In this document: positions 1-64,000 of the stretch, piece after piece
Numbering within the stretch: position 1 is the stretch's first letter
Layout of the letters: the number at the start of each line of letters is the position of its first letter
From: Lactiplantibacillus garii
GTDB lineage: Bacteria; Bacillota; Bacilli; Lactobacillales; Lactobacillaceae
DNA: 64,000 nucleotides
NCBI RefSeq assembly: GCF_003885105.1
Contig: NZ_QWZQ01000006.1
Location: 1-64,000 of the forward strand
Direction: 5' to 3'
Notes under the pieces: generated by a model
Told to the model about the DNA's origin: nothing
Databases searched by the model: none
The model's input: the letters and a program-made list of their open reading frames with translations, nothing else
Made by a program: the position numbers and the translations under genes

Positions 1-2
1 AA

Positions 3-563
3 GAACCAGAACCGGAAACGCCGGGTGAAACTGATGAACCGGAACCCGAAACACCCCAAGTTCCTGAACCTGAGGAGCCGGGAGAAATTGCCGCACCGGA
101 AAAACCCGGAGAAACCGTTGAAGAGGAAGAAGAATTCGAAGAGGAAATCCAGGAAGAAATCGAAGCGGGAGTTGCTCCTGAAGAGGTCGTTGACCAAATC
201 GAAGAAGAAGTTGAGCGCGAAATTACCAATGACGCTGTCACCGAAGAAACCGTGACGGAATTGGAAACCGCTTTTGAAGAAGTTCAAAAAGAGACCGTTG
301 GTGAACAAGTCAGTGAAGAAAGTACCCTGCTGACGCTCATTGATGGCGCTATTAAGCGGGCCCAAGCCAACCATGATACGGCCTTAGTGGCCAAGTTGGA
401 AAACTTACGGACCCGGGTTGCGGCCGCCCTGGCCGTTGCGCGCGGGAAGGGGTTACCGCAAACTGATGAGAATCAAAATCAATGGATCAGTCTGGCGGGA
501 ATCGCCCTGGCTAGCAGCTTAACGGTTGCGGCGTACGCATTGCGTCGTAAACGCATGATTTAA
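3..563 (+). CDS. C-terminal part of an LPXTG-type cell-wall-anchored surface protein (5' end outside window)
   Basis: The open frame enters from the left edge and ends at 563. It begins with a Pro/Glu-rich stretch (repeated EPE/PET motifs, then a very acidic segment), typical of a wall-spanning spacer. It ends with a sorting signal: LPQTDE (453-470), a hydrophobic segment of about 20 residues, and the positively charged tail RRKRMI. LPQTxE is the sortase A motif known in plantarum-type lactobacilli. The role is therefore a surface protein covalently linked to peptidoglycan by sortase; its ligand-binding or enzymatic domain is upstream and cannot be seen. A second frame over the first 255 bases is Lys-rich and is only a shadow. 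A hairpin terminator follows directly. Confidence 0.85.
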   Translation, partial: EPEPETPGETDEPEPETPQVPEPEEPGEIAAPEKPGETVEEEEEFEEEIQEEIEAGVAPEEVVDQIEEEVEREITNDAVTEETVTELETAFEEVQKETVGEQVSEESTLLTLIDGAIKRAQANHDTALVAKLENLRTRVAAALAVARGKGLPQTDENQNQWISLAGIALASSLTVAAYALRRKRMI

Positions 564-580
564 TTAAATTAATTGCAATC

Positions 581-632
581 AAAAATAAACGGAGGTTACC
601 GTATTTAACGGTGATTTCCGCTTATTTTTTTA
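581..632 (+). terminator. Rho-independent terminator after the surface protein gene
   Basis: An A-rich arm (AAAAATAAACGGA) pairs with TCCGCTTATTTTTT around an inner TTACCG/CGGTGA stem, and the hairpin ends in a T run. It starts 18 bases after the stop codon. Confidence 0.7.
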
Positions 633-657
633 CGATTTATTAAACCGTTTCAAAGGC

Positions 658-792
658 AAAAAAAAGCCACCAGACATGTATTGGTCTAGTGACACCAAAT
701 TACTTTTTACTCCATGACCATACCTAATCCTTTGACCCCATAACGACCACTTAGTTAAGTGGTATAAAGGCTAACCCCCATTAGCTTTTATA
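658..792 (-). ncRNA. Candidate small RNA of about 135 nt with its own promoter and terminator
   Basis: On the minus strand there is TTGACT (826-821), a 16-bp spacer, and TATAAT (804-799). The predicted transcript runs from about 792 to 658. It would fold into a 5' hairpin (GCTAA, G-rich loop, TTAGC at about 771-787), a second hairpin with an 8-bp perfect stem (ACCACTTA/TAAGTGGT, about 750-767), and a terminator (666-693). The terminator's 10-bp stem needs two G-U pairs that exist only on the minus-strand RNA, and it is followed by eight U residues. No ORF longer than 8 codons is present. The layout resembles small antisense or antitoxin RNAs of lactobacilli, but no toxin peptide was found, so its function is unknown. 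Confidence 0.6.
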
Positions 793-920
793 ACAATTAT
801 TATAAATGATTAGCTTAATTAGTCAAGATTTGTTCGAATATATTTTTGCAAAACATTTCAATCTATATCGACATAATTATTTTGATTAATTCTAAATTGG
901 TCTAAAGCTGATAAGGACGG

Positions 921-955
921 TAAAAAACCGCTGGTCACGAAGGTGTGACTAGCGG
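921..955 (-). terminator. Terminator of the GntR regulator gene
   Basis: Read on the minus strand, AACCGCTAGTCAC pairs with GTGACCAGCGGTT (one G-U) and is followed by TTTTT. It lies 19 bases after the regulator's stop codon. Confidence 0.8.
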
Positions 956-973
956 TTGAACGGTTGGTAATGT

Positions 974-1696
974 TTAATTACGAATTAATTGGTTGAAGTT
1001 AAATTCGTTGGGAATGAAGTGCGATTCGGTGTATTCAAACTGGCGTCCCTCGTCGTTAAACGAGATACTGATCATGTTCCCAACGCAGTTATTTTGGCCC
1101 AAATCGAGCTGGGTTTGATCCAGCTCGGCTGCTGAATCGACCCGCAGCATCCGCTTAACAACGGCAATTTTGAGTTTGAGCTTCTTTTGTAAGTAGTGGT
1201 AAATGGACCGTTTGGCAATGGCCGGGGTAATGCCGGGGGTCAACTGAGCGTTGAAGTAGTTGATATCGATGACGGCGCGGGTGCCGTTGATCAGCCGGAC
1301 CCGTTGAATCGCGTACACCGGGATACCAACTTCAAACGCGGTTTTTTCACTTAGTGCCTGGTCGACCATCACCTGTTTAAACGCCACGACGTCGGTTTCG
1401 TAATCGAGGGCCCGACCGCTGTTTAAGCCTTGTACCCCGGTAACGTCTCCTAGGTCCAGGTTAAACTGTTGAGTTTGGGGGGAGTGTTCTAATAAAACGA
1501 CCCCGCGCCCCTTAACACTGTATACCAGTCCTTCCGCAGCCAGTTTTTCAATAGCTTTACGAACGGCGTAACGGCTGCTGCCGAATTCTTTAATCAGGTC
1601 GTCTTCAATGGGTAAGCGCATTTTAATGCTGTACTTGCCTGCTAAGATACGTTTTTTTAAAGTTTGGTAGATATTTTCAAACGTTATTTTTTCCAT
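974..1696 (-). CDS. GntR-family transcriptional regulator (HutC/UTRA type)
   Basis: This is a 240-residue protein. The N-terminal winged helix spans about residues 5-70 (FENIYQTLKKRI, then EDDLIKEFGSSRYAVRKAIEKL and the wing YSVKGRGVVLL). A C-terminal UTRA effector domain begins near residue 95. The start chosen is the ATG at 1696, preceded by GAGGATGAG; a longer frame exists but lacks a ribosome binding site and would run through the promoter region. The family binds operator palindromes and is released by small ligands, often sugars or sugar phosphates. The gene is divergent from an esterase and probably controls it and itself: perfect inverted repeats at 1735-1749 and 1765-1788 sit in both promoters. 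The ligand is not recognisable from sequence. Confidence 0.85.
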   Translation of the reverse strand: MEKITFENIYQTLKKRILAGKYSIKMRLPIEDDLIKEFGSSRYAVRKAIEKLAAEGLVYSVKGRGVVLLEHSPQTQQFNLDLGDVTGVQGLNSGRALDYETDVVAFKQVMVDQALSEKTAFEVGIPVYAIQRVRLINGTRAVIDINYFNAQLTPGITPAIAKRSIYHYLQKKLKLKIAVVKRMLRVDSAAELDQTQLDLGQNNCVGNMISISFNDEGRQFEYTESHFIPNEFNFNQLIRN

Positions 1697-1734
1697 GTTC
1701 TCATCCTCGTAAGCGTTGTTATTAGTTTTATTAT

Positions 1735-1749
1735 ACCAAATATTTTGGT
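1735..1749. promoter_or_regulatory. Inverted repeat in the GntR gene's own promoter
   Basis: ACCAAA-TAT-TTTGGT is a perfect 6-bp inverted repeat. It overlaps a minus-strand -10 candidate (TATAAT, 1734-1729), so a bound repressor would block the regulator's own transcription. The role is inferred. Confidence 0.45.
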
Positions 1750-1764
1750 GGTTTAATAAACGAA

Positions 1765-1788
1765 CGAATAAATATTGAAATTTATTCG
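1765..1788. promoter_or_regulatory. Probable GntR operator
   Basis: A perfect 9-bp inverted repeat, CGAATAAAT and ATTTATTCG separated by 6 bases, ends 7 bases before the esterase -35 box. A further CGAATAAAA half-site follows at 1787-1795. Palindromes of this kind in the gap between a GntR gene and its divergent target are typical operators. Confidence 0.6.
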
Positions 1789-1795
1789 AATAAAA

Positions 1796-1825
1796 TTGAC
1801 AAAAAATAAGCGTTCTATTTATAAT
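1796..1825 (+). promoter_or_regulatory. Promoter of the esterase gene
   Basis: TTGACA (1796-1801), an 18-bp spacer and TATAAT (1820-1825): both boxes match the sigma-A consensus exactly. The start codon is 51 bases downstream. Confidence 0.85.
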
Positions 1826-1875
1826 GAAAGCATCAAACAAGTTATAAAAAACGATGACCATATGGGGGGATTACG

Positions 1876-2706
1876 ATGCAAGTTGAACACCAAACGTTGA
1901 GTGCAGCTGAACATCCGTTTCAGGTAACGGCCTACTGGTTAGACCAGATTTCAGATTTTGAAGAACCCGTGAATTATCCGGTGATGATTATTTGCCCGGG
2001 GGGTGGCTTTACTTATCACTCGGGACGTGAGGAAGCGCCGATTGCGACCCGCTTTAACGCGGAAGGAATGCACACGATAGTTTTAAACTATCAGTTGGAA
2101 AATGACGGTACCACAGTTTATCCGTGGGCGCTGCAGCAAGTTGCCCAAACGATTGCCTGGGTGACCGAACACGCCCAGCAACGCCACGTCGCGACTGACC
2201 GAATCATACTGACGGGGTTTTCCGCGGGCGGGCACGTGGTGGCGCTGTATAACGCAGTCACCACCGATCCCGCGTTACGGCAAGCGTACGGACTGAACGA
2301 TTATCCAGGCGAACACGCCGCGGTCGTGCTTGGTTACCCGGTCATCGATTTAAACGCGGGCTTTCCGGGAAGCGCTGCCGAACGGGACAAGGTAACGACG
2401 GATGCCCGTTTATGGGCTGCGCAGAAGCTGGTTTCAGAAGAAACTAAACCGGCCTTTGTTTGGCAAACGGCGACTGACGAACTGGTGCCGGCGCAAAATT
2501 CATTATTATACGTGCAAGCACTCATGGCTAAAAACGTGGACGTGGAGTACCACCTGTTTGGTAGTGGCATTCACGGCCTGGCACTGGCCAATCACGTGAC
2601 GGAAAAGCCTAACAAGGCGAAGTATTTAAACGACCAGGCGAGTCAGTGGACCAAGCTGGCTACGCGTTGGTTGCAACGGCAGGGGTTACTGGCTGGTGAG
2701 TTTTAA
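1876..2706 (+). CDS. Alpha/beta hydrolase, acetylesterase-like
   Basis: A 276-residue cytoplasmic hydrolase with no signal peptide. Visible elements are the oxyanion-hole motif PGGGF (about residues 41-45), the nucleophile elbow GFSAGG (about 115-120, Ser in GxSxG), an acidic residue in TDELVP (about 197-202) and the C-terminal histidine in GIHGLA. The architecture matches small carbohydrate/xylan acetylesterases and related lactobacillar esterases (BD-FAE-like). The start has a strong GGGGGGA site seven bases upstream. It is divergent from a GntR regulator and has a consensus promoter, so it is probably substrate-induced. The natural ester is unknown. No partner transporter is adjacent. Confidence 0.8.
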   Translation: MQVEHQTLSAAEHPFQVTAYWLDQISDFEEPVNYPVMIICPGGGFTYHSGREEAPIATRFNAEGMHTIVLNYQLENDGTTVYPWALQQVAQTIAWVTEHAQQRHVATDRIILTGFSAGGHVVALYNAVTTDPALRQAYGLNDYPGEHAAVVLGYPVIDLNAGFPGSAAERDKVTTDARLWAAQKLVSEETKPAFVWQTATDELVPAQNSLLYVQALMAKNVDVEYHLFGSGIHGLALANHVTEKPNKAKYLNDQASQWTKLATRWLQRQGLLAGEF

Positions 2707-2720
2707 GGCATTAGGATGGT

Positions 2721-2835
2721 AAGCGTGGGATAAAACTTCAAGGCGCGAAAATTACTCGGTTTACGTGGAGTGATTTTCGCGCCTTACTGCGTTTCCGTGG
2801 TAATGGTGCCGAAATGGACGCCAAACGAAGTGCCT
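2721..2835 (+). repeat. Gene-end module, copy A (hairpin plus conserved tail)
   Basis: The TGGGATAAAACTT lead is followed by a 46-base hairpin (2740-2785) with arms AAGGCGCGAAAA/TTTTCGCGCCTT and an apex related to that of copies at 6.5, 42.2, 46.9 and 54.1 kb. The tail (TTTCCGTGG...GGTGCCGAAATG) matches the copy near 42.2 kb. Unlike most copies it has no T run after the stem. Confidence 0.6.
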
Positions 2836-2940
2836 TGTAGCCCATTCTTTTAGTGGCTGCGATTAATTTGGTTGTGACGGGAGTTAAAATTCTGCGGTAT
2901 AATTTTAACTACGAACAATTTATAAAGGGAGCGATTTATT

Positions 2941-4230
2941 ATGGCGACCAATCAACACTTAGTCATCATTTCTTTGGATGCGCTCGGATTCCGCGATTTG
3001 CGGGAGCACCAAGCGGAACTACCGGTTTTAAACCGGTTGATGACCGGGGGCGCGTGGGTCAAGTCGGTTACCGGGATCTACCCGACACTGACGTACCCGT
3101 CACACACGACCATTATTACTGGGCAGTACCCCAACGTTCACGGCATTGTTAATAATACCAAGATCCAACCTAAACGGCGTTCACCCGACTGGTACTGGTA
3201 CCAAAAGGACGTCCAAGTTCCAACGCTTTATGATTTGGCTCGCCAACAGCGGTTAACGACCGCCGCTTTTTTATGGCCGGTCACTGCGGGTAGTAAAATT
3301 ACATATAACTTAGCTGAAATTTTTCCCAACCGGATCTGGACCAACCAAGTCCTAGTTTCGCTTAAAGCTAGTTCACCACTATTTTTACTCGAGATGAATC
3401 ATAAGTACGGCCATTTACGGAACGGCATTCATCAGCCCCAATTAGACGAGTTTATTACCGCCTGTGCGGTTGATACGTTGACCCATAAAAAACCTAATTT
3501 GACGATGATCCACTTAGTTGATATGGACAGTATGCGGCACCGCTACGGCGTGCGTTCAAAGGAAGCCATGCAGGCCCTTCACCGCTTGGATCGGCACGTT
3601 GGCCAATTAATTGAGGCCACTAAGGCGGCCGGAACCTTTGCTGATACGAACTTTGTTATTTTAGGTGACCATTACCAGATTAACGTGGATCACATGATCC
3701 ACTTAAACACCCTGTTTGCCCACCGCGGCTGGTTAACCGCTCGGCCAGATCAAACTTTTGAAGAGGATTGGCGCGTTATGGCTAAAACGGCGGACGGCTC
3801 GACCTACGTGTACACCCGTAACTTTGACGAGTTGGCCGAATTGAAAAAAGTCATTAGTACGGTAGAAGGCGTAGAGAACGTGATCGACGGTCCCGCCGCG
3901 GCTAAACGGGGGGCCGACCCGGCGTGTGCCCTGATGGTGGAAGCTAAGGAAGGGTACTACTTCACCGATGAAAGTCGGCGGCCGTTAGTCGTCGAACCGG
4001 TTCACCCAGCAACGTTGGGCCAGCCCGACCGCTACCACGGCGTGCACGGTTACGATCCGACTAAACCGGATTACCAAACGACGTTGCTCTTTAACGGCCC
4101 GGCCGTTAAAGCCGGCGTGACGATTGACGCGGCTAACCTCGTTGATGAAGCACCAACCTTTGCCCGGTTGCTCGGACTGCACTTTGATGGCCCGATGCCC
4201 GGACACAGTTTAAACGGCATATTTAATTAA
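2941..4230 (+). CDS. Type I phosphodiesterase / nucleotide pyrophosphatase family protein
   Basis: This 429-residue protein belongs to the alkaline phosphatase superfamily, nucleotide pyrophosphatase/phosphodiesterase branch. Visible metal and catalytic elements are SLDALG (Asp13), the nucleophile region YPTLTYPSHT (probable Thr51), VDMDSMRHRYG (about 200-210), LGDHYQ and the C-terminal YHGVHGYDP. These supply the usual two-zinc ligand set, although the third motif reads GDHY rather than the common GDHG. There is no signal peptide or membrane anchor, so action is probably cytoplasmic on phosphodiester or nucleotide substrates. The site GGGAGCGA precedes ATG 2941, and a TATAAT at 2898-2903 gives a promoter. 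An MFS carrier begins 11 bases after its stop and is likely co-transcribed. Confidence 0.8.
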   Translation: MATNQHLVIISLDALGFRDLREHQAELPVLNRLMTGGAWVKSVTGIYPTLTYPSHTTIITGQYPNVHGIVNNTKIQPKRRSPDWYWYQKDVQVPTLYDLARQQRLTTAAFLWPVTAGSKITYNLAEIFPNRIWTNQVLVSLKASSPLFLLEMNHKYGHLRNGIHQPQLDEFITACAVDTLTHKKPNLTMIHLVDMDSMRHRYGVRSKEAMQALHRLDRHVGQLIEATKAAGTFADTNFVILGDHYQINVDHMIHLNTLFAHRGWLTARPDQTFEEDWRVMAKTADGSTYVYTRNFDELAELKKVISTVEGVENVIDGPAAAKRGADPACALMVEAKEGYYFTDESRRPLVVEPVHPATLGQPDRYHGVHGYDPTKPDYQTTLLFNGPAVKAGVTIDAANLVDEAPTFARLLGLHFDGPMPGHSLNGIFN

Positions 4231-4241
4231 GGGAGATTTTG

Positions 4242-5492
4242 ATGAAATTTAATAAGCAACAGTGGGGCTGGATCTTTTACGATTGGGCCAACTCCGGCTA
4301 CGGTATCATCGTGACGACCGCCGTATTACCGGTCTACTTTAAAGCGGTCGCGCAGGCCAGCGGTGTTTCACCGGCAAACGCGACCGCGTACTGGGGGTAC
4401 GCGAACAGTATCGGGACGTTATTAGTTTCCATCTTGGCACCGGTCCTCGGAGCGTTGGCGGATTATCCGCACGCTAAAAAACGAATGCTTAACCTGTTCA
4501 CCACGGTCGGTATGTTAATGACCTTGGGGTTAAGTATCGCGCCACCCAGCGCGTGGAAGTGGCTGCTCGTTATTTACATTTTATCGATTATTGGTTACTC
4601 CGGTGGGAACTTGTTTTACGATAGCTTTCTGACCGACGTGGCACCCAATGATCAAATGGACCGCTTGTCCTCTTACGGTTACGGGTTCGGGTACTTAGGC
4701 GGGGTGTTAGCTTTTATCCTGTTCCTCGTGTTGCAATTGACTAGTGGCTTTGGCATGCTCTCCAGCTACGGGGTCGCCCGCTGGAGCTTCGTATTAGCAG
4801 CCGTTTGGTGGGTGATTTTTTACATTCCGTTGTTAAAAAACGTGCACCAAAAGTACGCGTTGGCACCGAGTGCGCACCCGGTCCGGTCGAGTTTTAGCCG
4901 GGTGTGGTCAACCTTAAAGCACATTCGGAACTACCGGGCCGCCGCTTGGTTTTTAGTGGCGTACTTTTTCTACATTGACGGGGTCGATACGATTTTTACC
5001 ATGGCCACGTCCATCGGCATGGATATGGGGATCACCACCACGACGTTAATGATCGTGCTACTAGTTGTGCAACTGGTCGCCTTCCCGTTTTCACTGCTGT
5101 ACGGTTGGTTAGCGACGAAAACGTCGACCCGAACGGGAATTTTGTTAGGAATCATTATTTACTTAGGCATCTGTTTGTACGCCCTGCGCTTACACACCGT
5201 CACCGATTTTTGGATCTTAGCAGTCTTAGTCGGGACCAGTCAGGGGGGAATTCAAGCCCTGAGCCGCTCGTACTTTGGACGGTTGATTCCTAAAAAGAGC
5301 GGGAGTGAATTCTTCGGCTTTTATAACATTTTAGGGAAATTTTCAGCCGTCATGGGCCCCGTACTCGTGGGCATTGTGACCCAAATGACGGGCAAGTCGA
5401 CGATTGGTGCGGCGTCACTCAGCGTCCTGTTTCTAATTGGCCTGGTTATTTTCCTGGCGTTACCGCACCTGAACCAGACGAAATCGGTGTAG
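4242..5492 (+). CDS. MFS transporter, UMF1 (Atg22-like) family
   Basis: A 416-residue integral membrane protein with about 12 predicted helices. The N-terminal WIFYDWANSGYG motif is the hallmark of the UMF1 family, related to yeast Atg22 amino-acid effluxers; GALADYPHAKKR is the loop 2-3 MFS motif. The ATG at 4242 is preferred to TTG at 4239 because GGGAGA (4231-4236) is then better spaced. It follows the phosphodiesterase gene by 11 bases, suggesting that the carrier moves a product or precursor of that enzyme; this link is inference. The transported compound is unknown. Confidence 0.8.
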   Translation: MKFNKQQWGWIFYDWANSGYGIIVTTAVLPVYFKAVAQASGVSPANATAYWGYANSIGTLLVSILAPVLGALADYPHAKKRMLNLFTTVGMLMTLGLSIAPPSAWKWLLVIYILSIIGYSGGNLFYDSFLTDVAPNDQMDRLSSYGYGFGYLGGVLAFILFLVLQLTSGFGMLSSYGVARWSFVLAAVWWVIFYIPLLKNVHQKYALAPSAHPVRSSFSRVWSTLKHIRNYRAAAWFLVAYFFYIDGVDTIFTMATSIGMDMGITTTTLMIVLLVVQLVAFPFSLLYGWLATKTSTRTGILLGIIIYLGICLYALRLHTVTDFWILAVLVGTSQGGIQALSRSYFGRLIPKKSGSEFFGFYNILGKFSAVMGPVLVGIVTQMTGKSTIGAASLSVLFLIGLVIFLALPHLNQTKSV

Positions 5493-5581
5493 GCCTTCCG
5501 CCCAGTCGTTAGCCTGAATATTTCCAGCCCCCATTGTCCGCGCTATAATTAGGGTGACAGTTATAAGGGGAGTGGGATTAA

Positions 5582-6430
5582 ATGTGGAAAAAACTGGGCT
5601 GGTTAAGCGTTGTGCTCGTGACGGGATTGTTACTAACGGGGTGCCGGGCGACCACGCCAACTACTAAAAGTAACGCTAGTGGGCGGGTGACCGCCGTCCC
5701 AACGCTATTTTTCCACGGTTACGGTAGTAGTATTAACGCGGAGACTCACATGGCGAACGCGGCGGTCAAAGCCGGGGTAACGCGATCGGTGGTTCAAGCT
5801 CAGGTTGCAAATGACGGCAGTGTCCGCCTCAAGGGGCACTTTAAGGCCGGGGAGCGTTCCCCAATCGTGGAAGTCGGGTTTGCAAACAATCGCAATGGAA
5901 ATTATCGTGTGGCGGGCCGCTGGGTCAAAAACGTGGTGGTCACGCTGCAACAACGTTACCGAATCAAGGCTTTTAACGTGGTTGGGCACTCGATGGGCAA
6001 CATGGCCATCGTCTATTATTTATTGCAGTATGGCGCCAACAAACGGTTGCCCCAGTTGCGGAAACAGGTCGATATTGCCGGACACTTTAACGGAATTTTA
6101 GGCATGAACGACGAGCCTAACCGGATGAAGTTGAAGGTGGACGGGCAGCCCATGAAGATGGACGCGGACTACCGCACCCTGTTAAAGTTGCGCCAAACGT
6201 TACCTAAAAACCAGATTCAAGTTTTAAATATTTACGGTGATAAAAACGACGGTACCCATTCGGACGGGCGCGTCAGCAACGCTTCGTCGCAATCTTTACG
6301 GTACTTAGTCGCGCCACGGGCACAGTCGTACCGTGAGAAACGCATCGTTGGTCCGGCTGCTCAGCACAGCCGGTTACACGAAAACGCCCAGGTTGACCGG
6401 GCGTTGATCAAGTTTATTTGGAATCAATAA
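5582..6430 (+). CDS. Alpha/beta hydrolase lipoprotein, DUF915 family
   Basis: A 282-residue lipoprotein. A signal peptide with lipobox LLTGC gives the lipidated Cys at about residue 21. Then follow FFHGYGSS (oxyanion region), the nucleophile elbow GHSMGN (about 138-143), an acidic NIYGDKNDGTHSDG segment and a C-terminal HSRLHENAQV with the likely catalytic histidine. DUF915 hydrolases are extracellular membrane-anchored alpha/beta hydrolases common in lactobacilli; substrates are not established. A TATAAT at 5544-5549 and GGGGAGTGGG before ATG 5582 mark an independent transcription unit. Confidence 0.85.
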   Translation: MWKKLGWLSVVLVTGLLLTGCRATTPTTKSNASGRVTAVPTLFFHGYGSSINAETHMANAAVKAGVTRSVVQAQVANDGSVRLKGHFKAGERSPIVEVGFANNRNGNYRVAGRWVKNVVVTLQQRYRIKAFNVVGHSMGNMAIVYYLLQYGANKRLPQLRKQVDIAGHFNGILGMNDEPNRMKLKVDGQPMKMDADYRTLLKLRQTLPKNQIQVLNIYGDKNDGTHSDGRVSNASSQSLRYLVAPRAQSYREKRIVGPAAQHSRLHENAQVDRALIKFIWNQ

Positions 6431-6575
6431 CAAAAATGATCAGCTTAAACGCAGCGTGCGGAACAAACTAACTTTTGGCGCACGTTGTGGCGACCTTATC
6501 GCAGAAAATAAAGCCCATCGATTACTCAGTTTATTTTGAGTAATCGATGGGCTTTAAAGTTGCGTCCCGTGCGCC
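6425..6575 (-). repeat. Gene-end module, copy B (terminator hairpin plus tail)
   Basis: The hairpin at 6510-6555 has 12-bp perfect arms (AAAGCCCATCGA/TCGATGGGCTTT) and the conserved apex ACTCAGTTTATTTTGAGT. Read on the minus strand, downstream of the peptidase gene, the order is GGGACGCAACTTT, hairpin with TTTT, then the tail CAACGTGCGCCAAAAG followed by TTAGTTTGTTCCGC. Confidence 0.8.
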
Positions 6576-6629
6576 GGTTGTACGCTTAATGGCCTCGTGT
6601 ACTTGGCTTAGCTGGTGATAGCGGGGGTG

Positions 6630-7547
6630 TTAGGCGTGGTGGGGGTTAAAGCGGTCGTTTTCGACGTCGGTCAGGTAGTGACGCAGGTTGGTGAAGAAGA
6701 CGGCCGGGTTGTCCACCATGTGGTTATGGCCACTATTGGGAGTGACGACTAGGCGGGCGTTAGGCATAGCGTGTGCCATCCGTTTTGCGGCCGTTAGCGG
6801 CATGGTTTCATGATCACCAAAGGACAGTAACGTTGGTAATTGAATGGTTTTGAGCTGGTGGGAAAAGTCCCAGCCACCGAGGTCCCCGTAAACGACGAAT
6901 TCGTTGTCCCCCTGAAAGTAGTTGTAAACCGGTTTAGCTTGGATGTCGATTTGATGAGCGAGGACTTCCGGCTGCCGGCGGTTAACGTACTGGTGGTAAA
7001 GGTGGGTGATTAGTTGGCGGTAGTGGGGATTGTCCCACTCGCCCCGTTTTTCAATCGCTAACATAAAGGCGTTTTCGGCTGGTGAGAATTCGGCTTGACG
7101 GATGGCCTTCATTCGCTTAACGTAGTCGGCTACGTTATCGATCATACTGATAATAATGAGTCCACGGAGTTGTTCTTGGTGGCTGGCGGCGTACGTCATA
7201 GCCAGGACGCCGCCCCACGAGTGACCGGCTAAGTAGAAGTGGTCGTAGCCGAGTTTACGGCGGACTTCATCAACTTCCTTTAAGTAATAGGCTTCGTTTA
7301 GGTATTTTTTACGAACGTGGGGGTCGTCCCAGTCTGGGGTGTCGGAATACCACGAACCTAACTGGTCGTACATGGTGACTTCGACGTCTAAAGCGGCCAG
7401 TTCGGGGCCGAAGCGTTCAAACACTTCGTGGGTATCCCCGGGACCTCCGTGTAAACAAAGTAATTTGATGTGCCCACCGAGATTAGTCGTGTGCGTCCAC
7501 AAGTGGTAGCCGTTACTTAACGTGATAATTCTGGTAACGTTTTGCAT
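6630..7547 (-). CDS. pip: Proline iminopeptidase
   Basis: A 305-residue cytoplasmic serine peptidase of family S33. HGGPG (residues 33-37) forms the oxyanion hole, GHSWGG (nucleophile Ser110) is the family signature, FGDHETMP supplies the Asp and NSGHNHM the His. Lactobacillar prolyl aminopeptidases (PepI) have this length and these motifs and release N-terminal proline from peptides. The start at 7547 is chosen because GGAGG lies 8 bases upstream; frames starting at 7565 place that site inside the gene. The gene ends in a copy of the gene-end terminator module. Confidence 0.9.
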   Translation of the reverse strand: MQNVTRIITLSNGYHLWTHTTNLGGHIKLLCLHGGPGDTHEVFERFGPELAALDVEVTMYDQLGSWYSDTPDWDDPHVRKKYLNEAYYLKEVDEVRRKLGYDHFYLAGHSWGGVLAMTYAASHQEQLRGLIIISMIDNVADYVKRMKAIRQAEFSPAENAFMLAIEKRGEWDNPHYRQLITHLYHQYVNRRQPEVLAHQIDIQAKPVYNYFQGDNEFVVYGDLGGWDFSHQLKTIQLPTLLSFGDHETMPLTAAKRMAHAMPNARLVVTPNSGHNHMVDNPAVFFTNLRHYLTDVENDRFNPHHA

Positions 7548-7637
7548 GTTGATTGCCTCCATCAATAATCAATTAATTAGTTTTAAATTACCGCGTGCAC
7601 ACAGTGGGTTCAAATGGTGGCCCGCTTTTGCGGTCAG

Positions 7638-7689
7638 AAAAACCGGTTCTTAACCTGAGCATTGTTCGTTCAAGTTAAGAACCGGTTTT
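7638..7689 (-). terminator. Terminator after the UvrA-like gene
   Basis: On the minus strand AAAACCGGTTCTTAAC pairs exactly with GTTAAGAACCGGTTTT around a 19-base loop, ending in a U run. Confidence 0.8.
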
Positions 7690-7691
7690 GA

Positions 7692-10208
7692 TTAGTGTTG
7701 ATTAGCGCTAAAAAGTTCGAAGTGTTGTTTTAAATACTGACCGGTCACGCTGGCCGGGTTGGCACTAACGGCTTGCGGTGTCCCGGTTGCGACGACGTGC
7801 CCACCGTTAATACCGCCGGCCGGCCCCATGTCGATGACGTAATCGGCGTTGGCAATGACGTCGAGATCGTGTTCAATTGCAATCACGGTCGCGCCTTGCT
7901 GGATCAACTGATCAAAAACTTTGACCAGCTGTTGGATATCCAGCGGGTGCAACCCGACGGACGGTTCGTCAAAGACAAACAGGGTCCCGGTTTGACGTTT
8001 ACCAATGCGTGACGTGAGCTTTAAACGCTGCGCCTCACCACCGGATAATTCGGGAGTACTTTCGCCAAGCAGCAGGTAACCCAGGCCCATTGCGTGCAGA
8101 ATTTGTAAGGTGTTTTCAATGGCGGCTTCGTCCTTAAACAGTGGGAGGGCTTCGTCGACCGATAAGGCGAGCACGTCGGCAATCGTGTAGCCGTTCCAAG
8201 TAACGGCCAGGGTTGCTTGATTATAACGCCGGCCGTGACACTGTGGGCAGACTTCGGTGATATCCGGTAAGTACTGGACGTCTAGCGAAATTTGACCAGT
8301 TCCGCCGCAGACCGGGCAGGCCCCGGCCTTAACGTTGTAGGAGAACTGACTAGCCCCGTAGCCGCGGGCTTGGGCATCCGGAGTAGCTGCGAACAAGCGG
8401 CGGAGGTTGTCCAAAATATTCGTGTAGGTAGCCACGGTGGAGCGGACGTTTTTGCCCACGGGGACCGAGTCCACTTCGACAACGTGGCGGACGTGGTTAT
8501 TATCAAACGCCTTGACGTGTTTAGGAAGTGCCTGGTGCTTGGCCGTTGCGTTGAGTGCGGGAATCAAACTGTCCAGTACCAGCGTTGTTTTACCCGCGCC
8601 GCTCATCCCGGTCACGGTCGTTAAGCGGTTTTTCGGGAACTGAACGTGGACGTCCTGGATATTGAACCGGTGCGCAACTTCGAGATCTAAAGCCCCCTTG
8701 GCCCAGAGTTGGTGGTCGGTTAAAACCGGCCGTTCGCGGAGTGTCGCGTGTCCCGTTAAAAACGGTGCGATCAGGGACGTTGGTTGGGTTTTAATGGCCG
8801 CCACGGTTCCCTGATCGACCACGGTCCCGCCGTGTTTACCGGCTCCCGGGCCAATTTCAATGACGTAATCGGCGGCACTAATGATGCTGGTGTCGTGATC
8901 AACTACTACGACCGAGTTTCCTTGCGCGACCAAGCCCCGAAACGCCTTGATCAAACCGTTGACGTTGGCGGGGTGTAAGCCAACGGAGGGTTCGTCCAGT
9001 ACGTAAAGAACGCCGGTCGTGGCACTGCGGAGAGTCCGTCCTAACTGAATTCGTTGCAATTCCCCAGTGGAAAGGGTCGCACCCGGTCGACTGAGCGTGA
9101 GGTAGTCGAGCCCGAGGTCTTCCATGGGTTGCAGGCTCAGCAGCAACTCGTCCACGAGCGATTGGCCGAGCCGGGCCATCTTAGCGGGTAACCAGTCGAC
9201 AATGGTGGTGGCGAACTGGTGCAGGTCGGCGACGGTCATGGCACTGACCTCGGCAATGTTTTTACCGTTTAAAAGCTGGTTGAGTAACTTAGGGTTGAAA
9301 CGGGAACCGCGGCAGTCCGGACAGGTATCAAATTTATAAAATTTATTGAGGCGGGTGATGGCCCGTTCGTTTTTAGTGGTCGCCATGCTATCTTCTACCG
9401 CCGCAAAGGCGTTTTCGTAGACGGCGTTGTCCATGTGAAATATTTTCCCCTTGGAACTGGGAATATTGATTGCAATCGTCTGTTTCGGCCCGTGCAGGAC
9501 CCGCTGTTTATCGGCCGCACTAAGGTCCTTATAGGGCACGTCGATTGGAATTCCAATCTCGCGGGCAACGATGGGCATGAAGTTGCGGCCTGGTAAGTGC
9601 CACGACGCCACCGCACCCGCTTGGATGGTCTGGTTTTCGTCAGCAATGATCAGGTCGGGATCGATTTGACGGACTTCACCAAGCCCGCCACAGGTCGGAC
9701 AGGCCCCGGCGGAGTTAAACGCAAAGTCCTCCGCCCCGTACGCCGTAAAGTGAACGCCACAGGTTGGGCAGACTAAATGGCCCATGTTTTCCGCCACGGC
9801 CAAGGTTGGTTGTTGACGGTGACCGTAAGGACAAACCGGAGTACCTAACCGCGAAAAGACTAAGCGCAAGATGTTTAAGCTTTCGGACATAGTCCCGACG
9901 GTCGAACGGACGCCGGGGACTTGCGGTCGTTGGCGGAGTGCCAGGGCCGAGGGTAAGTACTGAACGGAATCGACGTTGGCCTTGCCGACCTGGTTGATTC
10001 GCCGACGGGTAAAGGTTGAGAGGGCGTTTAAATAACGCCGGGCCCCCTCCGCGTATAGGACCCCCATTGCGAGCGAAGACTTCCCGGAACCGCTGCGACC
10101 GGTAATGGCGACAAACGCGTTGAGCGGGATGTCGATGTCCAGATTTTTTAGATTATTGACGTGGGCTCCACGAACTTTGATGTGGGTCGGAATGGTTGCT
10201 TTTACCAT
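7692..10208 (-). CDS. UvrA-like ABC ATPase, short paralogue
   Basis: An 838-residue protein with two UvrA-type ATP-binding halves. The first has Walker A GRSGSGKSS, signature LSTGELQR and Walker B LDEPSVGLHP; the second has GMSGAGKTT, LSGGEAQRL and FDEPSVGLHP. CxxC zinc motifs are present (CPTCG, CPDCRG, CPVCGG, CPQCHG). True UvrA is about 940-950 residues; this protein is about 100 shorter, mainly before the first signature, where UvrA carries the UvrB-binding region, so it is probably a UvrA2-type protein and not the excision-repair subunit. Such paralogues have been linked to drug or DNA-damage tolerance, without an established mechanism here. GGGAG lies 10 bases before ATG. No uvrB is near. 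Confidence 0.85.
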   Translation of the reverse strand: MVKATIPTHIKVRGAHVNNLKNLDIDIPLNAFVAITGRSGSGKSSLAMGVLYAEGARRYLNALSTFTRRRINQVGKANVDSVQYLPSALALRQRPQVPGVRSTVGTMSESLNILRLVFSRLGTPVCPYGHRQQPTLAVAENMGHLVCPTCGVHFTAYGAEDFAFNSAGACPTCGGLGEVRQIDPDLIIADENQTIQAGAVASWHLPGRNFMPIVAREIGIPIDVPYKDLSAADKQRVLHGPKQTIAINIPSSKGKIFHMDNAVYENAFAAVEDSMATTKNERAITRLNKFYKFDTCPDCRGSRFNPKLLNQLLNGKNIAEVSAMTVADLHQFATTIVDWLPAKMARLGQSLVDELLLSLQPMEDLGLDYLTLSRPGATLSTGELQRIQLGRTLRSATTGVLYVLDEPSVGLHPANVNGLIKAFRGLVAQGNSVVVVDHDTSIISAADYVIEIGPGAGKHGGTVVDQGTVAAIKTQPTSLIAPFLTGHATLRERPVLTDHQLWAKGALDLEVAHRFNIQDVHVQFPKNRLTTVTGMSGAGKTTLVLDSLIPALNATAKHQALPKHVKAFDNNHVRHVVEVDSVPVGKNVRSTVATYTNILDNLRRLFAATPDAQARGYGASQFSYNVKAGACPVCGGTGQISLDVQYLPDITEVCPQCHGRRYNQATLAVTWNGYTIADVLALSVDEALPLFKDEAAIENTLQILHAMGLGYLLLGESTPELSGGEAQRLKLTSRIGKRQTGTLFVFDEPSVGLHPLDIQQLVKVFDQLIQQGATVIAIEHDLDVIANADYVIDMGPAGGINGGHVVATGTPQAVSANPASVTGQYLKQHFELFSANQH

Positions 10209-10329
10209 AAAAAAACTCCCTTCAGACGCTGATGAACTAGTTCCATGCTACAACACCCAGCTAAATTTTCCCATCAATCGGCCGTATGGTAAACTTAAGC
10301 CAATTAACGAGAAAACGGAGGGGGACGCG

Positions 10330-12165
10330 ATGCAAAAAAGTAGGCGGTGGGGTTGGCTAGTCGGGCTCTGCGGGTTAGTTGCGTTTATAACGTGGTTGGG
10401 GTTAGGCCCTGTTTTTGCGCGGGCAGACTACCGCGTGGACGATTACCACGTTAACGTTAACGTGCAACCGGACGGCAGTGCGCAGGTGACGCAGACGATG
10501 GCGTATGAATTCTATGATGACTACCACGGGGTGTTCAACGTGCAGGACCTACGGGGAATTTCGGGGGCTAAGCTGGAAACGGTCACGACGAAGCTAAACG
10601 GTGGTCCCCAAAAAGTTGCGCACGCGGCCACTGACGGCGCTAACAATACGTATTCGTTGAGTCAAAATAAGCAGCGAATGCGGATCAAATTATACCGGCA
10701 AGTGCGCGATGCGGACGTTTTACGGGTCGCTTACAAGTACCAGCTGTACGGGGTGGTGACCAACTACGCCGATACCGCCGAGTTAAATTGGAAGGTGATC
10801 GGTAACGGCTGGGACGTGGCGTTGCAGCACGGTAAAATCACGATCCAGTTACCTAGTAAAAACGTGACGACACTGCAGGCGTGGACGCACGGACCGTTAA
10901 GCGGGCACACGACCGTGGACCATAAGAATGGGCGCGTGACGCTGACCGTTCAGCGGAATCCCGCGAATCGTTTTGTCGAAAGTCACCTGTTATTTCCAAC
11001 CAGCGTAACTGCGACTAATCAGCGGACCAGTTCTAAAAAGCGGAAGGCGACCGTTCAAAAGCAGGAAGCGGCACTCGCGCGCCAGGCGAATCAACGGCGC
11101 CAACGGTCCCAATTGCTCCGCCGGGTAAGCGTGGTGGCGGCTGGCGTTGTTTGGGTGCTCATTGTCGCTGGTTACCTCTGGTGGTTTTACCGGCACCCGG
11201 CTAATTCCCACCAAAAACCGCTTCCGTTGGCGCACTCGTTTGACGTGCCACCGGTCAGCCCGGCGGTGGCACAAGCGTTATTAACGGGACGAGCGCCGGA
11301 TACTAAGGCCCTGACCGGGGAAATTTTACGGGCCGCGGCCGACCACGAGATTCGAATTGAGTCCGCTACGGACAAGCACCGTCCTGTGGTGGTGTTGACA
11401 AAATTAAAAACAATTCACAATTCGTTTTTGGCAAACTGTTTTACCACGGTTGCGCCCAGTGGAACGTTCCGCCTGACGGAACTTAAAAAGTACGGACAGC
11501 GTGACCAGTCTGGCCGGGTCAACGGTTGGTTTAGCAAATGGCAACGAACGGTCAATCAGGACGTTGCGGTTTATCGGGATGAAACGAACGCCGCGATTCA
11601 GCACTACACGTTGGGCGGGGCCATCATGGTCACGATTACCGGAATCATTGCGAGCGGCCTGGGAACGTTACTTAGTGCGCACGTTGCACTCGCCATGGGG
11701 AGTGTGGCCGCAATCGGCGCCGTGGCGTTTTGGGTGACCTGGCTAGTTCGGCGTCGGCAAGTCCTAACTAATACGGACGCCGGGCTGCAACTGATCAATC
11801 AAATTAGCGGGCTTCGCCGGATGTTAAAAGACATTGGTCATTTTAATACGGCCGAAGTGGGTGATCTGATTCTATGGGAACAGCTGTTACCATACGCGGC
11901 GGCCTTCGGGTTAGCTAAAAAGGTCACGGCGCAACTCGCCGTTGACTTTGGGACCGATGCCCTAGCAACCGGCATGGCACTTTATTACCCGCTGTTTTAC
12001 GCTAACGGTGGCGCGCAGGTGGACCTTTCGGGAGTCATTAGTAATAGCTTTAGCGGGGCAATCAGTGCGTCGGTGGATGCCAGCTCGTCATCCGGCGCTT
12101 CCGGGGGCTTCTCGGGTGGCAGTTCGGGCGGCTTTGGCGGTGGTTCCGGTGGGGGCGCGTTTTAA
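10330..12165 (+). CDS. DUF2207 membrane protein with Gly/Ser-rich C-terminus
   Basis: A 611-residue protein. It has an N-terminal signal/anchor (about residues 8-29), an extracellular beta-rich DUF2207 domain starting RADYRVDDYHVNVNVQPDG, a membrane segment near 265-285 preceded by a basic KKRKATVQKQEA stretch, a cytoplasmic region, and two helices (YTLGGAIMVTITGI, ALAMGSVAAIGAVAF) near 430-480. The tail is almost pure Gly/Ser (GGFSGGSSGGFGGGSGGG). The start at ATG 10330 has CGGAGGGGG upstream; earlier frames overlap the divergent gene. DUF2207 proteins are widespread uncharacterised membrane proteins of Gram-positive bacteria. Function unknown. Confidence 0.8.
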   Translation: MQKSRRWGWLVGLCGLVAFITWLGLGPVFARADYRVDDYHVNVNVQPDGSAQVTQTMAYEFYDDYHGVFNVQDLRGISGAKLETVTTKLNGGPQKVAHAATDGANNTYSLSQNKQRMRIKLYRQVRDADVLRVAYKYQLYGVVTNYADTAELNWKVIGNGWDVALQHGKITIQLPSKNVTTLQAWTHGPLSGHTTVDHKNGRVTLTVQRNPANRFVESHLLFPTSVTATNQRTSSKKRKATVQKQEAALARQANQRRQRSQLLRRVSVVAAGVVWVLIVAGYLWWFYRHPANSHQKPLPLAHSFDVPPVSPAVAQALLTGRAPDTKALTGEILRAAADHEIRIESATDKHRPVVVLTKLKTIHNSFLANCFTTVAPSGTFRLTELKKYGQRDQSGRVNGWFSKWQRTVNQDVAVYRDETNAAIQHYTLGGAIMVTITGIIASGLGTLLSAHVALAMGSVAAIGAVAFWVTWLVRRRQVLTNTDAGLQLINQISGLRRMLKDIGHFNTAEVGDLILWEQLLPYAAAFGLAKKVTAQLAVDFGTDALATGMALYYPLFYANGGAQVDLSGVISNSFSGAISASVDASSSSGASGGFSGGSSGGFGGGSGGGAF

Positions 12166-12185
12166 CGGCTACCCGTTGCCGCGGA

Positions 12186-12287
12186 GATACGCGGCGCCCG
12201 GAACAAAACTTTTGAAGCCCAGCTTCTTTTTTCTAGTCGGTGGTGTCGAAACGGGTTTTAAAAGCCGATTTGTTTCGCATAACAGCA
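12186..12287 (+). repeat. Gene-end module, copy C
   Basis: GGAACAAAACTTTT is followed by a small terminator (GAAGC-CCA-GCTTC then TTTTTT, 12214-12232), then GTCGAAACG and AAAAGCCGATTTGTTTCGC and CATAAC. The same order is seen downstream of the suf and malY genes. It lies 20 bases after the DUF2207 stop and reads in the same direction. Confidence 0.75.
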
Positions 12288-12330
12288 ATTAACCGCTTAT
12301 TTCAAAACCAGGAATAAGCGGTTAATTTTT
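12288..12330. terminator. Strong hairpin terminator
   Basis: ATTAACCGCTTATT and AATAAGCGGTTAAT form a near-perfect stem of about 14 bp with an 11-base loop, followed by TTTTT on the plus strand. It sits immediately after gene-end module C. Confidence 0.75.
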
Positions 12331-12520
12331 GTTATGCTCGCAAACTGAGCGGTTTTGGCCCATGCGCCTGAAAGCTTTACCGTGCATTAAATCAACGGAC
12401 GCTAACGCTGGAAGTGTGTTTTCCCGTTAGCGAAGATTTTTTAAGTGTAGGGGGTTGTACTTGAACGGGATTATCGGTAACCTTAGGTGGTAAGGCTTAC
12501 ATAGAATGGATGGTTTATAG

Positions 12521-13318
12521 ATGACAGTAAAACTAATTGCAACTGACATGGACGGGACCTTCTTGGATAATCACGGCGAGTACGACCGGCCCCGCTTTAC
12601 GAAGATTTACCGGGCGCTTCAGCAACGCGGTATTCAGTTTGTTATTGCTAGCGGCCACCAAGCCGTTGAACTCGCCGACTACTTCGCGGATTATCCCGAC
12701 ATGTGGTTGATTGGTGGCAACGGTGCCGAATTACTTAACGCGCGGGTTGGTCTGAGCGCCGAAACGTTTACGCCGAGCGCGACGGCGCAAGTTTTGGCCG
12801 GCTTAGCGCCGTACCCCGAGTTACAGCTTGCACTGTGTGGCACCCGAACGGTGTACGTCGCGCAGAATGCCAATCCTAGTTTCGTGGCGCAAATGCGGGA
12901 TTACTACTACCAATTGGAAACGGTCGCCGATTTAACGACCGTCACGGAACCGGTCGTTAAGTTTGATGTGATTTGCCCACCGGAAAAAACGGACCAGCTC
13001 GTTTACGAACTGACGCCTAAGTTAGCGGGCATCGCCGTGCCGGTTTCTGGTGGTCAGGGCAGTATGGATCTGATTCAACCGGGGATGCACAAGGGCCGGG
13101 CCTTAAAACGGCTGGGTCAACGGTTGGGTATCGCTCCCACCGAAATGCTCGCGTTTGGTGACGGCACGAACGACCTCGAAATGTTCCACTACGTTAAAAC
13201 CGGGGTCGCCATGCAAAACGCCCCGGCCAACGTGAAGGCCAACGCCGCAGCCGTGACCGGGACCAACCTGGACGGCGGGGTCCTGAGCTACATTGAGCAA
13301 CACGTTTTGGAAGCTTAG
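12521..13318 (+). CDS. Cof-type HAD-IIB phosphatase
   Basis: A 265-residue cytoplasmic hydrolase of the haloacid dehalogenase superfamily. Motif I is DMDGTF (about residues 9-14, nucleophile Asp), motif II is IASGHQ, a lysine lies near HKGRAL, and motif IV is FGDGTNDLEMF. A C2B cap lies between, about residues 85-185. Family members dephosphorylate sugar phosphates, nucleotides or FMN; the substrate cannot be read from the sequence. The ATG at 12521 lacks an obvious strong Shine-Dalgarno sequence (GGATGG upstream). It appears monocistronic. Confidence 0.85.
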   Translation: MTVKLIATDMDGTFLDNHGEYDRPRFTKIYRALQQRGIQFVIASGHQAVELADYFADYPDMWLIGGNGAELLNARVGLSAETFTPSATAQVLAGLAPYPELQLALCGTRTVYVAQNANPSFVAQMRDYYYQLETVADLTTVTEPVVKFDVICPPEKTDQLVYELTPKLAGIAVPVSGGQGSMDLIQPGMHKGRALKRLGQRLGIAPTEMLAFGDGTNDLEMFHYVKTGVAMQNAPANVKANAAAVTGTNLDGGVLSYIEQHVLEA

Positions 13319-13401
13319 GCGGTATTTTCAGAAAAGAGTAGCGGTTTGATTTGCCAAAGTAGTTGTTGGCATGCTAATATTTATCTATATGATTAACGAC
13401 A

Positions 13402-13440
13402 CAGGAGGCTGGGAGGTTTAATCCCGACCTCTTTTCTGTA
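13402..13440 (+). promoter_or_regulatory. Possible leader hairpin before the ABC-F gene
   Basis: The 5' region can fold as ACAGGAGGCTGGGA against TCCCGACCTCTTTTCTGT, with mismatches. It lies between a promoter candidate (TTGCCA, 18 bp, TAATAT at about 13351-13380) and the start codon. Leader attenuation is common for ABC-F genes, but the structure here is weak. Confidence 0.25.
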
Positions 13441-13476
13441 TGTACGGCTCATGACAAAAAAAGTAGAGGTATTTAA

Positions 13477-15099
13477 ATGCTCACCGTAAGTAATGTTAGT
13501 ATGCAGTTTTCAACTCGCAAACTTTATGAAGAGGTTAATTTAAAATTTACGCCGGGAAACTGCTACGGCGTTATTGGCGCTAACGGGGCGGGGAAATCAA
13601 CGTTCCTGAAGATTTTGGAAGGTAAACTTCAACCAACGACCGGGACGGTTTCCATGGGCCCCAACGAGCGGATGTCCAGCCTAAACCAAAACCACTTTGC
13701 CTTTGACGATGAAGAAGTTTTAGCCACGGTGATCCGTGGTCACGAAAAGCTTTACGAGATCATGGTTGAAAAAGATGCGCTGTACGCTAAGCCGGATTTT
13801 AGTGACGAAGACGGAATCCGGGCGGCCGAACTAGAAGGCGAATTTGCCGAAATGGACGGCTGGAACGCGGAGTCGGAAGCTGACCAGTTGTTACAAGACT
13901 TGGGCATTGACGAATCCATGCAACACTTAAAAATGAGTGAATTGACCGAACCACAAAAGGTGAAGGTCTTACTTGGGCAAGCCCTGTTCGGCAACCCCGA
14001 CGTTTTACTTTTAGACGAACCGACCAACGGGTTAGACGTTCAATCCATTAGTTGGTTGGAAGATTTCTTGGCAAGTTACCAGAACACCGTTATCGTGGTT
14101 TCCCATGACCGGCACTTTTTGAACCAAGTTTGTACGCACATGTGTGACGTGGACTTCGGCAAGATCACGCTGTTCGTTGGTAACTATGACTTCTGGATGG
14201 AATCCAGTCAGTTGGCGGCTAAGTTACAGGCTAACGCCAACGCTAAGAAGGCTGACCAGATCAAGGAATTACAAGAATTCGTGGCCCGATTTAGTGCCAA
14301 CGCTTCGAAATCTAAACAAGCGACGTCGCGGAAGAAACAGTTGGAAAAAATCACGCTGGACGATATCAAGCCGTCTTCCCGGAAGTACCCGTTCATCAAG
14401 TTTACGCCCGACCGGGAACTGGGGAATGATTTGTTGCGGGTCGAAAACGTTTCGAAGACCATCGAAGGCGTGAAGATTCTGGATAACATTAGCTTCACCC
14501 TACGGCCAACCGAAAAAACGGCGTTGATTAGTCGTAACGACTTAGCAACGACGACCTTGATGCAAATTATTGCCGGCGACTTACAACCGGATAGTGGGGA
14601 AGTGGTTTGGGGCCAAACCACGTCGCGGACGTATTTACCAAAGGACATTAACGAAGAATTTGCCGGTAGCGAGTTACCGATCATTGATTGGTTACGGCAG
14701 TTTGCTTCTAAGGAAGAGAGTGACAACACGTTCCTGCGGGGCTTCTTAGGGAAAATGCTGTTTTCTGGTCAGGACGTGGAACGGCCAGTCAACGTGTTAT
14801 CCGGGGGCGAAAAGGTTCGCGGGATGTTGTCCAAGATGATGCTAAGCCGGGCCAACGTGCTACTTTTAGACGACCCAACGAACCACTTGGACTTGGAATC
14901 AATCACGGCACTAAACGACGCGCTGATTGCGTTTAACAGTGCGATTATTTTTACGTCCCACGACCACGAGTTCATTCAAACGATTGCTGATCACATCGTG
15001 GAAGTTAGTGCCAAGGGGGTCGTTGACCGTGGTGACACGACTTACGATGAATACCTCGCGCACGAAGCGACCCAGGGCCGGGTCCAAGACCTTTATTAA
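13477..15099 (+). CDS. ABC-F family ATPase, YkpA/YbiT-like
   Basis: A 540-residue soluble protein with two nucleotide-binding domains and no membrane segment. NBD1 has Walker A GANGAGKST (about 34-42) and Walker B LLLDEPTNGLD, but its signature reads LTEPQKVKV instead of LSGGE. NBD2 has an intact signature LSGGEKVRG and Walker B LLLDDPTNHLD, but its P-loop reads SRNDLATTT and lacks the lysine. The interdomain linker (about 250-310) is basic and helical. ABC-F proteins act on the ribosome as translation factors or antibiotic-resistance proteins; as far as I recall the degenerate second site is shared by this subfamily. AGAGG precedes the ATG. Confidence 0.85.
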   Translation: MLTVSNVSMQFSTRKLYEEVNLKFTPGNCYGVIGANGAGKSTFLKILEGKLQPTTGTVSMGPNERMSSLNQNHFAFDDEEVLATVIRGHEKLYEIMVEKDALYAKPDFSDEDGIRAAELEGEFAEMDGWNAESEADQLLQDLGIDESMQHLKMSELTEPQKVKVLLGQALFGNPDVLLLDEPTNGLDVQSISWLEDFLASYQNTVIVVSHDRHFLNQVCTHMCDVDFGKITLFVGNYDFWMESSQLAAKLQANANAKKADQIKELQEFVARFSANASKSKQATSRKKQLEKITLDDIKPSSRKYPFIKFTPDRELGNDLLRVENVSKTIEGVKILDNISFTLRPTEKTALISRNDLATTTLMQIIAGDLQPDSGEVVWGQTTSRTYLPKDINEEFAGSELPIIDWLRQFASKEESDNTFLRGFLGKMLFSGQDVERPVNVLSGGEKVRGMLSKMMLSRANVLLLDDPTNHLDLESITALNDALIAFNSAIIFTSHDHEFIQTIADHIVEVSAKGVVDRGDTTYDEYLAHEATQGRVQDLY

Positions 15100-15178
15100 A
15101 ATGAAAATGTGGTGACCTTTACCACTGATAATCCTCCCAGTCTGGTATGATAAATACATACTAGATGGGGGGATTTTT

Positions 15179-16393
15179 ATGATGGCGCCAGAATTTGATC
15201 AAACGTTGCGCCGCTGGTACGTGGGCCAATTAATCGTTTTAATGGTCGCCGTGATGGTTAGGTTACTGATTACGAACCAGGGGATGGCCTTTCCCGGTGG
15301 CGGGATGGTCATGATCATTTGGTTTTTAAATGCGTTGTGGCCGGCGATTGATGCTGACCAGCACGATTGGCGGCGATTGCGTCACTTTAACTATTACGTC
15401 CAAACGGTCCTGCTATTTACGTTGATGCCGATCATGGTTGCCAATTTGATCAACTTGGTCTGCCAGGCGACGACACTTGATGAACAGGGACTGATTGCCG
15501 TTGGGATGGCGTACTTGGTGGTCGCTTTCGTACCGGTTGGCTACGTCGTGACGGCGAAGATTCAATCGGTAGTGGGCCGCATCGCGGTTCTGATCTCCGC
15601 CATTTTCAGTGGCTTGATTGGGGCCCAACCCACGCTATTTGCTTTGCCACTCTTGAACGTCCCCGCGACGTTTAGCATGGTTAGTGACGCCGGGATTTTG
15701 GGAGCCGTGGGCTTTGTCATCACGGTCGGTGTTTTGATGGTCGCCTGGGGATTCCGGTTGCCCGCTTGGCGCTTGAACCGGCGGGCTAGTCGGGGCTTAG
15801 TTGGGTTGATCATCATCGTGGGTGTGGTCTTTAGTTTGTGGAACGCCTTTAGTGACGGTGCGACCTGGGCAACGACCTTTACCCGGTGGAACTTTCAGTT
15901 AAAAAACGCGACTTGGAAGATGTTTCTAAGTGGTTTGGAACCCGGGATCGCCGAAGAGTGGCTGTACCGTTACGCCGTCTTGACCATTTTACTCACGGCC
16001 TTTCGGCACAGCCGCTTCCAATTGCTCTGGAGTGTTGGTCTAAGTGGTGGGTTGTTCGGACTTTGGCACTTTACCAACGTTTTAGCGGGACAATCGTGGC
16101 AGGCAACCGGAGAACAAATGATCTTTGCCGCGACACTCGGGTGGTTCTTAGCGGTGGTCTACTTGTATACGGGGAGCATCACGGCTTCGATGGCGATTCA
16201 CGCGGCCATTGATATTTTAAGTATGATGGCTTCCGGTTCCCAAACGATGACCGTGCCGGACGCTTTTGAATGGCAAACGATTGGCCTGACCGTCGTCGTA
16301 TTTGTCGCCCTGACCATTTTCTTTTTAACGGGACGTCGCCGGCGAGTGATGCAGGCTTACGTTGACCAGCGGTTACTGCGATCGTTAGACTAG
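15179..16393 (+). CDS. CPBP-family intramembrane metalloprotease
   Basis: A 404-residue protein with about 9-10 predicted membrane helices. The C-terminal half carries the CPBP/ABI motifs: EEWLYR (motif 1, EExxxR, near residue 262), FGLWHFTN (motif 2, near 300) and a third IHAAID near 340. These Glu/His residues are the metal and catalytic residues of CAAX-type prenyl-protease homologues. In lactobacilli these proteins are often associated with bacteriocin immunity or processing, but no bacteriocin gene is adjacent, so the substrate is unknown. GGGGGGA precedes ATG 15179 with 7-base spacing. Confidence 0.85.
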   Translation: MMAPEFDQTLRRWYVGQLIVLMVAVMVRLLITNQGMAFPGGGMVMIIWFLNALWPAIDADQHDWRRLRHFNYYVQTVLLFTLMPIMVANLINLVCQATTLDEQGLIAVGMAYLVVAFVPVGYVVTAKIQSVVGRIAVLISAIFSGLIGAQPTLFALPLLNVPATFSMVSDAGILGAVGFVITVGVLMVAWGFRLPAWRLNRRASRGLVGLIIIVGVVFSLWNAFSDGATWATTFTRWNFQLKNATWKMFLSGLEPGIAEEWLYRYAVLTILLTAFRHSRFQLLWSVGLSGGLFGLWHFTNVLAGQSWQATGEQMIFAATLGWFLAVVYLYTGSITASMAIHAAIDILSMMASGSQTMTVPDAFEWQTIGLTVVVFVALTIFFLTGRRRRVMQAYVDQRLLRSLD

Positions 16394-16587
16394 AACCGAA
16401 TTGTTAAGCTTTAAAGGAAAAGAGCGTTCGGAAATGCTTGGCTAAAGGTGACTTTGATTGCTTACAACTAGATGGTGCAATTACGGTTGTGCCTTTTGAT
16501 TTTTACCCAACGGTTGACCGAATTATACCGTTTGTAACAAGTTTGTAATCTTCGTGTTATCTAATCGCAACGCCAGCTCGTTATACT

Positions 16588-16850
16588 AGCGTCAGACATG
16601 TGAAGTTTTTATAAGTTTACATACGCTTGATCAGGTTGATTCATAGTTGGGAGCTGGATCGGTTTACTTTTTCAGGACATCAAGCTTGGTTAGCTGTTGA
16701 TGGAAAGTAGCTCAGTTGGGTGAATCTTAAGTCTGATAAGCATGCAAATACCTCTCGGGATGGGCTGGGTCCATGACGAGGCACATAATTTGGCAGGCAA
16801 GTTGCCTGCAAGCCGATCAAGGCGTCCGTATTTAGCGGGCGCCTTTTTTG
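16588..16850 (+). ncRNA. Candidate structured RNA of about 250 nt
   Basis: The 563-bp gap between two genes contains TATACT (16582-16587) and a strong terminator at 16821-16849. Between them are several stems: CATCAA/TTGATG with GCT/AGC inside (about 16678-16702), GCAGGCA/TGCCTGC (about 16794-16810), and a long-range pairing of CTGGATCGGTTT (about 16653-16664) with AAGCCGATCAAG (about 16810-16821, one mismatch). No ORF over 40 codons with a ribosome site was seen. No riboswitch, T-box, RNase P, tmRNA or SRP signature could be recognised. It may be an independent sRNA or a leader; 6S RNA is possible but not shown. Confidence 0.5.
16821..16849 (+). terminator. Terminator of the 16.6-16.85 kb RNA candidate
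   Basis: GGCGTCCG pairs with CGGGCGCC (one G-U) around GTATTTAG and is followed by six T residues. The next gene starts 107 bases later, behind its own TATAAT. Confidence 0.85.
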
Positions 16851-16956
16851 CACGAATGTATTATTTATGAAAAAATCAGTCTATTTGTGGTAGCGGATTC
16901 ATTTTCGGTGACGGGGCGTGCTATAATTTGAGTACTAAGCCAGGGGAGGGGCGCTA

Positions 16957-17790
16957 ATGGATTTACAGCAAACGTTAGCAAGGGTGCTGGTTGCTGACCT
17001 GCAACCAATTAAACATTCGTCCTATAACCAAATGTTTACGGGGGTTAGCCAGCTTTTCGGGACCACGGTATTTGTTAAGGTATTCGCACGACAACGTCAA
17101 GGCAAGTTTGAGGTTGAACGGCAAGTGAATCAACAACTTAATGACCGGGTATTAACGAGCTGGGAACTGTCCAGTGGAGAGTGGGTGTTGGTGATGCGCA
17201 ACCTGAAATTGAAACCGTTGTCAGAACTGACGTCCCCGATTTTGGAAACGATGGGTGCGACGTTGCGGCGGTTTCATGATCAGGTTAAGTTGCCCCCCAG
17301 TCAGTTAGCCGCGTGTGATTTTGACGCGACGGCCCGTCGGATTACCGAACTGGCAACGAGTTCAATTAGTGCGCAGTTGACCGGTGCCCTCGGTTGGTTT
17401 AGTCAGCACTACTCCGATTTGCGGGCTGAATGTCGGCAATTGCCCGTTGTTTGTCTACACGGCGACGTGGGAAAACGTAACTATCGGTTGGTAAAGGGGC
17501 ACGTTGAGTTAATTGATTTTGAACGCTGCCGTCACGGGTACGTTCAAGAAGATTTACAGAAGCTTTTTTACCAAGACTTTGCGGGAAATCCCGCGGCCAT
17601 CGCGGCGTTTCAACGGGGATATGGTCCCACGCCCACCACGCCGCCCCTTGTGATGAACTGGCTAAGATTACAGTGTTGTGCGGGAATTTTTACTTACACG
17701 CAACACTTCTCCGCCCCTCAATTTGAAGCGGTGGGACGGGCCATTTTGGCCGACGTTTTAACTGGAATTGCCGGCAGTTCGACTGAGTAA
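16957..17790 (+). CDS. Aminoglycoside phosphotransferase / choline kinase-like protein
   Basis: A 277-residue protein with a kinase fold. CLHGDVGKRNY (about residues 167-177) is the catalytic loop HGDxxxxN, with Asp as the base, and LIDFERC (about 188-194) contains the metal-binding Asp. The N-lobe includes VFVKVFARQ with a likely ATP-contacting lysine. The family phosphorylates aminoglycosides, choline, sugars or amino-acid-like substrates, and sequence alone does not tell which; a resistance role should not be assumed. A TATAAT at 16922-16927 and GGGGAGGGG before ATG 16957 support independent expression. Confidence 0.75.
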   Translation: MDLQQTLARVLVADLQPIKHSSYNQMFTGVSQLFGTTVFVKVFARQRQGKFEVERQVNQQLNDRVLTSWELSSGEWVLVMRNLKLKPLSELTSPILETMGATLRRFHDQVKLPPSQLAACDFDATARRITELATSSISAQLTGALGWFSQHYSDLRAECRQLPVVCLHGDVGKRNYRLVKGHVELIDFERCRHGYVQEDLQKLFYQDFAGNPAAIAAFQRGYGPTPTTPPLVMNWLRLQCCAGIFTYTQHFSAPQFEAVGRAILADVLTGIAGSSTE

Positions 17791-18056
17791 AAAAATTTAC
17801 GCGTAGTTGGGTCCGTTGAGGATTACGGGGGCGTGACGTTGATTTTAAATGGTGTAAGCGGGAGTTAGCACAACTTTTTTTAAAAGTGGAGCGCCGTAAA
17901 ATGCGGGCTAAATGGTAAAAGCTTGTTCACAATCAAAATACTATCCTGGCGAGGAATAACGTATACTAAGTTTATTAACTACAAACACTACCAGTTGTGT
18001 TTATACATGGTTGGTAGTCTAAATGTGGTGTAATTTGGAAGAAATGGGGTAACGGC

Positions 18057-18845
18057 ATGTCAACACTAGTCATTAAAGATTTAAAGGTCAGCGTGACCGA
18101 AAACGAAGAGGAACGTTTAATTTTAAAGGGGGTCAATTTAACCCTCAATACGGGTGAGACCCACGCCATTATGGGGCCCAATGGTACCGGGAAATCCACG
18201 CTTTCTGAAACAATCATGGGTAACCCGGCGTACCACGTTGTGAGTGGCTCGGTAACCTTGGACGGTGAAGACTTGTTAAGTCAAACGGTCGATCAACGGG
18301 CCCGGGCCGGCCTGTTCTTAGCCATGCAGTACCCGGCTGAGATCAAGGGGGTCACTAACGTCGAATTTTTACGGGCCGCCATCAACGCCCGGCGTGCGAA
18401 GGACGATCCCATTAGTGTGACCGACTTCTTAGCCGACTTGGACCATAACTTGGAACTATTGAACATGACCCCGGAAATGGCGGAACGTTACTTAAACGAA
18501 GGCTTTTCTGGTGGTGAAAAGAAGCGTAACGAAATTTTGCAATTATTGATGATCAAGCCCAAGTTTGCCATCTTGGATGAAATTGACTCCGGCTTGGACA
18601 TTGACGCCTTACAAGTGGTGGCTAAGGGGGTCAACGCCTTAGCTAGCCCCGATTTTGGGACCTTAATGATCACGCACTACCAACGGTTATTGAACTATAT
18701 CGTCCCCGACTACGTCCACGTCATGATGGGCGGGCGCATTGTCAAAACCGGGGATGCCGACTTAGCAAATAAGTTGGAAGCGGAAGGCTACGCCGGTTTA
18801 CGCGATGAACTTGGTCTAAACGTCGCTTTAACGGACGACGAGTAG
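18057..18845 (+). CDS. sufC: Fe-S cluster assembly ATPase SufC
   Basis: A 262-residue cytoplasmic ABC-type ATPase. Walker A is GPNGTGKST (about 40-48), the signature is FSGGEKKRNE and Walker B is FAILDEIDSGLD. The SGGEKKRNE/EIDSGLDID combination is specific to SufC. It powers the SufBCD scaffold that builds Fe-S clusters. It is the first gene of a six-gene operon (sufC-D-S-U-B-DUF59), the usual Firmicutes order. A TATACT at 17962-17967 is the likely -10 box, and a 7-bp hairpin (ACTACCA/TGGTAGT) lies in the leader at about 17986-18018. Confidence 0.95.
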   Translation: MSTLVIKDLKVSVTENEEERLILKGVNLTLNTGETHAIMGPNGTGKSTLSETIMGNPAYHVVSGSVTLDGEDLLSQTVDQRARAGLFLAMQYPAEIKGVTNVEFLRAAINARRAKDDPISVTDFLADLDHNLELLNMTPEMAERYLNEGFSGGEKKRNEILQLLMIKPKFAILDEIDSGLDIDALQVVAKGVNALASPDFGTLMITHYQRLLNYIVPDYVHVMMGGRIVKTGDADLANKLEAEGYAGLRDELGLNVALTDDE

Positions 18846-18856
18846 GGGGTGGCAAG

Positions 18857-20137
18857 ATGCAAACAGCAACGATGTTAGCCGGAGTTCAGGATTACAGTCA
18901 AACCCAAACCGAACCCGGCTGGTTAACGAAGCTCCGTACGCAGGCGGTCGCCGACTACGCCACGCTCGCACTACCAGTATTTGAAAAAATTAACTACCGT
19001 TCGTGGCCACTCCTAGACGTGCAGGCACCGGAAGTAACGGCAAATCCGGGACTTACCGAAGAACTGAGCGCGCGGGGACGGGAAACTAATTTTTTCAGTG
19101 TTGGTGATACGACTGTGCGGGTAAAATTACCCGCAGACGCCGCGGACCAGGGCGTGATCCTATGCGATTTACGGACTGCGATTCGGAAGCACGGGGACTT
19201 AGTTAAAGCCAACCTGTTTACGCAGGCGTTAAAACCAGACGCTGATAAACTGACGGCGCTGAACGCGGCACTCATGACCAACGGCTTTTTCCTGTACGTA
19301 CCAGCCAACGCGGTTGTTAAAGAACCCTTGGAAATTTTACAATTAGTGGACCAGCGGCGCCCCCAAAACTTTGTCCAGCATAACTTGGTTGTAACGGCAC
19401 CGAATAGTCAGGTGGAAATCGTTCAGCGGCTTGGGAGTGTCGGAACCAGCGACGCCATCGTTCACATGGTCGTCGAAGTTGTGGCGGGCGCTAATAGTCA
19501 CGTGAGTTTTGCCGGAATCGATAATTTAGCGGCTAACACGACCGCCTACTTAAATCGCCGGGGGAACCTGAGTCCGGACGCCCACCTTAACTGGGAATTG
19601 GCGGAAATGAACGCCGGTCAGGTGATTGCCGACTTTGATACCGAATTGCGGGGACGGGGCTCGGAAGCTAATGTGAAGACCATCGCGGTGGCCAACCAGC
19701 AGCAGACCCAGGGAATTGATACCCGGGTGACTAACTACGGCCCCAACTCGGTTGCAAACATTGTTCAACGCGGCGTGATTTTAGACGCGGCTACCTTGAT
19801 TTTTAACGGAATCGGTCACATTGTCCACGGTGCCCACGGTTCCAAAGCGGACCAGGAAAACCGGTTGTTGATGTTGTCTTCGGCCGCGCGCGGTGACGCA
19901 AACCCGATTTTATTAATTGATGAAAATGACGTTGAAGCCGGTCACGCGGCCAGTGTAGGCCGGGTCGACGAGCAGCAGATGTACTATTTACGTAGTCGCG
20001 GGATTCCCGAGCCAGTTGCGCAACGACTAGTTATTCGGGGCTTCCTCGCGGGCGTGGTTACCGAACTACGGTCACCACGACTCCGCAAGAGTTTAATGAG
20101 TTTGATAGAAAGGCGGTTAGCGGATGACAACGATTGA
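18857..20137 (+). CDS. sufD: Fe-S cluster assembly scaffold SufD
   Basis: This 426-residue protein has the right-handed beta-helix core of the SufB/SufD family in its C-terminal two thirds, with the family's HGSKADQENRLLMLSS and DVEAGHAASVGRVDEQQMYYLRSRG segments. It partners SufB and SufC in the scaffold complex. It starts 11 bases after sufC behind GGGGGTGG, and its last 14 bases overlap sufS, so translation is probably coupled. Confidence 0.95.
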   Translation: MQTATMLAGVQDYSQTQTEPGWLTKLRTQAVADYATLALPVFEKINYRSWPLLDVQAPEVTANPGLTEELSARGRETNFFSVGDTTVRVKLPADAADQGVILCDLRTAIRKHGDLVKANLFTQALKPDADKLTALNAALMTNGFFLYVPANAVVKEPLEILQLVDQRRPQNFVQHNLVVTAPNSQVEIVQRLGSVGTSDAIVHMVVEVVAGANSHVSFAGIDNLAANTTAYLNRRGNLSPDAHLNWELAEMNAGQVIADFDTELRGRGSEANVKTIAVANQQQTQGIDTRVTNYGPNSVANIVQRGVILDAATLIFNGIGHIVHGAHGSKADQENRLLMLSSAARGDANPILLIDENDVEAGHAASVGRVDEQQMYYLRSRGIPEPVAQRLVIRGFLAGVVTELRSPRLRKSLMSLIERRLADDND

Positions 20138-21347
20138 TTATCGTCAGGATTTTCCAATTTTAAAAACGCGGGTCAACGACGAGCCGTTAACTTACCTTGA
20201 TAACGCCGCCACGAGTCAAAAGCCCCAAGCTGTGATCGACGCAATGGCCGATTTTTACGCCAACGGGAACGCCAACGTGCACCGCGGGGTCTACACCCTA
20301 GCAGCACAAGCGACCGACCGTTACGAGGCGGTCCGTGACCAAGTGGCGCAACTACTAAACGCGGCGCGGCGGGAAGAAGTCTTTTTTACCCGTTCGACGA
20401 CCGACAGCTTAAACTGGGTCGTGCAAACGTATGGTGAGCAGTTTGTATCCGCTGGCGATGAAATCGTCGTGGCCGTGATGGAACACCACAGTAACCTCGT
20501 ACCGTGGCAACAGTTAGCCATTCGTAAGGGCGCGACGCTCAAGTACGTGGGTTTACAGCCGGACGGGCAGTTGGATTTAGAAGATGCCCGTAAACAGATT
20601 ACGGCCAAAACCAAAATTGTGGCCGTGACGCAGGCGTCCAACGTACTGGGTGTGACCAACCCAATTAAAACGCTAGCCCGTTTGGCCCACGCGCAACACG
20701 CGGTTTTAGTGGTGGATGGGGCGCAGGCGGTGGCCCACATGCCAGTCGACGTTCAAGCGCTTGACGCTGATTTTTACGCGTTTTCAGCGCACAAAGTCTA
20801 CGGTCCGACCGGGGTCGGGGTGCTTTACGGTAAGTACGCTTTGCTGGAACAATTAACGCCCGCCCAATTCGGTGGTGAGATGATCAGTGACGTTGATTGG
20901 CAAACGACTGAATTTGCGGCGATTCCCGAACGGTTTGAAGCTGGTACGCCCAACGTCTGTGGGGTGATTGGCCTCGGTGCCGCGCTGACCTACTTACAAC
21001 GGGTAGGTTTTGCAACGGTTCAAACGATTGAAAAGCGGTTAACGGCCCAACTATTAGACGGCCTGACCCAAATGCCCGGAATCACCGTTTATGGTCCACA
21101 GACGGTCGCTGACCACGGTCCGGTAGTGGCTTTTAACGTGGAGAACGTGCACGGCCACGACGTTGCGACCGGCTTAGACCTGGCCGGAGTCGAGGTGCGG
21201 GCGGGGCATCACTGTGCTCAACCGCTAATGCGCTACTTGCACGTCAGCGCGACGGTCCGGGCCAGCGTTGGCTTTTATAATAATGAAGCTGACGTGGAAC
21301 GTTTTTTGACGGCGTTAAAATCGGTAAAGGAGTTCTTTGAATCATGA
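20124..21347 (+). CDS. sufS: Cysteine desulfurase SufS
   Basis: A 407-residue PLP enzyme of the class V aminotransferase fold. YLDNAATSQKP is the N-terminal signature, FSAHKVYGPTGVG holds the PLP lysine (about residue 223) and RAGHHCAQP the persulfide-forming Cys (about 358). It removes sulfur from L-cysteine and passes it to SufU. It overlaps sufD by 14 bases upstream, and its stop overlaps the sufU start by four bases (ATGA). Confidence 0.95.
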   Translation: MTTIDYRQDFPILKTRVNDEPLTYLDNAATSQKPQAVIDAMADFYANGNANVHRGVYTLAAQATDRYEAVRDQVAQLLNAARREEVFFTRSTTDSLNWVVQTYGEQFVSAGDEIVVAVMEHHSNLVPWQQLAIRKGATLKYVGLQPDGQLDLEDARKQITAKTKIVAVTQASNVLGVTNPIKTLARLAHAQHAVLVVDGAQAVAHMPVDVQALDADFYAFSAHKVYGPTGVGVLYGKYALLEQLTPAQFGGEMISDVDWQTTEFAAIPERFEAGTPNVCGVIGLGAALTYLQRVGFATVQTIEKRLTAQLLDGLTQMPGITVYGPQTVADHGPVVAFNVENVHGHDVATGLDLAGVEVRAGHHCAQPLMRYLHVSATVRASVGFYNNEADVERFLTALKSVKEFFES

Positions 21348-21802
21348 GTTTATTAAGATTAAAAGCCCTCTACCAAACGGTTATCTTGGAACACGCGCAG
21401 GCCCCCCACCACTTTGGGACGGTGCCTGACGCGCAAACGGTGACGTTGCATAACCCGACTTGTGGGGATGAAATTAACGTTCAGATGGTCATTCAAGACC
21501 ATCAAATTAAGCAAATTGCCTTTACGGGCAGCGGTTGTACGATTTCGCAAGCATCGGCCAGTATCATGACCGACGTATTAGCGGGACAACCGGTGGCGGT
21601 GGCTCAGCAACGCATCGCCAACTTTTCCACGCTGATCACGGGCGACACCTTAACGGCGGATGAACAACACGCGTTAGGTGACGCCGCGGTCTTAGCGACG
21701 GTTGCCGAATTTCCGACCCGTATTAAGTGTGCAACTTTAGCGTGGCACGCGGCGGATCAATTATTAACGATGGGGGATGACGCTGATGGCAGAACCAAAT
21801 AA
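21344..21802 (+). CDS. sufU: Sulfur-transfer protein SufU
   Basis: A 152-residue IscU-like protein. Three conserved Cys are visible in [18 protein letters not shown] and RIKCATLAW, with the Asp of CGD; in Gram-positive bacteria these bind zinc and accept sulfur from SufS. The long insertion between the second and third Cys is typical of SufU versus IscU. It is linked to sufS by an ATGA overlap and overlaps sufB by 17 bases. Confidence 0.95.
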
Positions 21803-23201
21803 GGCACAAGCGGTCGTTGCCGGAACTGACAATTACGAGTACGGGTTTCACGATGACGTGACCCCGGTTTATTCAACGGGGGAGGGCCTTAACGAAGACG
21901 TGATCCGGCAAATTTCCGCGGAAAAACACGAACCACAGTGGATGTTGGATTACCGTTTGAAAGCTTATCAAATCTACTTAAAATTACCACAGCCCAAGGT
22001 TGGGCCGGATCTGAGTGGCTTGGACTTAGTTCATATGAAATATTTCCAAAAAGCAACGGACAAAAAGTATCGCGACTGGAACGACGTCCCGGATAAAATC
22101 AAGCAGACGTTTGACCGGTTAGGTGTTCCCGAAGCCGAACGGAAGTATTTGGCGGGGTCGAGTGCCCAGTATGAATCCGAAGTGGTTTATCACCGGATGC
22201 AAGAAACCTTTGAAAAGACCGGGATCATCTTTACCGATACTGATACGGCGCTCCAAAAGTACCCGGAACTCTTTAAAAAGTGGTTTGGTAAGTTAGTGCC
22301 GGCCAGCACGAATAAGTACGCGGCGTTAAACTGTGCCGTGTGGTCCGGGGGGACGTTTATCTACGTTCCTAAAGGGGTGACGGTGACCACGCCGATCCAG
22401 TCCTATTTCCGGATCAACGCGGAAAATACCGGTCAATTTGAACGGACCCTTATCATTGTGGATGAAGGGGCCAACGTGAACTACGTCGAAGGTTGTACCG
22501 CACCCAACTACGATTCGGATAGTTTACACGCGGCGGTCGTGGAAGTTAACGTCTTAGCGAACGCCACCTGTCGTTACACGACCATTCAAAACTGGTCGAA
22601 CAACGTTTATAGTTTGGAAACGAAACGGGCCCAGGCCCTCGAGAACGCGACCATGGAATGGGTCGATGGTAACCTGGGTTCTAAGATCACGATGAAGTAT
22701 CCGTCCGTTTATTTGAATGGTCAGGGTGCTCACGGCACGATGTTGTCAATCGCGGTGGCTGGACATAACGTTGACCAAGATACTGGTGCGCGGATGATCC
22801 ACAATGCCAAAAACACGACCTCGTCGATCGTTTCTAAGTCAATTGCTAAGGACGGCGGTGCCGTGGATTACCGGGGAACCGTGCGTTTTGGACGGCACTC
22901 TGACGGGTCGTTTGCCCACGTAGAGTGCGACACGATCATCATGGACGACCTATCATCGAGTGATACGATCCCGTACAACGAGATTTTAAACGGTAACGTT
23001 TCGATGGAACACGAAGCCAAGGTTTCCAAAGTTTCAGAAGCCCAACTCTACTATTTGATGAGTCGCGGGATTTCGGAACAAAAGGCGACCGAAATGATTA
23101 TCATGGGCTTCGTAGAACCCTTTACGAAACAGTTACCAATGGAGTACGCGGTGGAATTAAACCGCTTGATCAGTTTTGAGATGGAAGGTTCAATCGGTTA
23201 A
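21786..23201 (+). CDS. sufB: Fe-S cluster assembly scaffold SufB
   Basis: A 471-residue member of the SufB/SufD family, with [14 protein letters not shown], the beta-helix region with [19 protein letters not shown] (cluster-related Cys) and the C-terminal [22 protein letters not shown]. It is the main scaffold on which Fe-S clusters form. ATG 21786 is chosen over ATG 21777 because GGGGG (21772-21776) is then 9 bases away. Codon and base use match the rest of the operon. Confidence 0.95.
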
Positions 23202-23202
23202 C

Positions 23203-23526
23203 ATGAGTGAAATTGGCACGAGAGAGCAGTTTAAAGCGCGGAGTATGGCCGCGTTAGCAACGGTGATCGACCCGGAACTGGGAGTCGACGTGGTTGGCTT
23301 AGGGTTGATTTACGACGTGACCTTGGATGAAAAAACGGGTGAATGCGTTGTGACGATGACGTTAACGATGATGGGTTGCCCCTTAACGGACGTCTTGGCC
23401 AATGGTATCACCGATGCGTTGACCCCTCTGCCGGGTGTTTTGACGGTCACAATTAACCTGGTCTGGTCACCAGCGTGGTCGATTGCCCGAATGTCCCGGG
23501 CGGCCCGGTTGCAGCTGCACGTTTAA
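23203..23526 (+). CDS. DUF59/MIP18 family Fe-S assembly factor (SufT-like)
   Basis: This 107-residue protein contains DPELGVDVVGLGLIYDV and TMMGCPLTDVL, the two hallmarks of the DUF59 family with its conserved Cys-Pro. Members assist Fe-S cluster maturation or delivery. ATG 23203 lies two bases after the sufB stop and has no strong ribosome site of its own, so translation is probably coupled to sufB. It closes the suf operon, and a gene-end terminator module follows. Confidence 0.85.
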   Translation: MSEIGTREQFKARSMAALATVIDPELGVDVVGLGLIYDVTLDEKTGECVVTMTLTMMGCPLTDVLANGITDALTPLPGVLTVTINLVWSPAWSIARMSRAARLQLHV

Positions 23527-23549
23527 AAAGAGAAAATTAAACATACTTG

Positions 23550-23690
23550 GACAAAACTATTGAAGCTAAGCTTATCGAATGAAATTTTCGAAAAGCCTAG
23601 CTTCAATTTTTTAGTCTGTGGTGTCGAAACGTGCGCTAAAAGCCAGTTTGTTCCGCATAACGTAAACTGAGCGGCTTTTGTCTCGCTCTC
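23550..23690 (+). repeat. Gene-end module, copy D, with the suf operon terminator
   Basis: TTGGACAAAACTA is followed by hairpin 23570-23612 (TTGAAGCTAAGCTT with AAGCCTAGCTTCAA, inner TCGA stem, T6) and then GTCGAAACGTGCGC, TAAAAGCCAGTTTGTTCCGC and ATAAC. The tail can itself form AAAAGCC/GGCTTTT. Same order and direction as copies C and F. Confidence 0.8.
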
Positions 23691-23716
23691 TTATTTTTTG
23701 AAAACGGACAAAATGA

Positions 23717-23744
23717 TTTACATTTCCGGTTGAAATACTATACT
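23717..23744 (+). promoter_or_regulatory. Promoter of the 23.8 kb acetyltransferase gene
   Basis: TTTACA (23717-23722), a 16-bp spacer and TATACT (23739-23744). Confidence 0.65.
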
Positions 23745-23778
23745 GAGTAAATTAGTAAAAGGAGATGGAGATGAGCCC

Positions 23779-24306
23779 TTGGTACAATTTGAAACGGAAC
23801 GGTTGCTGATTCGCCCCATTCAGGTCGCGGACCACGACGCCTTACAAGCGATGCTCTTAAATCCCCAAGTCGTAGCGTACTTACGTTACCAAACGCTAAA
23901 AACGACGGCGGAGTTTGATGAAGCTTTCACCAACCATTTCTTAGCGGAACCGGCGACGGTTTTTGGTTTGGAACGGAAAAGCGACCACCAATTCATCGGA
24001 TTTTATGAATTTCACGGGACAATTGGAACCGGTGAATTGACCTACGCGCTCGCACCGCAAGCCTGGGGTCACGGCTACGTTGCCGAGGCGGGCAACCGGA
24101 TGATGACGTACGGTTTTGAAACTTTGGGATTAACCCGCATTGAGGCCCACTATGCCAGTGTAAATCCGCGGTCAGGTCGGGTCATGGCTAAGATGGGCAT
24201 GCACGACGAGGGTGAGTTAATGACCTTTACTTTGGAAACCGGTGAAGTTGCGCACGTGATGGCTTACGGTCTCAGCAAAAGTGACTGGTTAACCGCAAGT
24301 GCTTGA
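23779..24306 (+). CDS. GNAT-family N-acetyltransferase (RimJ/RimL-like)
   Basis: A 175-residue protein. ETERLLIRPIQVADHDALQAML is the typical start of RimJ/RimL-type acetyltransferases; the acetyl-CoA binding loop is AWGHGYVAEAG (about 93-103), followed by LGLTRIEAHYASVNPRSGRVMAKMG. The start is TTG 23779, with GGAG eight bases upstream; no in-frame ATG serves. Likely acetylates a protein N-terminus or small amine; the substrate is not identifiable. Confidence 0.8.
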   Translation: MVQFETERLLIRPIQVADHDALQAMLLNPQVVAYLRYQTLKTTAEFDEAFTNHFLAEPATVFGLERKSDHQFIGFYEFHGTIGTGELTYALAPQAWGHGYVAEAGNRMMTYGFETLGLTRIEAHYASVNPRSGRVMAKMGMHDEGELMTFTLETGEVAHVMAYGLSKSDWLTASA

Positions 24307-24392
24307 TCCGAAACGGGTCTCAGAGGCTATACTAAACCCGTCAAGTTGATGAATGAACTTGACGATACTTATTTTTAAACACGCTCTAATTA

Positions 24393-24429
24393 GGAACCGT
24401 TCTTCAGCCAGAACGGTTCTTTTTTTGTT
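24393..24429 (+). terminator. Terminator after the acetyltransferase / small transcript
   Basis: GAACCGTTCT pairs exactly with AGAACGGTTC around TCAGCC and is followed by eight T residues. A perfect 8-bp hairpin (GTCAAGTT/AACTTGAC, 24340-24363) precedes it. Confidence 0.85.
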
Positions 24430-24529
24430 TTTCAGAAAAGACCGTAGTCACCTTCAGAAAAGTAGTGTAATCTAAAAGGTAACGTTTATTTTAGAATTAG
24501 CTTTTACATAATTTTTTGGAGGAATTTCG

Positions 24530-26038
24530 GTGTCAAAGAAAGTTATCATGATCGTCACCATTGCGTTGTTATTGTCTAACGCAATGAACGGCCTGGATAG
24601 TACCATTATTAGTACGGCGTTACCAGCCATTATTAGTGACCTGCACGGGTTACAATTGATGGGCTGGATCGTAGCGGTGTTTTTACTCGGTGGAGCCGTC
24701 ACGACACCACTGTGGAGTAAGTTGGGTGAACGAATTGGGAACAAACGGGCTTACCAAATTTCAACCTTGATTTTTGTCGTCGGCGCGTTGTTAGAGGGGT
24801 TAGCCCCAAACATTATTTTCTTGATTTGCGCGCGCACCGTGATGGGGATTGGGAGTGGCGGGATGACCGCCATCCCGTATATCATCTACGCTGAAATTTA
24901 TAAGGATCCAATCAAACGGGGCAAGGTCTTTGGTTACGTGACCGCCAGCTTTAGTACCGCCGCCATCATTGGACCGTTAGTTGGGGGCTTTATTGTGGAT
25001 AACTTTGGTTGGCACTGGGTCTTTTACATCAACGTGCCAATTGGGTTAGCCTCAATTGCGATTATTCAGTGGCTTTACCGGGCGCCAGCGGTTAAAGCGG
25101 TCAGTGATAAGGTCGATTACTTGGGCGCCGTACTGCTGAGCGGGGGGCTGGTCAGTCTATTAGTCGGGATTGAAATGATTGGCAAGTTGTCATTGGTGGT
25201 GGTGGGCCTCATTATTTTATTGGCCCTCGGACTGTTGTCAGCGTTAGTGGTTGTTGAACGCCGCGCAAACGACCCCATCATTCCGTTACGGTTATTTAAG
25301 AACCGGTACTTGCTAGCCGCCTTCGTCATGTTTTTCTTAATTTACGGTTTCTTCGTGGGCTTTAACGTCTACGTTCCGATGTGGGCGCAGGGGTTACTGG
25401 GGACGACCGCCGTCATTGGTGGCGTTACCCAAATTCCTGGGTCCGTCACCAACTTTTTAGGCGCACAGTGGAGTGGCAACATGGAACGCCGCTGGTCGAC
25501 GCGTACGGTCGTCATGCTTGGCTTTGTGCTGATGTTGGCGGCTTGCGGGTTATTAGCGTTTGCGGGCCGGCAAACGAACTACTGGTGGCTATTATTAGCC
25601 AGCGCGTTTCAAGGTTGTGGAATCGGGATCTGCTTTACCGTCTTACAGGTGAGCGTCCAGCAACAGGCGAGTCACCGGGACGTACCGATCGCAACGTCGT
25701 TTAGTTTACTGGTTCGGATGTTGGGACAAACGTTCATGGCGTCCGTTTACAGTATCGTGTTGAACCACGCGTTAACCAGCGGCGTTACGCATTCGGGTGG
25801 TCAGATTACGATGAACATGATGAACGAGTTAAGCGACGCCACCAGTGCCAGCAAATTACCGGTGCACCTGTTACCGGCCATGCGCACCATTTTGCACACC
25901 GGGTTGCACCACATTATGGGAGTCGCGTTAGTCTTATTATTGCTAGGGTTGGCTGTCAATGTTTGGGGCTTTTGTGCACCCAAGTCTAAACCGGTCCACC
26001 ACTGGTGGTCGTTTAGGTTTCGTCACAATTTAAATTAG
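24530..26038 (+). CDS. MFS multidrug exporter, DHA2 (14-helix) family
   Basis: A 502-residue protein with about 14 predicted helices. LDSTIISTALPAIISDL is motif D1 of DHA2 carriers, GERIGNKRAYQ the loop 2-3 motif A, and GPLVGGFIVDNFGWHWVFYINVPIG motif C and its surroundings, characteristic of drug/proton antiporters (EmrB/QacA relatives). The start is GTG 24530 with GGAGG seven bases upstream. No dedicated regulator is adjacent. Substrate range cannot be predicted. A weak hairpin terminator follows at 26047-26076. Confidence 0.85.
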   Translation: MSKKVIMIVTIALLLSNAMNGLDSTIISTALPAIISDLHGLQLMGWIVAVFLLGGAVTTPLWSKLGERIGNKRAYQISTLIFVVGALLEGLAPNIIFLICARTVMGIGSGGMTAIPYIIYAEIYKDPIKRGKVFGYVTASFSTAAIIGPLVGGFIVDNFGWHWVFYINVPIGLASIAIIQWLYRAPAVKAVSDKVDYLGAVLLSGGLVSLLVGIEMIGKLSLVVVGLIILLALGLLSALVVVERRANDPIIPLRLFKNRYLLAAFVMFFLIYGFFVGFNVYVPMWAQGLLGTTAVIGGVTQIPGSVTNFLGAQWSGNMERRWSTRTVVMLGFVLMLAACGLLAFAGRQTNYWWLLLASAFQGCGIGICFTVLQVSVQQQASHRDVPIATSFSLLVRMLGQTFMASVYSIVLNHALTSGVTHSGGQITMNMMNELSDATSASKLPVHLLPAMRTILHTGLHHIMGVALVLLLLGLAVNVWGFCAPKSKPVHHWWSFRFRHNLN

Positions 26039-26119
26039 ATTTTAGGGGCATCTCGGTTGTGGTCGGGACGCTTTTTGATTACGCTAAGAACATTAAATTG
26101 AATTAAAGGAAGCGGTAGC

Positions 26120-26656
26120 ATGCAAGCAACCATTGAGATTCGGCCCGTCCGTTCTGACGAATTGACGACGTTATGGCAAGTGGGGTTTAGTAACCCGCAA
26201 GCGGAGTGGACCCGTTGGAACGGCCCGTATTTTCACGACCAACTGCCGAGTCAAGCTAATTTTGAAACGGTGATTGGTCCCCGGGATTGGCTCATAACAC
26301 CCCGCAACTGGGTCATTACCCGAAACGGCGTGATTGTTGGCAGCGTGAACTTTCACTTCGTTGACGGGACGCTCCAACGCTGGCTGGAAGTTGGCATTAT
26401 TATTTTTGACCAGCAACACTGGGGCGAACACATTGGTAGACGGGCGTTAACGGCGTGGTTGACCCACTTATTTAACGATGTGACTAGTTTGCCGCACATT
26501 GGGTTAACGACTTGGTCAGGTAATCTGCGCATGATGGCCTTAGCCGAAGCGGTGGGGTTACACCAGGAGGCTCGTATTCCGCAGGTGCGTTACTGGCAGG
26601 GCCGCTACTACGACTCAGTTAAGTACGGTATTTTACGAGCGGATTGGTTAAAGTAA
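26120..26656 (+). CDS. GNAT-family N-acetyltransferase
   Basis: A 178-residue protein. IEIRPVRSDELTTLWQVGF opens the fold and QQHWGEHIGRRALTAWL (about 95-111) is the acetyl-CoA loop with the G-x-H-x-G spacing of this branch; GLTTWSGNLRMMALAEAVGLHQEARIP is the terminal strand-helix unit. ATG 26120 has AAAGGAAGCGG upstream. The target is unknown; it is unrelated in detail to the acetyltransferase at 23.8 kb. Confidence 0.75.
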   Translation: MQATIEIRPVRSDELTTLWQVGFSNPQAEWTRWNGPYFHDQLPSQANFETVIGPRDWLITPRNWVITRNGVIVGSVNFHFVDGTLQRWLEVGIIIFDQQHWGEHIGRRALTAWLTHLFNDVTSLPHIGLTTWSGNLRMMALAEAVGLHQEARIPQVRYWQGRYYDSVKYGILRADWLK

Positions 26657-26673
26657 TTTCACTGAGAAAACAT

Positions 26674-26702
26674 TTGTTCCCCTATCGAAAGTACGGTATC
26701 AT
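26674..26702 (+). promoter_or_regulatory. Promoter of the nuclease gene
   Basis: TTGTTC (26674-26679), a 17-bp spacer and TATCAT (26697-26702), 37 bases before the ATG. Confidence 0.65.
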
Positions 26703-26738
26703 AGACCAGTAATCTAAAAAAGATGGGGCGAAAAGAGA

Positions 26739-27686
26739 ATGTTGAAATGGACACGACGCGCGGCAGTGATCGGCGTCATGAGTTTAGGGTTGTTAGTAAG
26801 TGGTTGCAGTACGACGACCACGAGTACTAATAATACGGAGTCAACCAGTGAAAGCAGTTCGGCAGCTGCGACTGGCAACGCACAAACGACTGGTAATCGT
26901 CAGCAGACGTATAAACAGTTAGCAAATATGACTTACAAGTCGGGTGGGGCGGCCGCCATTAAGGTCAACAGTGGCAAGAGTACCCTGGCAGCGAGTCAGT
27001 GGAAAAATTCAAAAATTGATTATGGTAATTTGGACCATTTGAACCGAACGACGACCGATACGGCCTATTTAAGTCGAGCTAATCTCGGTAAGTCAGCGGG
27101 CCGGGCCGCACAGACGTGGAGCCCGACCGGTTGGCATAACCAACCAATTAAGGTCAACGGTAAACGGGTTTTCCCACAAAATCGGGGGCATTTGATTGCG
27201 TACACGATTTCGTTTAATTTAACTAATACCGGGAAGTACCGTGCCGGTGAGGGGGGCAGTCTGGATAATCCTAAAAATTTGGCGACCCAGACGGCCTATT
27301 CTAACCAAAAAACGATGCAGATTTACGAGGATCAGGTACGGACCGCGTTGCAACAAGGCAAAAAGGTCATTTATCAGGTGACGACCGTTTTCCGGGGCAA
27401 CGAACTTATGCCACGGGGATACTGGTCACAGGCGGTTTCAACCGATGGCAGTGTCAACTTCAACGTGTATATTTGGAATGTGGAACCGGGAGTTAGTTTT
27501 GATTACGCTACCGGCCGGGGCAAGGCGGATAGTGGGATGCAAGTTGCCGGTGCCGACAAGGTCAACAGTAGCGCCAATACCAGTCAATCACGCAGTTACT
27601 CTAAACGGCCAACGACATCCAAACAGGTTGAACGGGAACTTTACCGTTACGGTTATAAGTACGTTAAGAAGCATTTACAGCAGTAA
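26739..27686 (+). CDS. DNA/RNA non-specific endonuclease, lipoprotein (EndA-like)
   Basis: A 315-residue protein. The signal peptide ends with the lipobox LVSGC (Cys about residue 23), then a Ser/Thr-rich spacer. The nuclease domain spans about 60-265. The catalytic motif is QNRGHLIAYTISF: the general-base His follows Arg-Gly as in the DRGH motif of beta-beta-alpha-metal nucleases, but the first position is Asn rather than Asp. The Mg-binding Asn is likely in TQTAYSNQKTMQIYE. The enzyme degrades nucleic acid outside the membrane, for nutrition or DNA processing. A basic tail (SKRPTTSKQVERELYRYGYKYVKKH) follows. Confidence 0.85.
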   Translation: MLKWTRRAAVIGVMSLGLLVSGCSTTTTSTNNTESTSESSSAAATGNAQTTGNRQQTYKQLANMTYKSGGAAAIKVNSGKSTLAASQWKNSKIDYGNLDHLNRTTTDTAYLSRANLGKSAGRAAQTWSPTGWHNQPIKVNGKRVFPQNRGHLIAYTISFNLTNTGKYRAGEGGSLDNPKNLATQTAYSNQKTMQIYEDQVRTALQQGKKVIYQVTTVFRGNELMPRGYWSQAVSTDGSVNFNVYIWNVEPGVSFDYATGRGKADSGMQVAGADKVNSSANTSQSRSYSKRPTTSKQVERELYRYGYKYVKKHLQQ

Positions 27687-27774
27687 CGGTGAAAGCTTAG
27701 TACAATTTATGAAAATTGTCGTATTCCACGACAGAGGGTGTGAATCAGACTGGCAACTTGGGGGTAAGTGACTA

Positions 27775-28005
27775 TACTGATAAGCATAAACGTTACTTAA
27801 CCGCCGTTAATTGCTATTTTTCTCTCAATTAGATTAACAAGTAGCGTTTGTAATGACCTGAATGATCGGGTTCCTTCCCAAGTACCTGTGATTTTTCCAT
27901 ACAATAACGTCGGCTCCCAACCACGTTATTGCTAACCAATCGTTTGTTTGATTGTTAGTACTAATTACCCTTGAAACGTTCGGCTGCGTGGCCGGACGTT
28001 TTTTT
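27775..28005 (+). ncRNA. Candidate structured RNA of about 225 nt
   Basis: In the 440-bp gap downstream of the nuclease there is CTGGCA (27750-27755), a 17-bp spacer and TATACT (27773-27778). The following sequence contains an 11-bp stem AAACGTTACTT/AAGTAGCGTTT (about 27788-27850) with further pairing inside it, an 8-bp perfect hairpin AATAACGT/ACGTTATT with the loop CGGCTCCCAACC (about 27903-27930), and a strong terminator at 27974-28005. No credible ORF is present. Identity is unknown. Confidence 0.5.
27974..28005 (+). terminator. Terminator of the 27.8-28.0 kb RNA candidate
   Basis: AACGTTCGGC pairs with GCCGGACGTT (one G-U) around TGCGTG, followed by seven T residues. Confidence 0.85.
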
Positions 28006-28013
28006 GCGCGAAA

Positions 28014-28128
28014 AACAGCGTGTGCCAAAAGTCGGTTAAGCGGAACCGGCTGACTTTTGAAACCCGTTTCGACAATAATTATGCGGAGATACAAACGAGA
28101 GGCTGTGACTTTTGGCACAGCCTCTCGT
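28014..28128 (-). repeat. Gene-end module, copy E, with terminator
   Basis: On the minus strand, three bases after the stop of the small membrane protein gene, a 13-bp perfect hairpin (28095-28128, ACGAGAGGCTGTG/CACAGCCTCTCGT) is followed by GTCGAAACG, CAAAAGTCAG and GGTTCCGCTTAACC, then GACTTTTG, which pairs back to CAAAAGTC. Matches copies B, D and F. Confidence 0.75.
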
Positions 28129-28130
28129 CA

Positions 28131-28394
28131 TTAGATCAAGAGTAGCAATCCCACGGCTAGCAACGTCACCAAGTCGATACTAATAAAGCAACGCTCTAAT
28201 TGGTGGACTAAGACGCGGTAAGTATCGACAAGGGTAATCATCAAAATTAGACCAATTAATGCGTAGCCGGAGTAACTGAGGACGGTAGCGTTTTGGTGAA
28301 TGGCATTCGGCAGTAGTAATAACTGTACGATTAACCAGCTGAGGGTCACCAGGCCGAGGCGCCATAACATTGAGGGTTGATTTAATGGTTTCAT
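28131..28394 (-). CDS. Small three-helix membrane protein, unknown
   Basis: An 87-residue protein that is mostly hydrophobic: three predicted helices (about 10-28, 40-60, 70-87) separated by short polar loops. I do not recognise the family. Two starts are possible: ATG 28394 or GTG 28406; AAGGAAA lies 13 and about 2 bases upstream of them respectively, so neither is ideally spaced and ATG was kept. It is divergent from the arsR-type gene. Confidence 0.55.
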   Translation of the reverse strand: MKPLNQPSMLWRLGLVTLSWLIVQLLLLPNAIHQNATVLSYSGYALIGLILMITLVDTYRVLVHQLERCFISIDLVTLLAVGLLLLI

Positions 28395-28533
28395 GAGACC
28401 ACCCACTTTCCTTTTTAATAAGTGTAACCGCTACCATTATTGAAATGAAGACCATTGTGATGAAACTGTATTGGAATCCGACAAATTGCGGTATGGTGTT
28501 GCAAAGCGGAAATAAATGGGTTATTATTGATTC

Positions 28534-28549
28534 ATTCAAATATTAGAAT
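28534..28549. promoter_or_regulatory. Probable ArsR-type operator upstream of its gene
   Basis: ATTCAAATATTAGAAT is a 16-bp palindrome with one mismatched pair, 26 bases before the arsR-family start codon. ArsR/SmtB operators often have ATTCnAAT-type half-sites. A related larger palindrome lies at 28964-28987. Confidence 0.5.
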
Positions 28550-28575
28550 GGAAGAATATAGGGAGGCCGTCAAAC

Positions 28576-28905
28576 ATGGTTAGTAGTGAAGAAGCACTTC
28601 AAGAATTCCGCGAAACGATTCCGATTTTTGAAGTTTTAGCGGATGAGCGCCGGCAGCAAATTATGATTGAATTGACTAAACATGCGCACGGGTTGACCGT
28701 GGGTGAGTTGACGAAGATCATGCATATTTCGCAGCCCGCCGTTTCCCACCAGTTGAAAACGTTAAAGGATCACCACTTTGTTGGGGTGGAGCATCAGGGA
28801 ACGCGGAACTTTTACCACGTGACCTTTGACGCACCCTTAACAAAGGTGGAGCATCTGATCCACACGTTGAAGGCTGATTTAGAATTGAAGCCGTACTTAC
28901 ATTAG
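28576..28905 (+). CDS. ArsR/SmtB-family winged-helix regulator
   Basis: A 109-residue protein. FEVLADERRQQIMIELTKHAHGLTVGELTKIMHISQPAVSHQLKTLKDHHFVGVEHQGTRNFYHV is the full winged-helix domain of the ArsR family. No cysteine is present, so a classical arsenic or cadmium Cys site is excluded; the effector could be another metal or none. GGGAGG lies nine bases before ATG 28576. Palindromes before its own gene and before the TetR-YhgE pair downstream suggest it controls both. Confidence 0.85.
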   Translation: MVSSEEALQEFRETIPIFEVLADERRQQIMIELTKHAHGLTVGELTKIMHISQPAVSHQLKTLKDHHFVGVEHQGTRNFYHVTFDAPLTKVEHLIHTLKADLELKPYLH

Positions 28906-28963
28906 TGATAAGTTTTTAAAGACGCGTTGCACGGGGATGCAGCGGTGTTTTTATGGCAGCTAT

Positions 28964-28987
28964 ATTCTTACATTCGAATATAAGAAT
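28964..28987. promoter_or_regulatory. 24-bp palindrome in front of the TetR gene
   Basis: ATTCTTA ... TAAGAAT flanking a central ATTCGAAT forms a palindrome with one mismatched pair. It lies just before the ribosome site of the TetR-family gene and shares half-sites with the palindrome in front of arsR. Confidence 0.5.
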
Positions 28988-28997
28988 TTTAAAGGGA

Positions 28998-29555
28998 GTG
29001 GTTATAATTTCAATTCGTACGGAGCTAGATTTACAGCGGGCGATGTACCAATTGTTGGAGCAACGTTCAATTTCGCAAATTACGGTTGAACAAATATGTA
29101 CACAGGCATTTATACATCGCAGCAGCTTTTACCGGTACTACACCGATAAATTCGATTTGCTTTACCAAATGGTGATGCACGCCTTGGAGGAATTACTAGC
29201 TGCGGAACGCACGGACGCGACGGGTTCGGCGATCATGGCACAATTTATCGGGACCCATACCCAGATTTTACGGCACTTGTTAGTGACGAATCCGGAGGGC
29301 GATAATAGCCGCTCACAGCGGGTGATCAACGACTGTTTCGTTACGTTAGCACAAACGGAAGAAAGTGACCGGGTCCTAATTACGATCCGGCAATCCCAAC
29401 ACCCGGACTTAACGGCGTATCTGGTGAGTGGGGTCGTGACGAGTATTGTGCAGTGGTTAAGTAATAGTGGGCGTGATGGTCAAGCCGAAAGTACCCAGGC
29501 CACCATCCGGGCGACGCTTGCAACGGTGTTCTCACTGGAGCAGCATTCGGTTTAA
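28998..29555 (+). CDS. TetR/AcrR-family transcriptional regulator
   Basis: About 185 residues. ELDLQRAMYQLLEQRSISQITVEQICTQAFIHRSSFYRYYTDKFDLLYQM is a clear TetR helix-turn-helix; the rest is the helical ligand domain. The start is uncertain. AAAGGGAG (28991-28998) is too close to GTG 28998 and fits best with a non-AUG codon (ATA 29004 or ATT 29007), while ATG 28953 lies upstream of the palindrome and lacks a ribosome site. ATG 29043 would cut into helix 1. It stops six bases before the YhgE-family frame opens and is almost certainly its local regulator. Confidence 0.75.
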   Translation: MVIISIRTELDLQRAMYQLLEQRSISQITVEQICTQAFIHRSSFYRYYTDKFDLLYQMVMHALEELLAAERTDATGSAIMAQFIGTHTQILRHLLVTNPEGDNSRSQRVINDCFVTLAQTEESDRVLITIRQSQHPDLTAYLVSGVVTSIVQWLSNSGRDGQAESTQATIRATLATVFSLEQHSV

Positions 29556-29581
29556 TTATTTTGAAGGAAGGTTTCAGGTCA

Positions 29582-32500
29582 GTGAAAATGATTCGCGATG
29601 AATGGAAGTCCATTCGTCATAGCAAAATTCTATGGATTTCAGTTTCAGTTATGATTTTGATCCCATTTTTATACAGCGTCTTCTTTCTGACGTCTGTCTG
29701 GGATCCGTACGGGGAGACCAAACATTTACCCGTTGCCGTAGTTAACAATGATAAGCCAGTTAACTATCAAGGTAAACGCTTCGCGGTTGGGGAGCAAATG
29801 GTCACTAATATCAAGAAAAACAAACAACTTGGTTGGCACTTCGTTTCGGCGGAGAAGGCCAAGCAGGGGATGCAAAACCGGAAGTACTACATGGTCGTCA
29901 CGATTCCAAGCAATTTTTCGAAACACGCTACGACGGTCACGAGCAAGCATCCACAAAAGATGAAGTTGCACTATTCAACGAACGCTTCCCTGAACTACAT
30001 TGGGAAAGTTATCAGTGATACCGGGGCAACCCAGTTAAACGCTAACGTCCGTTCTGAAGTGACCAAGGCCTACGCTTTAGCCATGTTTAAGCAGGTTAAG
30101 ACGGCGGGTAAGGGTTATCAAAAGGCGGCGGACGGTGCCACCAAGTTGAAAGACGGTGGGGTGGAACTCCAAGACGGGTTAACCACTTATACGACCGGGG
30201 TCCACACCCTGAAGAATGGGACCACGGAGTTAAATACCAAGGTACAACAGTTACCAGCCGGAATTGCCAAATTAGCAAACGGTGGGAGCGCCTTAAAGGC
30301 CGGCCTGGATACGATGAATGGTAGCACCGGCGAATTAGCTAGTGGTGTGACTAAACTTCAAAATGGTTCGGGACAGGTAACTAACGGCTTAGGACAGTTG
30401 AACGGTAAAACCGGTACGCTGGCTAGCGGTGTCAGCCAGTTGACAAGTGGGTCATCACAGGTTACTAGTGGGTTGAATACCTTAAATGGCAAAACTGGTG
30501 CCCTTTCAAACGGGGTCGTAAAGCTAGCAGATGGTTCTACTGCGTTAAAAGTTGGTATCGTAGAGTATACAAACGGCGTTTACACGCTTTCGACGGGAAT
30601 TCGCACACTTAACAGCAAAACTGGTGAACTATCATCCGGTGTAACTAAGTTAACAAATGGCTCTACTGCCTTAGCAAGTGGGCTATCCGAGTATACGGCG
30701 GGAGTATCTAAAACTAACGATGGTGCCAAATTAGTTAGTAGTGGTGCCCAAGATGCTAGCAATGGTGCCAAAGGTATTAATGCCGGGGTTACTGAGCTAA
30801 AGAAGAATACAGAAAAGTTACCTGGTTCAGTCAAGCAATTATCAGACGGTTCGAGTGATGTTAATAGTAACGTTGCCAAGCTTAAGGATGGCAGTGCTGA
30901 AATTACTGCTGGATTAAATCAAATAGTGGCGGATAGTACCAATCCTCAAACTGTTGCCGATATTCAAAAACTACAGGCTGGTATGGCACAGATGGAAACG
31001 GCCCTTACTGCGGTTGATAAGTTAATGGCCAGTGCTCAAAATGGAACTAGTGCCGAAAAAGTTGCGGCGTTAATGACCACGGTCCAAAAAGACGTTGGAA
31101 CGTTAACGGCAACGACTAGTACAAATGACTTAACCAGTCAGATCAACGCCAAAATTGAAGGTATGAAGGATTCAGCTAAGTTAACGGATGACCAGGTTAA
31201 AATGTTGGAAGCAGGCTTAGCGGGTGTTGGTCAAAGTAACGAGGGTACGGCAAAAGCACAAGCGGCAACTGAACTAAAAACTGCAATGGCGCAAATACAA
31301 ACGGTTATGAAGAGTAATTCTACCGCTACAACTGACTCGCAGACCAGTTTATTGGCTAGTTTTAAGGATCTTGAAGCGGGCGTTAATGAGTTAATTACTA
31401 AAGTTAATAAAGTTGCTGTGGGTGCTGCTAAGTTAGACACAGGTTCTAACAATGTCACGGAGGGCTTAACCAAGTTACAGGCTGGAACAACGCAATTAAA
31501 TGCCGGTTTATCCGCGATGAACGCTCAAGTTCCGGCAATGACTAGAGGTATTAGTACGTTATCTGGCTATACGAGTCAATTGGAAGCAGGAACCGGTACG
31601 TTATCTAGCGGTGCAGCGCAAGTCGCCGCTGGTACAACTCAGTTAAATAGTAAGTCGGGTGACTTAAACAGCGGTGCTGGCCAACTTCAAAGTGGTTTGA
31701 CGACCCTGAATGGTCAGGTACCAGTTTTAACTAGTGGTATTAAACAATTAAACACTGGTGCACAACAGTTAACGGCTAACTCAAGTCAATTAACTAGTGG
31801 TGCTAATCAGTTAGCTAGTGGTACTGCACAGTTAAATAGTCAGGTTCCGCAATTAGTTTCCGCAATTGGATTACTGGCAAATGGTTCTAACCAAGTAACT
31901 GGTGGCTTGACTACGATGAATGGTCAGGTTCCACAATTGGTTAGTGGTGTGCAACAACTGCTTTCCGGATCAAGTCAAGTAACCGGCGGCTTAACGACCT
32001 TAAACGGTAAAGTTCCGGCATTAGTCACGGGGGTTCAAAAACTTGATGACGGTGCTGGTCAGTTAAATACTGGTTTGCAAACGTTGAAGGGTAGTACTGG
32101 CCAGTTGACCAGCGGTGTTAAGCAGCTGGCCGACGGTGCCACCCAACTTGATAACAACTCCGCTAAATTATTAGCGGGTAACAAGAAGATTAAGAACGGT
32201 AACAATACGTTAGCGAAATCGTTACAAAGTGGTGCCGATACGATCAACGGGACACCGTTAAAAACTTCTAACGCCAACATGTTCGCCGCACCTTCGAAGT
32301 TGACGCACTCTAACTACAGCTACGTGCCAAACTACGGTCACGCTTTAGCACCGTACGTCTTGTCACTAGCCCTCTACGTTGGGGCAATCGTCTTTAACTT
32401 TGCTTACCCAATTCGGCGGATTGCCGATGATGATGGGACGGCGACCCAGTGGTTCTTTAGTAAAATCGCCGTGGGTGCGCCGGTTGCCATTGGAATGGCA

Positions 32501-32944
32501 GTCATCGAATGCATTGCGTTGTTAATCGTTGGCTTGAAACCAATTAGTATGGCCGGGTACTTCCTGACGGCGATCATGATTGCGTTAGCCTCGATGTTTA
32601 TCGTCATGTTCCTATCAATGTTACTGGATAATCCGGGCCGGTTCTTGGCAATGGTACTCCTGATGCTACAACTTGGTGGCTCGGGTGGGACTTTCCCAAT
32701 GGAGATTACGAACCACTTCTTTAACGTAATTCACCCATTCTTACCATTGACTTACTCGATTCAGGCGTTCCGGCAGGCCTTGACGGGCGGCTGGGGCAAC
32801 GGTATCTTCTGGTCATCGATTGGGGTGCTTGCCATCTTTGCAATTTTAGGATTAGTTCTACTGTGGGCTTCCATGGTTTTCCTGAAAAAGAAAAACTTAC
32901 AAGTTCCCGCTGAAGCTGAAATTCAGATGAAGGCTGGCAAATAA
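29582..32944 (+). CDS. YhgE/Pip-family giant membrane protein with LxxG heptad repeats
   Basis: A protein of about 1120 residues. One N-terminal helix (ILWISVSVMILIPFLYSVFF) is followed by the YhgE/Pip extracellular domain (VAVVNNDKPVNYQGKRFAVGEQ), then about 700 residues of heptads of the type xxxLxxG (for example LASGTAQLNSQVPQLVSA), and a C-terminal ABC-2-like domain with about six helices from residue 920. Relatives include the phage infection protein Pip of lactococci and YhgE of Bacillus. GTG 29582 has AAGGAAGG ten bases upstream. The middle (about 30.5-32.1 kb) appears less GC-rich than both ends. The likely role is an envelope exporter or phage/bacteriocin receptor. Controlled with the TetR gene. 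Confidence 0.85.
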   Translation: MKMIRDEWKSIRHSKILWISVSVMILIPFLYSVFFLTSVWDPYGETKHLPVAVVNNDKPVNYQGKRFAVGEQMVTNIKKNKQLGWHFVSAEKAKQGMQNRKYYMVVTIPSNFSKHATTVTSKHPQKMKLHYSTNASLNYIGKVISDTGATQLNANVRSEVTKAYALAMFKQVKTAGKGYQKAADGATKLKDGGVELQDGLTTYTTGVHTLKNGTTELNTKVQQLPAGIAKLANGGSALKAGLDTMNGSTGELASGVTKLQNGSGQVTNGLGQLNGKTGTLASGVSQLTSGSSQVTSGLNTLNGKTGALSNGVVKLADGSTALKVGIVEYTNGVYTLSTGIRTLNSKTGELSSGVTKLTNGSTALASGLSEYTAGVSKTNDGAKLVSSGAQDASNGAKGINAGVTELKKNTEKLPGSVKQLSDGSSDVNSNVAKLKDGSAEITAGLNQIVADSTNPQTVADIQKLQAGMAQMETALTAVDKLMASAQNGTSAEKVAALMTTVQKDVGTLTATTSTNDLTSQINAKIEGMKDSAKLTDDQVKMLEAGLAGVGQSNEGTAKAQAATELKTAMAQIQTVMKSNSTATTDSQTSLLASFKDLEAGVNELITKVNKVAVGAAKLDTGSNNVTEGLTKLQAGTTQLNAGLSAMNAQVPAMTRGISTLSGYTSQLEAGTGTLSSGAAQVAAGTTQLNSKSGDLNSGAGQLQSGLTTLNGQVPVLTSGIKQLNTGAQQLTANSSQLTSGANQLASGTAQLNSQVPQLVSAIGLLANGSNQVTGGLTTMNGQVPQLVSGVQQLLSGSSQVTGGLTTLNGKVPALVTGVQKLDDGAGQLNTGLQTLKGSTGQLTSGVKQLADGATQLDNNSAKLLAGNKKIKNGNNTLAKSLQSGADTINGTPLKTSNANMFAAPSKLTHSNYSYVPNYGHALAPYVLSLALYVGAIVFNFAYPIRRIADDDGTATQWFFSKIAVGAPVAIGMAVIECIALLIVGLKPISMAGYFLTAIMIALASMFIVMFLSMLLDNPGRFLAMVLLMLQLGGSGGTFPMEITNHFFNVIHPFLPLTYSIQAFRQALTGGWGNGIFWSSIGVLAIFAILGLVLLWASMVFLKKKNLQVPAEAEIQMKAGK

Positions 32945-32961
32945 TTAGTACTTTTACACAA

Positions 32962-32992
32962 AAAAGGATCGGGCGGTTGCCCGGTCCTTTTT
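32962..32992. terminator. Bidirectional-looking terminator after the YhgE gene
   Basis: AAAAGGATCGGGC pairs with GCCCGGTCCTTTT around GGTT, with T's after and A's before. Confidence 0.85.
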
Positions 32993-33088
32993 GTGACCAT
33001 TCAGGCATATTATTAAGAAACCACTGAATAATATGTTATTATTTATGGTTGTCTAATTAAATTTTAATAAAAACTTTGGAGGTGCGTT

Positions 33089-34840
33089 GTGGGTATATTT
33101 ATGAAACTAGGCTGGTACTTTCGGCGGGAGTGGAAACTCTATTCGGCGGGGGTACTCGGCCTTATTTTAACGGCCATTATTGGGATTATTCCACCCCGAA
33201 TCATTGGGAACGTGGTTGACGGGATCAACCAGCGAAACCTGACGGCGCACACGCTTACGGTTGATCTAGCCATTATTGCGGCCGCCGCCGCGGGACAGTA
33301 CTTCGCCCGCTACCTTTGGCGTAACGCCATCTGGGGTGGCGCGGCCGGTTTGGAACGGACGTTACGGGAGCGGCTTTTTTGGCACTTCATGAAAATGGAC
33401 GCAACTTTTTACCAAAAGTACCGAACCGGGGACTTGATGGCCCACGCTACGAACGACCTGACCGCGATTGAACGGGTTGCCGGTGGCGGAATTTTACAAT
33501 TTGCCGATTCAATCATCACCGGGGGCACGACTTTAATTGCGATGATGATGTTGATCGACTGGCGCTTGACATTGATTGCGGTCGTCCCGTTCCCACTCCT
33601 AGCGGTGGTTTCGCGTTACCTGGGTAAGAAAATCCACGTGGCGTTCCGCGCGTCACAGGCGGCCTTTTCACGCTTGAATAACAAGGCGCAGGAAAGCATT
33701 AGCGGGATCAAGGTCATCAAGGCGCTGGGTCAAGAGCGGGCCGACGTTGCTGACTTTAACGAACAAATTGACCAAACAATCAAGATCAACCGGCACGTCA
33801 ACGTGTTGGACTCGTTATTTGATCCGGCCATCACTATTATTATTGCGGTCTCCTACGCCGCTACGATTGTGTTGGGTGGGGTGTACGTGACTAACCACGT
33901 GATTACGATTGGTAACTTAGTTTCGTTTGTCACCTACCTGGGAATGATGGTTTGGCCGATGTTTGCCGTCGGAATGCTGTTTAACACCATGGAACGGGGC
34001 AACGCCTCCTATGACCGGGTCATGGAACTGTTGAATCAAAAAAGTGCCATTATTGATTCCAAAAACGGACTGGAGCAGCGCCCACACGGTGGTCTGCAAT
34101 ACCAAGTCAAGCAATTTAATTATCCCAACGATGCCGGGACGAGTTTAAGCGACGTTCAGTTTGACCTTCAAGCGGGTCAAACATTGGGCATCGTTGGCCG
34201 GGTTGGGGCCGGTAAGTCCACGGTCATGAAATTAATTTTACGGGAATTTGATAACTACGATGGTCAAATCAACTATGGTGGTCACGATATTAAGCAGTAC
34301 GCGTTAGACAGTTACTTACCAGCAATTGGTTACGTCCCGCAAGATAGTTTCCTGTTTTCTAACACGATTCGTGAAAATATCCGCTTTGCGGACCCGCGGG
34401 TCAGTCAAGAAGTTGTCGAAGCCGTTGCTAAAAAGAGTGATTTAAGCGGCCAAATTGCGGGAATGCCGGCCGGCTACGATACCCAGGTCGGGGAGGAAGG
34501 TATTTCGCTCTCCGGTGGTCAGCGGCAACGCTTAGCGATTGCGCGGGCGTTACTCATTAACCCGGAATTGCTTATTTTGGATGACGCATTGTCCGCCGTC
34601 GACGCCGAAACGGAGGCTGAAATCTTAGCAAACTTAAAGGCCGAACGGGCGGATAAAACCACCATCATTGCGGCCCACCGGTTAAGCTCGGTCATGAACG
34701 CCGACGAAATCATCGTGCTCGATGCTGGGCACGTGGTGGAACGTGGCACGCACCAACAGTTAATGGCCCAGCACGGCTGGTACCAGCAAATGTTTGACCG
34801 GCAACAGTTGGAAACTAAAGTGGAAGGGGCGGTGCAATAA
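33089..34840 (+). CDS. ABC exporter half-transporter, degenerate-site subunit (BmrC/LmrC-like)
   Basis: A 583-residue protein with a six-helix exporter membrane domain (about 1-310) fused to a nucleotide-binding domain: Walker A GRVGAGKST, signature LSGGQRQRL, Walker B LLILDDALSAVD. The residue after the Walker B Asp is Asp, not the catalytic Glu, as in the degenerate half of BmrCD, LmrCD and TM287/288. The start is GTG 33089 with GGAGG six bases upstream. Its stop overlaps the next gene's ATG (TAATG), so the two halves are made together as a heterodimer. Likely substrates are hydrophobic drugs or peptides. Confidence 0.9.
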   Translation: MGIFMKLGWYFRREWKLYSAGVLGLILTAIIGIIPPRIIGNVVDGINQRNLTAHTLTVDLAIIAAAAAGQYFARYLWRNAIWGGAAGLERTLRERLFWHFMKMDATFYQKYRTGDLMAHATNDLTAIERVAGGGILQFADSIITGGTTLIAMMMLIDWRLTLIAVVPFPLLAVVSRYLGKKIHVAFRASQAAFSRLNNKAQESISGIKVIKALGQERADVADFNEQIDQTIKINRHVNVLDSLFDPAITIIIAVSYAATIVLGGVYVTNHVITIGNLVSFVTYLGMMVWPMFAVGMLFNTMERGNASYDRVMELLNQKSAIIDSKNGLEQRPHGGLQYQVKQFNYPNDAGTSLSDVQFDLQAGQTLGIVGRVGAGKSTVMKLILREFDNYDGQINYGGHDIKQYALDSYLPAIGYVPQDSFLFSNTIRENIRFADPRVSQEVVEAVAKKSDLSGQIAGMPAGYDTQVGEEGISLSGGQRQRLAIARALLINPELLILDDALSAVDAETEAEILANLKAERADKTTIIAAHRLSSVMNADEIIVLDAGHVVERGTHQQLMAQHGWYQQMFDRQQLETKVEGAVQ

Positions 34841-36633
34841 TGGCAGCACGTGAATCAGTGTGGGCGCGCAGCATGCCCGTTAAAGAACAATTGACCGTGA
34901 TTCGACGGCTCCTACCGTACGCCAAACCGTTTAAGTGGTTTTTCATTGGGGCGATTATTCTTTCGGGGCTAATCAGCGTCGTTAACATCTATTTGCCGCG
35001 GGTCTTACAGTACTTTATTGACCACTATTTGCGAACGGGCAACGCGACCGTGACAATCATGTGGTACTTTGCCGGCCTCTATTTCTTTGGGATGTTTGTC
35101 CGTGCAATTATGCAGTTTTTACAAAATTACACTAGCACGATGGGGGCCGAGTACATGTTGGAAAACGTCCGCCGGCAAATGTTTCAGAAGCTGCACCGGA
35201 TGGGGATGCGCTACTTTGACCAAGTCCCCGGCGGCTCAATCTTATCACGCCTAACCAACGATACGATGTCGTTTTCTAACTTTTGGGCGCTATTCAACAC
35301 GTTGTTCACCGCCTTTTTTGCGGTGGTTTCGTCGTTTATTGCCATGTACTTGACCGACAGTCAAATTGCGTTATGGTTACTGATTTTTATGCCGTTTTTG
35401 GGGCTCACAATCTGGTATTATCAGCGGTATAGTTCCAAGGTATACCGGCGGATGCGCGAACGGCTGAGTGAATTAAATACTAAGTTGAGTGAGGCGATTA
35501 CCGGGATCAGTGTCATCCAGCAATTTCGCCAGGAACACCGGATCAACGGTGAGTTTGACCACACCAACGACGCCTACTTTCGGACCCGGCAAGCCATGAT
35601 TCGGACGAACTCGTTACTACTAAGTCCGTTAATTGACCTGTTTTACGCGTTAGGAACCGTCATGGTCCTGGGAATTTTTGGTGTACGGGGCCTTAACGGT
35701 TACGTGGCAGCCGGGGTCGTTTACGCGTTTATTACGTATTTAAATAACTTTTACAACCCGATGACCCAGATGATGGATAATCTGTCCGACTTTCAAGACG
35801 GGGTGGTCGCCGGTTCACGGGTGTTGCGGGTCATGGACGACCCGACGATTGCCCCGGCCCCGGCCCAGCACGCCGACCCGGATGCGCGAATCACCCGTGG
35901 TAAGATCGAATTTAAACACGTCACCTTCGCCTACGACGGCAAGCACCCGGTTTTAAAGGACGTTTCGTTCGTTGCCGAGCCCGGGCAAACCGTTGCGTTA
36001 GTCGGGCAAACTGGGAGTGGTAAAACCTCGACCATCAACGTGTTAATGCGCTTCTACGAGTTTCAATCCGGGGAAGTGCTAATTGATGACCGTGATATTC
36101 GTGAGTACCCGGCAGAAGAATTGCGTAAAAAGATGGGCTTGGTGTTACAGGAACCGTTCATGTTTTACGGTGACATCAACTCCAACATTCGGATGTTTGA
36201 TGATCAAATTTCCGATGAACGGGTTCGCGAAGCCGCGAAGTTTGTTAAGGCTGACGACTTTATCAATGATTTACCGGAGAACTACCGCTCACGGGTCATT
36301 GAACGGGGGGCCAGTTACTCTTCTGGGCAACGGCAACTGATTTCGTTTGCTCGGACGATCGTGACCGACCCGAAGATTCTGATTTTAGACGAAGCGACGG
36401 CCAACGTGGACACCGAAACTGAGGAGATGATTCAGACCGGTTTGGATCGGATTCAACAAGACCGGACAACGATTGCGATTGCCCACCGCTTGTCCACGAT
36501 TCAAAACGCTGATTTGATCCTCGTTTTAAACCAGGGTCAAATCGTTGAACGGGGGACCAACGACGAATTATTAGCGCAGCGTGGTTACTATTACGATATG
36601 ATTCAGTTGCAAAACTCGGCGCACGCTAAATAG
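34840..36633 (+). CDS. ABC exporter half-transporter, catalytic-site subunit (BmrD/LmrD-like)
   Basis: A 597-residue partner of the preceding protein: six-helix membrane domain (about 20-330) and NBD with Walker A GQTGSGKTS, Walker B LILDEATANVD (catalytic Glu present) and an atypical signature, YSSGQRQL. Combined with the upstream subunit, one ATP site has canonical LSGGQ plus Glu, and the other has the Asp substitution plus the SSGQ signature. This asymmetry is a known hallmark of heterodimeric multidrug exporters. A tiny gene follows 38 bases after its stop. Confidence 0.9.
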   Translation: MAARESVWARSMPVKEQLTVIRRLLPYAKPFKWFFIGAIILSGLISVVNIYLPRVLQYFIDHYLRTGNATVTIMWYFAGLYFFGMFVRAIMQFLQNYTSTMGAEYMLENVRRQMFQKLHRMGMRYFDQVPGGSILSRLTNDTMSFSNFWALFNTLFTAFFAVVSSFIAMYLTDSQIALWLLIFMPFLGLTIWYYQRYSSKVYRRMRERLSELNTKLSEAITGISVIQQFRQEHRINGEFDHTNDAYFRTRQAMIRTNSLLLSPLIDLFYALGTVMVLGIFGVRGLNGYVAAGVVYAFITYLNNFYNPMTQMMDNLSDFQDGVVAGSRVLRVMDDPTIAPAPAQHADPDARITRGKIEFKHVTFAYDGKHPVLKDVSFVAEPGQTVALVGQTGSGKTSTINVLMRFYEFQSGEVLIDDRDIREYPAEELRKKMGLVLQEPFMFYGDINSNIRMFDDQISDERVREAAKFVKADDFINDLPENYRSRVIERGASYSSGQRQLISFARTIVTDPKILILDEATANVDTETEEMIQTGLDRIQQDRTTIAIAHRLSTIQNADLILVLNQGQIVERGTNDELLAQRGYYYDMIQLQNSAHAK

Positions 36634-36671
36634 TGTGGTATGCTTAGCTTAAACAACTTGGGGTGAGGAAG

Positions 36672-36803
36672 ATGCACCGAAAATTATCAGTATTATTAAC
36701 GGTTGTAACCGGACTATGGTCATTACTGAGCGTTCTGCTACGTTGGCACCACGCCCACGACCGGGTACCGAAGCAGATTAAAATTAAAGTTAAAATGAAA
36801 TAG
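36672..36803 (+). CDS. Small membrane peptide, 43 residues, unknown
   Basis: ATG 36672 is preceded by GGGGTGAGGAAG, a good ribosome site. The peptide has an N-terminal hydrophobic helix (LSVLLTVVTGLWSLLSVLL), then HHAHDR and a strongly basic tail (KQIKIKVKMK). It lies 38 bases after the ABC exporter genes and before their terminator, so it is probably part of that operon. It could be a small accessory subunit of the transporter; this is inference from position only. Confidence 0.55.
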   Translation: MHRKLSVLLTVVTGLWSLLSVLLRWHHAHDRVPKQIKIKVKMK

Positions 36804-36810
36804 GTTGATA

Positions 36811-36854
36811 AAAATAACCACGTTGCCCATTATGTTGAGCAGCGTGGTTATTTT
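36811..36854. terminator. Bidirectional terminator between convergent units
   Basis: AAAATAACCACGTTGC pairs with GCAGCGTGGTTATTTT (one G-U), with a T-rich flank on one side and an A-rich flank on the other. It serves the ABC operon (+) and the membrane protein gene (-). Confidence 0.8.
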
Positions 36855-36857
36855 GCT

Positions 36858-37250
36858 TTAAGGCTGGGTCCGTTGTGGTTCTGGGAACCGGTAAAGCAAA
36901 CTCCCAGTCACGATAACCATTAAAATGGCTGTAATTACGGCCAGCTTAACTTGAACGATGGTCGGGGAGTCTACTAGGCCGAGACTCGTATAGGCCAAGT
37001 TGAGTAACGCAATCCCAATAAAAATGGTGGCGAACAGGAGCAGCCAGTAAGCGACTCGTCGCCAACCGCGCAGCTTCAAAAGTGGCATTGGTCCGCGACG
37101 GTGTAATTTAGTCAAAGCGGTGCAGGCCGCGATAAAAATCAACCAATTAATAATTGCCGGCCAGCCGGTCGTGGTAAACACAACGTTGCCGAGCGTCCCG
37201 GCAAACGCGATCAACACGAAGCGGCGGGCGGTGGCCATGGAAAATATCAA
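36858..37250 (-). CDS. Small four-helix membrane protein, paralogue 1
   Basis: About 130 residues with four predicted helices (about 9-28, 32-48, 65-90, 100-122). It is homologous to the next gene: both share FK.L..S.AT..R near the N-terminus, RR..YWLL and the final V(S/T)G.LLY. The start is unclear. TTG 37250 and ATG 37238 have no usable ribosome site, whereas GAAGGTG lies nine bases before an ATC codon at 37271, and the sequence from there (IETAFKKLIFS) aligns with the paralogue's IDVSFKNLMLS. Translation may begin at that ATC. Family and function unknown. Confidence 0.6.
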   Translation of the reverse strand: MIFSMATARRFVLIAFAGTLGNVVFTTTGWPAIINWLIFIAACTALTKLHRRGPMPLLKLRGWRRVAYWLLLFATIFIGIALLNLAYTSLGLVDSPTIVQVKLAVITAILMVIVTGSLLYRFPEPQRTQP

Positions 37251-37416
37251 CTTCTTAAACGCGGTTTCGATATTTAATCACCTTCAAATTTTCTCTCTGT
37301 AAAATTCAGTGTAACAAGGTTGATTATCCCTGAAAGCCGTGAACACTTTATTCAGAAACTTAAAATATTTTCTGAAAAAACCAGTCTCTTTTACAAAACC
37401 CCAACTATTTTAGTCT

Positions 37417-37818
37417 TTAAGCTTCAAATAGGTAGAGCAGACCGCCGGTTATTAAGCTAACCATTGCGGCTGAAATGGCGGCAAGGTTAACCTGAGCAGG
37501 ATCACCGGTTGCCACGCCGGTGTTTAAATAGGTGACGTGCAGGGTGGCAATAAACCACAGTACGATGGCGTTTAAGAGTAGCCAGTAGCAAACTTTACGC
37601 CACCAGTTAAGCGTTAGCCGTTCGGGCGCGTGGTCGCGCCGGCTTTGCGCACACCCCCAACAAACTAGTCCTAACAAGGTTACGTTGAGGAGCAACTGCT
37701 GGTCGTTAACTGTTAGGAGGACGTTTGCGAGGGCTCCCAGTAAGGCGACGGTTAATAACCGTTGGCCGGTTGCCGCGGATAACATTAAATTTTTAAATGA
37801 AACGTCGATAAAGTACAC
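37417..37818 (-). CDS. Small four-helix membrane protein, paralogue 2
   Basis: A 133-residue protein from GTG 37818, similar in layout to the gene at 36.9-37.25 kb: four predicted helices with a basic loop (QSRRDHAPERLTLNWWRKVCYW) in the middle. The two genes are tandem and separated by 166 bp; they probably arose by duplication. I do not recognise the family. The 200-bp gap to the next gene holds the MerR-like promoter of that gene. Confidence 0.6.
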   Translation of the reverse strand: MYFIDVSFKNLMLSAATGQRLLTVALLGALANVLLTVNDQQLLLNVTLLGLVCWGCAQSRRDHAPERLTLNWWRKVCYWLLLNAIVLWFIATLHVTYLNTGVATGDPAQVNLAAISAAMVSLITGGLLYLFEA

Positions 37819-37933
37819 CCACTTTCACGTTAAACGTAGGTCATATTTTAGCAACGAAACGGTGGTAAGGCGTTGCTTGAACCTTGATTTATAAAATATC
37901 TAAACAAAAAAATAAATTTTTTAACAAAAGGGC

Positions 37934-37964
37934 TTGCCTTCGACCTACACGAAGCTACTAAAGT
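37934..37964 (+). promoter_or_regulatory. Promoter with 19-bp spacer (MerR-type geometry)
   Basis: TTGCCT (37934-37939), a 19-bp spacer and TAAAGT (37959-37964). The spacer carries a short dyad, CTTCG/CGAAG. Overlong spacers with a central dyad are the classic target of MerR-family activators. Which MerR protein acts is unknown; the only one in this window is at 54.2-54.6 kb. Confidence 0.5.
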
Positions 37965-38017
37965 AAAGGTACACGCTGATAAAGAGCGTCGTTTTAAATA
38001 AGGAGTCAAGTTCAATT

Positions 38018-38884
38018 ATGAAAACACTTAATCAAGCATTTTTAACCGGTGAACGGGCGTTGTTCAAAGCCCACGATTTACAAATTAATAACAGTACGTT
38101 TGCGGACGGTGAGTCCCCACTCAAGGAAAGTCGCAACGTTAACCTGAAACAAGCCATTTTTAAGTGGAAATACCCGCTGTGGTACAGTAACCACGTGAAC
38201 GTTGAAAATTCGATTTTTGAAGAAATGTCCCGTTCTGGAATTTGGTACACCAACGACATTGCAATCAGCAACAGTACTTTACAAGCCCCGAAGCTTTTCC
38301 GGCGGGCAAGTCAAATTGCGTTAAACCACGTCCATTTTTCCCACGCGGAAGAAACGTTGTGGAACTGTACCGACATCAATATTCACGACGTCCAGGCGGC
38401 CGGAGACTACTTCGGGATGAACAGTCAAAATATAAAAATTGACGGCTTCAACTTGGTTGGTAACTACGCCTTTGACGGAGCCAAAAACGTGGAGATCCAC
38501 AACGCTACGTTAATGACAAAGGACGCCCTCTGGAACTGCGAGAACGTGACCGTTTACGATTCTCAAATCATTGGTGAATACTTAGGCTGGAATTCTAAAA
38601 ATATTCGGTTTGTAAACTGTACGATTGAAAGTGACCAGGGACTTTGTTACATGGATAACGTGACCTTGGAACACTGTACGTTGCTGAATACCGATTTGGC
38701 CTTCGAATACTGCAGTCACGTTGACGCCGACGTGGTTTCCACGATTGATAGCGTAAAGAACCCCATTAGTGGTAAAATTCACGCGAAGGGAATCGGGAAA
38801 ATTATTATGGATGATCCTGAAATTGACCCTTCAAAAATCGTGATCAGTGTTGATCAGGAAAGCCGGGATTACCATGCCGTATGA
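38018..38884 (+). CDS. DUF3737 family protein (parallel beta-helix)
   Basis: A 288-residue cytoplasmic protein built from short repeating turns such as NVNVENSIFEE, DIAISNSTLQA, NVEIHNATLMT and NVTVYDSQIIG, giving the I-x-(N/D)-(S/C)-x-(F/L) rhythm of a right-handed beta-helix. This matches the DUF3737 family, which is widespread in lactobacilli and uncharacterised. GGAG lies 14 bases before ATG 38018. The last 11 bases overlap the malY-type gene, so the two are an operon behind a MerR-spaced promoter. Confidence 0.8.
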   Translation: MKTLNQAFLTGERALFKAHDLQINNSTFADGESPLKESRNVNLKQAIFKWKYPLWYSNHVNVENSIFEEMSRSGIWYTNDIAISNSTLQAPKLFRRASQIALNHVHFSHAEETLWNCTDINIHDVQAAGDYFGMNSQNIKIDGFNLVGNYAFDGAKNVEIHNATLMTKDALWNCENVTVYDSQIIGEYLGWNSKNIRFVNCTIESDQGLCYMDNVTLEHCTLLNTDLAFEYCSHVDADVVSTIDSVKNPISGKIHAKGIGKIIMDDPEIDPSKIVISVDQESRDYHAV

Positions 38885-40043
38885 TTTTGAAACTGTCATT
38901 AACCGGCGTCACACGAACGCCGTTAAGTGGGACGTAAAGGATAACGAACTCCCAATGTGGGTCGCCGATATGGATTTTGCGACCGCGCCGGAAATTACCG
39001 CCGCGTTAACGAAGCGGGCTCAGTTTGGTATTTTTGGTTACGAAGAAGTTCCAACCGCTTATTACCAGGCAGTTGCTGATTGGTGGGCGCAGGAACACGC
39101 TTTTCGCCCCCAGCTTGACTGGCTGCTCTTTTGTACCGGAGTAGTTCCCGCCATTTCGTCAATCGTACGTAAGATGACGGCTCCCGGTGATAACGTGGTC
39201 GTTCAGGCGCCAGTTTACAATATTTTTTACCATTCCATCGAAAATAACGGCCGGCACACGCTGGCTAGCAACCTAGTCAACGAAAATGATCAGTACCGAA
39301 TTGACTGGGATGATTTAGAACGTAAGTTGGCGGCACCGTTGACTACTATGATGATCCTGTGTAACCCGCAAAACCCAATTGGCATCGTTTGGTCACGGGC
39401 AACGTTGCAACGCATCGGTGAGTTGGCACTAAAACACCACGTCTTAGTAGTTGCGGACGAAATTCACTGTGATTTAACCTTGAACGGGAACCAGTACGTG
39501 CCGTTTGCGTCGTTATCGGACGTCGTTGCGGCCAACAGCATTAGTTGCGTTTCGCCCAGCAAAACGTTTAACGTGGCGGCGTTGCACGCGGCGACGTTAA
39601 TTATCCCAGATGAAAACGTCCGGGCGTTAGTTAGTCGGGGCATCAACAATGATGAGTTGGCGGAACCAAATTCGTTTGCGATTCCGGGCAGCATCGCGGC
39701 CTATACGCAGGGCAAAACGTGGGTGCACGAATTACGAACAAAGATTGCGGCTAACCAGCGGCAGGTGGCGCAGTTTGTGGCTACCGAATTACCGCAAGTT
39801 AAGCTGATTGAGGCACAGGCGACCTACCTGTTATGGTTAGACGTGAGTCAAATTACGACGGATAGTGCGGCGCTAGCGCAGTTTATTCGAAAAGCAACCG
39901 GCTTATTTTTATCGGCCGGGGACGTTTACCGGGGGGATGGCAACCAGTTCTTACGGATGAACGTGGCTTGCCCAACCGCCGAGTTAACGGACGGGTTGGC
40001 ACGGCTTAAGCGCGGGATTCGCGCCTACTTAACAACTAAATAG
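38874..40043 (+). CDS. patB: MalY/PatB family PLP-dependent beta C-S lyase
   Basis: A 389-residue enzyme of aminotransferase fold type I. WVADMDFATAPEI is the MalY/PatB N-terminal motif, CNPQNPIG and VVADEIHCDL are cofactor-contacting motifs, and SPSKTFNVAAL holds the PLP lysine. The family cleaves cystathionine or cysteine conjugates (cystathionine beta-lyase activity). The start at 38874 gives the usual MPYDFE N-terminus. It overlaps the DUF3737 gene by 11 bases and ends in a gene-end terminator module. Confidence 0.85.
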   Translation: MPYDFETVINRRHTNAVKWDVKDNELPMWVADMDFATAPEITAALTKRAQFGIFGYEEVPTAYYQAVADWWAQEHAFRPQLDWLLFCTGVVPAISSIVRKMTAPGDNVVVQAPVYNIFYHSIENNGRHTLASNLVNENDQYRIDWDDLERKLAAPLTTMMILCNPQNPIGIVWSRATLQRIGELALKHHVLVVADEIHCDLTLNGNQYVPFASLSDVVAANSISCVSPSKTFNVAALHAATLIIPDENVRALVSRGINNDELAEPNSFAIPGSIAAYTQGKTWVHELRTKIAANQRQVAQFVATELPQVKLIEAQATYLLWLDVSQITTDSAALAQFIRKATGLFLSAGDVYRGDGNQFLRMNVACPTAELTDGLARLKRGIRAYLTTK

Positions 40044-40054
40044 GCTTTTTATAG

Positions 40055-40200
40055 ACTGGGACAAAATTTTAAGTCCCTCAATGGCTCAAAATAAACTGAG
40101 TCATTGGGGGACTTTGTTTTCCGCGACAATATTGTCGAGACGTGCGCCAGAAGTCAGTTTGGTCCGCTTAACATGAACTAACTAACTTTAGGCACATGCT
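40055..40200 (+). repeat. Gene-end module, copy F (full-length example)
   Basis: CTGGGACAAAATTTT leads into hairpin 40071-40114 (AAGTCCCTCAATG with CATTGGGGGACTT) whose apex, CTCAAAATAAACTGAGT, is the reverse complement of that in the minus-oriented copies. It is followed by GTCGAGACGTGCGCC, AGAAGTCAGTTTGGTCCGC and TTAAC. Same strand as the upstream malY-type gene. Confidence 0.85.
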
Positions 40201-40257
40201 TTTTAAGTGCAATTAAATAACAAAATGGTTATGATAAAACGCAGGTAGGTGATTAAG

Positions 40258-40851
40258 ATGGAAATTGGAATTGTGGGTGCCGGGACGGTCGGTACTGTCT
40301 TAGCGCGCACGTTTGCGCGCGGCGATAACCAGGTCAAACTCAGTCGGCACAGTGGGGCCGCTAGTTTAGTGCCCCGGCGTGCGGAGTTTGACGCTAACGT
40401 TAGTTTCGTAGAAGTGACCACCGCATTGCAACAACCGTTGGTCATCATTGCGGTACCGTTTGAACGGGCACCGGAAGTGTTAGCGCAGGTTCCGGATTAC
40501 CAGCAACGGATCGTGGTTGACGTGACGAACCAGTTCACGGCCGACTTTAAAAAGATCAAAACGGCCCCGCTAACGGGGAGCGAAGTGTTGGCTAAGGCCG
40601 CCAATAATGCGCGGGTCATCAAGGCGTTTAACACCTTGCCACCGGATTTTATGGACGGACACGTGGACGGCCTTGGCCGGCGGGTCCTCTTTTACGCGGG
40701 TGACGACGTTGCGGCTAAGAAGGAATTTGCGGCGCTGGTCCGGCCGTTGAACTTTCGACCAGTCAACCTGGGTAAGCTCCGCCACGGCGGCAGTGTGATG
40801 CAGGTCGGGGGTGGCCTGGGGAATACTCACTTTGTGCAAATTGAAGAGTAG
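40258..40851 (+). CDS. NAD(P)-binding oxidoreductase, F420 reductase-like fold
   Basis: A 197-residue single-domain Rossmann protein. MEIGIVGAGTVGTVLARTFARG is the dinucleotide-binding motif, and VIKAFNTLPPDFM and the later GDDVAAKKEFAALV are conserved in the NADPH-dependent F420 reductase-like family (DinF-type, F420_oxidored). Lactobacilli do not make F420, so the substrate must be different. ATG 40258 is chosen with AGGTAGGTG upstream; GTG 40249 would lie within that site. Confidence 0.75.
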   Translation: MEIGIVGAGTVGTVLARTFARGDNQVKLSRHSGAASLVPRRAEFDANVSFVEVTTALQQPLVIIAVPFERAPEVLAQVPDYQQRIVVDVTNQFTADFKKIKTAPLTGSEVLAKAANNARVIKAFNTLPPDFMDGHVDGLGRRVLFYAGDDVAAKKEFAALVRPLNFRPVNLGKLRHGGSVMQVGGGLGNTHFVQIEE

Positions 40852-40856
40852 GACCG

Positions 40857-40885
40857 TTGACAGAAATGCCAAAACTAAGTAAACT
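40857..40885 (+). promoter_or_regulatory. Promoter of the 40.9-41.07 kb RNA
   Basis: TTGACA (40857-40862), a 17-bp spacer and TAAACT (40880-40885). It starts directly at the end of the preceding gene. Confidence 0.75.
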
Positions 40886-40891
40886 TTGAGT

Positions 40892-41067
40892 TAATAAATC
40901 AAAAGGAGGGTTGTTTGATGTTGTTCATTGGCTAGGTTGTGACCAATTGCAAAGTGAGTTTGACTCACTAGTTTTTTGGTACCCTAATGCCCGTGAACGT
41001 TAAGAGTGGTGAACATCAACCCCCTTTTTAGTTCGGCGACGCAGTGGGAGTAACTGCGTCTTTTTTT
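40892..41067 (+). ncRNA. Candidate rod-shaped RNA of about 175 nt
   Basis: Between a consensus promoter and a strong terminator the sequence folds into a long irregular rod. The closing stem has 17 pairs: 40901-40906, 40908-40911 and 40916-40922 pair with 41023-41028, 41019-41022 and 41012-41018. Further pairs are GTTCA/TGAAC and a 7-bp apical stem AGTGAGT/ACTCACT (40953-40969). The closing stem hides a perfect AGGAGG site and an ATG (40918) that opens a five-codon ORF (MLFIG). The shape (closing stem, large one-sided bulge, apical stem) recalls 6S RNA; a leader of the downstream rsgA-like gene is the alternative. Identity unproven. Confidence 0.6.
41038..41067 (+). terminator. Terminator before the RsgA-like gene
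   Basis: GACGCAGT pairs exactly with ACTGCGTC around GGGAGTA, followed by seven T residues. The RsgA-like start is 49 bases downstream. Confidence 0.9.
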
Positions 41068-41115
41068 GACCTCGTAAGTGGGCTGGGGTACTGGTTCTTA
41101 CGAAAGGATAAATAA

Positions 41116-42180
41116 TTGATAATTGATTTAAAAACTTACGGCTTAACCCCTGATTTTGAACGGGCAGCGGCGGGAAAACCGCACGCTAAATTAGGCCGGG
41201 TCGTCAACCAACAACGCAATTTGTACCGGGTGCTGACCGCGACGGGGGAACTGAAGGCCCAACTGAGCGGTAAGTTCCGGCACGTTGCCACCACGCAAAC
41301 GGAATTTCCAACGGTCGGCGACTGGGTGTTACTGACCGCCCTAACGAGTGATCGGGCCCAGATTCAGCAAGTGCTGCCCCGTCGCAGTGTACTCGCCCGC
41401 GGAAGTGTTCATCAGGCTGGACAGGGCCAGTTGATTGCGGCTAACTTAGACACGGTTTTTATTTGTACGTCGTTAAATGAAGAATTTAACGTCCGGCGAT
41501 TAGAACGGTATTTGACCCTGGCTTGGGAGAGTCGTGCGACACCGGTGATCGTGTTAACTAAAATGGATCTTTGCCGGGACTTAGCAACTAAAATGGCGGC
41601 ACTTGAAACGGTGAGTGTCGGCGTAGAGACCATTATTTGTTCGGTGAAGGAGCCCGCAAGTCTGGCTCCCTTACATCAATACACCACTCCGGGACGGACC
41701 GTTGCGTTTATTGGGTCTTCGGGGGTCGGCAAATCGACTTTGATCAACGCTTTACTGGGCCGCACGGAACTTGTGACGCGGACCATTCGTGCCGACGATG
41801 ATAAGGGTCGGCACACGACCACGGCCCGGCAACTCTTACAGTTACCCACCGGGGGGCTGGTCATTGATACACCGGGTATGCGGGAATTACAACTCTACGC
41901 TGGCAATTTGGACCAGACGTTTGGGGACGTCGCACAACTCGCAACGCGTTGTCGGTTTAACGATTGTTCCCACCAAACGGAACCGGGGTGTGCCGTGCGG
42001 GCCGCCGTGGAGCGGGGAGAACTGGATCCTCAGCGGGTTGTGAGCTACCAAAAATTACAGCGAGAAATGAGTTATCAGGATTTAAACGCTCGCCAGTTGG
42101 AGCAAGCAAAAATCGAGCGGATGTTTGGCGGTAAGCGCGCGATGCAGCAAGTCGTCCGGCGCGCTAAAAAGCGCCGGTAA
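41116..42180 (+). CDS. rsgA: RsgA-like circularly permuted ribosome GTPase
   Basis: A 354-residue protein. An OB-fold N-terminus (about 25-90) precedes a GTPase domain with motifs in permuted order: G4 LTKMD, then G1 GSSGVGKST, and G3 DTPGM. The C-terminal zinc motif is visible in CRFNDCSHQTEPGC, followed by a basic tail. RsgA assists 30S subunit maturation. At 354 residues it is longer than the usual ~300, with extra N-terminal sequence, so it may be a second, divergent RsgA rather than the housekeeping copy. The start is TTG 41116 with AAAGG eight bases upstream. A structured RNA with terminator precedes it. Confidence 0.8.
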   Translation: MIIDLKTYGLTPDFERAAAGKPHAKLGRVVNQQRNLYRVLTATGELKAQLSGKFRHVATTQTEFPTVGDWVLLTALTSDRAQIQQVLPRRSVLARGSVHQAGQGQLIAANLDTVFICTSLNEEFNVRRLERYLTLAWESRATPVIVLTKMDLCRDLATKMAALETVSVGVETIICSVKEPASLAPLHQYTTPGRTVAFIGSSGVGKSTLINALLGRTELVTRTIRADDDKGRHTTTARQLLQLPTGGLVIDTPGMRELQLYAGNLDQTFGDVAQLATRCRFNDCSHQTEPGCAVRAAVERGELDPQRVVSYQKLQREMSYQDLNARQLEQAKIERMFGGKRAMQQVVRRAKKRR

Positions 42181-42184
42181 GTTC

Positions 42185-42292
42185 AATGAGCGCGGAACCC
42201 ATTAATTTTTAGCCCTCATTTCGGCACCGTTGTCACGGAAATAAAAGGCCCGTAAATTACTCAGGTGACTTTGAGCAATTTACGGGCCTTAA
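42185..42292 (-). repeat. Gene-end module, copy G
   Basis: The hairpin at 42245-42290 has 14-bp arms (AAGGCCCGTAAATT/AATTTACGGGCCTT) and an apex of the ACTCA...TGAG type, followed on the minus strand by TTTT and TTTCCGTGACAAC, GGTGCCGAAATG and GGGTTCCGC. It lies downstream of the minus-strand HAD gene and its tail resembles copy A. Confidence 0.75.
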
Positions 42293-42375
42293 AAGGTTCA
42301 CGCTTGTTTTAAAATTCAACCAAATGCCACTTCTTAAAGACGCTGCCCCGGCTTAACCTGAGCGGGTCGCCCGCT

Positions 42376-43059
42376 TTACCAGTTCAACAAGCAGTGCTGT
42401 AACTGGCTAAAATCAGTAACGGTTACCGTGGGGCGAACATTGCGAGCGACTTGGTGGTGTGGGTTGAACCAAATGCTGGCTAACCCGGCGTTGGCTGCAC
42501 CGGTGATGTCTGAAGCGAGGCTGTCGCCGACCATTACCGCGTTATCCGGGGTTAGGTCCGGATAGCGGGTAGTCATTGCGTCAAAAAATCGACGGTCCGG
42601 TTTTGCAACGCCAACGGCTTCGGAAATGAAGACGTGGTCAAAGTACGGCGCCAATCCCGCGCCCCGGATCCGATTTAACTGGGTATCCTGAACACCGTTT
42701 GTGCCTATGAGTAACGTTAGCTGGGCTGTTTTTAACGTCGTGAGTAGCGATTGAACCCCGGGCAATGTCTGGTATCCTTGCCCGAGCAACGCGTTGTATT
42801 CCCGTTGGACGGTTGGACCGTCAACCACGATACCCAGTTTTCCCAGAACGATTTGAAACCGTTGATTGAGTAGCTGCTCACGGTCACCACCGTGTTCGAT
42901 CTGAGCCCAAACCTGGTGATTGTGCGCTAAGTAGCACCGTTTAGCGACTGTTAAATCGGGCACGTGGTAACGGGTCAGAATCGTCTTTAAACTGCTTTGT
43001 TCCGCTGCTTGAAAGTCTAGTAAGGTGTCGTCCAAATCAAAAATAACGTACTTTAACAC
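42376..43059 (-). CDS. HAD-family hydrolase, YjjG-like
   Basis: A 227-residue protein. LKYVIFDLDDTLLDF is motif I (Asp nucleophile), LIGTNGVQDTQ motif II, AKPDRRFF motif III and MVGDSLASDITGA motif IV, in the order and spacing of YjjG/YfnB-type nucleotidases, which hydrolyse pyrimidine nucleoside monophosphates and noncanonical nucleotides. GTG 43059 follows GCGGTGG by five bases; ATG 43077 is an alternative but has no ribosome site. Monocistronic, divergent from an acetyltransferase. Confidence 0.8.
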   Translation of the reverse strand: MLKYVIFDLDDTLLDFQAAEQSSLKTILTRYHVPDLTVAKRCYLAHNHQVWAQIEHGGDREQLLNQRFQIVLGKLGIVVDGPTVQREYNALLGQGYQTLPGVQSLLTTLKTAQLTLLIGTNGVQDTQLNRIRGAGLAPYFDHVFISEAVGVAKPDRRFFDAMTTRYPDLTPDNAVMVGDSLASDITGAANAGLASIWFNPHHQVARNVRPTVTVTDFSQLQHCLLNW

Positions 43060-43158
43060 TTGTACCACCGCTTTCATGTTAATAGGGTCATCATACAGTA
43101 AATTCGGTGAGTGTGGTATGCTTAAACTATCAACTATTAAAGGAAGTTTAAATAAACA

Positions 43159-43728
43159 ATGGAAATCGATAACGATCCGGCGTACCAACAAATGATTAAC
43201 GGCGAACTCTACATGGAGTCCCCAATTTTACAGCAACGGCGGCGCGCGGTGCGTACCAAAATCATGCAGTATAATCAGATTGCGGACAGTACCGAGCGGA
43301 ATACCAAGATGAAAAGTTTACTGCGTTCGGTCGGCGACCGGTTCTTCGTGGAACCAACCTTTGAGTTTAGTTACGGGGTCAACATTACCATCGGCGATCA
43401 CTTCTATGCTAATCACGGGGTGACGATCTGTGATGAGGGGTTAGTTAAGATTGGTAACGATTGTAAGTTTGGCCCTAAAGTGGGCTTGTACACTCCGCAA
43501 CACCCGTTAGATCCGGCAGTCCGGCGAACGGAAGCTGAACGGACGGCGCCAATCACGATTGGTAACGACGTCTGGATCGGTGGCAGTGCTATTATTTTGC
43601 CCGGCGTGACGCTGGGGAATAACGTCATCGTTGGTGCTGGCGCAGTTGTGACGCACTCCTTCCCCGATAACGTCATCGTGGTTGGTAATCCGGCCCGGGT
43701 CTTAAAAGAAAATAAGCCGGCAGACTAA
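43159..43728 (+). CDS. Sugar O-acetyltransferase (maltose/galactoside type)
   Basis: A 189-residue protein with a left-handed beta-helix hexapeptide-repeat fold (ITIGDHFYANHGVTICDEG, VKIGNDCKFGPKV, APITIGNDVWIGGSAIILPGVTLGNNVIVGAGAVV). The catalytic His is in PQHPLD. An N-terminal Mac domain (YQQMINGELYMESPIL) identifies the maltose/galactoside acetyltransferase family, which transfers acetyl from acetyl-CoA to sugars. A second family member lies at 48.45 kb. Confidence 0.85.
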   Translation: MEIDNDPAYQQMINGELYMESPILQQRRRAVRTKIMQYNQIADSTERNTKMKSLLRSVGDRFFVEPTFEFSYGVNITIGDHFYANHGVTICDEGLVKIGNDCKFGPKVGLYTPQHPLDPAVRRTEAERTAPITIGNDVWIGGSAIILPGVTLGNNVIVGAGAVVTHSFPDNVIVVGNPARVLKENKPAD

Positions 43729-43801
43729 TTGACAAGCATCCTTGAAACGGTGAAAATAAAGTTAGGGTTGATCTAATTTTTCCACACTAGGAGGAATCAG
43801 T

Positions 43802-44245
43802 ATGTCAGACATGAGTCCTAAGGAATTTAAACATATTTTAGTGGGGGTCGACGATTCCGCTGACGCCCAACTGGCCTTTCGTTACGCAATTAATCGGGCC
43901 AAAACGGACGGTGCGAAGTTGACCATCGTTTCAATTTTGGAACAGCACAGTATGAACGTTTATGAAGCCATGAGTAAGGATTTTATTCACGGGCAGCGTA
44001 AAGATTTGGAAGACCACGTGTTACAGTACCAGAAGCTGGCCCAAGAGTTCGGGGTTAAAGACGTTAGCGTTGTCGTTGACGAAGGTGATCCCGGTGAAAC
44101 GATCGTGAAAGATATTATCCCGGCCGTTAAACCCGATCTATTAGTTATCGGTTCGGTGTCGAAGCAGGGCGTTCGGAAATACTTTGGTTCGCAGGCGGCG
44201 TACATGGCGAAAAACGCGCCGGTTTCCGTTTTAGTGATCCGTTAA
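43802..44245 (+). CDS. Universal stress protein, UspA family
   Basis: A 147-residue protein. KHILVGVDDSADAQLAFRYAI opens the fold; the ATP-binding motif G-2x-G-9x-G(S/T) appears as a variant in VIGSVSKQGVRKYFGSQAAYMAKNAPVSVLVIR. The family forms dimers that bind ATP and are induced by stress. AGGAGG lies eight bases before ATG 43802. A hairpin terminator (44269-44298, CGAGTGGTC/GGCCGCTCG, T5) follows. Confidence 0.9.
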   Translation: MSDMSPKEFKHILVGVDDSADAQLAFRYAINRAKTDGAKLTIVSILEQHSMNVYEAMSKDFIHGQRKDLEDHVLQYQKLAQEFGVKDVSVVVDEGDPGETIVKDIIPAVKPDLLVIGSVSKQGVRKYFGSQAAYMAKNAPVSVLVIR

Positions 44246-44345
44246 TCAAATTCATTGAAATAAAAGTGCGAGTGGTCCTGAAGTGGCCGCTCGTTTTTGT
44301 TAAAATAGAACAATAATCTGAAAACTGAACGGAGACCGTGTCACC

Positions 44346-44987
44346 ATGAAATCAATTAACTTACACCTAGTCGTTGCGGGCGCAACGTATTTTAATCAAT
44401 TGGACCGTTTTCAGGGATGGAGCGGGACCCCGCTAACCCCAGCCGGACAGCAAGCCAGTCTAAAAGTGGGGCACCAGCTAGGACAACTACCCTTAACAAC
44501 TGCTTTTGCTAGTGATACTAGTCGCAGCGTGCAAACCGGCCGGGCCGTCTTGACAGCCGCGACCCAGGAAAACGTCGAGTTGCAAGCCCTTAGCGACTTG
44601 CGCGCCCCGTTTTTCGGTGGCTTTGAAGGCTTAGAACGGGCCGCCGTGTGGTCGGGATTTGCAACTAAGCTGGGGTATGGGAGTTTAGCGACGTTTGCCG
44701 CCGACCAAACGCCCAGTGAATTACAGACGTTATTGCACGACCACGACAGTGCCGGTTTAGCTGAAAGCGGCGCGGAATTTTGGCAACGCTACGTACGGGG
44801 ATTGCAAACCGTTTTTACAGCTACGCCGGATCACGGTCACGCCCTCGTCATTGTGGATAGTTCCAGTATGCGGGCCTTACTGTACCGGGCAACGGGTGAA
44901 CAGCCCCACCAAGCGGACTTGGCGGCCAGTGCCGTGGCCACCCTGACTTACGATGGGGATAACTTGCAACCGCTGAGTGAAGCGTAA
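44346..44987 (+). CDS. Histidine phosphatase-fold protein lacking both catalytic histidines
   Basis: A 213-residue protein that aligns with the phosphoglycerate-mutase/acid-phosphatase family: QGWSGTPLTPAGQQAS, FASDTSRSVQTGRAVL (conserved Arg60) and LRAPFFGGFEGLE are all present. The catalytic RHG tripeptide is replaced: LVVAGAT has Val10-Ala11 where Arg-His should be. The second catalytic His (usually VSHG) is Asp171 in VIVDSSSMRALL. It should therefore be unable to form the phosphohistidine intermediate, and is probably a binding or regulatory pseudoenzyme. It precedes a run of small uncharacterised genes. Confidence 0.75.
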   Translation: MKSINLHLVVAGATYFNQLDRFQGWSGTPLTPAGQQASLKVGHQLGQLPLTTAFASDTSRSVQTGRAVLTAATQENVELQALSDLRAPFFGGFEGLERAAVWSGFATKLGYGSLATFAADQTPSELQTLLHDHDSAGLAESGAEFWQRYVRGLQTVFTATPDHGHALVIVDSSSMRALLYRATGEQPHQADLAASAVATLTYDGDNLQPLSEA

Positions 44988-44990
44988 AAG

Positions 44991-45033
44991 TTATCCACAG
45001 TGCATAAATCGCGCGAATAGGGTGTTTTCCACA
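44991..45033. promoter_or_regulatory. Pair of DnaA-box-like sites
   Basis: TTATCCACA (44991-44999) is a perfect DnaA box and TTTTCCACA (45025-45033) differs at one base. They lie in the 126-bp gap before the 102-residue protein gene. Two more perfect boxes, on the other strand, lie at 46841-46849 and 47571-47579. Confidence 0.5.
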
Positions 45034-45113
45034 GATGAGCGCTTGCGGTCAGCTTAAAAGTGCGCTAATGTGTGATTGAGTTGAAATTAATTTAAATTTA
45101 GGAGTTTTTTAAT

Positions 45114-45422
45114 ATGCAAGTAAACGTAGTAACGAGCGTCGTTGCGGGGCAGGAAACGGTTAAGACCGCCGACGTTCAAGCTTTTATGGATGCTTTAAGG
45201 GAACAAGCGGGTAAGGACTTTACCTTTACGTTGGATACGGATTACGGCCAGAGTTTGACGGATCACGCGGCCGACGTTTACTTGGTCTACTTTGGTTCCC
45301 AAGCTAACTTATCCCCAGAACAACGGTCACAAATGATTATTTTTTACTCGGATGAAGATGTGCATAACTTAGATACCCACCGCTTTGTGGATATGTTGCA
45401 ACAACTGAACAAGGAAAAATAG
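45114..45422 (+). CDS. Hypothetical protein, 102 residues
   Basis: A soluble acidic protein (MQVNVVTSVVAGQETVKTADVQ...). No transmembrane helix or signal peptide, one predicted alpha/beta domain. I do not recognise a family. AGGAG lies nine bases before ATG 45114, and coding base use matches neighbours, so it is a real gene. It begins a run of small genes (45.1-46.8 kb) spaced closely enough to be one operon. Confidence 0.6.
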   Translation: MQVNVVTSVVAGQETVKTADVQAFMDALREQAGKDFTFTLDTDYGQSLTDHAADVYLVYFGSQANLSPEQRSQMIIFYSDEDVHNLDTHRFVDMLQQLNKEK

Positions 45423-45447
45423 GGTCAACCGTGAGGGAAGTGCGAAC

Positions 45448-45705
45448 ATGCAATTGTTGATTTTAGGCTTAGTTGCCATCGGACTCATTGTATTGGAAGA
45501 ATTCGTCTTTTCAGCCAGTCGCTATTTTTGGGTGGGTGGCATCGTCCCGGTCTTATGGACGGTCTTTTTGGCGTACCTCGTCGTCGTTAACGCCGCTACC
45601 CTGAACGTCCGGGATTACGCGCTGGCCATCATTGCCGTTATTATTCCCTACGTTTGTTGGGGAAACGGGTTTCAGCGTGGTCAGAATCGCCGGCAAACGC
45701 GATGA
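45448..45705 (+). CDS. Small three-helix membrane protein
   Basis: An 85-residue protein with three predicted helices (about 2-18, 27-48, 57-72) and a basic tail (GQNRRQTR). GAGGGAAG precedes ATG 45448. Its stop overlaps the start of the acetyltransferase gene (ATGA). Unknown function. Confidence 0.6.
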   Translation: MQLLILGLVAIGLIVLEEFVFSASRYFWVGGIVPVLWTVFLAYLVVVNAATLNVRDYALAIIAVIIPYVCWGNGFQRGQNRRQTR

Positions 45706-46154
45706 TTAAACGAGTTTTGGCGGCCGACCTACCCCGGGATTTATTGTTGGCTGCTGATCCGGATTGGCAGGTTGTTCGTCAATATTTAAATACCGGTGAG
45801 TGTTACGCGGCGTGGCAGCAAGGACGGCTGGTTGGTTTAATGGTACTGACACGGTTAAACGACCGGGCGCGGGAAGTTAAAAACATTGCGGTCGTCCCTA
45901 ATTATCAGCACCGCGGCGTGGCGCGCCGGTTGTTGACAATGGCGATTCAACGTTGCCGCGCGGATCGTAAGTGTGAAGAGCTGTGGATTGGAACCGGCAA
46001 TTCCTCGCTACGGCAGTTGGCCATTTACCAACGGGCCGGTTTTGAAATGCGGACGGTTTGGGTCAATTATTTTGTGGATAACTATGCGGAGCCAATCTTT
46101 GAAAACGGCTTGCGGTGCAAAAGTATGGTACGACTGTGCATAACAACGAAGTAG
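45702..46154 (+). CDS. GNAT-family N-acetyltransferase
   Basis: A 150-residue protein. VKNIAVVPNYQHRGVARRLLTMAIQRC is the core strand and acetyl-CoA loop (Q/R-x-x-G-x-A), and QLAIYQRAGFEMRTVW the final motif. ATG 45702 overlaps the preceding stop by four bases. Substrate unknown. Confidence 0.8.
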   Translation: MIKRVLAADLPRDLLLAADPDWQVVRQYLNTGECYAAWQQGRLVGLMVLTRLNDRAREVKNIAVVPNYQHRGVARRLLTMAIQRCRADRKCEELWIGTGNSSLRQLAIYQRAGFEMRTVWVNYFVDNYAEPIFENGLRCKSMVRLCITTK

Positions 46155-46167
46155 GGAGTGAACGCCA

Positions 46168-46638
46168 GTGTGGCGAGCAGGTAATTTAATCAGTAGTTGG
46201 TTTTACGGCGCAATTGCCGTTTTTATGATCATGTTTTTTACGGCGCGCCAAGAGGTCAATCGGATCGTGTTGCAATTTAATCCGCTGGTGATTTACAGCA
46301 TTATCTGTGCCCTGATTCTTTTTCCAATCGTTAAGTACCGCTGGCCCAAAGTCTTTCGCGTTTGGCGGAAGGCTGCAAAGGAACCGACGACGACCCGACC
46401 AGACGATGATCAGGTGATTCAGGATTCCGGACACCCGTGGTCGGTCGCGGCTAAACGGACGAAGCCCAAGCCAGTACCAACCGCGTTGACGCCGCAAGTC
46501 GAGGCTAAAAGTGACTTTATGGACGGCTTCATTAACTTTTTTAAAAATATTTTGATGACGTTAATTTTAGTTCCCCTGAGTCCGTTTATTTGTGGCTTCT
46601 TCTGGGTCCGTGATCGGCGAGCGGGTGGTCAGCATTAA
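46168..46638 (+). CDS. Membrane protein with basic central linker, unknown
   Basis: A 156-residue protein from GTG 46168 (TAGGGAG upstream). Two N-terminal helices (about 8-25 and 38-54), a charged linker (about 60-110, rich in Lys/Arg/Pro) and a C-terminal hydrophobic segment (NILMTLILVPLSPFICGFFWV). Family not recognised. It overlaps the next small gene. Confidence 0.55.
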   Translation: MWRAGNLISSWFYGAIAVFMIMFFTARQEVNRIVLQFNPLVIYSIICALILFPIVKYRWPKVFRVWRKAAKEPTTTRPDDDQVIQDSGHPWSVAAKRTKPKPVPTALTPQVEAKSDFMDGFINFFKNILMTLILVPLSPFICGFFWVRDRRAGGQH

Positions 46639-46831
46639 GTCTCAGCGCCGAGTTAGTCGGTGGTTGGTCCCGGTAATGATTGTATTAGTCATTGGCGGCA
46701 TGGCCCTGGTTGGGCATAACCAGTGGGCCCAGTTTACGGTTTTACTAGTAGGCCTGATCTTGGTCGACCAAAGTCGTCCCGGGCGGGCACTTAATCACCT
46801 AGTTGTCCACTTATTAACTAAAACAAAATAA
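46625..46831 (+). CDS. Small two-helix membrane protein, unknown
   Basis: About 68 residues. Two hydrophobic helices (WLVPVMIVLVIGGMALV and FTVLLVGLILV) preceded by a basic N-terminus. Start uncertain: GTG 46625 overlaps the preceding gene by 14 bases; GTG 46592 is possible but overlaps by 47. A DnaA-box-like palindrome (TTATCC...GGATAA) lies just after its stop. Confidence 0.5.
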   Translation: MVSIKSQRRVSRWLVPVMIVLVIGGMALVGHNQWAQFTVLLVGLILVDQSRPGRALNHLVVHLLTKTK

Positions 46832-46832
46832 G

Positions 46833-46849
46833 TTATCCCCTGTGGATAA
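46833..46849. promoter_or_regulatory. DnaA-box-like inverted pair
   Basis: TTATCCCCTGTGGATAA contains a perfect reverse-strand DnaA box (TGTGGATAA, 46841-46849) overlapping an imperfect forward one. Confidence 0.4.
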
Positions 46850-46850
46850 A

Positions 46851-46904
46851 AAACAAAGAACATAACTTACTCAGTTTATTTTGAGTGAGTTATGTTCTTT
46901 GTTT
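46851..46904 (-). repeat. Gene-end hairpin, copy H (terminator of the first signal peptidase gene)
   Basis: Arms AAACAAAGAACATAACT/AGTTATGTTCTTTGTTT enclose the conserved apex ACTCAGTTTATTTTGAGT. It is the terminator for the minus-strand gene ending at 46932. The tail found in other copies is missing; the convergent small gene ends there instead. Confidence 0.8.
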
Positions 46905-46931
46905 TAGGACGTTTTTTAGGTCGGTGTTAAC

Positions 46932-47555
46932 TTATTCACTGAAGTTATTCACATACTGCTTACGGTTTTGCCACGGCCAGGCCTTAACGACGCCGATGAC
47001 TTTACTTTCGGGGACGAACCCCCAAGCCCGGCCGTCGTTAGAAACGCTGCGGTGATCGCCCATGACAAAGTAACAGCCCTTAGGGACCCGGTTGTTCGTA
47101 ACTTTGACCTGCCAGTCAGGTTGGTTGTGACTGAGACTAGTTAGGGTCCAGCCGGTGAACTGACTGTGCTGGTTGGCCATGAAACTCCCGGTAGTTTGTT
47201 GATAAGTATTTTTTAAATAGGACTGCTTAACGTGGTGGTTGTTAACGATCAGCGTGCCGTTCTTAGTATAGCGGACGGTATCACCCGCAACGGCCACGAC
47301 TCGTTTGACGTACACGCCGTTTGGATCCTTTTCTTGGGCGTCGACGCCGTACGAATGAAAAACGATCACACTACCCCGTTTGACCGAAACCGGTTTAAAG
47401 GCGACGACCCGTTCATTATTTTGTAAGTTGGGTTGCATGGAACCGCCATCGACTTTTACTAGTGTGAACCAGAATTGCCGAATCAGTAGGGCGACGGTCA
47501 AACCAATGACGATTGGAATGATCCAACTAAGGACGGTCCTTAATTTTGTTGACAT
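46932..47555 (-). CDS. lepB: Type I signal peptidase, tandem copy 1
   Basis: A 207-residue membrane-anchored peptidase. One N-terminal helix (WIIPIVIGLTVALLI), then GGSMQPNL with the catalytic Ser (about residue 38) and YVKRVVAVAGD with the catalytic Lys; the C-terminal MGDHRSVSNDGRAWG is box E. It removes signal peptides from exported proteins. The start is ATG 47555 with GGAGGGGG upstream. It is about 70% identical by eye to the adjacent copy. It keeps all catalytic residues. Confidence 0.9.
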   Translation of the reverse strand: MSTKLRTVLSWIIPIVIGLTVALLIRQFWFTLVKVDGGSMQPNLQNNERVVAFKPVSVKRGSVIVFHSYGVDAQEKDPNGVYVKRVVAVAGDTVRYTKNGTLIVNNHHVKQSYLKNTYQQTTGSFMANQHSQFTGWTLTSLSHNQPDWQVKVTNNRVPKGCYFVMGDHRSVSNDGRAWGFVPESKVIGVVKAWPWQNRKQYVNNFSE

Positions 47556-47570
47556 GATTTCCCCCTCCAA

Positions 47571-47579
47571 TGTGGATAA
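47571..47579. promoter_or_regulatory. DnaA-box-like site
   Basis: TGTGGATAA, a perfect reverse-strand DnaA box, lies 16 bases before the start of signal peptidase copy 1. Confidence 0.4.
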
Positions 47580-47592
47580 CTACAGTATAACA

Positions 47593-47622
47593 AAACCGCG
47601 GACCCGAAACGGCCCGCGGTTT
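47593..47622 (-). terminator. Terminator after signal peptidase copy 2
   Basis: AAACCGCGG pairs exactly with CCGCGGTTT; on the minus strand a short U-rich tail follows. It separates the two signal peptidase genes. Confidence 0.7.
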
Positions 47623-47635
47623 AAATAACTTGTGC

Positions 47636-48253
47636 TTATGGTTGGAAATTGTTGATGTACTGCTTGCGGTTCTGCCACGGCCAAGCCTTAACGACCCCAA
47701 TCATCTTGTTCTTAGGGACGAGGCCCCAGTAACGGCTATCATTGGAGACGCTCCGGTGGTCCCCCATGACGAAGTAGTAGCCCTTAGGCACCTTGTTGGT
47801 AGTCACACTCTTTTTCCACCCCTGGTCGTGACTAAGGCTGACCAGGTTCCAACCGGTGACCTTACTATGACTGTTTGCCATGAACGAGCCGGTGGTTTGT
47901 TGGTAATTGTTCTTGAGGTAGCTTTGTTTGACTAGTTTATTGTTGACGTATAACTGACCGTTACTGGTGTAACGAACGGAATCCCCGGGCATTCCGATGA
48001 CCCGCTTAACGTAAACCGCGTTTTTGGCGGTCTGATCGGGATCAAGCCCGTACGCGTCGAACACGACGACCGATCCCGCCTTAATTTTACTCGTTTTAAA
48101 GGCGACGACCCGCTCGTTATTTTGTAAGTTTGGTTGCATTGAGGTTCCGTCAACTTTAACCATCGTGAACCAGAATTGCCGGATGAGCAGGGCCAGAATT
48201 AAACCGATGGCGATTGGTAGCACCCAGCTCATGATATTTTTAAATGTTTTCAC
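47636..48253 (-). CDS. lepB: Type I signal peptidase, tandem copy 2
   Basis: A 205-residue protein with the same layout as copy 1: N-terminal helix, DGTSMQPNL (catalytic Ser), YVKRVIGMPGD (catalytic Lys) and MGDHRSVSNDSRYWG. The start is GTG 48253 with AAGGGAG nine bases upstream. A TATAAT lies on the minus strand near 48290. The middle region (TSKIKAGSVVVFDAYGLDPDQTA) differs most from copy 1, which may reflect different substrate pockets. Confidence 0.9.
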   Translation of the reverse strand: MKTFKNIMSWVLPIAIGLILALLIRQFWFTMVKVDGTSMQPNLQNNERVVAFKTSKIKAGSVVVFDAYGLDPDQTAKNAVYVKRVIGMPGDSVRYTSNGQLYVNNKLVKQSYLKNNYQQTTGSFMANSHSKVTGWNLVSLSHDQGWKKSVTTNKVPKGYYFVMGDHRSVSNDSRYWGLVPKNKMIGVVKAWPWQNRKQYINNFQP

Positions 48254-48453
48254 GTTGTTAACTCCCTTAAATGTGTGTGTATAGTCTTTATTATATACGA
48301 TGGGTGCCGTTTAGCGAGCTAAAAAAGCTTAAAAGTTCTTGTGGGGTTAAAAATGGGGCCGGTTGCTTTCAAAAATGACCGCGGTTCCCGTTGTAATCGG
48401 GCGGGATTTTTGGTTAACTAGGGCGGTAAGTTATTTTGGGAGGTAAAGTTAAG

Positions 48454-49071
48454 ATGAAATCACAAAAAGAACGGATGTTAGCGGGCGAATTGTACGTGGC
48501 CCACGATGCAGAATTAGGCCGTGAAAATCAGCGGGCCCGGCGGTTGACCCGGTTGTTTAACCAGACGACCGAGGAACAACCGGAAGAACGCCAACGACTT
48601 TTGAAGGCAATGTTTAACCAGTTCGGCACCGGTGGTTACGTTGAACCGCCGTTTCATACCGATTACGGGACTAATACGACGATTGGAAAAAACTTTTACG
48701 CTAATTACGACGCTATTTTCGTGGACTGTGGACCGATTACGATTGGAGATAACGTCTTTATGGGGCCGCGGGTCGGCTTGTACACCGCCGGGCACCCAAT
48801 TGACGCGGCCATTCGCGCCGAACAGTTGGAATATGGGAAGGGCATTACAATCGGTAACGACGTCTGGATGGGCGGTAACGTGGTCGTTAATCCCGGTGTG
48901 ACGATTGGAAATAACGTTGTAATCGGGTCCGGTTCAGTCGTGACCCATGATATTCCGGATAACGTGGTGGCGGTTGGCAATCCTTGTCGGGTTCTACGGG
49001 AAATTAACCAGCGCGATCACGATTACTGGGCGCAACAAAGGACGGCTTACTACGCTGACCGCAACGAGTGA
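48454..49071 (+). CDS. Sugar O-acetyltransferase, second family member
   Basis: A 205-residue hexapeptide-repeat enzyme: Mac domain at the N-terminus (KERMLAGELYVAHDAEL), then ITIGDNVFMGPRVGLYTAGHPID with the catalytic His, and GKGITIGNDVWMGGNVVVNPGVTIGNNVVIGSGSVV. GGGAGG lies 10 bases before ATG 48454. It is related to, but clearly distinct from, the gene at 43.16 kb. Acceptor sugar unknown. Confidence 0.85.
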   Translation: MKSQKERMLAGELYVAHDAELGRENQRARRLTRLFNQTTEEQPEERQRLLKAMFNQFGTGGYVEPPFHTDYGTNTTIGKNFYANYDAIFVDCGPITIGDNVFMGPRVGLYTAGHPIDAAIRAEQLEYGKGITIGNDVWMGGNVVVNPGVTIGNNVVIGSGSVVTHDIPDNVVAVGNPCRVLREINQRDHDYWAQQRTAYYADRNE

Positions 49072-49096
49072 AGCTCATAATAATTGTGTGAATCGG

Positions 49097-49147
49097 ATAC
49101 CAACGGGACTTGAGCGTTAGGGCTTGGGCTTGCCGTTGGTATTTTTA
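49097..49147 (+). terminator. Terminator after the acetyltransferase gene
   Basis: ATACCAACGG pairs exactly with CCGTTGGTAT, followed by TTTTT. The loop is long (about 26 bases) and the hairpin overlaps the end of a convergent small gene. Confidence 0.6.
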
Positions 49148-49281
49148 GTTTTAAAGTTAAAGGGTTGGTCGTGCTTTTCCTTCTTTTCAATGCGACGGAA
49201 AAACAGGGTATTTAAGTAGTAGGTGAATGCAATCATAAAAACAATTAGTAATAAAACGGTGGCAACGGCTTCGGTGACCAT
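49117..49281 (-). CDS. Single-helix small membrane protein, 54 residues
   Basis: ATG 49281 (minus strand) is preceded by GAGGGGG with eight-base spacing. The product has one helix (AVATVLLLIVFMIAFTYYLNTLFF), then a basic/charged tail (RRIEKKEKHDQPFNFKTKN) ending KPKP. No family recognised. It fills most of the otherwise empty gap between 49.07 and 49.44 kb and is divergent from the ABC genes. Confidence 0.6.
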   Translation of the reverse strand: MVTEAVATVLLLIVFMIAFTYYLNTLFFRRIEKKEKHDQPFNFKTKNTNGKPKP

Positions 49282-49435
49282 TTAAGTTCCCCCTCGTGTA
49301 AAGTGACGTTAACTCATTTTATGACGGGACTAGCCGGGGTGCAAGTTTTACTGGTCAACCGGCGTAAACCTAACCATCTAGATTAAAAATAGGGTATCAT
49401 TAAGTGTAAGCGAATACATACAAGGAGGAACCGGC

Positions 49436-50137
49436 ATGGCCTACATTGAAGTGGTAAAAGAAACCCGCACGTTTAAAAATGGTGAACAAACGACGGTCGC
49501 AAACGCCGAGATTTCGTTTGAAGTGGCTCGTGGTAGCGTTGTGACGATCTTGGGCCCTAGCGGCGCGGGTAAATCTACGCTGCTGAACATTTTAGGGGGA
49601 ATGGATAGTCCGACGAGTGGGCAGATTCTGATTGACGGCACCGACATTGCCCAGTTTTCGCCCCGGCAACTCACAACGTATCGCCGGCAGGACGTTGGCT
49701 TCGTTTTTCAGTTTTACAACCTCGTGCCTAACCTGACTGCCCGGGAAAACGTGGAATTAGCCTCACAAATTACTAAGGATGCGCGCGACGTTGACGAAAC
49801 CTTACAGTTAGTTGGGCTAACCAAGCGGGCGGCTAACTTTCCCGCCCAGTTATCGGGTGGTGAGCAGCAACGGGTTGCGATTGCGCGTGCGGTGGCGAAA
49901 CAACCGAAACTACTCCTCTGCGACGAACCGACCGGGGCTTTGGATTATCAAACGGGTAAACAGGTCTTACAAGTGATTCAGGACGCTGCCCGGCGGACTC
50001 AGACGACGGTGATCATCGTCACCCATAACAGTGCAATTGCCCAGATGGGAGACCAGGTGATCCGCATTAACGACGCCCGGGTACAGTCGGTCGAATACAA
50101 CGCCAACCCAACGCCGCTCGCTGACATTGAATGGTAG
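49436..50137 (+). CDS. ABC transporter ATP-binding protein, MacB/LolD-like
   Basis: A 233-residue ATPase. Walker [10 protein letters not shown] (about 41-49), Q-loop [18 protein letters not shown], signature LSGGEQQR and Walker [13 protein letters not shown]. The FYNL.P.LTA.ENV sequence is typical of FtsX-type (MacB/LolD) systems. AGGAGG precedes ATG 49436. It is followed nine bases later by its FtsX-type permease. Confidence 0.9.
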
Positions 50138-50146
50138 GTGGGAGTT

Positions 50147-52723
50147 ATGACAACTGCGTATTTAAAAACCATTTTTAGGGAAATTTGGGCGTCCAAGGCC
50201 CGCTTTGCGTCAATTCTACTAATTATCTTTTTAGGAGTGGCCTTTTATACGGGAATTCGAGCGACGGGACCGGACATGTCCCGGGCCGCTAGTGATTACT
50301 TTAAGCAACAGAAGCTCGCCACCAATAGTGTTCAGTCGACCATGGGACTGACTAGAAGCGATACCCGGGTGCTGGCGACCCACCGCGACCAAATTAGTTA
50401 TCAAGCGGTGAAGTATTTGGACGTTAACCAGTTAAATAATAACCGGGTGGTACGGGTGAGTGAGCTTCCCCGGCAGCAAACGGTCAACCAGTTAAAGCTA
50501 GTTTCCGGGCGGCTCCCCCGGACAGCTAATGAAATTGTGCTGGATCGTCAGGCTCAGAAGCTGCAGCCCAGTTTAAAAGTGGAATCAACTTACCGGATCG
50601 TGAGCACCAAGGCGTTGAATAATAAACTAACTCACCGAACGTTTAAAGTCGTTGGTTTCGTTAACTCCCCGACCTACGTGGAAAACGTCAGTCGCGGGGT
50701 GACTAACGTCGGGAAGGGCACCTTGGACTACGTCGTGTACGTTCAGCCCAAAAACCTCAAGCAAAGTGTGTACAGTCGCATTGACATTCGGTTTAAAAAT
50801 TTGGCCGGGGTCACGCCGTATTCCGCTAAGTATAAACGGCTTAACCGCCAGAATACCCGTACGCTCAAACGCTGGCTAAAGCCCCAGGCACAAAAGCGAC
50901 AAGCGCATTTACGGGCGGTTGCGACTAGCAACGTCGCGCCGTTACAAAAAACGGTGACCAGTTTACAAAACCAGTTACCGGCCAACGCACCACAACTGGT
51001 CACCTTAAAGGCGAAGTTACGGGATGCCCAGGCCCAGATTGCAGCCATTAAAGCCCCGACCTACCTGTACAGTGACCGCGATGATAACCCGGGTTATACT
51101 GAATATCACGAAAATACCCAACGGGTGGTCGCGTTATCGACCGTATTTCCGTTATTTTTCATCGCGATTGCCGCGTTGATCTGTTTAACGACCATGACCC
51201 GGATGGTGGAAGAATTAAGGTTACAAATGGGAACCTTAAAAGCGCTGGGTTACGGTAATACGGCCATTGGGAGTGAATTTTTGATCTACGGGGGCTTAGC
51301 CGCGCTGATTGGGACCGTTTTGGGCGTGGCCTTTGGGGTCAACTTTTTCCCGCGTTTCATCGCCCAAGCTTACGGGAGCATGTATAACCTACCCGCAATC
51401 CACGTTCAGTACCTGTGGAATGACATTTGGGTGGCACTCGCGATTGCATTACTTTGTACGTTGGGCACGGCGCTCGTGGTTTTGCGGGTCGACCTGCGGA
51501 GTAACCCGACCCAACTGCTCCAGCCCAGGGCCCCTAAAGCTGGTCAAACCCTCTGGTTGGAACGGTGGCACGGACTGTGGCGCCGGCTGAGTTTTAACCA
51601 CAAAATTACCCTACGTAACCTGTTTCGGTATAAGCAGCGGCTACTGATGACCGTATTGGGAATCGCGGGCTGCATGGCGATGATGATCACCGGTTTTGGA
51701 CTTAAGGACTCGATCGGCGACATTAGTGTGAAGCAATTCAACCAGCTATGGCACTACGACGCGGTCGTTACCCGTAGTGGTAATGAAACCAGTGCGCAAC
51801 GGCACACGATTAGCGATGCTAGTTTGTACCGGGCCGATTTAAAATTATTATCTAAGCAGGTCACGATTCAAAAAAGCGGCGTTGCGGAACAGACCGCAAC
51901 GTTGGGCGTTCCGGCCCAACCAAGCCAGCTGAAGCGCTTCGTGGTGTTGCGGAACCGACAAAGTCACCACGCCTATGCGTTACAGTCAACCGGTGCGATC
52001 ATCGACGAGAAATTGGCCAAGTTATACGGCGTGCACGTTGGGGATACGCTAACCATCAAGTTAGCCGGCCAAGCGGCTAAGCGGGTCACCGTGAGTGCCA
52101 TCGCTGAAAACTACGTGAACCACTTCGTTTATTTGAGCCCGCGCGCGTACCGGCACGCCTTTGGGCAAGCACCGGTCTACAATGCGAACCTAGTGCAGTT
52201 CAACCGTGGTGGTGAAAAGGCGGCTAACGCCTACGCGGACCAACTTTTGAAGCGGGCCGGTATCTTAAACGTCACGCTGATGAGTACTGAAAAGAAGACC
52301 AACTTTAAGATGCTCGACAGTATGAATCTGGTGGTCTTGATCTTTGTCGTCTCGGCCGGTGCTTTGGCGTTAGTGGTGTTGTACAACCTAACGAATATCA
52401 ACGCATCGGAACGGATTCGGGAATTATCGACCATCAAGGTACTGGGATTTTATGACGGTGAAGTCACGATGTATATTTTCCGAGAAAACTTAATTTTGAC
52501 CGGACTTGGGATCGTAGTGGGCTGTTTCCTAGGAAATTGGTTACACGCTTATATTTTACAGACCGCGGAAACGAATGCATTGATGTTTTCACCGGATATT
52601 CACCCGCTTAGTTACGTTTATTCGGCGCTACTGACGGTGGCCTTTAGCTTAATCGTGATGGGCTTGATGCACCGCAAGTTGAAGCGGGTTAACATGTTGG
52701 ACGCCTTAAAATCGGTGGATTAA
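50147..52723 (+). CDS. FtsX-family ABC permease
   Basis: An 858-residue protein. One helix near residue 20, a long extracellular domain (about 45-340), an FtsX core with three helices (PLFFIAIAALICLTTMT ..., about 345-480), a basic link (LWRRLSFNHKITLRNLFRYKQRL), a second membrane/extracellular unit and a final FtsX core from about 725 with LKVLGFYDGEVTMYIFRENLIL. This architecture belongs to type VII (mechanotransmission) ABC systems, which move lipoproteins or peptides or resist antimicrobial peptides. ATG 50147 is preceded by AGGTGGGAG. No two-component system is adjacent. Confidence 0.85.
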   Translation: MTTAYLKTIFREIWASKARFASILLIIFLGVAFYTGIRATGPDMSRAASDYFKQQKLATNSVQSTMGLTRSDTRVLATHRDQISYQAVKYLDVNQLNNNRVVRVSELPRQQTVNQLKLVSGRLPRTANEIVLDRQAQKLQPSLKVESTYRIVSTKALNNKLTHRTFKVVGFVNSPTYVENVSRGVTNVGKGTLDYVVYVQPKNLKQSVYSRIDIRFKNLAGVTPYSAKYKRLNRQNTRTLKRWLKPQAQKRQAHLRAVATSNVAPLQKTVTSLQNQLPANAPQLVTLKAKLRDAQAQIAAIKAPTYLYSDRDDNPGYTEYHENTQRVVALSTVFPLFFIAIAALICLTTMTRMVEELRLQMGTLKALGYGNTAIGSEFLIYGGLAALIGTVLGVAFGVNFFPRFIAQAYGSMYNLPAIHVQYLWNDIWVALAIALLCTLGTALVVLRVDLRSNPTQLLQPRAPKAGQTLWLERWHGLWRRLSFNHKITLRNLFRYKQRLLMTVLGIAGCMAMMITGFGLKDSIGDISVKQFNQLWHYDAVVTRSGNETSAQRHTISDASLYRADLKLLSKQVTIQKSGVAEQTATLGVPAQPSQLKRFVVLRNRQSHHAYALQSTGAIIDEKLAKLYGVHVGDTLTIKLAGQAAKRVTVSAIAENYVNHFVYLSPRAYRHAFGQAPVYNANLVQFNRGGEKAANAYADQLLKRAGILNVTLMSTEKKTNFKMLDSMNLVVLIFVVSAGALALVVLYNLTNINASERIRELSTIKVLGFYDGEVTMYIFRENLILTGLGIVVGCFLGNWLHAYILQTAETNALMFSPDIHPLSYVYSALLTVAFSLIVMGLMHRKLKRVNMLDALKSVD

Positions 52724-52823
52724 ATGAATTAACTTGAACGCACTCCTAAAAAGTGCTGTAATTTAGTTAGAACTATTAAATTGATGATATCAGTTTATAT
52801 TGAATGGTAATGGGGATGACAAG

Positions 52824-54059
52824 ATGGATGAAACGGTTCAAGCATTAGTAGACGTTGTTAAAATGAACACGGTCAATGACCACGAAGAATTGGTGGCGCA
52901 GTATTTAACGCAGTTATTTAAGGCGCACGGCATTGAATCAAAACTGGTGACGTACGCACCGGGGCGCGTCAGCTTAGTGGCTGAAATTGGTGACGGTAAT
53001 GGTCCGCTGATTGGCTTTGACGGGCACGAAGATACCGTGGCTTTAGGTGATGCTAGTAAGTGGACGGACGACGCGTTAGCCGCGAACATTCAGGACGGGC
53101 GGCTGTACGGCCGCGGGGCGACTGACATGAAGTCCGGTTTAATGGCCGGGGCGTTCGCGTTGATTAATTTACATGACCAGCACGTGCCGTTACACGGGAC
53201 GTTGCGGTTCATGGCGACCGTGGGTGAAGAAAATGGTCACCTGGGTGCTGAACAGCTGGTTAAAATGGGTTACGCCGACAATATGCAGCGTGTGATCGTG
53301 GGCGAACCGAGTGGTGCTGACAAACGCTTACTCGGTCAAAAACAGATCCAGGCCATGTTAGGCATCGATGGGACGACCGCTGAAAAAATGGCGGTAGCGA
53401 ACCCGACTGGTGAACAACACTTCATTGAATTGGCCCATAAAGGGTCGTTGACCTTTACGATCCACTCACAGGGGGTCGCGGCGCACAGCTCGATGCCTCA
53501 ACTGGGAAAAAACGCCATTGATGCGTTGATGACTTACTATCAGAAGCAAAACGAGTACTTTAAGCAGCACGAAACGGCCGTTAACCCGGTCTTAGGCCCA
53601 ACGGTGACGGTGGTTACCCTAATCAAGGGTGGTGAACAAATCAACACCGTACCGGCTAGCGCTGAAATGGGCGTGAAGATCCGGACGATTCCGGAACTGC
53701 GTAATGACCGAATTATTGCGGACCTGCAAGCCATTATTGACGAGTGCAACGCCAATGGCGCACAGTTATCCATGGACATCTCCAGTAGTTTTTACCCGGT
53801 TCATACGCCGGAAGATACCGAACTAGTTCAGTTAGCTAAACAAGTTGGTGAATCCGTACTGGAACAGCGTTTGCCATACTTTGGTGCTCCGGGTGGGACC
53901 GACGCTTCTTCCTACATTGTGAAAAACGACAAGATGCAAATTATCGTTTTTGGTCCCGGTAACATCACCGCCCACCAAGTGAACGAATACGTTGATTTAG
54001 ACATGTACCGACGGTTTATTAAACTTTACGAACAATTGATCACTAAGTTATTAGCCTAA
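52824..54059 (+). CDS. M20-family metallopeptidase (ArgE/DapE-like deacylase)
   Basis: A 411-residue cytoplasmic enzyme. Metal-binding residues are seen in GFDGHEDTVALGD (His), RGATDMKSGL (bridging Asp), VGEENGHLG (catalytic Glu and ligand), VGEPSG and the C-terminal GPGNITAHQVNEYV (His). The dimerisation domain is at about 185-300. The family hydrolyses N-acyl amino acids or dipeptides with two zinc ions. ATG 52824 has GGGGA eight bases upstream. Confidence 0.85.
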   Translation: MDETVQALVDVVKMNTVNDHEELVAQYLTQLFKAHGIESKLVTYAPGRVSLVAEIGDGNGPLIGFDGHEDTVALGDASKWTDDALAANIQDGRLYGRGATDMKSGLMAGAFALINLHDQHVPLHGTLRFMATVGEENGHLGAEQLVKMGYADNMQRVIVGEPSGADKRLLGQKQIQAMLGIDGTTAEKMAVANPTGEQHFIELAHKGSLTFTIHSQGVAAHSSMPQLGKNAIDALMTYYQKQNEYFKQHETAVNPVLGPTVTVVTLIKGGEQINTVPASAEMGVKIRTIPELRNDRIIADLQAIIDECNANGAQLSMDISSSFYPVHTPEDTELVQLAKQVGESVLEQRLPYFGAPGGTDASSYIVKNDKMQIIVFGPGNITAHQVNEYVDLDMYRRFIKLYEQLITKLLA

Positions 54060-54185
54060 AAGAGTGGGCCAAAAGGTATTTAGTTTGTGAGCATTAGCGT
54101 GAACAAACTGATCCTGGCCGTACGTTACGGCAAAATTAAAAGCATAAATTACTCAATTTATTTTGAGTGATTTATGCTTTTTTGA
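54060..54185 (-). repeat. Gene-end module, copy I
   Basis: The hairpin at 54138-54182 (AAAAGCATAAA/TTTATGCTTTT) carries the apex ACTCAATTTATTTTGAGT. The minus-strand tail reads CGTAACGTACGGCC, AGGATCAGTTTGTTCACGC and TAATG, close to the tails of copies B and D. It follows the minus-strand merR-type gene. Confidence 0.8.
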
Positions 54186-54206
54186 GTCTGTTCAACTATT
54201 TTGATG

Positions 54207-54641
54207 TTACTCGCGGTGCCCAAAACGTTGCAAATAAGTCGCAAAGTCTTCGTGGTCCTGGGTGACACCGGCTTCCTTTTCTTCGTACCAGTTGATCTTG
54301 TCGTTTAAAATCTGCAGGTGGTGTTGGACTTCGTTGAATTGAACTAAAAAATCGGCTTTGACTTTTTTAAGAAGTTCCAACCGTTGGGGAATGGTAGAAT
54401 CCCCCGCTGCCCGCCACTCAACGTACTGTTTTAACTCGCTAATGCTCATGCCGGTCCCTTTTAAATGGAGTAAAAATTTGACCCAGTTAACGTCGGTTTC
54501 TTCGTAATAACGGCGACCGTTGGCCAAGCGGTGGGGTTCAATCAAACCTTCGTTTTCGTAATAGCGTAACGTTGGCGCGGTTAAACCGACCGCCTGTGCA
54601 AAGGCGCCAATGGAATACCGGGGTGTCGTCGCAGTTGCCAT
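54207..54641 (-). CDS. MerR-family transcriptional regulator
   Basis: A 144-residue protein. YSIGAFAQAVGLTAPTLRYYENEGLIEPHRLANGRRYYEETDVNWVKFL is the MerR winged helix with the RYYE.EGL signature; a helical dimerisation coil follows (LLKKVKADFLVQFNEVQHHLQILNDKINWYEEKE). No Cys is present, so metal sensing is unlikely; it fits the stress/aldehyde-sensing AdhR-type group. It is divergent from a cupin-CMD-SDR operon whose promoter has the 19-bp spacer this family requires. Confidence 0.9.
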   Translation of the reverse strand: MATATTPRYSIGAFAQAVGLTAPTLRYYENEGLIEPHRLANGRRYYEETDVNWVKFLLHLKGTGMSISELKQYVEWRAAGDSTIPQRLELLKKVKADFLVQFNEVQHHLQILNDKINWYEEKEAGVTQDHEDFATYLQRFGHRE

Positions 54642-54720
54642 GTTAAGACCTCATTTCTTAAAGTTACTTTAGCATCGATGATACCACGAAAACTTATTTT
54701 AACAAGTTTAAACTTTACTG

Positions 54721-54751
54721 TTGACTTAAAGTGGACTTTAAGTTGTAAGCT
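54721..54751 (+). promoter_or_regulatory. MerR-controlled promoter and operator
   Basis: TTGACT (54721-54726), a 19-bp spacer and TAAGCT (54746-54751). A perfect 8-bp dyad, ACTTAAAG-TGGA-CTTTAAGT (54724-54743), lies between the boxes. This is the textbook layout of promoters activated by DNA twisting through MerR proteins. Confidence 0.85.
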
Positions 54752-54798
54752 AAGTTCATTGATAAGTTAATGAGCTAATTCAAAGGAGATTTTTAATT

Positions 54799-55200
54799 AT
54801 GACAAACGAAGCCAAGAGCGGTGTATTTGGTTTAGGTGCTAAGAACGAAGCGTACGCGAAATATTTTATTGGGAACAGTTATTTGCAACACTTGGCGGGC
54901 GATGACGGTGTGGACGTCAACGTGTCCAACGTAACCTTTGAGCCCGGCTGTCGTAATAATTGGCATATCCACCATAATGGTTATCAAATTTTACTCGTTA
55001 CTAGTGGTGAAGGTTGGTACCAAGAAGCGGGCAAGCCGGCACGGTTGTTACACGCCGGTGACGCGGTCACCATTCACGAAGGTGTCAAGCACTGGCACGG
55101 TGCTACTAAGGATAGTTGGTTTAGCCACGTTGCCATTACGAAGGGCACGAGTGAATGGCTGGAACCGGTCGACGATGCAGCGTACGCACAGCTAGGTTAA
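54799..55200 (+). CDS. Cupin-domain protein
   Basis: A 133-residue single beta-barrel. The metal-binding motif 1 is visible as HIHHNGYQILLVTSGEG and motif 2 as AGDAVTIHEGVKHWH. Two such motifs with His/Gln/His ligands suggest a bound divalent metal. It is the first gene of the MerR-controlled operon; cupins in such operons with CMD proteins are thought to act on quinones, lactones or aldehydes. Specific role unknown. Confidence 0.85.
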   Translation: MTNEAKSGVFGLGAKNEAYAKYFIGNSYLQHLAGDDGVDVNVSNVTFEPGCRNNWHIHHNGYQILLVTSGEGWYQEAGKPARLLHAGDAVTIHEGVKHWHGATKDSWFSHVAITKGTSEWLEPVDDAAYAQLG

Positions 55201-55214
55201 GGAGGAAATAACTA

Positions 55215-55535
55215 ATGGTTAAAAAACAAACGGCGGGTCGCGATAACCTGGGTAAGTTAGCCCCTAAGTTCGCGGAATTAAACGATGACGTCTTATTCGG
55301 TGAAGTCTGGTCACGGGAAGAACAGTTAAACCCGCGCGATCGCAGTATGATCACGATTGCCAGTTTGATGACGAGTGGGAGTTTCCCGCAATTAAAGGCC
55401 CATTTTAAAATGGGGAAAGACCACGGAATTACCAAGACAGAAGCGGTCGAAATCGTGACCCACTTGGCCTTTTACGCCGGCTGGCCTAAAGCGTGGTCCG
55501 CAATGGCGTTAATCAAAGAAGTTTACGGTGAATAG
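55215..55535 (+). CDS. Carboxymuconolactone decarboxylase-family protein
   Basis: A 106-residue helical protein. LAPKFAELNDDVLFGEVWSREEQLNPRDRSMITIASLMTSG is the CMD core; HFKMGKDHGITKTEAVEIVTHLAFYAGWPKAWSAM completes it. No Cys-x-x-Cys is present, so it is not an AhpD-type peroxidase. It starts 14 bases after the cupin gene behind AAGGAGG. Confidence 0.85.
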   Translation: MVKKQTAGRDNLGKLAPKFAELNDDVLFGEVWSREEQLNPRDRSMITIASLMTSGSFPQLKAHFKMGKDHGITKTEAVEIVTHLAFYAGWPKAWSAMALIKEVYGE

Positions 55536-55546
55536 GAGGAAATTTT

Positions 55547-56290
55547 ATGACGGTCAAAAATAAAGTTATTGTTATCACGGGAGCGTCTTCCGGAATCGGT
55601 GAAGCCAGTGCGAAACTGTTAGCCCAAAACGGCGCGAAGGTCGTTTTAGGGGCGCGGCGTGAAAACCGGTTGCAAGCGATTGTCAAGGACATTGAAGCGG
55701 CCGGTGGACGGGCAGCCTACGCCGTGACCGACGTGACTAAACCCGCTGAAGTCAAACACTTAGTACAAGTAGCACAGGACCAGTTTGGCGGTCTTGACGT
55801 AATCTTTAATAACGCTGGGATCATGCCAACGTCGCCCATCAGCGCGCTGCACACCGACGAATGGGACCAAATGATTGATATTAACATCAAAGGGGTGCTT
55901 AACGGCGTTGCTGCGGTCATGCCCATTTTCACCGCCCAAAAACGGGGCCAAATCATTACGACCTCGTCCGTTGCCGGTATTAAAAGCTTTACCGGTGCCG
56001 GGGTCTACGGAGCAACCAAATTTGCCGTTCGCAACCTAATGGAAGTTATTCGGATGGAAAGTGCGCAAGAGGGGACCAATATTCGGACCGTCAGCCTGTA
56101 CCCGGCGGCTATCAACACCGAATTGTTACACACCATCACTGACAAAACGTCCAAAGAAAACATGGATGCATTTTACAAACAGGTCGGTATCGCTCCGAGT
56201 GCGGTCGCTAACGTCGTCAACTTCGCGGTCGACCAACCCGAAGACGTTAACGTCAACGAATTTACGATCTACCCAACCAAGCAGGCTTAA
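55547..56290 (+). CDS. Short-chain dehydrogenase/reductase
   Basis: A 247-residue classical SDR. TGASSGIGEA is the NAD(P)-binding glycine motif, NNAG is present, catalytic Ser lies in TTSSVAGI and YGATK holds the Tyr-x-x-x-Lys pair. ARRENR after strand 2 points to NADP preference. It is the third gene of the operon (cupin-CMD-SDR) regulated by MerR, likely reducing a reactive carbonyl compound. AGGAGG lies seven bases before ATG. Confidence 0.9.
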   Translation: MTVKNKVIVITGASSGIGEASAKLLAQNGAKVVLGARRENRLQAIVKDIEAAGGRAAYAVTDVTKPAEVKHLVQVAQDQFGGLDVIFNNAGIMPTSPISALHTDEWDQMIDINIKGVLNGVAAVMPIFTAQKRGQIITTSSVAGIKSFTGAGVYGATKFAVRNLMEVIRMESAQEGTNIRTVSLYPAAINTELLHTITDKTSKENMDAFYKQVGIAPSAVANVVNFAVDQPEDVNVNEFTIYPTKQA

Positions 56291-56335
56291 CGGGTACAGT
56301 TTACAATGGGCCTTGTCGATATTGGCTGGTGACCC

Positions 56336-56491
56336 GGCGCCCTCCGAAAAAGCCTGAAATGATAGCTGTGGGCACGCTTTTGAGCTAATTCAAAACCCGA
56401 ATTATCTCAAAAGGCGACCTTGTTGTAAGCTCACCAAAAACGTGAGCCAACAACAATTTCACAGCTATATTTCAGAAATTCTCCGGGCGCC
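56336..56491 (+). repeat. Three-stem structured element, copy 1
   Basis: An outer imperfect stem (GGCGCCC...CTGAAAT...AGCTGTG with CACAGCT...ATTTCAG...GGGCGCC) encloses two hairpins: GCTTTTGAG.TAATTC/GAATTA.CTCAAAAG and TTGTTG-GCTCAC/GTGAGC-CAACAA. Junction sequences GTGGGCAC, CGACCTT, GTAAG and ATTTCAC are shared with the inverted copy at 56750-56905. Confidence 0.75.
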
Positions 56492-56586
56492 TAGCATGGA
56501 TGTCCTCAAGTTGTACCGGCACTGATTAGTTAAAATGGTTAGAACTGGCCGTTGCCACTAAATAGTTGCAGAATTTAGGATGTTAA

Positions 56587-56635
56587 AAATGGTGTCCCCT
56601 TCAAAATCATGTAGATTTTGAAGGGGACACCATTT
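56587..56635. terminator. Perfect 22-bp hairpin
   Basis: Arms AAATGGTGTCCCCTTCAAAA and TC... are exactly repeated inverted around a five-base loop (ATGTA). It lies between the two copies of the three-stem element. It could act as a terminator in either direction, though long T runs are missing. Confidence 0.6.
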
Positions 56636-56749
56636 ATTTATTAAGCCCTTACTAAGCGTTAGCCTGGATGGCATTAAAAGCGACATGATTGGCAACGAGT
56701 AGTTAAAGCCAATTAAAATAGTCGTTACCGCCCGCCAACGACCAATCTA

Positions 56750-56905
56750 AGCCGGGAGGGAGAGCGTGGACATCCCCAGCGGTGAAATTTCACTTAGTCA
56801 CTGTTTTTTAGTGACTTACGTGAAAGGCCAAGGTTTGAGACCTGTTTTGGGGGCTCAAACTTGTGCCCACCGCGTTCCGGGATGAGCCACGCCGACCGGA
56901 CGGCT
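56750..56905 (-). repeat. Three-stem structured element, copy 2 (inverted)
   Basis: Read on the minus strand: outer stem AGCCG...GCGTGG...ATCCC...CGGTG with its complements, hairpin 1 AAGTTTGAG/CTCAAACCT, hairpin 2 TTTCAC-GTCACT/AGTGAC-GTGAAA (read in reverse). The junctions GTGGGCAC, GTAAG and ATTTCAC match copy 1 while the paired arms differ. Confidence 0.7.
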
Positions 56906-57030
56906 GAAAAGTTAAATCAAAATTTGAATTGAGAAGCACCGGCCACCACCAAGTTGGTCAAACCATAAAATTGGCGAGTAGTGGTGCGAATTTTTAAAGT
57001 TAGTGATGCCGTTTACGCGTTTGTAGCAGA

Positions 57031-58248
57031 TTATTTTAAACTTAATCCCCGTTTCAGATTGCCCCAGAAACCGAGTTCGTCGGTTTGGAGCATTAGGCCG
57101 CCATAGATGCGACCGATATAGGCCATGCTGCCGATAATCGTGGCGAGCAGGATGACCATTGAAATACCGGCTTGCAGGCCGGACGCACTGTTATTGATCA
57201 GGCGTAACGGCATGAGGTATGACGAGAAGAACGGGACGTACGAGAAAATTTTAACGAACGTGTTGGTCGGGTTGCCTTGAAAGGCGAGGGCGACCGCAAA
57301 CGTGATCAGGTTTAAGTAAACGACCGGTTGGGAAGCTTTGCCGGCGTCTTCTACTCGGGTCACTAACGCACCACAAAAAGCGGAAATGACGGTGTAAAGC
57401 AGGACGGCCAACAATGCAAACAGCAGGTTGATCGATAACAAGTTGTGCAGGATCTGGTTGATAACACCGGCGTTTTGTTGCCAAAAGTCGGCCGTAACGC
57501 GGCTTTTTTGTGCCACTTGAACTAGGATCACCCCGCCCAGTAGGTAGATCAGCAACTGGGTCACGATAACGAGTAACACACCGTAAACTTTGCCGTTGAA
57601 GTATTTGCGGGGAGTCGTACTCGAAAAGATGACTTCCATGATCTTAGTCCCTTTTTCGGCGGCAATCTCCTGAGCCGTAATGGACGAGTAGGTCGTTAGG
57701 ATCAGGTAAACGAAGAACACGATAATGTAAAAGGAGATTCGTTTGGCCAGTTTGTCGGTCGCGGTCTTTTTTTGTAACCGTTGTTTAAACTGGGGCTGAA
57801 CGGCTAGTGCTCGGGTTTGTTGCTTAGATAACTTTGCCTGACTGAGGTTGAGCGCGGTTTGGGTCGTGGACAAAAAACGTTGAATTTTTGCCTGGTCCCC
57901 GCTGCTAACGGCGTCGGGGCCGTGGAAAGTCGCCGTTAACTGGTTGTTTTTCACGGTCAGTGTTAAGTAACCATTGATATCACTACGTTTAGTGGCACGC
58001 TGAGCGCTACTTGTCGTGGCGTACTTATCGGTCGTGGCAATGCCGCTGCTATCCAGAAAGTTGGCGCGCAGCGCGGTATTTTTGCTGACGACCGCAATGT
58101 CATTTTTACTCTGGTTGGGGGTCGCGAGGTACGAAATACCAAAGGAAAGCCCCACGAAGAGGAACGGCATCAGTACTAGCGTTAAAAAGCTCCAAGACTT
58201 AACTTGGCGCAAGTAGGTTTCTAAAGTTACGATCCACGTTTTATTCAC
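57031..58248 (-). CDS. ABC-2 type permease, NatB-like
   Basis: A 405-residue membrane protein. An N-terminal helix (FLTLVLMPFLFVGLSFGISYLA) is followed by an extracellular domain (about 50-175) and a C-terminal block of five to six helices, with EIAAEKGTKIMEVIFSSTTPRKYFNGKVYG as the typical cytoplasmic ABC-2 segment. NatB/YhaP-type permeases export sodium or small hydrophobic molecules. The start is GTG 58248 behind GGGAGG; the longer frame upstream overlaps the ATPase gene. It overlaps that gene by eight bases. Confidence 0.85.
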   Translation of the reverse strand: MNKTWIVTLETYLRQVKSWSFLTLVLMPFLFVGLSFGISYLATPNQSKNDIAVVSKNTALRANFLDSSGIATTDKYATTSSAQRATKRSDINGYLTLTVKNNQLTATFHGPDAVSSGDQAKIQRFLSTTQTALNLSQAKLSKQQTRALAVQPQFKQRLQKKTATDKLAKRISFYIIVFFVYLILTTYSSITAQEIAAEKGTKIMEVIFSSTTPRKYFNGKVYGVLLVIVTQLLIYLLGGVILVQVAQKSRVTADFWQQNAGVINQILHNLLSINLLFALLAVLLYTVISAFCGALVTRVEDAGKASQPVVYLNLITFAVALAFQGNPTNTFVKIFSYVPFFSSYLMPLRLINNSASGLQAGISMVILLATIIGSMAYIGRIYGGLMLQTDELGFWGNLKRGLSLK

Positions 58249-59140
58249 GTTGGCCACCTCCCGCTTCGGTCCGGAAAATTTCGTCGAGGGTGGGGGGCTG
58301 CTGACTGAACTCGGGAACGTACTGGCCAGCTGTGACCTTGTCAAAGATGGCGGGGCCAACACTGGCGTCCGCCAATTGGAGGCGGTAACGGTGCGGCCCA
58401 ATGGTTTTAACGCTCGTAACTCCGGTAAGTTCACTGAGTTGGTTACTGGTCCAATCGGTGGTTAGAAATAGGCGGGTTCGACCGAATTGCTGACGAACGT
58501 CGTCGATGGTTCCTTTTAAGACGGTCTGCCCGTTACGCAGCATCACCAGTGAATCGCAAATTTCTTCGACGTTACTCATGTCGTGACTGGAAAAAATAAT
58601 GGTTGCGCCGCGCTGTTTGGCGTCTAAAATGGCCTGTTTCAACAAGTCGGCGTTGACCGGGTCGAGCCCGCTAAACGGCTCGTCTAAGATGATCAGTTGC
58701 GGGTCGTGGATCAACGTGCAGATCAACTGGACTTTTTGCTGGTTCCCCTTGGAGAGCTTGTTAATACGGTCAGTTGGTTGCCCCTTGACTGCAAAGCGGG
58801 CCATCCAATCCTTGATCTTGGGTTTCGTTACGTTGGCGGACTGGTTTTTAAGCCGGGCCAAATAAACGATTTGTTGCGTGATGGTCAGCTTGGACATGAG
58901 ACTACGTTCTTCGGGTAAGTAACCAATTTGATCGTAGTCGGCGGCGGTTAGCGGCTGGCCGTTCCAGGTAATCTGACCGTCAAACGTTAGGAAGTTTAAG
59001 ATACTATGAAACGTGGTTGATTTTCCAGCCCCGTTTTGACCGATTAAACCCATGATCTCCCCGTCATGGACGTCAAACGAAACCGCGTTTAACGCTTTAA
59101 CCGTGCCAAAGGTTTTGCTAATGTTTGCTACCGATAGCAT
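58241..59140 (-). CDS. ABC transporter ATP-binding protein, NatA-like
   Basis: A 299-residue ATPase. Walker A GQNGAGKST (about 36-44), signature LSKGNQQK and Walker B LIILDEPFSGLDP; the C-terminal 80 residues are an accessory domain (TRLFLTTDWTSNQLSEL...). Signature LSKGNQQK is common in the NatA/YhaQ group. It is the first gene of a two-gene operon with the ABC-2 permease. Confidence 0.9.
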   Translation of the reverse strand: MLSVANISKTFGTVKALNAVSFDVHDGEIMGLIGQNGAGKSTTFHSILNFLTFDGQITWNGQPLTAADYDQIGYLPEERSLMSKLTITQQIVYLARLKNQSANVTKPKIKDWMARFAVKGQPTDRINKLSKGNQQKVQLICTLIHDPQLIILDEPFSGLDPVNADLLKQAILDAKQRGATIIFSSHDMSNVEEICDSLVMLRNGQTVLKGTIDDVRQQFGRTRLFLTTDWTSNQLSELTGVTSVKTIGPHRYRLQLADASVGPAIFDKVTAGQYVPEFSQQPPTLDEIFRTEAGGGQRE

Positions 59141-59207
59141 GGTGTTGCCCCCAATCTATATAATACGTTCATCATGGCATAAGTCCGTATGTCAGGCAAG
59201 CTTCCTT

Positions 59208-59702
59208 TTAATGAAAGTGGTTTTCAAGTGCTAACAGGGCGGTTTTCATGGCCAACCCGCCGCGGTAGCCCCCGAGTGTACCGTCCTTACGCAGAACCCG
59301 GTGGCAGGGAACGACGATCAATAGGGGATTTTTTCCAACGGCAGTGGCAACGGCGCGGGTTGCCGTGGGCCGGTTAATGGCAGTTGCTAATTGTGAATAA
59401 GTGGTCGTGTGGCCGTACGGAATGGTCTGCAAGGCGTGCCAAACTTGTCGTTGCAAAGTGGTTCCGTTGGTTTGATCGAGTGGTAAGTCAAAGGCTTGCC
59501 GGGCGCCCGTTAAGTAGGCGGTCAACGCTTGCCGGGCAGTCTGGTTAGCATGGGTGTCTACGACGGCACTTGCGGCGGGATAGAAGCGGGACCATTCGTC
59601 TTGGGGACCGTTGGCGCTACCGACAAAGGCCAGTCCGCGTTCGGTACTGCCTAGCCAGTAAGTCTGATGAGCAATGGTAGTTTTCGTTAAAGTTAATTGC
59701 AT
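59208..59702 (-). CDS. ogt: Methylated-DNA--protein-cysteine S-methyltransferase
   Basis: A 164-residue DNA repair protein. VVPCHRV contains the acceptor Cys133, and the wing and arginine-finger elements (NRPTATRAVATAVGKNPL) are present. It removes the methyl group from O6-methylguanine in a single-turnover reaction. It is divergent from adaA, so both belong to an alkylation response. Confidence 0.9.
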   Translation of the reverse strand: MQLTLTKTTIAHQTYWLGSTERGLAFVGSANGPQDEWSRFYPAASAVVDTHANQTARQALTAYLTGARQAFDLPLDQTNGTTLQRQVWHALQTIPYGHTTTYSQLATAINRPTATRAVATAVGKNPLLIVVPCHRVLRKDGTLGGYRGGLAMKTALLALENHFH

Positions 59703-59843
59703 GGTGGTGTCCCCCGTTTGGTTGAATTTACCGTCAGTATAGCAGATATTAGTTGGACTAAAGTTACATTATCTTGCTTTTTAATCTGATTCATACCTGT
59801 TAAACGGAGAAAAAGGGTATACTGCCCGTATGGAGGTGGGAAG

Positions 59844-60389
59844 ATGATACCAACGACGGTGGAATGGCACGCCATTGCGACCAATGATCCGCGAGCGGAC
59901 GGGCAATTTTACTATGGCGTGATGAGTACGGGAATCTTTTGTCGTCCCAGTTGTAAGTCACGGCTGCCATTACGGCAAAACGTTCAAATTTTTAAAACGA
60001 CTACGGCGGCGGTACGGGCGGGGCTGCGTCCGTGTAAACGTTGCCGACCAACGGGACAGCTAGTTAGCCCGGCAACCTGGGTCACGGAAATTAAAACGAT
60101 TATCAAACACCACTACGCGGAACCGCTAACGTTAAACGACTTAGCCTGGTTGGCACACGGGGCCCCGTACTATTTGCACCACGTATTTCAGCGTGAGACC
60201 GGCCAAACACCACTGGCTTATGTGCAACGGGTTCGGTTTCAACACGCCCAAAGACTGCTACGGACGACCGCGCTTCCCATTCAGACGGTGGCGCAGCGTT
60301 GTGGGTTCACTTCCGCAAGTTACTTTAGTACCCAGTTTAAAGTGGTCACGGGAATGACCCCGCGCCAGTTTCGCCAAACGGTTAATTAG
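59844..60389 (+). CDS. adaA: Methylphosphotriester-DNA methyltransferase and AraC-type activator (AdaA)
   Basis: A 181-residue protein. The N-terminal Ada domain has zinc/acceptor cysteines C33, C37, C64 and C67 (GIFCRPSCKSR ... RPCKRCRP); C33 is the expected methyl acceptor. An AraC-type HTH follows from about residue 85 to the end (LTLNDLAWLAHGAPYYLHHVFQRETGQTPLAYV and GFTSASYFSTQFKVVTGMTPRQF). It senses methylated DNA and activates the alkylation repair genes, here probably itself and ogt. GGAGG lies eight bases before the start, with TATACT upstream. Confidence 0.9.
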   Translation: MIPTTVEWHAIATNDPRADGQFYYGVMSTGIFCRPSCKSRLPLRQNVQIFKTTTAAVRAGLRPCKRCRPTGQLVSPATWVTEIKTIIKHHYAEPLTLNDLAWLAHGAPYYLHHVFQRETGQTPLAYVQRVRFQHAQRLLRTTALPIQTVAQRCGFTSASYFSTQFKVVTGMTPRQFRQTVN

Positions 60390-60512
60390 TTAGGGTTCTT
60401 TTAAAAACGTCTTGGTACGGTTTTATTTCGGCATCACGCTATACTTGGGAACGTTTAGATTTAGGCACAGTTTAAACAAACGTATCCCGTGATGGGGGAA
60501 AGAGGAACCGTG

Positions 60513-61298
60513 ATGTATCAAGATTTAAAGGGTAAAACGGCCGTTGTCACTGGTAGTTCCAAGGGGATCGGCTACGCCATTGCCGTCCGGTTTGGCCAGG
60601 AAAAGATGAACGTTGTGATCAATTATCACAGTGATCCGGAGGGGGCGACGCAGGCCGCTGCCGACGTGATCAAGGCGGGTGGTCAGGCCGTGGCCGTCCA
60701 CGCCGATATTAGTACCGAGACTGGTAATCAGGCGTTGTTACAATCGGCGTTAGACCACTTTGGCGATTTGGACGTGTGGGTCAATAATGCCGGTATGGAA
60801 ACTAAGAAGCCGACCCACGAGATGAGTCTGGCCGAGTGGAACCGGGTCGTTTCAATTGATGAAACTGGGGTCTTTTTGGGGACCCGGACGGCGTTAGCTT
60901 ATTTTAAGCAGCGGGGTAAGGCGGGAAATATCATAAACATGTCGTCCGTCCATGAACGTATTCCGTGGCCAACGTTTGCGAGTTACGCGGCGGCTAAGGG
61001 GGGCGTCAAACTCTTTACCGAGACCGTTGCGATGGAGTACGCGCCCGATAACATTCGGGTCAACGCGATTGGCCCCGGGGCCATCAACACGCCGATCAAC
61101 GCGAAGAAGTTTGCCGACCCCCAACAGTACGATGCCACGGTTAAAATGATTCCGATGGCCCGTATCGGTAAACCGGAGGAGGTCGCAGCCGCAGCGGCGT
61201 GGCTCGCGTCCACTGAATCCAGTTACGTTTCGGGAATTACCCTGTTTGTTGACGGTGGGATGACGTTGTACCCAGCCTTTAAGGATGGACGGGGGTAG
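60513..61298 (+). CDS. gdh: Glucose 1-dehydrogenase-type short-chain dehydrogenase
   Basis: A 261-residue classical SDR. TGSSKGIG (about 13-20) binds the cofactor, NNAG is present, the catalytic Ser is in IINMSSVHE, and YAAAK supplies Tyr and Lys. The length and the segments MYQDLKGKTAVVTG and SGITLFVDGGMTLYPAF match Bacillus-type glucose 1-dehydrogenases, which oxidise glucose with NAD(P). The gene next door is a GlcU-type glucose permease, the same pair as in Bacillus. Start at ATG 60513 with AGAGGA upstream. Confidence 0.85.
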   Translation: MYQDLKGKTAVVTGSSKGIGYAIAVRFGQEKMNVVINYHSDPEGATQAAADVIKAGGQAVAVHADISTETGNQALLQSALDHFGDLDVWVNNAGMETKKPTHEMSLAEWNRVVSIDETGVFLGTRTALAYFKQRGKAGNIINMSSVHERIPWPTFASYAAAKGGVKLFTETVAMEYAPDNIRVNAIGPGAINTPINAKKFADPQQYDATVKMIPMARIGKPEEVAAAAAWLASTESSYVSGITLFVDGGMTLYPAFKDGRG

Positions 61299-61311
61299 TT
61301 GCCCGTTTAGC

Positions 61312-61343
61312 TGAAGTCGCCCAAGCACGACTTCATTTTTTTA
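61312..61343 (+). terminator. Terminator inside the gdh-glcU pair
   Basis: TGAAGTCG pairs exactly with CGACTTCA around CCCAAGCA, followed by seven T residues. The glcU ATG lies 33 bases later with no promoter-like sequence between, so it probably lowers read-through into glcU. Confidence 0.85.
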
Positions 61344-61375
61344 TTCTATTGGTAGTCGTTTAAACGGAGGGTCTT

Positions 61376-62224
61376 ATGGGGATACTATTAGCATTAATAC
61401 CGGCGTTAGGCTGGGGGGTGCAGCCCCTGATTGCCCGTAAAATTGGGGGGCGCCCCACGAATCAGATCTTTGGGACCGGCCTGGGTGCGCTGTTGATTGG
61501 CTTAGTCGTGTTAATGGGTGCGGGAACCGTCACGGACCGGGATTTTGCCATTAGTTTTTTGGCGGGACTCCTGTGGTCGATCGGGCAGGTAGGTCAATTT
61601 GTGGCGTTTACTAAGATTGGGGTCACCCGAACGATGCCGGTTTCGACCGGACTACAAGTTGTGGGGACGTCACTCATCGGGGTGTTGATCTTTGGTGAAT
61701 GGCCGGGCACCGCGGCTAAGCTGATTGGACTTTTAGCCATCATCTTAGTAGTCGTTGGCGTGACCTTGACGACCGTAACGGATCAGGCGACGGGGGGCTC
61801 GTCGTTAAAAAGTGGGCTGTTAATTCTTGTCCCAACCACGGTGGGCTATTTGGCGTACAGTGCGTTGCCAAAAGCACTCCCCGCGAACGGGTTGCAGCTT
61901 TTTTTCCCCGAGATGTTGGGCATCTTTGTCGGTGCGTTGCTCTATAACCTATGCACAACGCAGGGGCGGAGTTTATCAGAAAAGACGAGTTGGCAAAACG
62001 TCTTGATTGGTCTGATTTTCGGGGTCTCATCGCTGGCGTACATTTTTGCGGCTAAACTAAGTGGGATTGCCACGGTCTTTGTGATCACCCAGCTAAACGT
62101 GGTAGTTTCAACGGTGGGGGCGCTGGTCATTCTCCACGAAGCCAAAACGAACCGGGAGTTGAAAGCCACCTTAACCGGACTAGGCTTGATTGTCATCGGG
62201 AGTGTTTTGACCGCGACGTTATAA
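61376..62224 (+). CDS. glcU: GlcU-type sugar uptake protein
   Basis: A 282-residue protein with about ten predicted helices in two similar halves. MGILLALIPALGWGVQPLIARKIGG and GQFVAFTKIGVTRTMPVSTGLQVVGTSLIGVLIFGEW are typical of the glucose/ribose uptake family (GRP, DMT superfamily). It takes up free glucose, probably with protons, which the adjacent dehydrogenase oxidises. CGGAGGG lies seven bases before ATG. A strong terminator follows. Confidence 0.85.
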   Translation: MGILLALIPALGWGVQPLIARKIGGRPTNQIFGTGLGALLIGLVVLMGAGTVTDRDFAISFLAGLLWSIGQVGQFVAFTKIGVTRTMPVSTGLQVVGTSLIGVLIFGEWPGTAAKLIGLLAIILVVVGVTLTTVTDQATGGSSLKSGLLILVPTTVGYLAYSALPKALPANGLQLFFPEMLGIFVGALLYNLCTTQGRSLSEKTSWQNVLIGLIFGVSSLAYIFAAKLSGIATVFVITQLNVVVSTVGALVILHEAKTNRELKATLTGLGLIVIGSVLTATL

Positions 62225-62253
62225 AAAAGGATTCCGTAACGGAATCCTTTTTT
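62223..62253. terminator. Bidirectional terminator between glcU and the LysM gene
   Basis: AAAAAAGGATTCCGT pairs exactly with ACGGAATCCTTTTTT around a single base. It serves convergent genes. Confidence 0.9.
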
Positions 62254-62281
62254 AAACGCGTATTTATGAATTAAGGACGCT

Positions 62282-63340
62282 TTAATACCAACCGTTGGCT
62301 TCCCAGAAGGTTTGCGCTGCGGACCATGAACCGTAACGGTTGAGGACGTAGGTATTAGCGACAGCGTCCTGGTTAGCCGCGGAGTAATCACCGTTTAGCA
62401 GTGACTTGGTCAACTGGTACTTACCATAGTACTGACCGTTGGACGCGGTGTATGAACCACCGGATTCACGCGCGACGATCCAGGCCTTCGCGGCAGCCTC
62501 GGACGTGCTCGTGGTGCTAGTGGTAGTCGTTGTCGTGCTTGTCGTTGCCGCACTCGCTGGTGCCTGGCTGGCAGCACTGGTTACGGAACTGGCACTGGCT
62601 TGACTAGTCGTACTTTGACTGGCAGCACTGGTTACGGAACTGGCACTGGCTTGACTAGTGGTACTTTGACTGGCGGCACTGGTTACGGAACTAGCACTAG
62701 CCTGGCTGGTGGTACTTTGACTGGCGGCACTGGTTACGGAACTAGCACTGGCCTGACTAGCCGTACTTTGACTGGCAGCGCTGGTGACGGAACTAGCACT
62801 AGCTTGGCTAGTGGTACTTTGACTAGTTGTGCTGGTCGTTGAACTGGCGCTGGTTTGGCGCGTAACGCTTTGGCTAGTTACCCGGCGAGCCTTAGTCGAC
62901 TGCGTGGTACTTTGACTAGCCGTACTTGAAACGGCACTAGTCGTTGCCTGGCTAGTAACACTAGCAGCGGCACGCGTCCGTGTTTGACTGGTGGTGCTTT
63001 GACTAGTTGGGACACTGGCACTGGTTGCGGAGGATTGGTCACTCTGGACGTTGGCGGGAGCGGTCGCCACGGCCCCCATTGGTACGGTAGTGTGCGTGCG
63101 GGTGACTTTGACGACCCGGTGACTGTTGACCTGCAGTTTGTCACCAACGTAAATTAAATTAACGTTTTTTAAGTGGTTGACGCGTTGAATGGCCTTGACC
63201 GTTGAGCGGTGTGTTGCGGCAATTTCACTAACCGTATCGCCGGCTTTAACGGTCACCGTATCCGCCTTGGCTGCGGTTGCGCCGAGGGCGATCGCGCCAG
63301 TTGCGGCTAATGATGATAATAGGATGTTTTTTACTTTCAT
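62282..63340 (-). CDS. LysM surface protein with aggregation-promoting-factor-like domain
   Basis: A 352-residue secreted protein. Signal peptide with AKA-D cleavage near residue 26, one LysM domain (about 28-72, VKAGDTVSEIAATHRSTVKAIQRVN), a long Ser/Thr/Ala linker, and a C-terminal 70-residue domain (AKAWIVARESGGSYTASNGQYYGKYQLTKSLLNGDYSAANQD...FWEANGWY) matching the aggregation promoting factor/resuscitation-factor-like family with the catalytic-type Glu in ARESGG. It binds and probably remodels peptidoglycan. Start ATG 63340 with GGGAGTG. The linker holds tandem 17-residue repeats. Confidence 0.85.
   Translation of the reverse strand: MKVKNILLSSLAATGAIALGATAAKADTVTVKAGDTVSEIAATHRSTVKAIQRVNHLKNVNLIYVGDKLQVNSHRVVKVTRTHTTVPMGAVATAPANVQSDQSSATSASVPTSQSTTSQTRTRAAASVTSQATTSAVSSTASQSTTQSTKARRVTSQSVTRQTSASSTTSTTSQSTTSQASASSVTSAASQSTASQASASSVTSAASQSTTSQASASSVTSAASQSTTSQASASSVTSAASQSTTSQASASSVTSAASQAPASAATTSTTTTTTSTTSTSEAAAKAWIVARESGGSYTASNGQYYGKYQLTKSLLNGDYSAANQDAVANTYVLNRYGSWSAAQTFWEANGWY
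62560..62825. repeat. 51-bp tandem repeats in the LysM protein linker
   Basis: About five copies of a 51-bp unit; the landmark TTACGGAAC recurs at 62581, 62632, 62683 and 62734, with GACGGAAC at about 62786. Each unit encodes the 17 residues SASSVTSAASQSTTSQA. Synonymous changes are scattered between copies, so the array is not freshly expanded. Confidence 0.9.
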
Positions 63341-63640
63341 GCGTTCGTTCACTCCCATAATTAAATGTGATTCACCCTAAATTTTAACATTTGGTTACGA
63401 ATTAGTTAAGCGGTAACAAAAATTATTATATTGAATGTTGATGGCAACCACGCACTGAACAAAATGAAACGGGTTGATGCCCGTAAACAACTGGTTGGGT
63501 TGTTAGATTAACTAATTGATTTACGGCATGATTAATTGAAAGTGGTCGCCAATTTTGTTGGTTCGGAACTTTAACGGTTAAAACTGGGTTAAGAACCCAC
63601 AAAAATGGTTAAGACCGCGGTTATGAGGCGAAATAACTGA

Positions 63641-63657
63641 CTAAAATTTGCTATAAT
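63641..63657 (+). promoter_or_regulatory. Promoter of the last gene
   Basis: TGCTATAAT (63649-63657) is an extended -10 box; no good -35 is visible. The start codon is 43 bases downstream. The gap 63.36-63.64 kb shows only a short TGGGTT/AACCCA hairpin near 63.59 kb. Confidence 0.5.
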
Positions 63658-63699
63658 CAGAGGCGTTAGGCACATTGGATCAATAAGGGAGCGAGATTT

Positions 63700-64000
63700 A
63701 TGTATTATTTTGTTAATACCAGCATCAATCCCAAAAAATCAGGGATTGAGCACGCTGAAATGAAACGGTTAGTACTATTTAACCAGCACCAGGTGCCCGC
63801 CAAGATGGTGACCCGCTTTTTTTCGCTGTCACTGCATAAAACCCTAAAGGACGCCGGTATTGCTGAACAGAATCAGATTAACTTATTTGATTTTGTTCAG
63901 CGGTCGAGTGATTTTAAACCGGTGAAGTTAACGATTGACGACCTCCACTTAGCCCCCGATTTACGGGTCGAGGCGGAGGGTCGTAACTACGTCGTTTACC
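63700..64000 (+). CDS. N-terminal part of a TagE-like poly(glycerol-phosphate) alpha-glucosyltransferase (3' end outside window)
   Basis: The first 100 residues (MYYFVNTSINPKKSGIEHAEMKRLVLFNQHQVPAKMVTRFF...) resemble the N-terminus of lactobacillar TagE-type glucosyltransferases, which decorate teichoic acid with glucose. Only the N-terminal domain is seen; the catalytic GT-B C-terminal half is beyond the window. GGGAGCGAG precedes ATG 63700. Identification rests on overall resemblance and is moderate. Confidence 0.6.
   Translation, partial: MYYFVNTSINPKKSGIEHAEMKRLVLFNQHQVPAKMVTRFFSLSLHKTLKDAGIAEQNQINLFDFVQRSSDFKPVKLTIDDLHLAPDLRVEAEGRNYVVY

What the first reader, a model, noticed from the sequence alone, without database searches (positions are those of the whole stretch)
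56290..57030. Two inverted copies of a covarying three-stem element in a 740-bp gene-free stretch
Each ~156-nt copy has an outer stem and two inner hairpins. Short junction sequences (GTGGGCAC, GTAAG, ATTTCAC) are conserved, while the paired arms differ and remain complementary. That is the pattern of selection on RNA or DNA structure. A perfect 22-bp hairpin lies between the copies. No ORF or known RNA class fits.
Basis: seen in the sequence. Interest (0 to 1): 0.85.

Follow-up and report, generated by a model that had tools for sequence, protein, structure and literature searches.

The report
Mobile cloverleaf repeats in Lactobacillaceae genomes
The two folded elements are copies of a repeat family, found in up to more than a hundred copies per genome in lactobacilli, that keeps its cloverleaf fold while its letters change and that appears to jump into the hairpins that end genes.

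Summary
In detail: two inverted three-stem copies flank a perfect 22-bp hairpin. A covariance model built from 20 copies finds 31 matches in the host genome, up to 135 in a relative, and matches in 129 of 397 genomes of the family. In an order-level sample all 24 matching genomes of 395 belong to that family. All 30 model pairs change on both sides somewhere; no Rfam family fits.

Neighbouring copies are convergent (12 of 12 in the host, 27 of 28 in relative G128), so the typical unit is an inverted pair. In G128, 11 units (386-528 bp) keep recognisable outer inverted repeats: 5 have direct repeats of 6-12 bp at the ends, and 5 lie inside a host rho-independent terminator. Relatives hold empty terminators at such sites.

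Most likely it is a non-autonomous, MITE-like mobile repeat with three-way-junction ends and a preference for terminators. No mobilising enzyme was found. Wobble counts give no support to RNA selection on the GTGGGCAC strand. Closest kinds: REPINs and Enterococcus EFAR/Efa-1; homology is not shown.

The parts
56336..56491 (+). copy 1 of the three-way-junction element (outer stem, two inner hairpins); model core 56357-56473
   Evidence: fold z -7.07; CM 120.9 bits, E 5e-30 in the window
56752..56899 (-). copy 2, inverted; model core 56771-56881
   Evidence: fold z -5.72; CM 92.7 bits, E 1.5e-22
56368..56375 (+). GTGGGCAC, end of the outer stem and start of hairpin 1, copy 1
   Evidence: pattern match; invariant in the 20 copies of A2
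56425..56429 (+). GTAAG in hairpin 2, copy 1; faces CTAAC/CCAAC with an A-A mismatch
   Evidence: pattern match; invariant in A2; mismatch read from the sequences
56456..56462 (+). ATTTCAC, 3' side of the junction, copy 1
   Evidence: invariant in A2
56587..56635 (.). perfect 22-bp hairpin between the copies, bidirectional-terminator-like
   Evidence: solitary terminator-like hairpins occupy the same spacer in G071, G227, G258, G323, G342
55547..56290 (+). flanking gene: short-chain dehydrogenase (PF00106)
57031..58434 (-). flanking gene: ABC-2 type permease (PF12698), convergent with the dehydrogenase

Best explanation
It is a non-autonomous mobile repeat. The unit is an inverted pair of about 150-175-nt ends, each able to fold into a three-way junction, around a short middle stem or a terminator hairpin, with weak outer terminal inverted repeats. 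Units spread in the chromosome and land preferentially in or beside intrinsic transcription terminators, often in the hairpin loop, making direct repeats of about 6-12 bp. Shown: copy number, covariation, convergent pairing, direct repeats, empty sites, terminator preference in G128. Inferred: an enzyme supplied in trans recognises the folded single-stranded ends (and perhaps the folded target hairpin), which would select for shape rather than sequence; single copies are decayed or half units. Not shown: the enzyme, transposition in real time, and whether the recognised form is DNA or RNA.
For: 31 matches in the host genome, arranged as 12 convergent neighbour pairs of 12; 105 in G128, 27 of 28 neighbours under 700 bp convergent against 3.6 neighbours of any kind expected by chance. 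129 of 397 family genomes match. Of 11 G128 units with both outer repeats recognisable (38 loci scanned), 5 have direct repeats of at least 6 bp against 3 of 110 mismatched flank pairs, and joined flanks fold better than swapped ones (permutation p 0.0011) because 5 of 11 sit inside a terminator. Empty terminators at the same site in relatives: L191 (empty in G397, G245, G195), L197, L192, L199, L200, L186. 58 of 59 copies in 800 kb of G128 are intergenic, most often in convergent spacers (13 of 54, against 6 of 97 divergent; p 0.0036).
Against: 6 of 11 units show no direct repeat of 6 bp or more and 6 of 11 do not lie in a terminator; unit L185 sits between divergent genes. Length of the direct repeat varies (6, 7, 7, 7, 12). 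Both 3WJ ends are very alike in recent G128 copies while the outer repeats vary, which could also reflect gene conversion. No autonomous partner with the same ends turned up next to low-copy elements, inside long-gap pairs or in 800 kb of G128. No copies on plasmids or phages by blastn and none in viral contigs.
Confidence: 0.68

Rival explanations
1. A structured RNA with a host function (3' UTR element or small RNA) that happens to be multi-copy; the fold is kept because the RNA works.
For: Strong two-sided covariation with conserved unpaired positions. In the host genome 21 of 25 copies with a called upstream gene lie downstream of it in the same orientation.
Against: In G128 only 17 of 30 and in one copy each from 27 other genomes only 13 of 27 are in sense with the upstream gene. 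Copy number runs from 0 to over 100 within one family. At pairs, A-C outnumbers G-U (45 to 21 in 68 representatives, 124 to 48 in all 146), the reverse of what RNA selection on this strand should leave; the other strand remains possible. No Rfam family.
Confidence: 0.15
2. An ordinary MITE moved by a DDE transposase that reads only the short outer inverted repeats as duplex DNA; the cloverleaves are passengers kept for another reason, such as protection from read-through.
For: Outer repeats GGTTCTTTCTTAAG and direct repeats near 7 bp. From memory, not from a call: ISL3-family ends begin similarly and make 8-bp duplications.
Against: The outer repeats are poorly kept while the cloverleaves are nearly identical in recent copies. 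No IS with matching ends in 800 kb of G128.
Confidence: 0.25
3. Complementarity is produced by mutation, not selection: template switching corrects imperfect palindromes, so arms co-change without function.
For: One-sided (G-U) intermediates are rare: 48 G-U cells of 4332.
Against: A riboswitch control aligned the same way is equally poor in G-U (7 of 540 cells, TPP, 30 Lactobacillaceae sequences), so rarity is not diagnostic. Correction should also erase the conserved A-A mismatch in GTAAG/CTAAC and the internal loops, which persist (read by eye).
Confidence: 0.07
4. It is a Lactobacillaceae branch of a known family, the Enterococcus EFAR/Efa-1 repeats, or a REPIN system with a RAYT enzyme.
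For: Efa-1: 163 bp, 65 copies, intergenic, double hairpin (PMC2267715, passages). REPINs: inverted doublets as mobile unit, singlets as remnants (PMC3116915, passages).
Against: No matches outside the host family in an order-level sample; the paper on EFAR is not held and its sequences were not compared; no RAYT was looked for.
Confidence: 0.2

Closest known systems
EFAR / Efa-1 repeats of Enterococcus
   Same: Efa-1 is about 163 bp, dispersed, intergenic, with two adjacent stem-loops predicted on both strands (passages of PMC2267715). From memory only: EFARs integrate at stem-loop target sites and keep parts of the target stems at their ends, as here.
   Different: Here an added outer stem makes a three-way junction, units are convergent pairs, and deep covariation spans many genera. 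The EFAR paper (doi 10.1111/j.1574-6968.2008.01461.x) is not held; no sequence comparison was possible.
REPINs / BIMEs with RAYT (TnpAREP)
   Same: Inverted doublets as the mobile unit, singlets as likely remnants, tandem clusters, extragenic (passages of PMC3116915; PMC6006769).
   Different: REP hairpins are 20-40 bp with a GTAG foot; here each end is about 150-175 nt with a junction, there are direct repeats, and no RAYT was found or searched for.
bcr1 of the Bacillus cereus group
   Same: Similar size and copy number (up to 130), chromosomal, mobile features (passages of PMC6542083).
   Different: Tied to a TTTAT motif and restricted to B. cereus group; different structure and target.
S. 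pneumoniae BOX, RUP, SPRITE and other bacterial MITEs
   Same: Short, non-coding, structured, intergenic; terminator-like members exist (passages of PMC10969869).
   Different: No known member with covarying three-way-junction ends was seen in the passages read.

Membership tests
Bacterial MITE | no coding capacity, under about 600 bp | tested here: met
   units 386-528 bp; no ORF in the window copies
Bacterial MITE | terminal inverted repeats | tested here: inconclusive
   recognisable at both ends in 11 units from 38 scanned G128 loci; not seen at the window unit, whose outer flanks do not match each other (by eye)
Bacterial MITE | target-site duplication | tested here: inconclusive
   5 of 11 with 6-12 bp, against 3 of 110 swapped pairs
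Bacterial MITE | ends shared with an autonomous element | tested here: not met
   none found in about one third of G128 or by low-copy loci; two thirds of that genome not examined
REPIN | inverted doublet as main arrangement | tested here: met
   12 of 12 and 27 of 28 neighbour pairs convergent; 50 of 105 copies in G128 are single
REPIN | GTAG or CGTC foot beside a 20-40-nt palindrome | tested here: not met
   absent from the consensus ends read in A1/A2
REPIN | RAYT gene in the genome | not tested
EFAR / Efa-1 | sequence homology to the enterococcal repeat | not testable with these tools
   paper not held; R1 gave no match outside the host family in 395 genomes of the order, sampled and with strict filters
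EFAR / Efa-1 | integration at stem-loop targets (recalled) | tested here: met
   empty terminators at L191, L197, L192, L199, L200, L186; 5 of 11 units in terminators
Any Rfam RNA family | score above gathering threshold | tested here: not met
   0 in the window; none in five loci with copies

The most novel reading that the evidence does not exclude
A class of mobile element in which the transposition ends are folded three-way junctions and the target is a folded hairpin: an unknown enzyme joins structured single-stranded (DNA or RNA) ends into terminator loops. Shape is then the sequence-independent currency at both ends of the reaction, which would explain why arms drift freely as long as they pair.
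Probability: 0.3. Interest if true: 0.82.

Novelty: new variant of a known kind. Interest (0 to 1): 0.62.

Why it matters
If right, a repeat family that fills intergenic space in many fermentation and gut lactobacilli rewrites gene ends: it lands in terminators and carries its own terminator hairpins. It would also give a tractable system for asking how a mobile element can keep a complex shape without keeping its sequence, and which enzyme reads it. The model here (R1) could annotate these repeats, which Rfam lacks.

Tried and rejected
Orientation by gene: the sense bias of the host genome (21 of 25) did not hold in G128 (17 of 30) or in 27 other loci (13 of 27), so a 3'-UTR rule was dropped. 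Low G-U as proof of a DNA structure: dropped after the TPP riboswitch control showed the same low G-U (7 of 540 cells). Strand preference: A-C over G-U shrinks to 24 against 18 in 68 representatives when the three pairs richest in A-C are left out, so it is not pressed. Replication-strand bias: 30 of 50 single copies, no signal (origin position assumed).

Search for a partner gene: low-copy genomes (12 genomes, 22 matches, 13 stretches) showed no shared neighbour beyond ABC transporters and housekeeping genes; pairs with long gaps held ordinary genes; TIR-flanked genes in 800 kb of G128 were not seen. Two copies of an IS605-type tnpB turned up but one lies away from any unit, so it was judged a bystander. 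Plasmid and phage searches gave nothing; 32 viral pattern hits are chance by the model. Of the non-Lactobacillaceae pattern hits, the 31 tested had no model match (together with 30 TPP loci: 0 of 61).

Family and order scans use strict filters and list at most 9 matches a genome. The 20 G128 loci were the best-scoring matches. Alignment A3 is fitted to the model. Sites L187 and L195 could not be resolved. Ten paper searches showed no description of this family in Lactobacillaceae; the library is open-access only.

Full report
What is there. The 740-bp spacer between a short-chain dehydrogenase gene and a convergent ABC permease gene holds two inverted copies of a three-stem element, 56336-56491 (+) and 56752-56899 (-), and a perfect 22-bp hairpin between them. 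Each copy folds better than all 200 shuffles; the stretch 56336-56899 folds as single-stranded DNA with z -12.6.

A family, not a pair. A pattern of the three motifs hits three places in the host genome and many contigs in the genome collection (stopped at its limit). In the 28 loci listed with folds (29 tried) the ones with the full fold were from Lactobacillaceae: Lactiplantibacillus, Levilactobacillus, Companilactobacillus, Lapidilactobacillus. Model R1 from 20 copies finds 31 matches in the host genome at E up to 1 (27 of them at 2e-5 or better), 105 in G128, 135 in G279, 106 in G332, 101 in G361, down to 3 in G249. In the family 129 of 397 genomes and 15 of 40 genera match; in the order 24 of 395, all 24 in that family. 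As a check on false positives, 61 other loci gave no match at E up to 0.01.

Covariation. On 20 MAFFT-aligned copies, 147 cells change on both sides and keep the pair, against 48.5 in shuffles and at most 30 when partners are slid. On 146 distinct copies aligned by the model the figures are 1225, 360 and 197; that alignment leans towards the structure. One measure on A2, further pair types, is not above its shuffles (44 against 44.6). The fold also has conserved unpaired letters: GTAAG facing CTAAC with an A-A mismatch, and an internal loop around GGAAC and CTGA (read). More distant relatives with other letters score 26-44 bits.

DNA or RNA? Over 30 pairs and 146 copies there are 3967 Watson-Crick, 48 G-U and 124 A-C cells. 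In 68 representatives A-C leads 45 to 21, but only 24 to 18 without three pairs. A TPP riboswitch control from the same family shows 7 G-U and 3 A-C of 540 cells. So rarity of G-U says nothing, and the balance gives no support to RNA on the GTGGGCAC strand. It does not rule out RNA from the other strand.

Arrangement. In the host genome 12 of 12 neighbour pairs run + then -. In G128 27 of 28 neighbours closer than 700 bp do, where 3.6 neighbours of any kind are expected. Other patterns exist: ++-- in L. plajomi (L006, L155) and +++- with a 168-bp period in G080. Fifty of 105 G128 copies are single by the model; several of these have a visibly decayed partner.

Mobility. In G128 the cloverleaf parts are near identical between loci while outer sequence varies. 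Eleven units of 386-528 bp with both outer repeats were recognised among 38 loci. Five have direct repeats at their ends (12 with one mismatch, 7, 7, 7 and 6 bp) against 3 of 110 swapped pairs (Fisher p 1.1e-4). Five sit in a rho-independent terminator, and real flank pairs fold better than swapped ones (p 0.0011). The other six show no terminator around them in this test. Relatives at 93-97% identity have the plain terminator: at L191 GCGGACCAATTC-GATTAGG-AATTGATTCGC in G245 and near forms in G397 and G195. At L197 all three relatives are empty, at L192 two, at L200 three, at L199 one with the same terminator (the other two have unrelated ones), at L186 one. In L191, L197, L192 and L199 a junction falls in the loop; in L186 it is at the base and in L200 just upstream. 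L185, between divergent genes, is empty without a terminator in several relatives (14 of 20 loci printed). In 800 kb of G128, 58 of 59 copies are intergenic; 13 of 54 convergent, 26 of 243 tandem and 6 of 97 divergent spacers carry one.

The window locus. The same spacer was read in 20 genomes (one of 21 genomes gave no locus). R1 matches lie in it in seven: the host (two copies), G038, G287, G125, G211, G300 and G273 (two further loci match elsewhere). In G071, G227, G258, G323 and G342 only a terminator-like hairpin separates the two genes. So the middle hairpin of the window stands where the shared terminator should be; whether it is the host's or came with the unit is open. Units in G128 do carry a similar hairpin of their own. 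The left and right ends of the window unit belong to two subtypes also paired in other host units, and their outer flanks do not match each other, so this unit looks old or hybrid.

How it most likely works. A unit is copied or cut out and inserted near or into a terminator hairpin, probably by an enzyme acting in trans that recognises the folded ends; the terminator function is kept by the host's arms or by the unit's own hairpin, so the cost is low and copies build up. Mobility, pairing and target are supported by the data; recognition of shape is inference; the enzyme is unknown. Searches next to low-copy elements, within long gaps and in a third of G128 found none.

Against what is known. 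REPINs share the inverted doublet and high copy number (PMC3116915) but have small palindromes with a GTAG foot. Efa-1 of Enterococcus faecalis is a 163-bp double hairpin in 65 copies (PMC2267715); I recall, but could not read, that this EFAR family integrates at stem-loops. That is the nearest match in behaviour. bcr1 is comparable in size and number (PMC6542083). I file it as a new variant of the structured-MITE kind and not as a member of any of these.

Noticed in passing
L288 and L289 (G195 and G397), spacer of L185: The unit at one orthologous site is inverted between two genomes at 94-97% identity, while its outer flanks keep their orientation.
   Followed up: no
L442:18116-19285, L440:7156-8325, L187:1-820: IS605-type tnpB (PF07282, PF01385) copies in G128; in L187 its right end abuts the outer repeat of a unit, in L442 it lies 225 bp from a copy, in L440 it splits or adjoins a dehydrogenase gene away from any unit.
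   Followed up: partly
L294, L295, L297, L204, L216: Relatives of other sequence with the same arrangement, some with an extra hairpin, occupy the same spacers in other species; R1 scores 26-41 bits there.
   Followed up: partly
L410:430-1150 (G080): Three tandem copies with a 168-bp period and a fourth in inverse orientation, next to a terminator.
   Followed up: no
G000 contigs C67, C110 and C158, contig ends: Three identical 45-nt partial matches sit at contig ends, so the assembly breaks at this repeat and the true copy number is probably higher.
   Followed up: no
L192, L197 (G128): In several units the core of the right cloverleaf has been deleted, leaving only its outer stem as a simple hairpin.
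   Followed up: no
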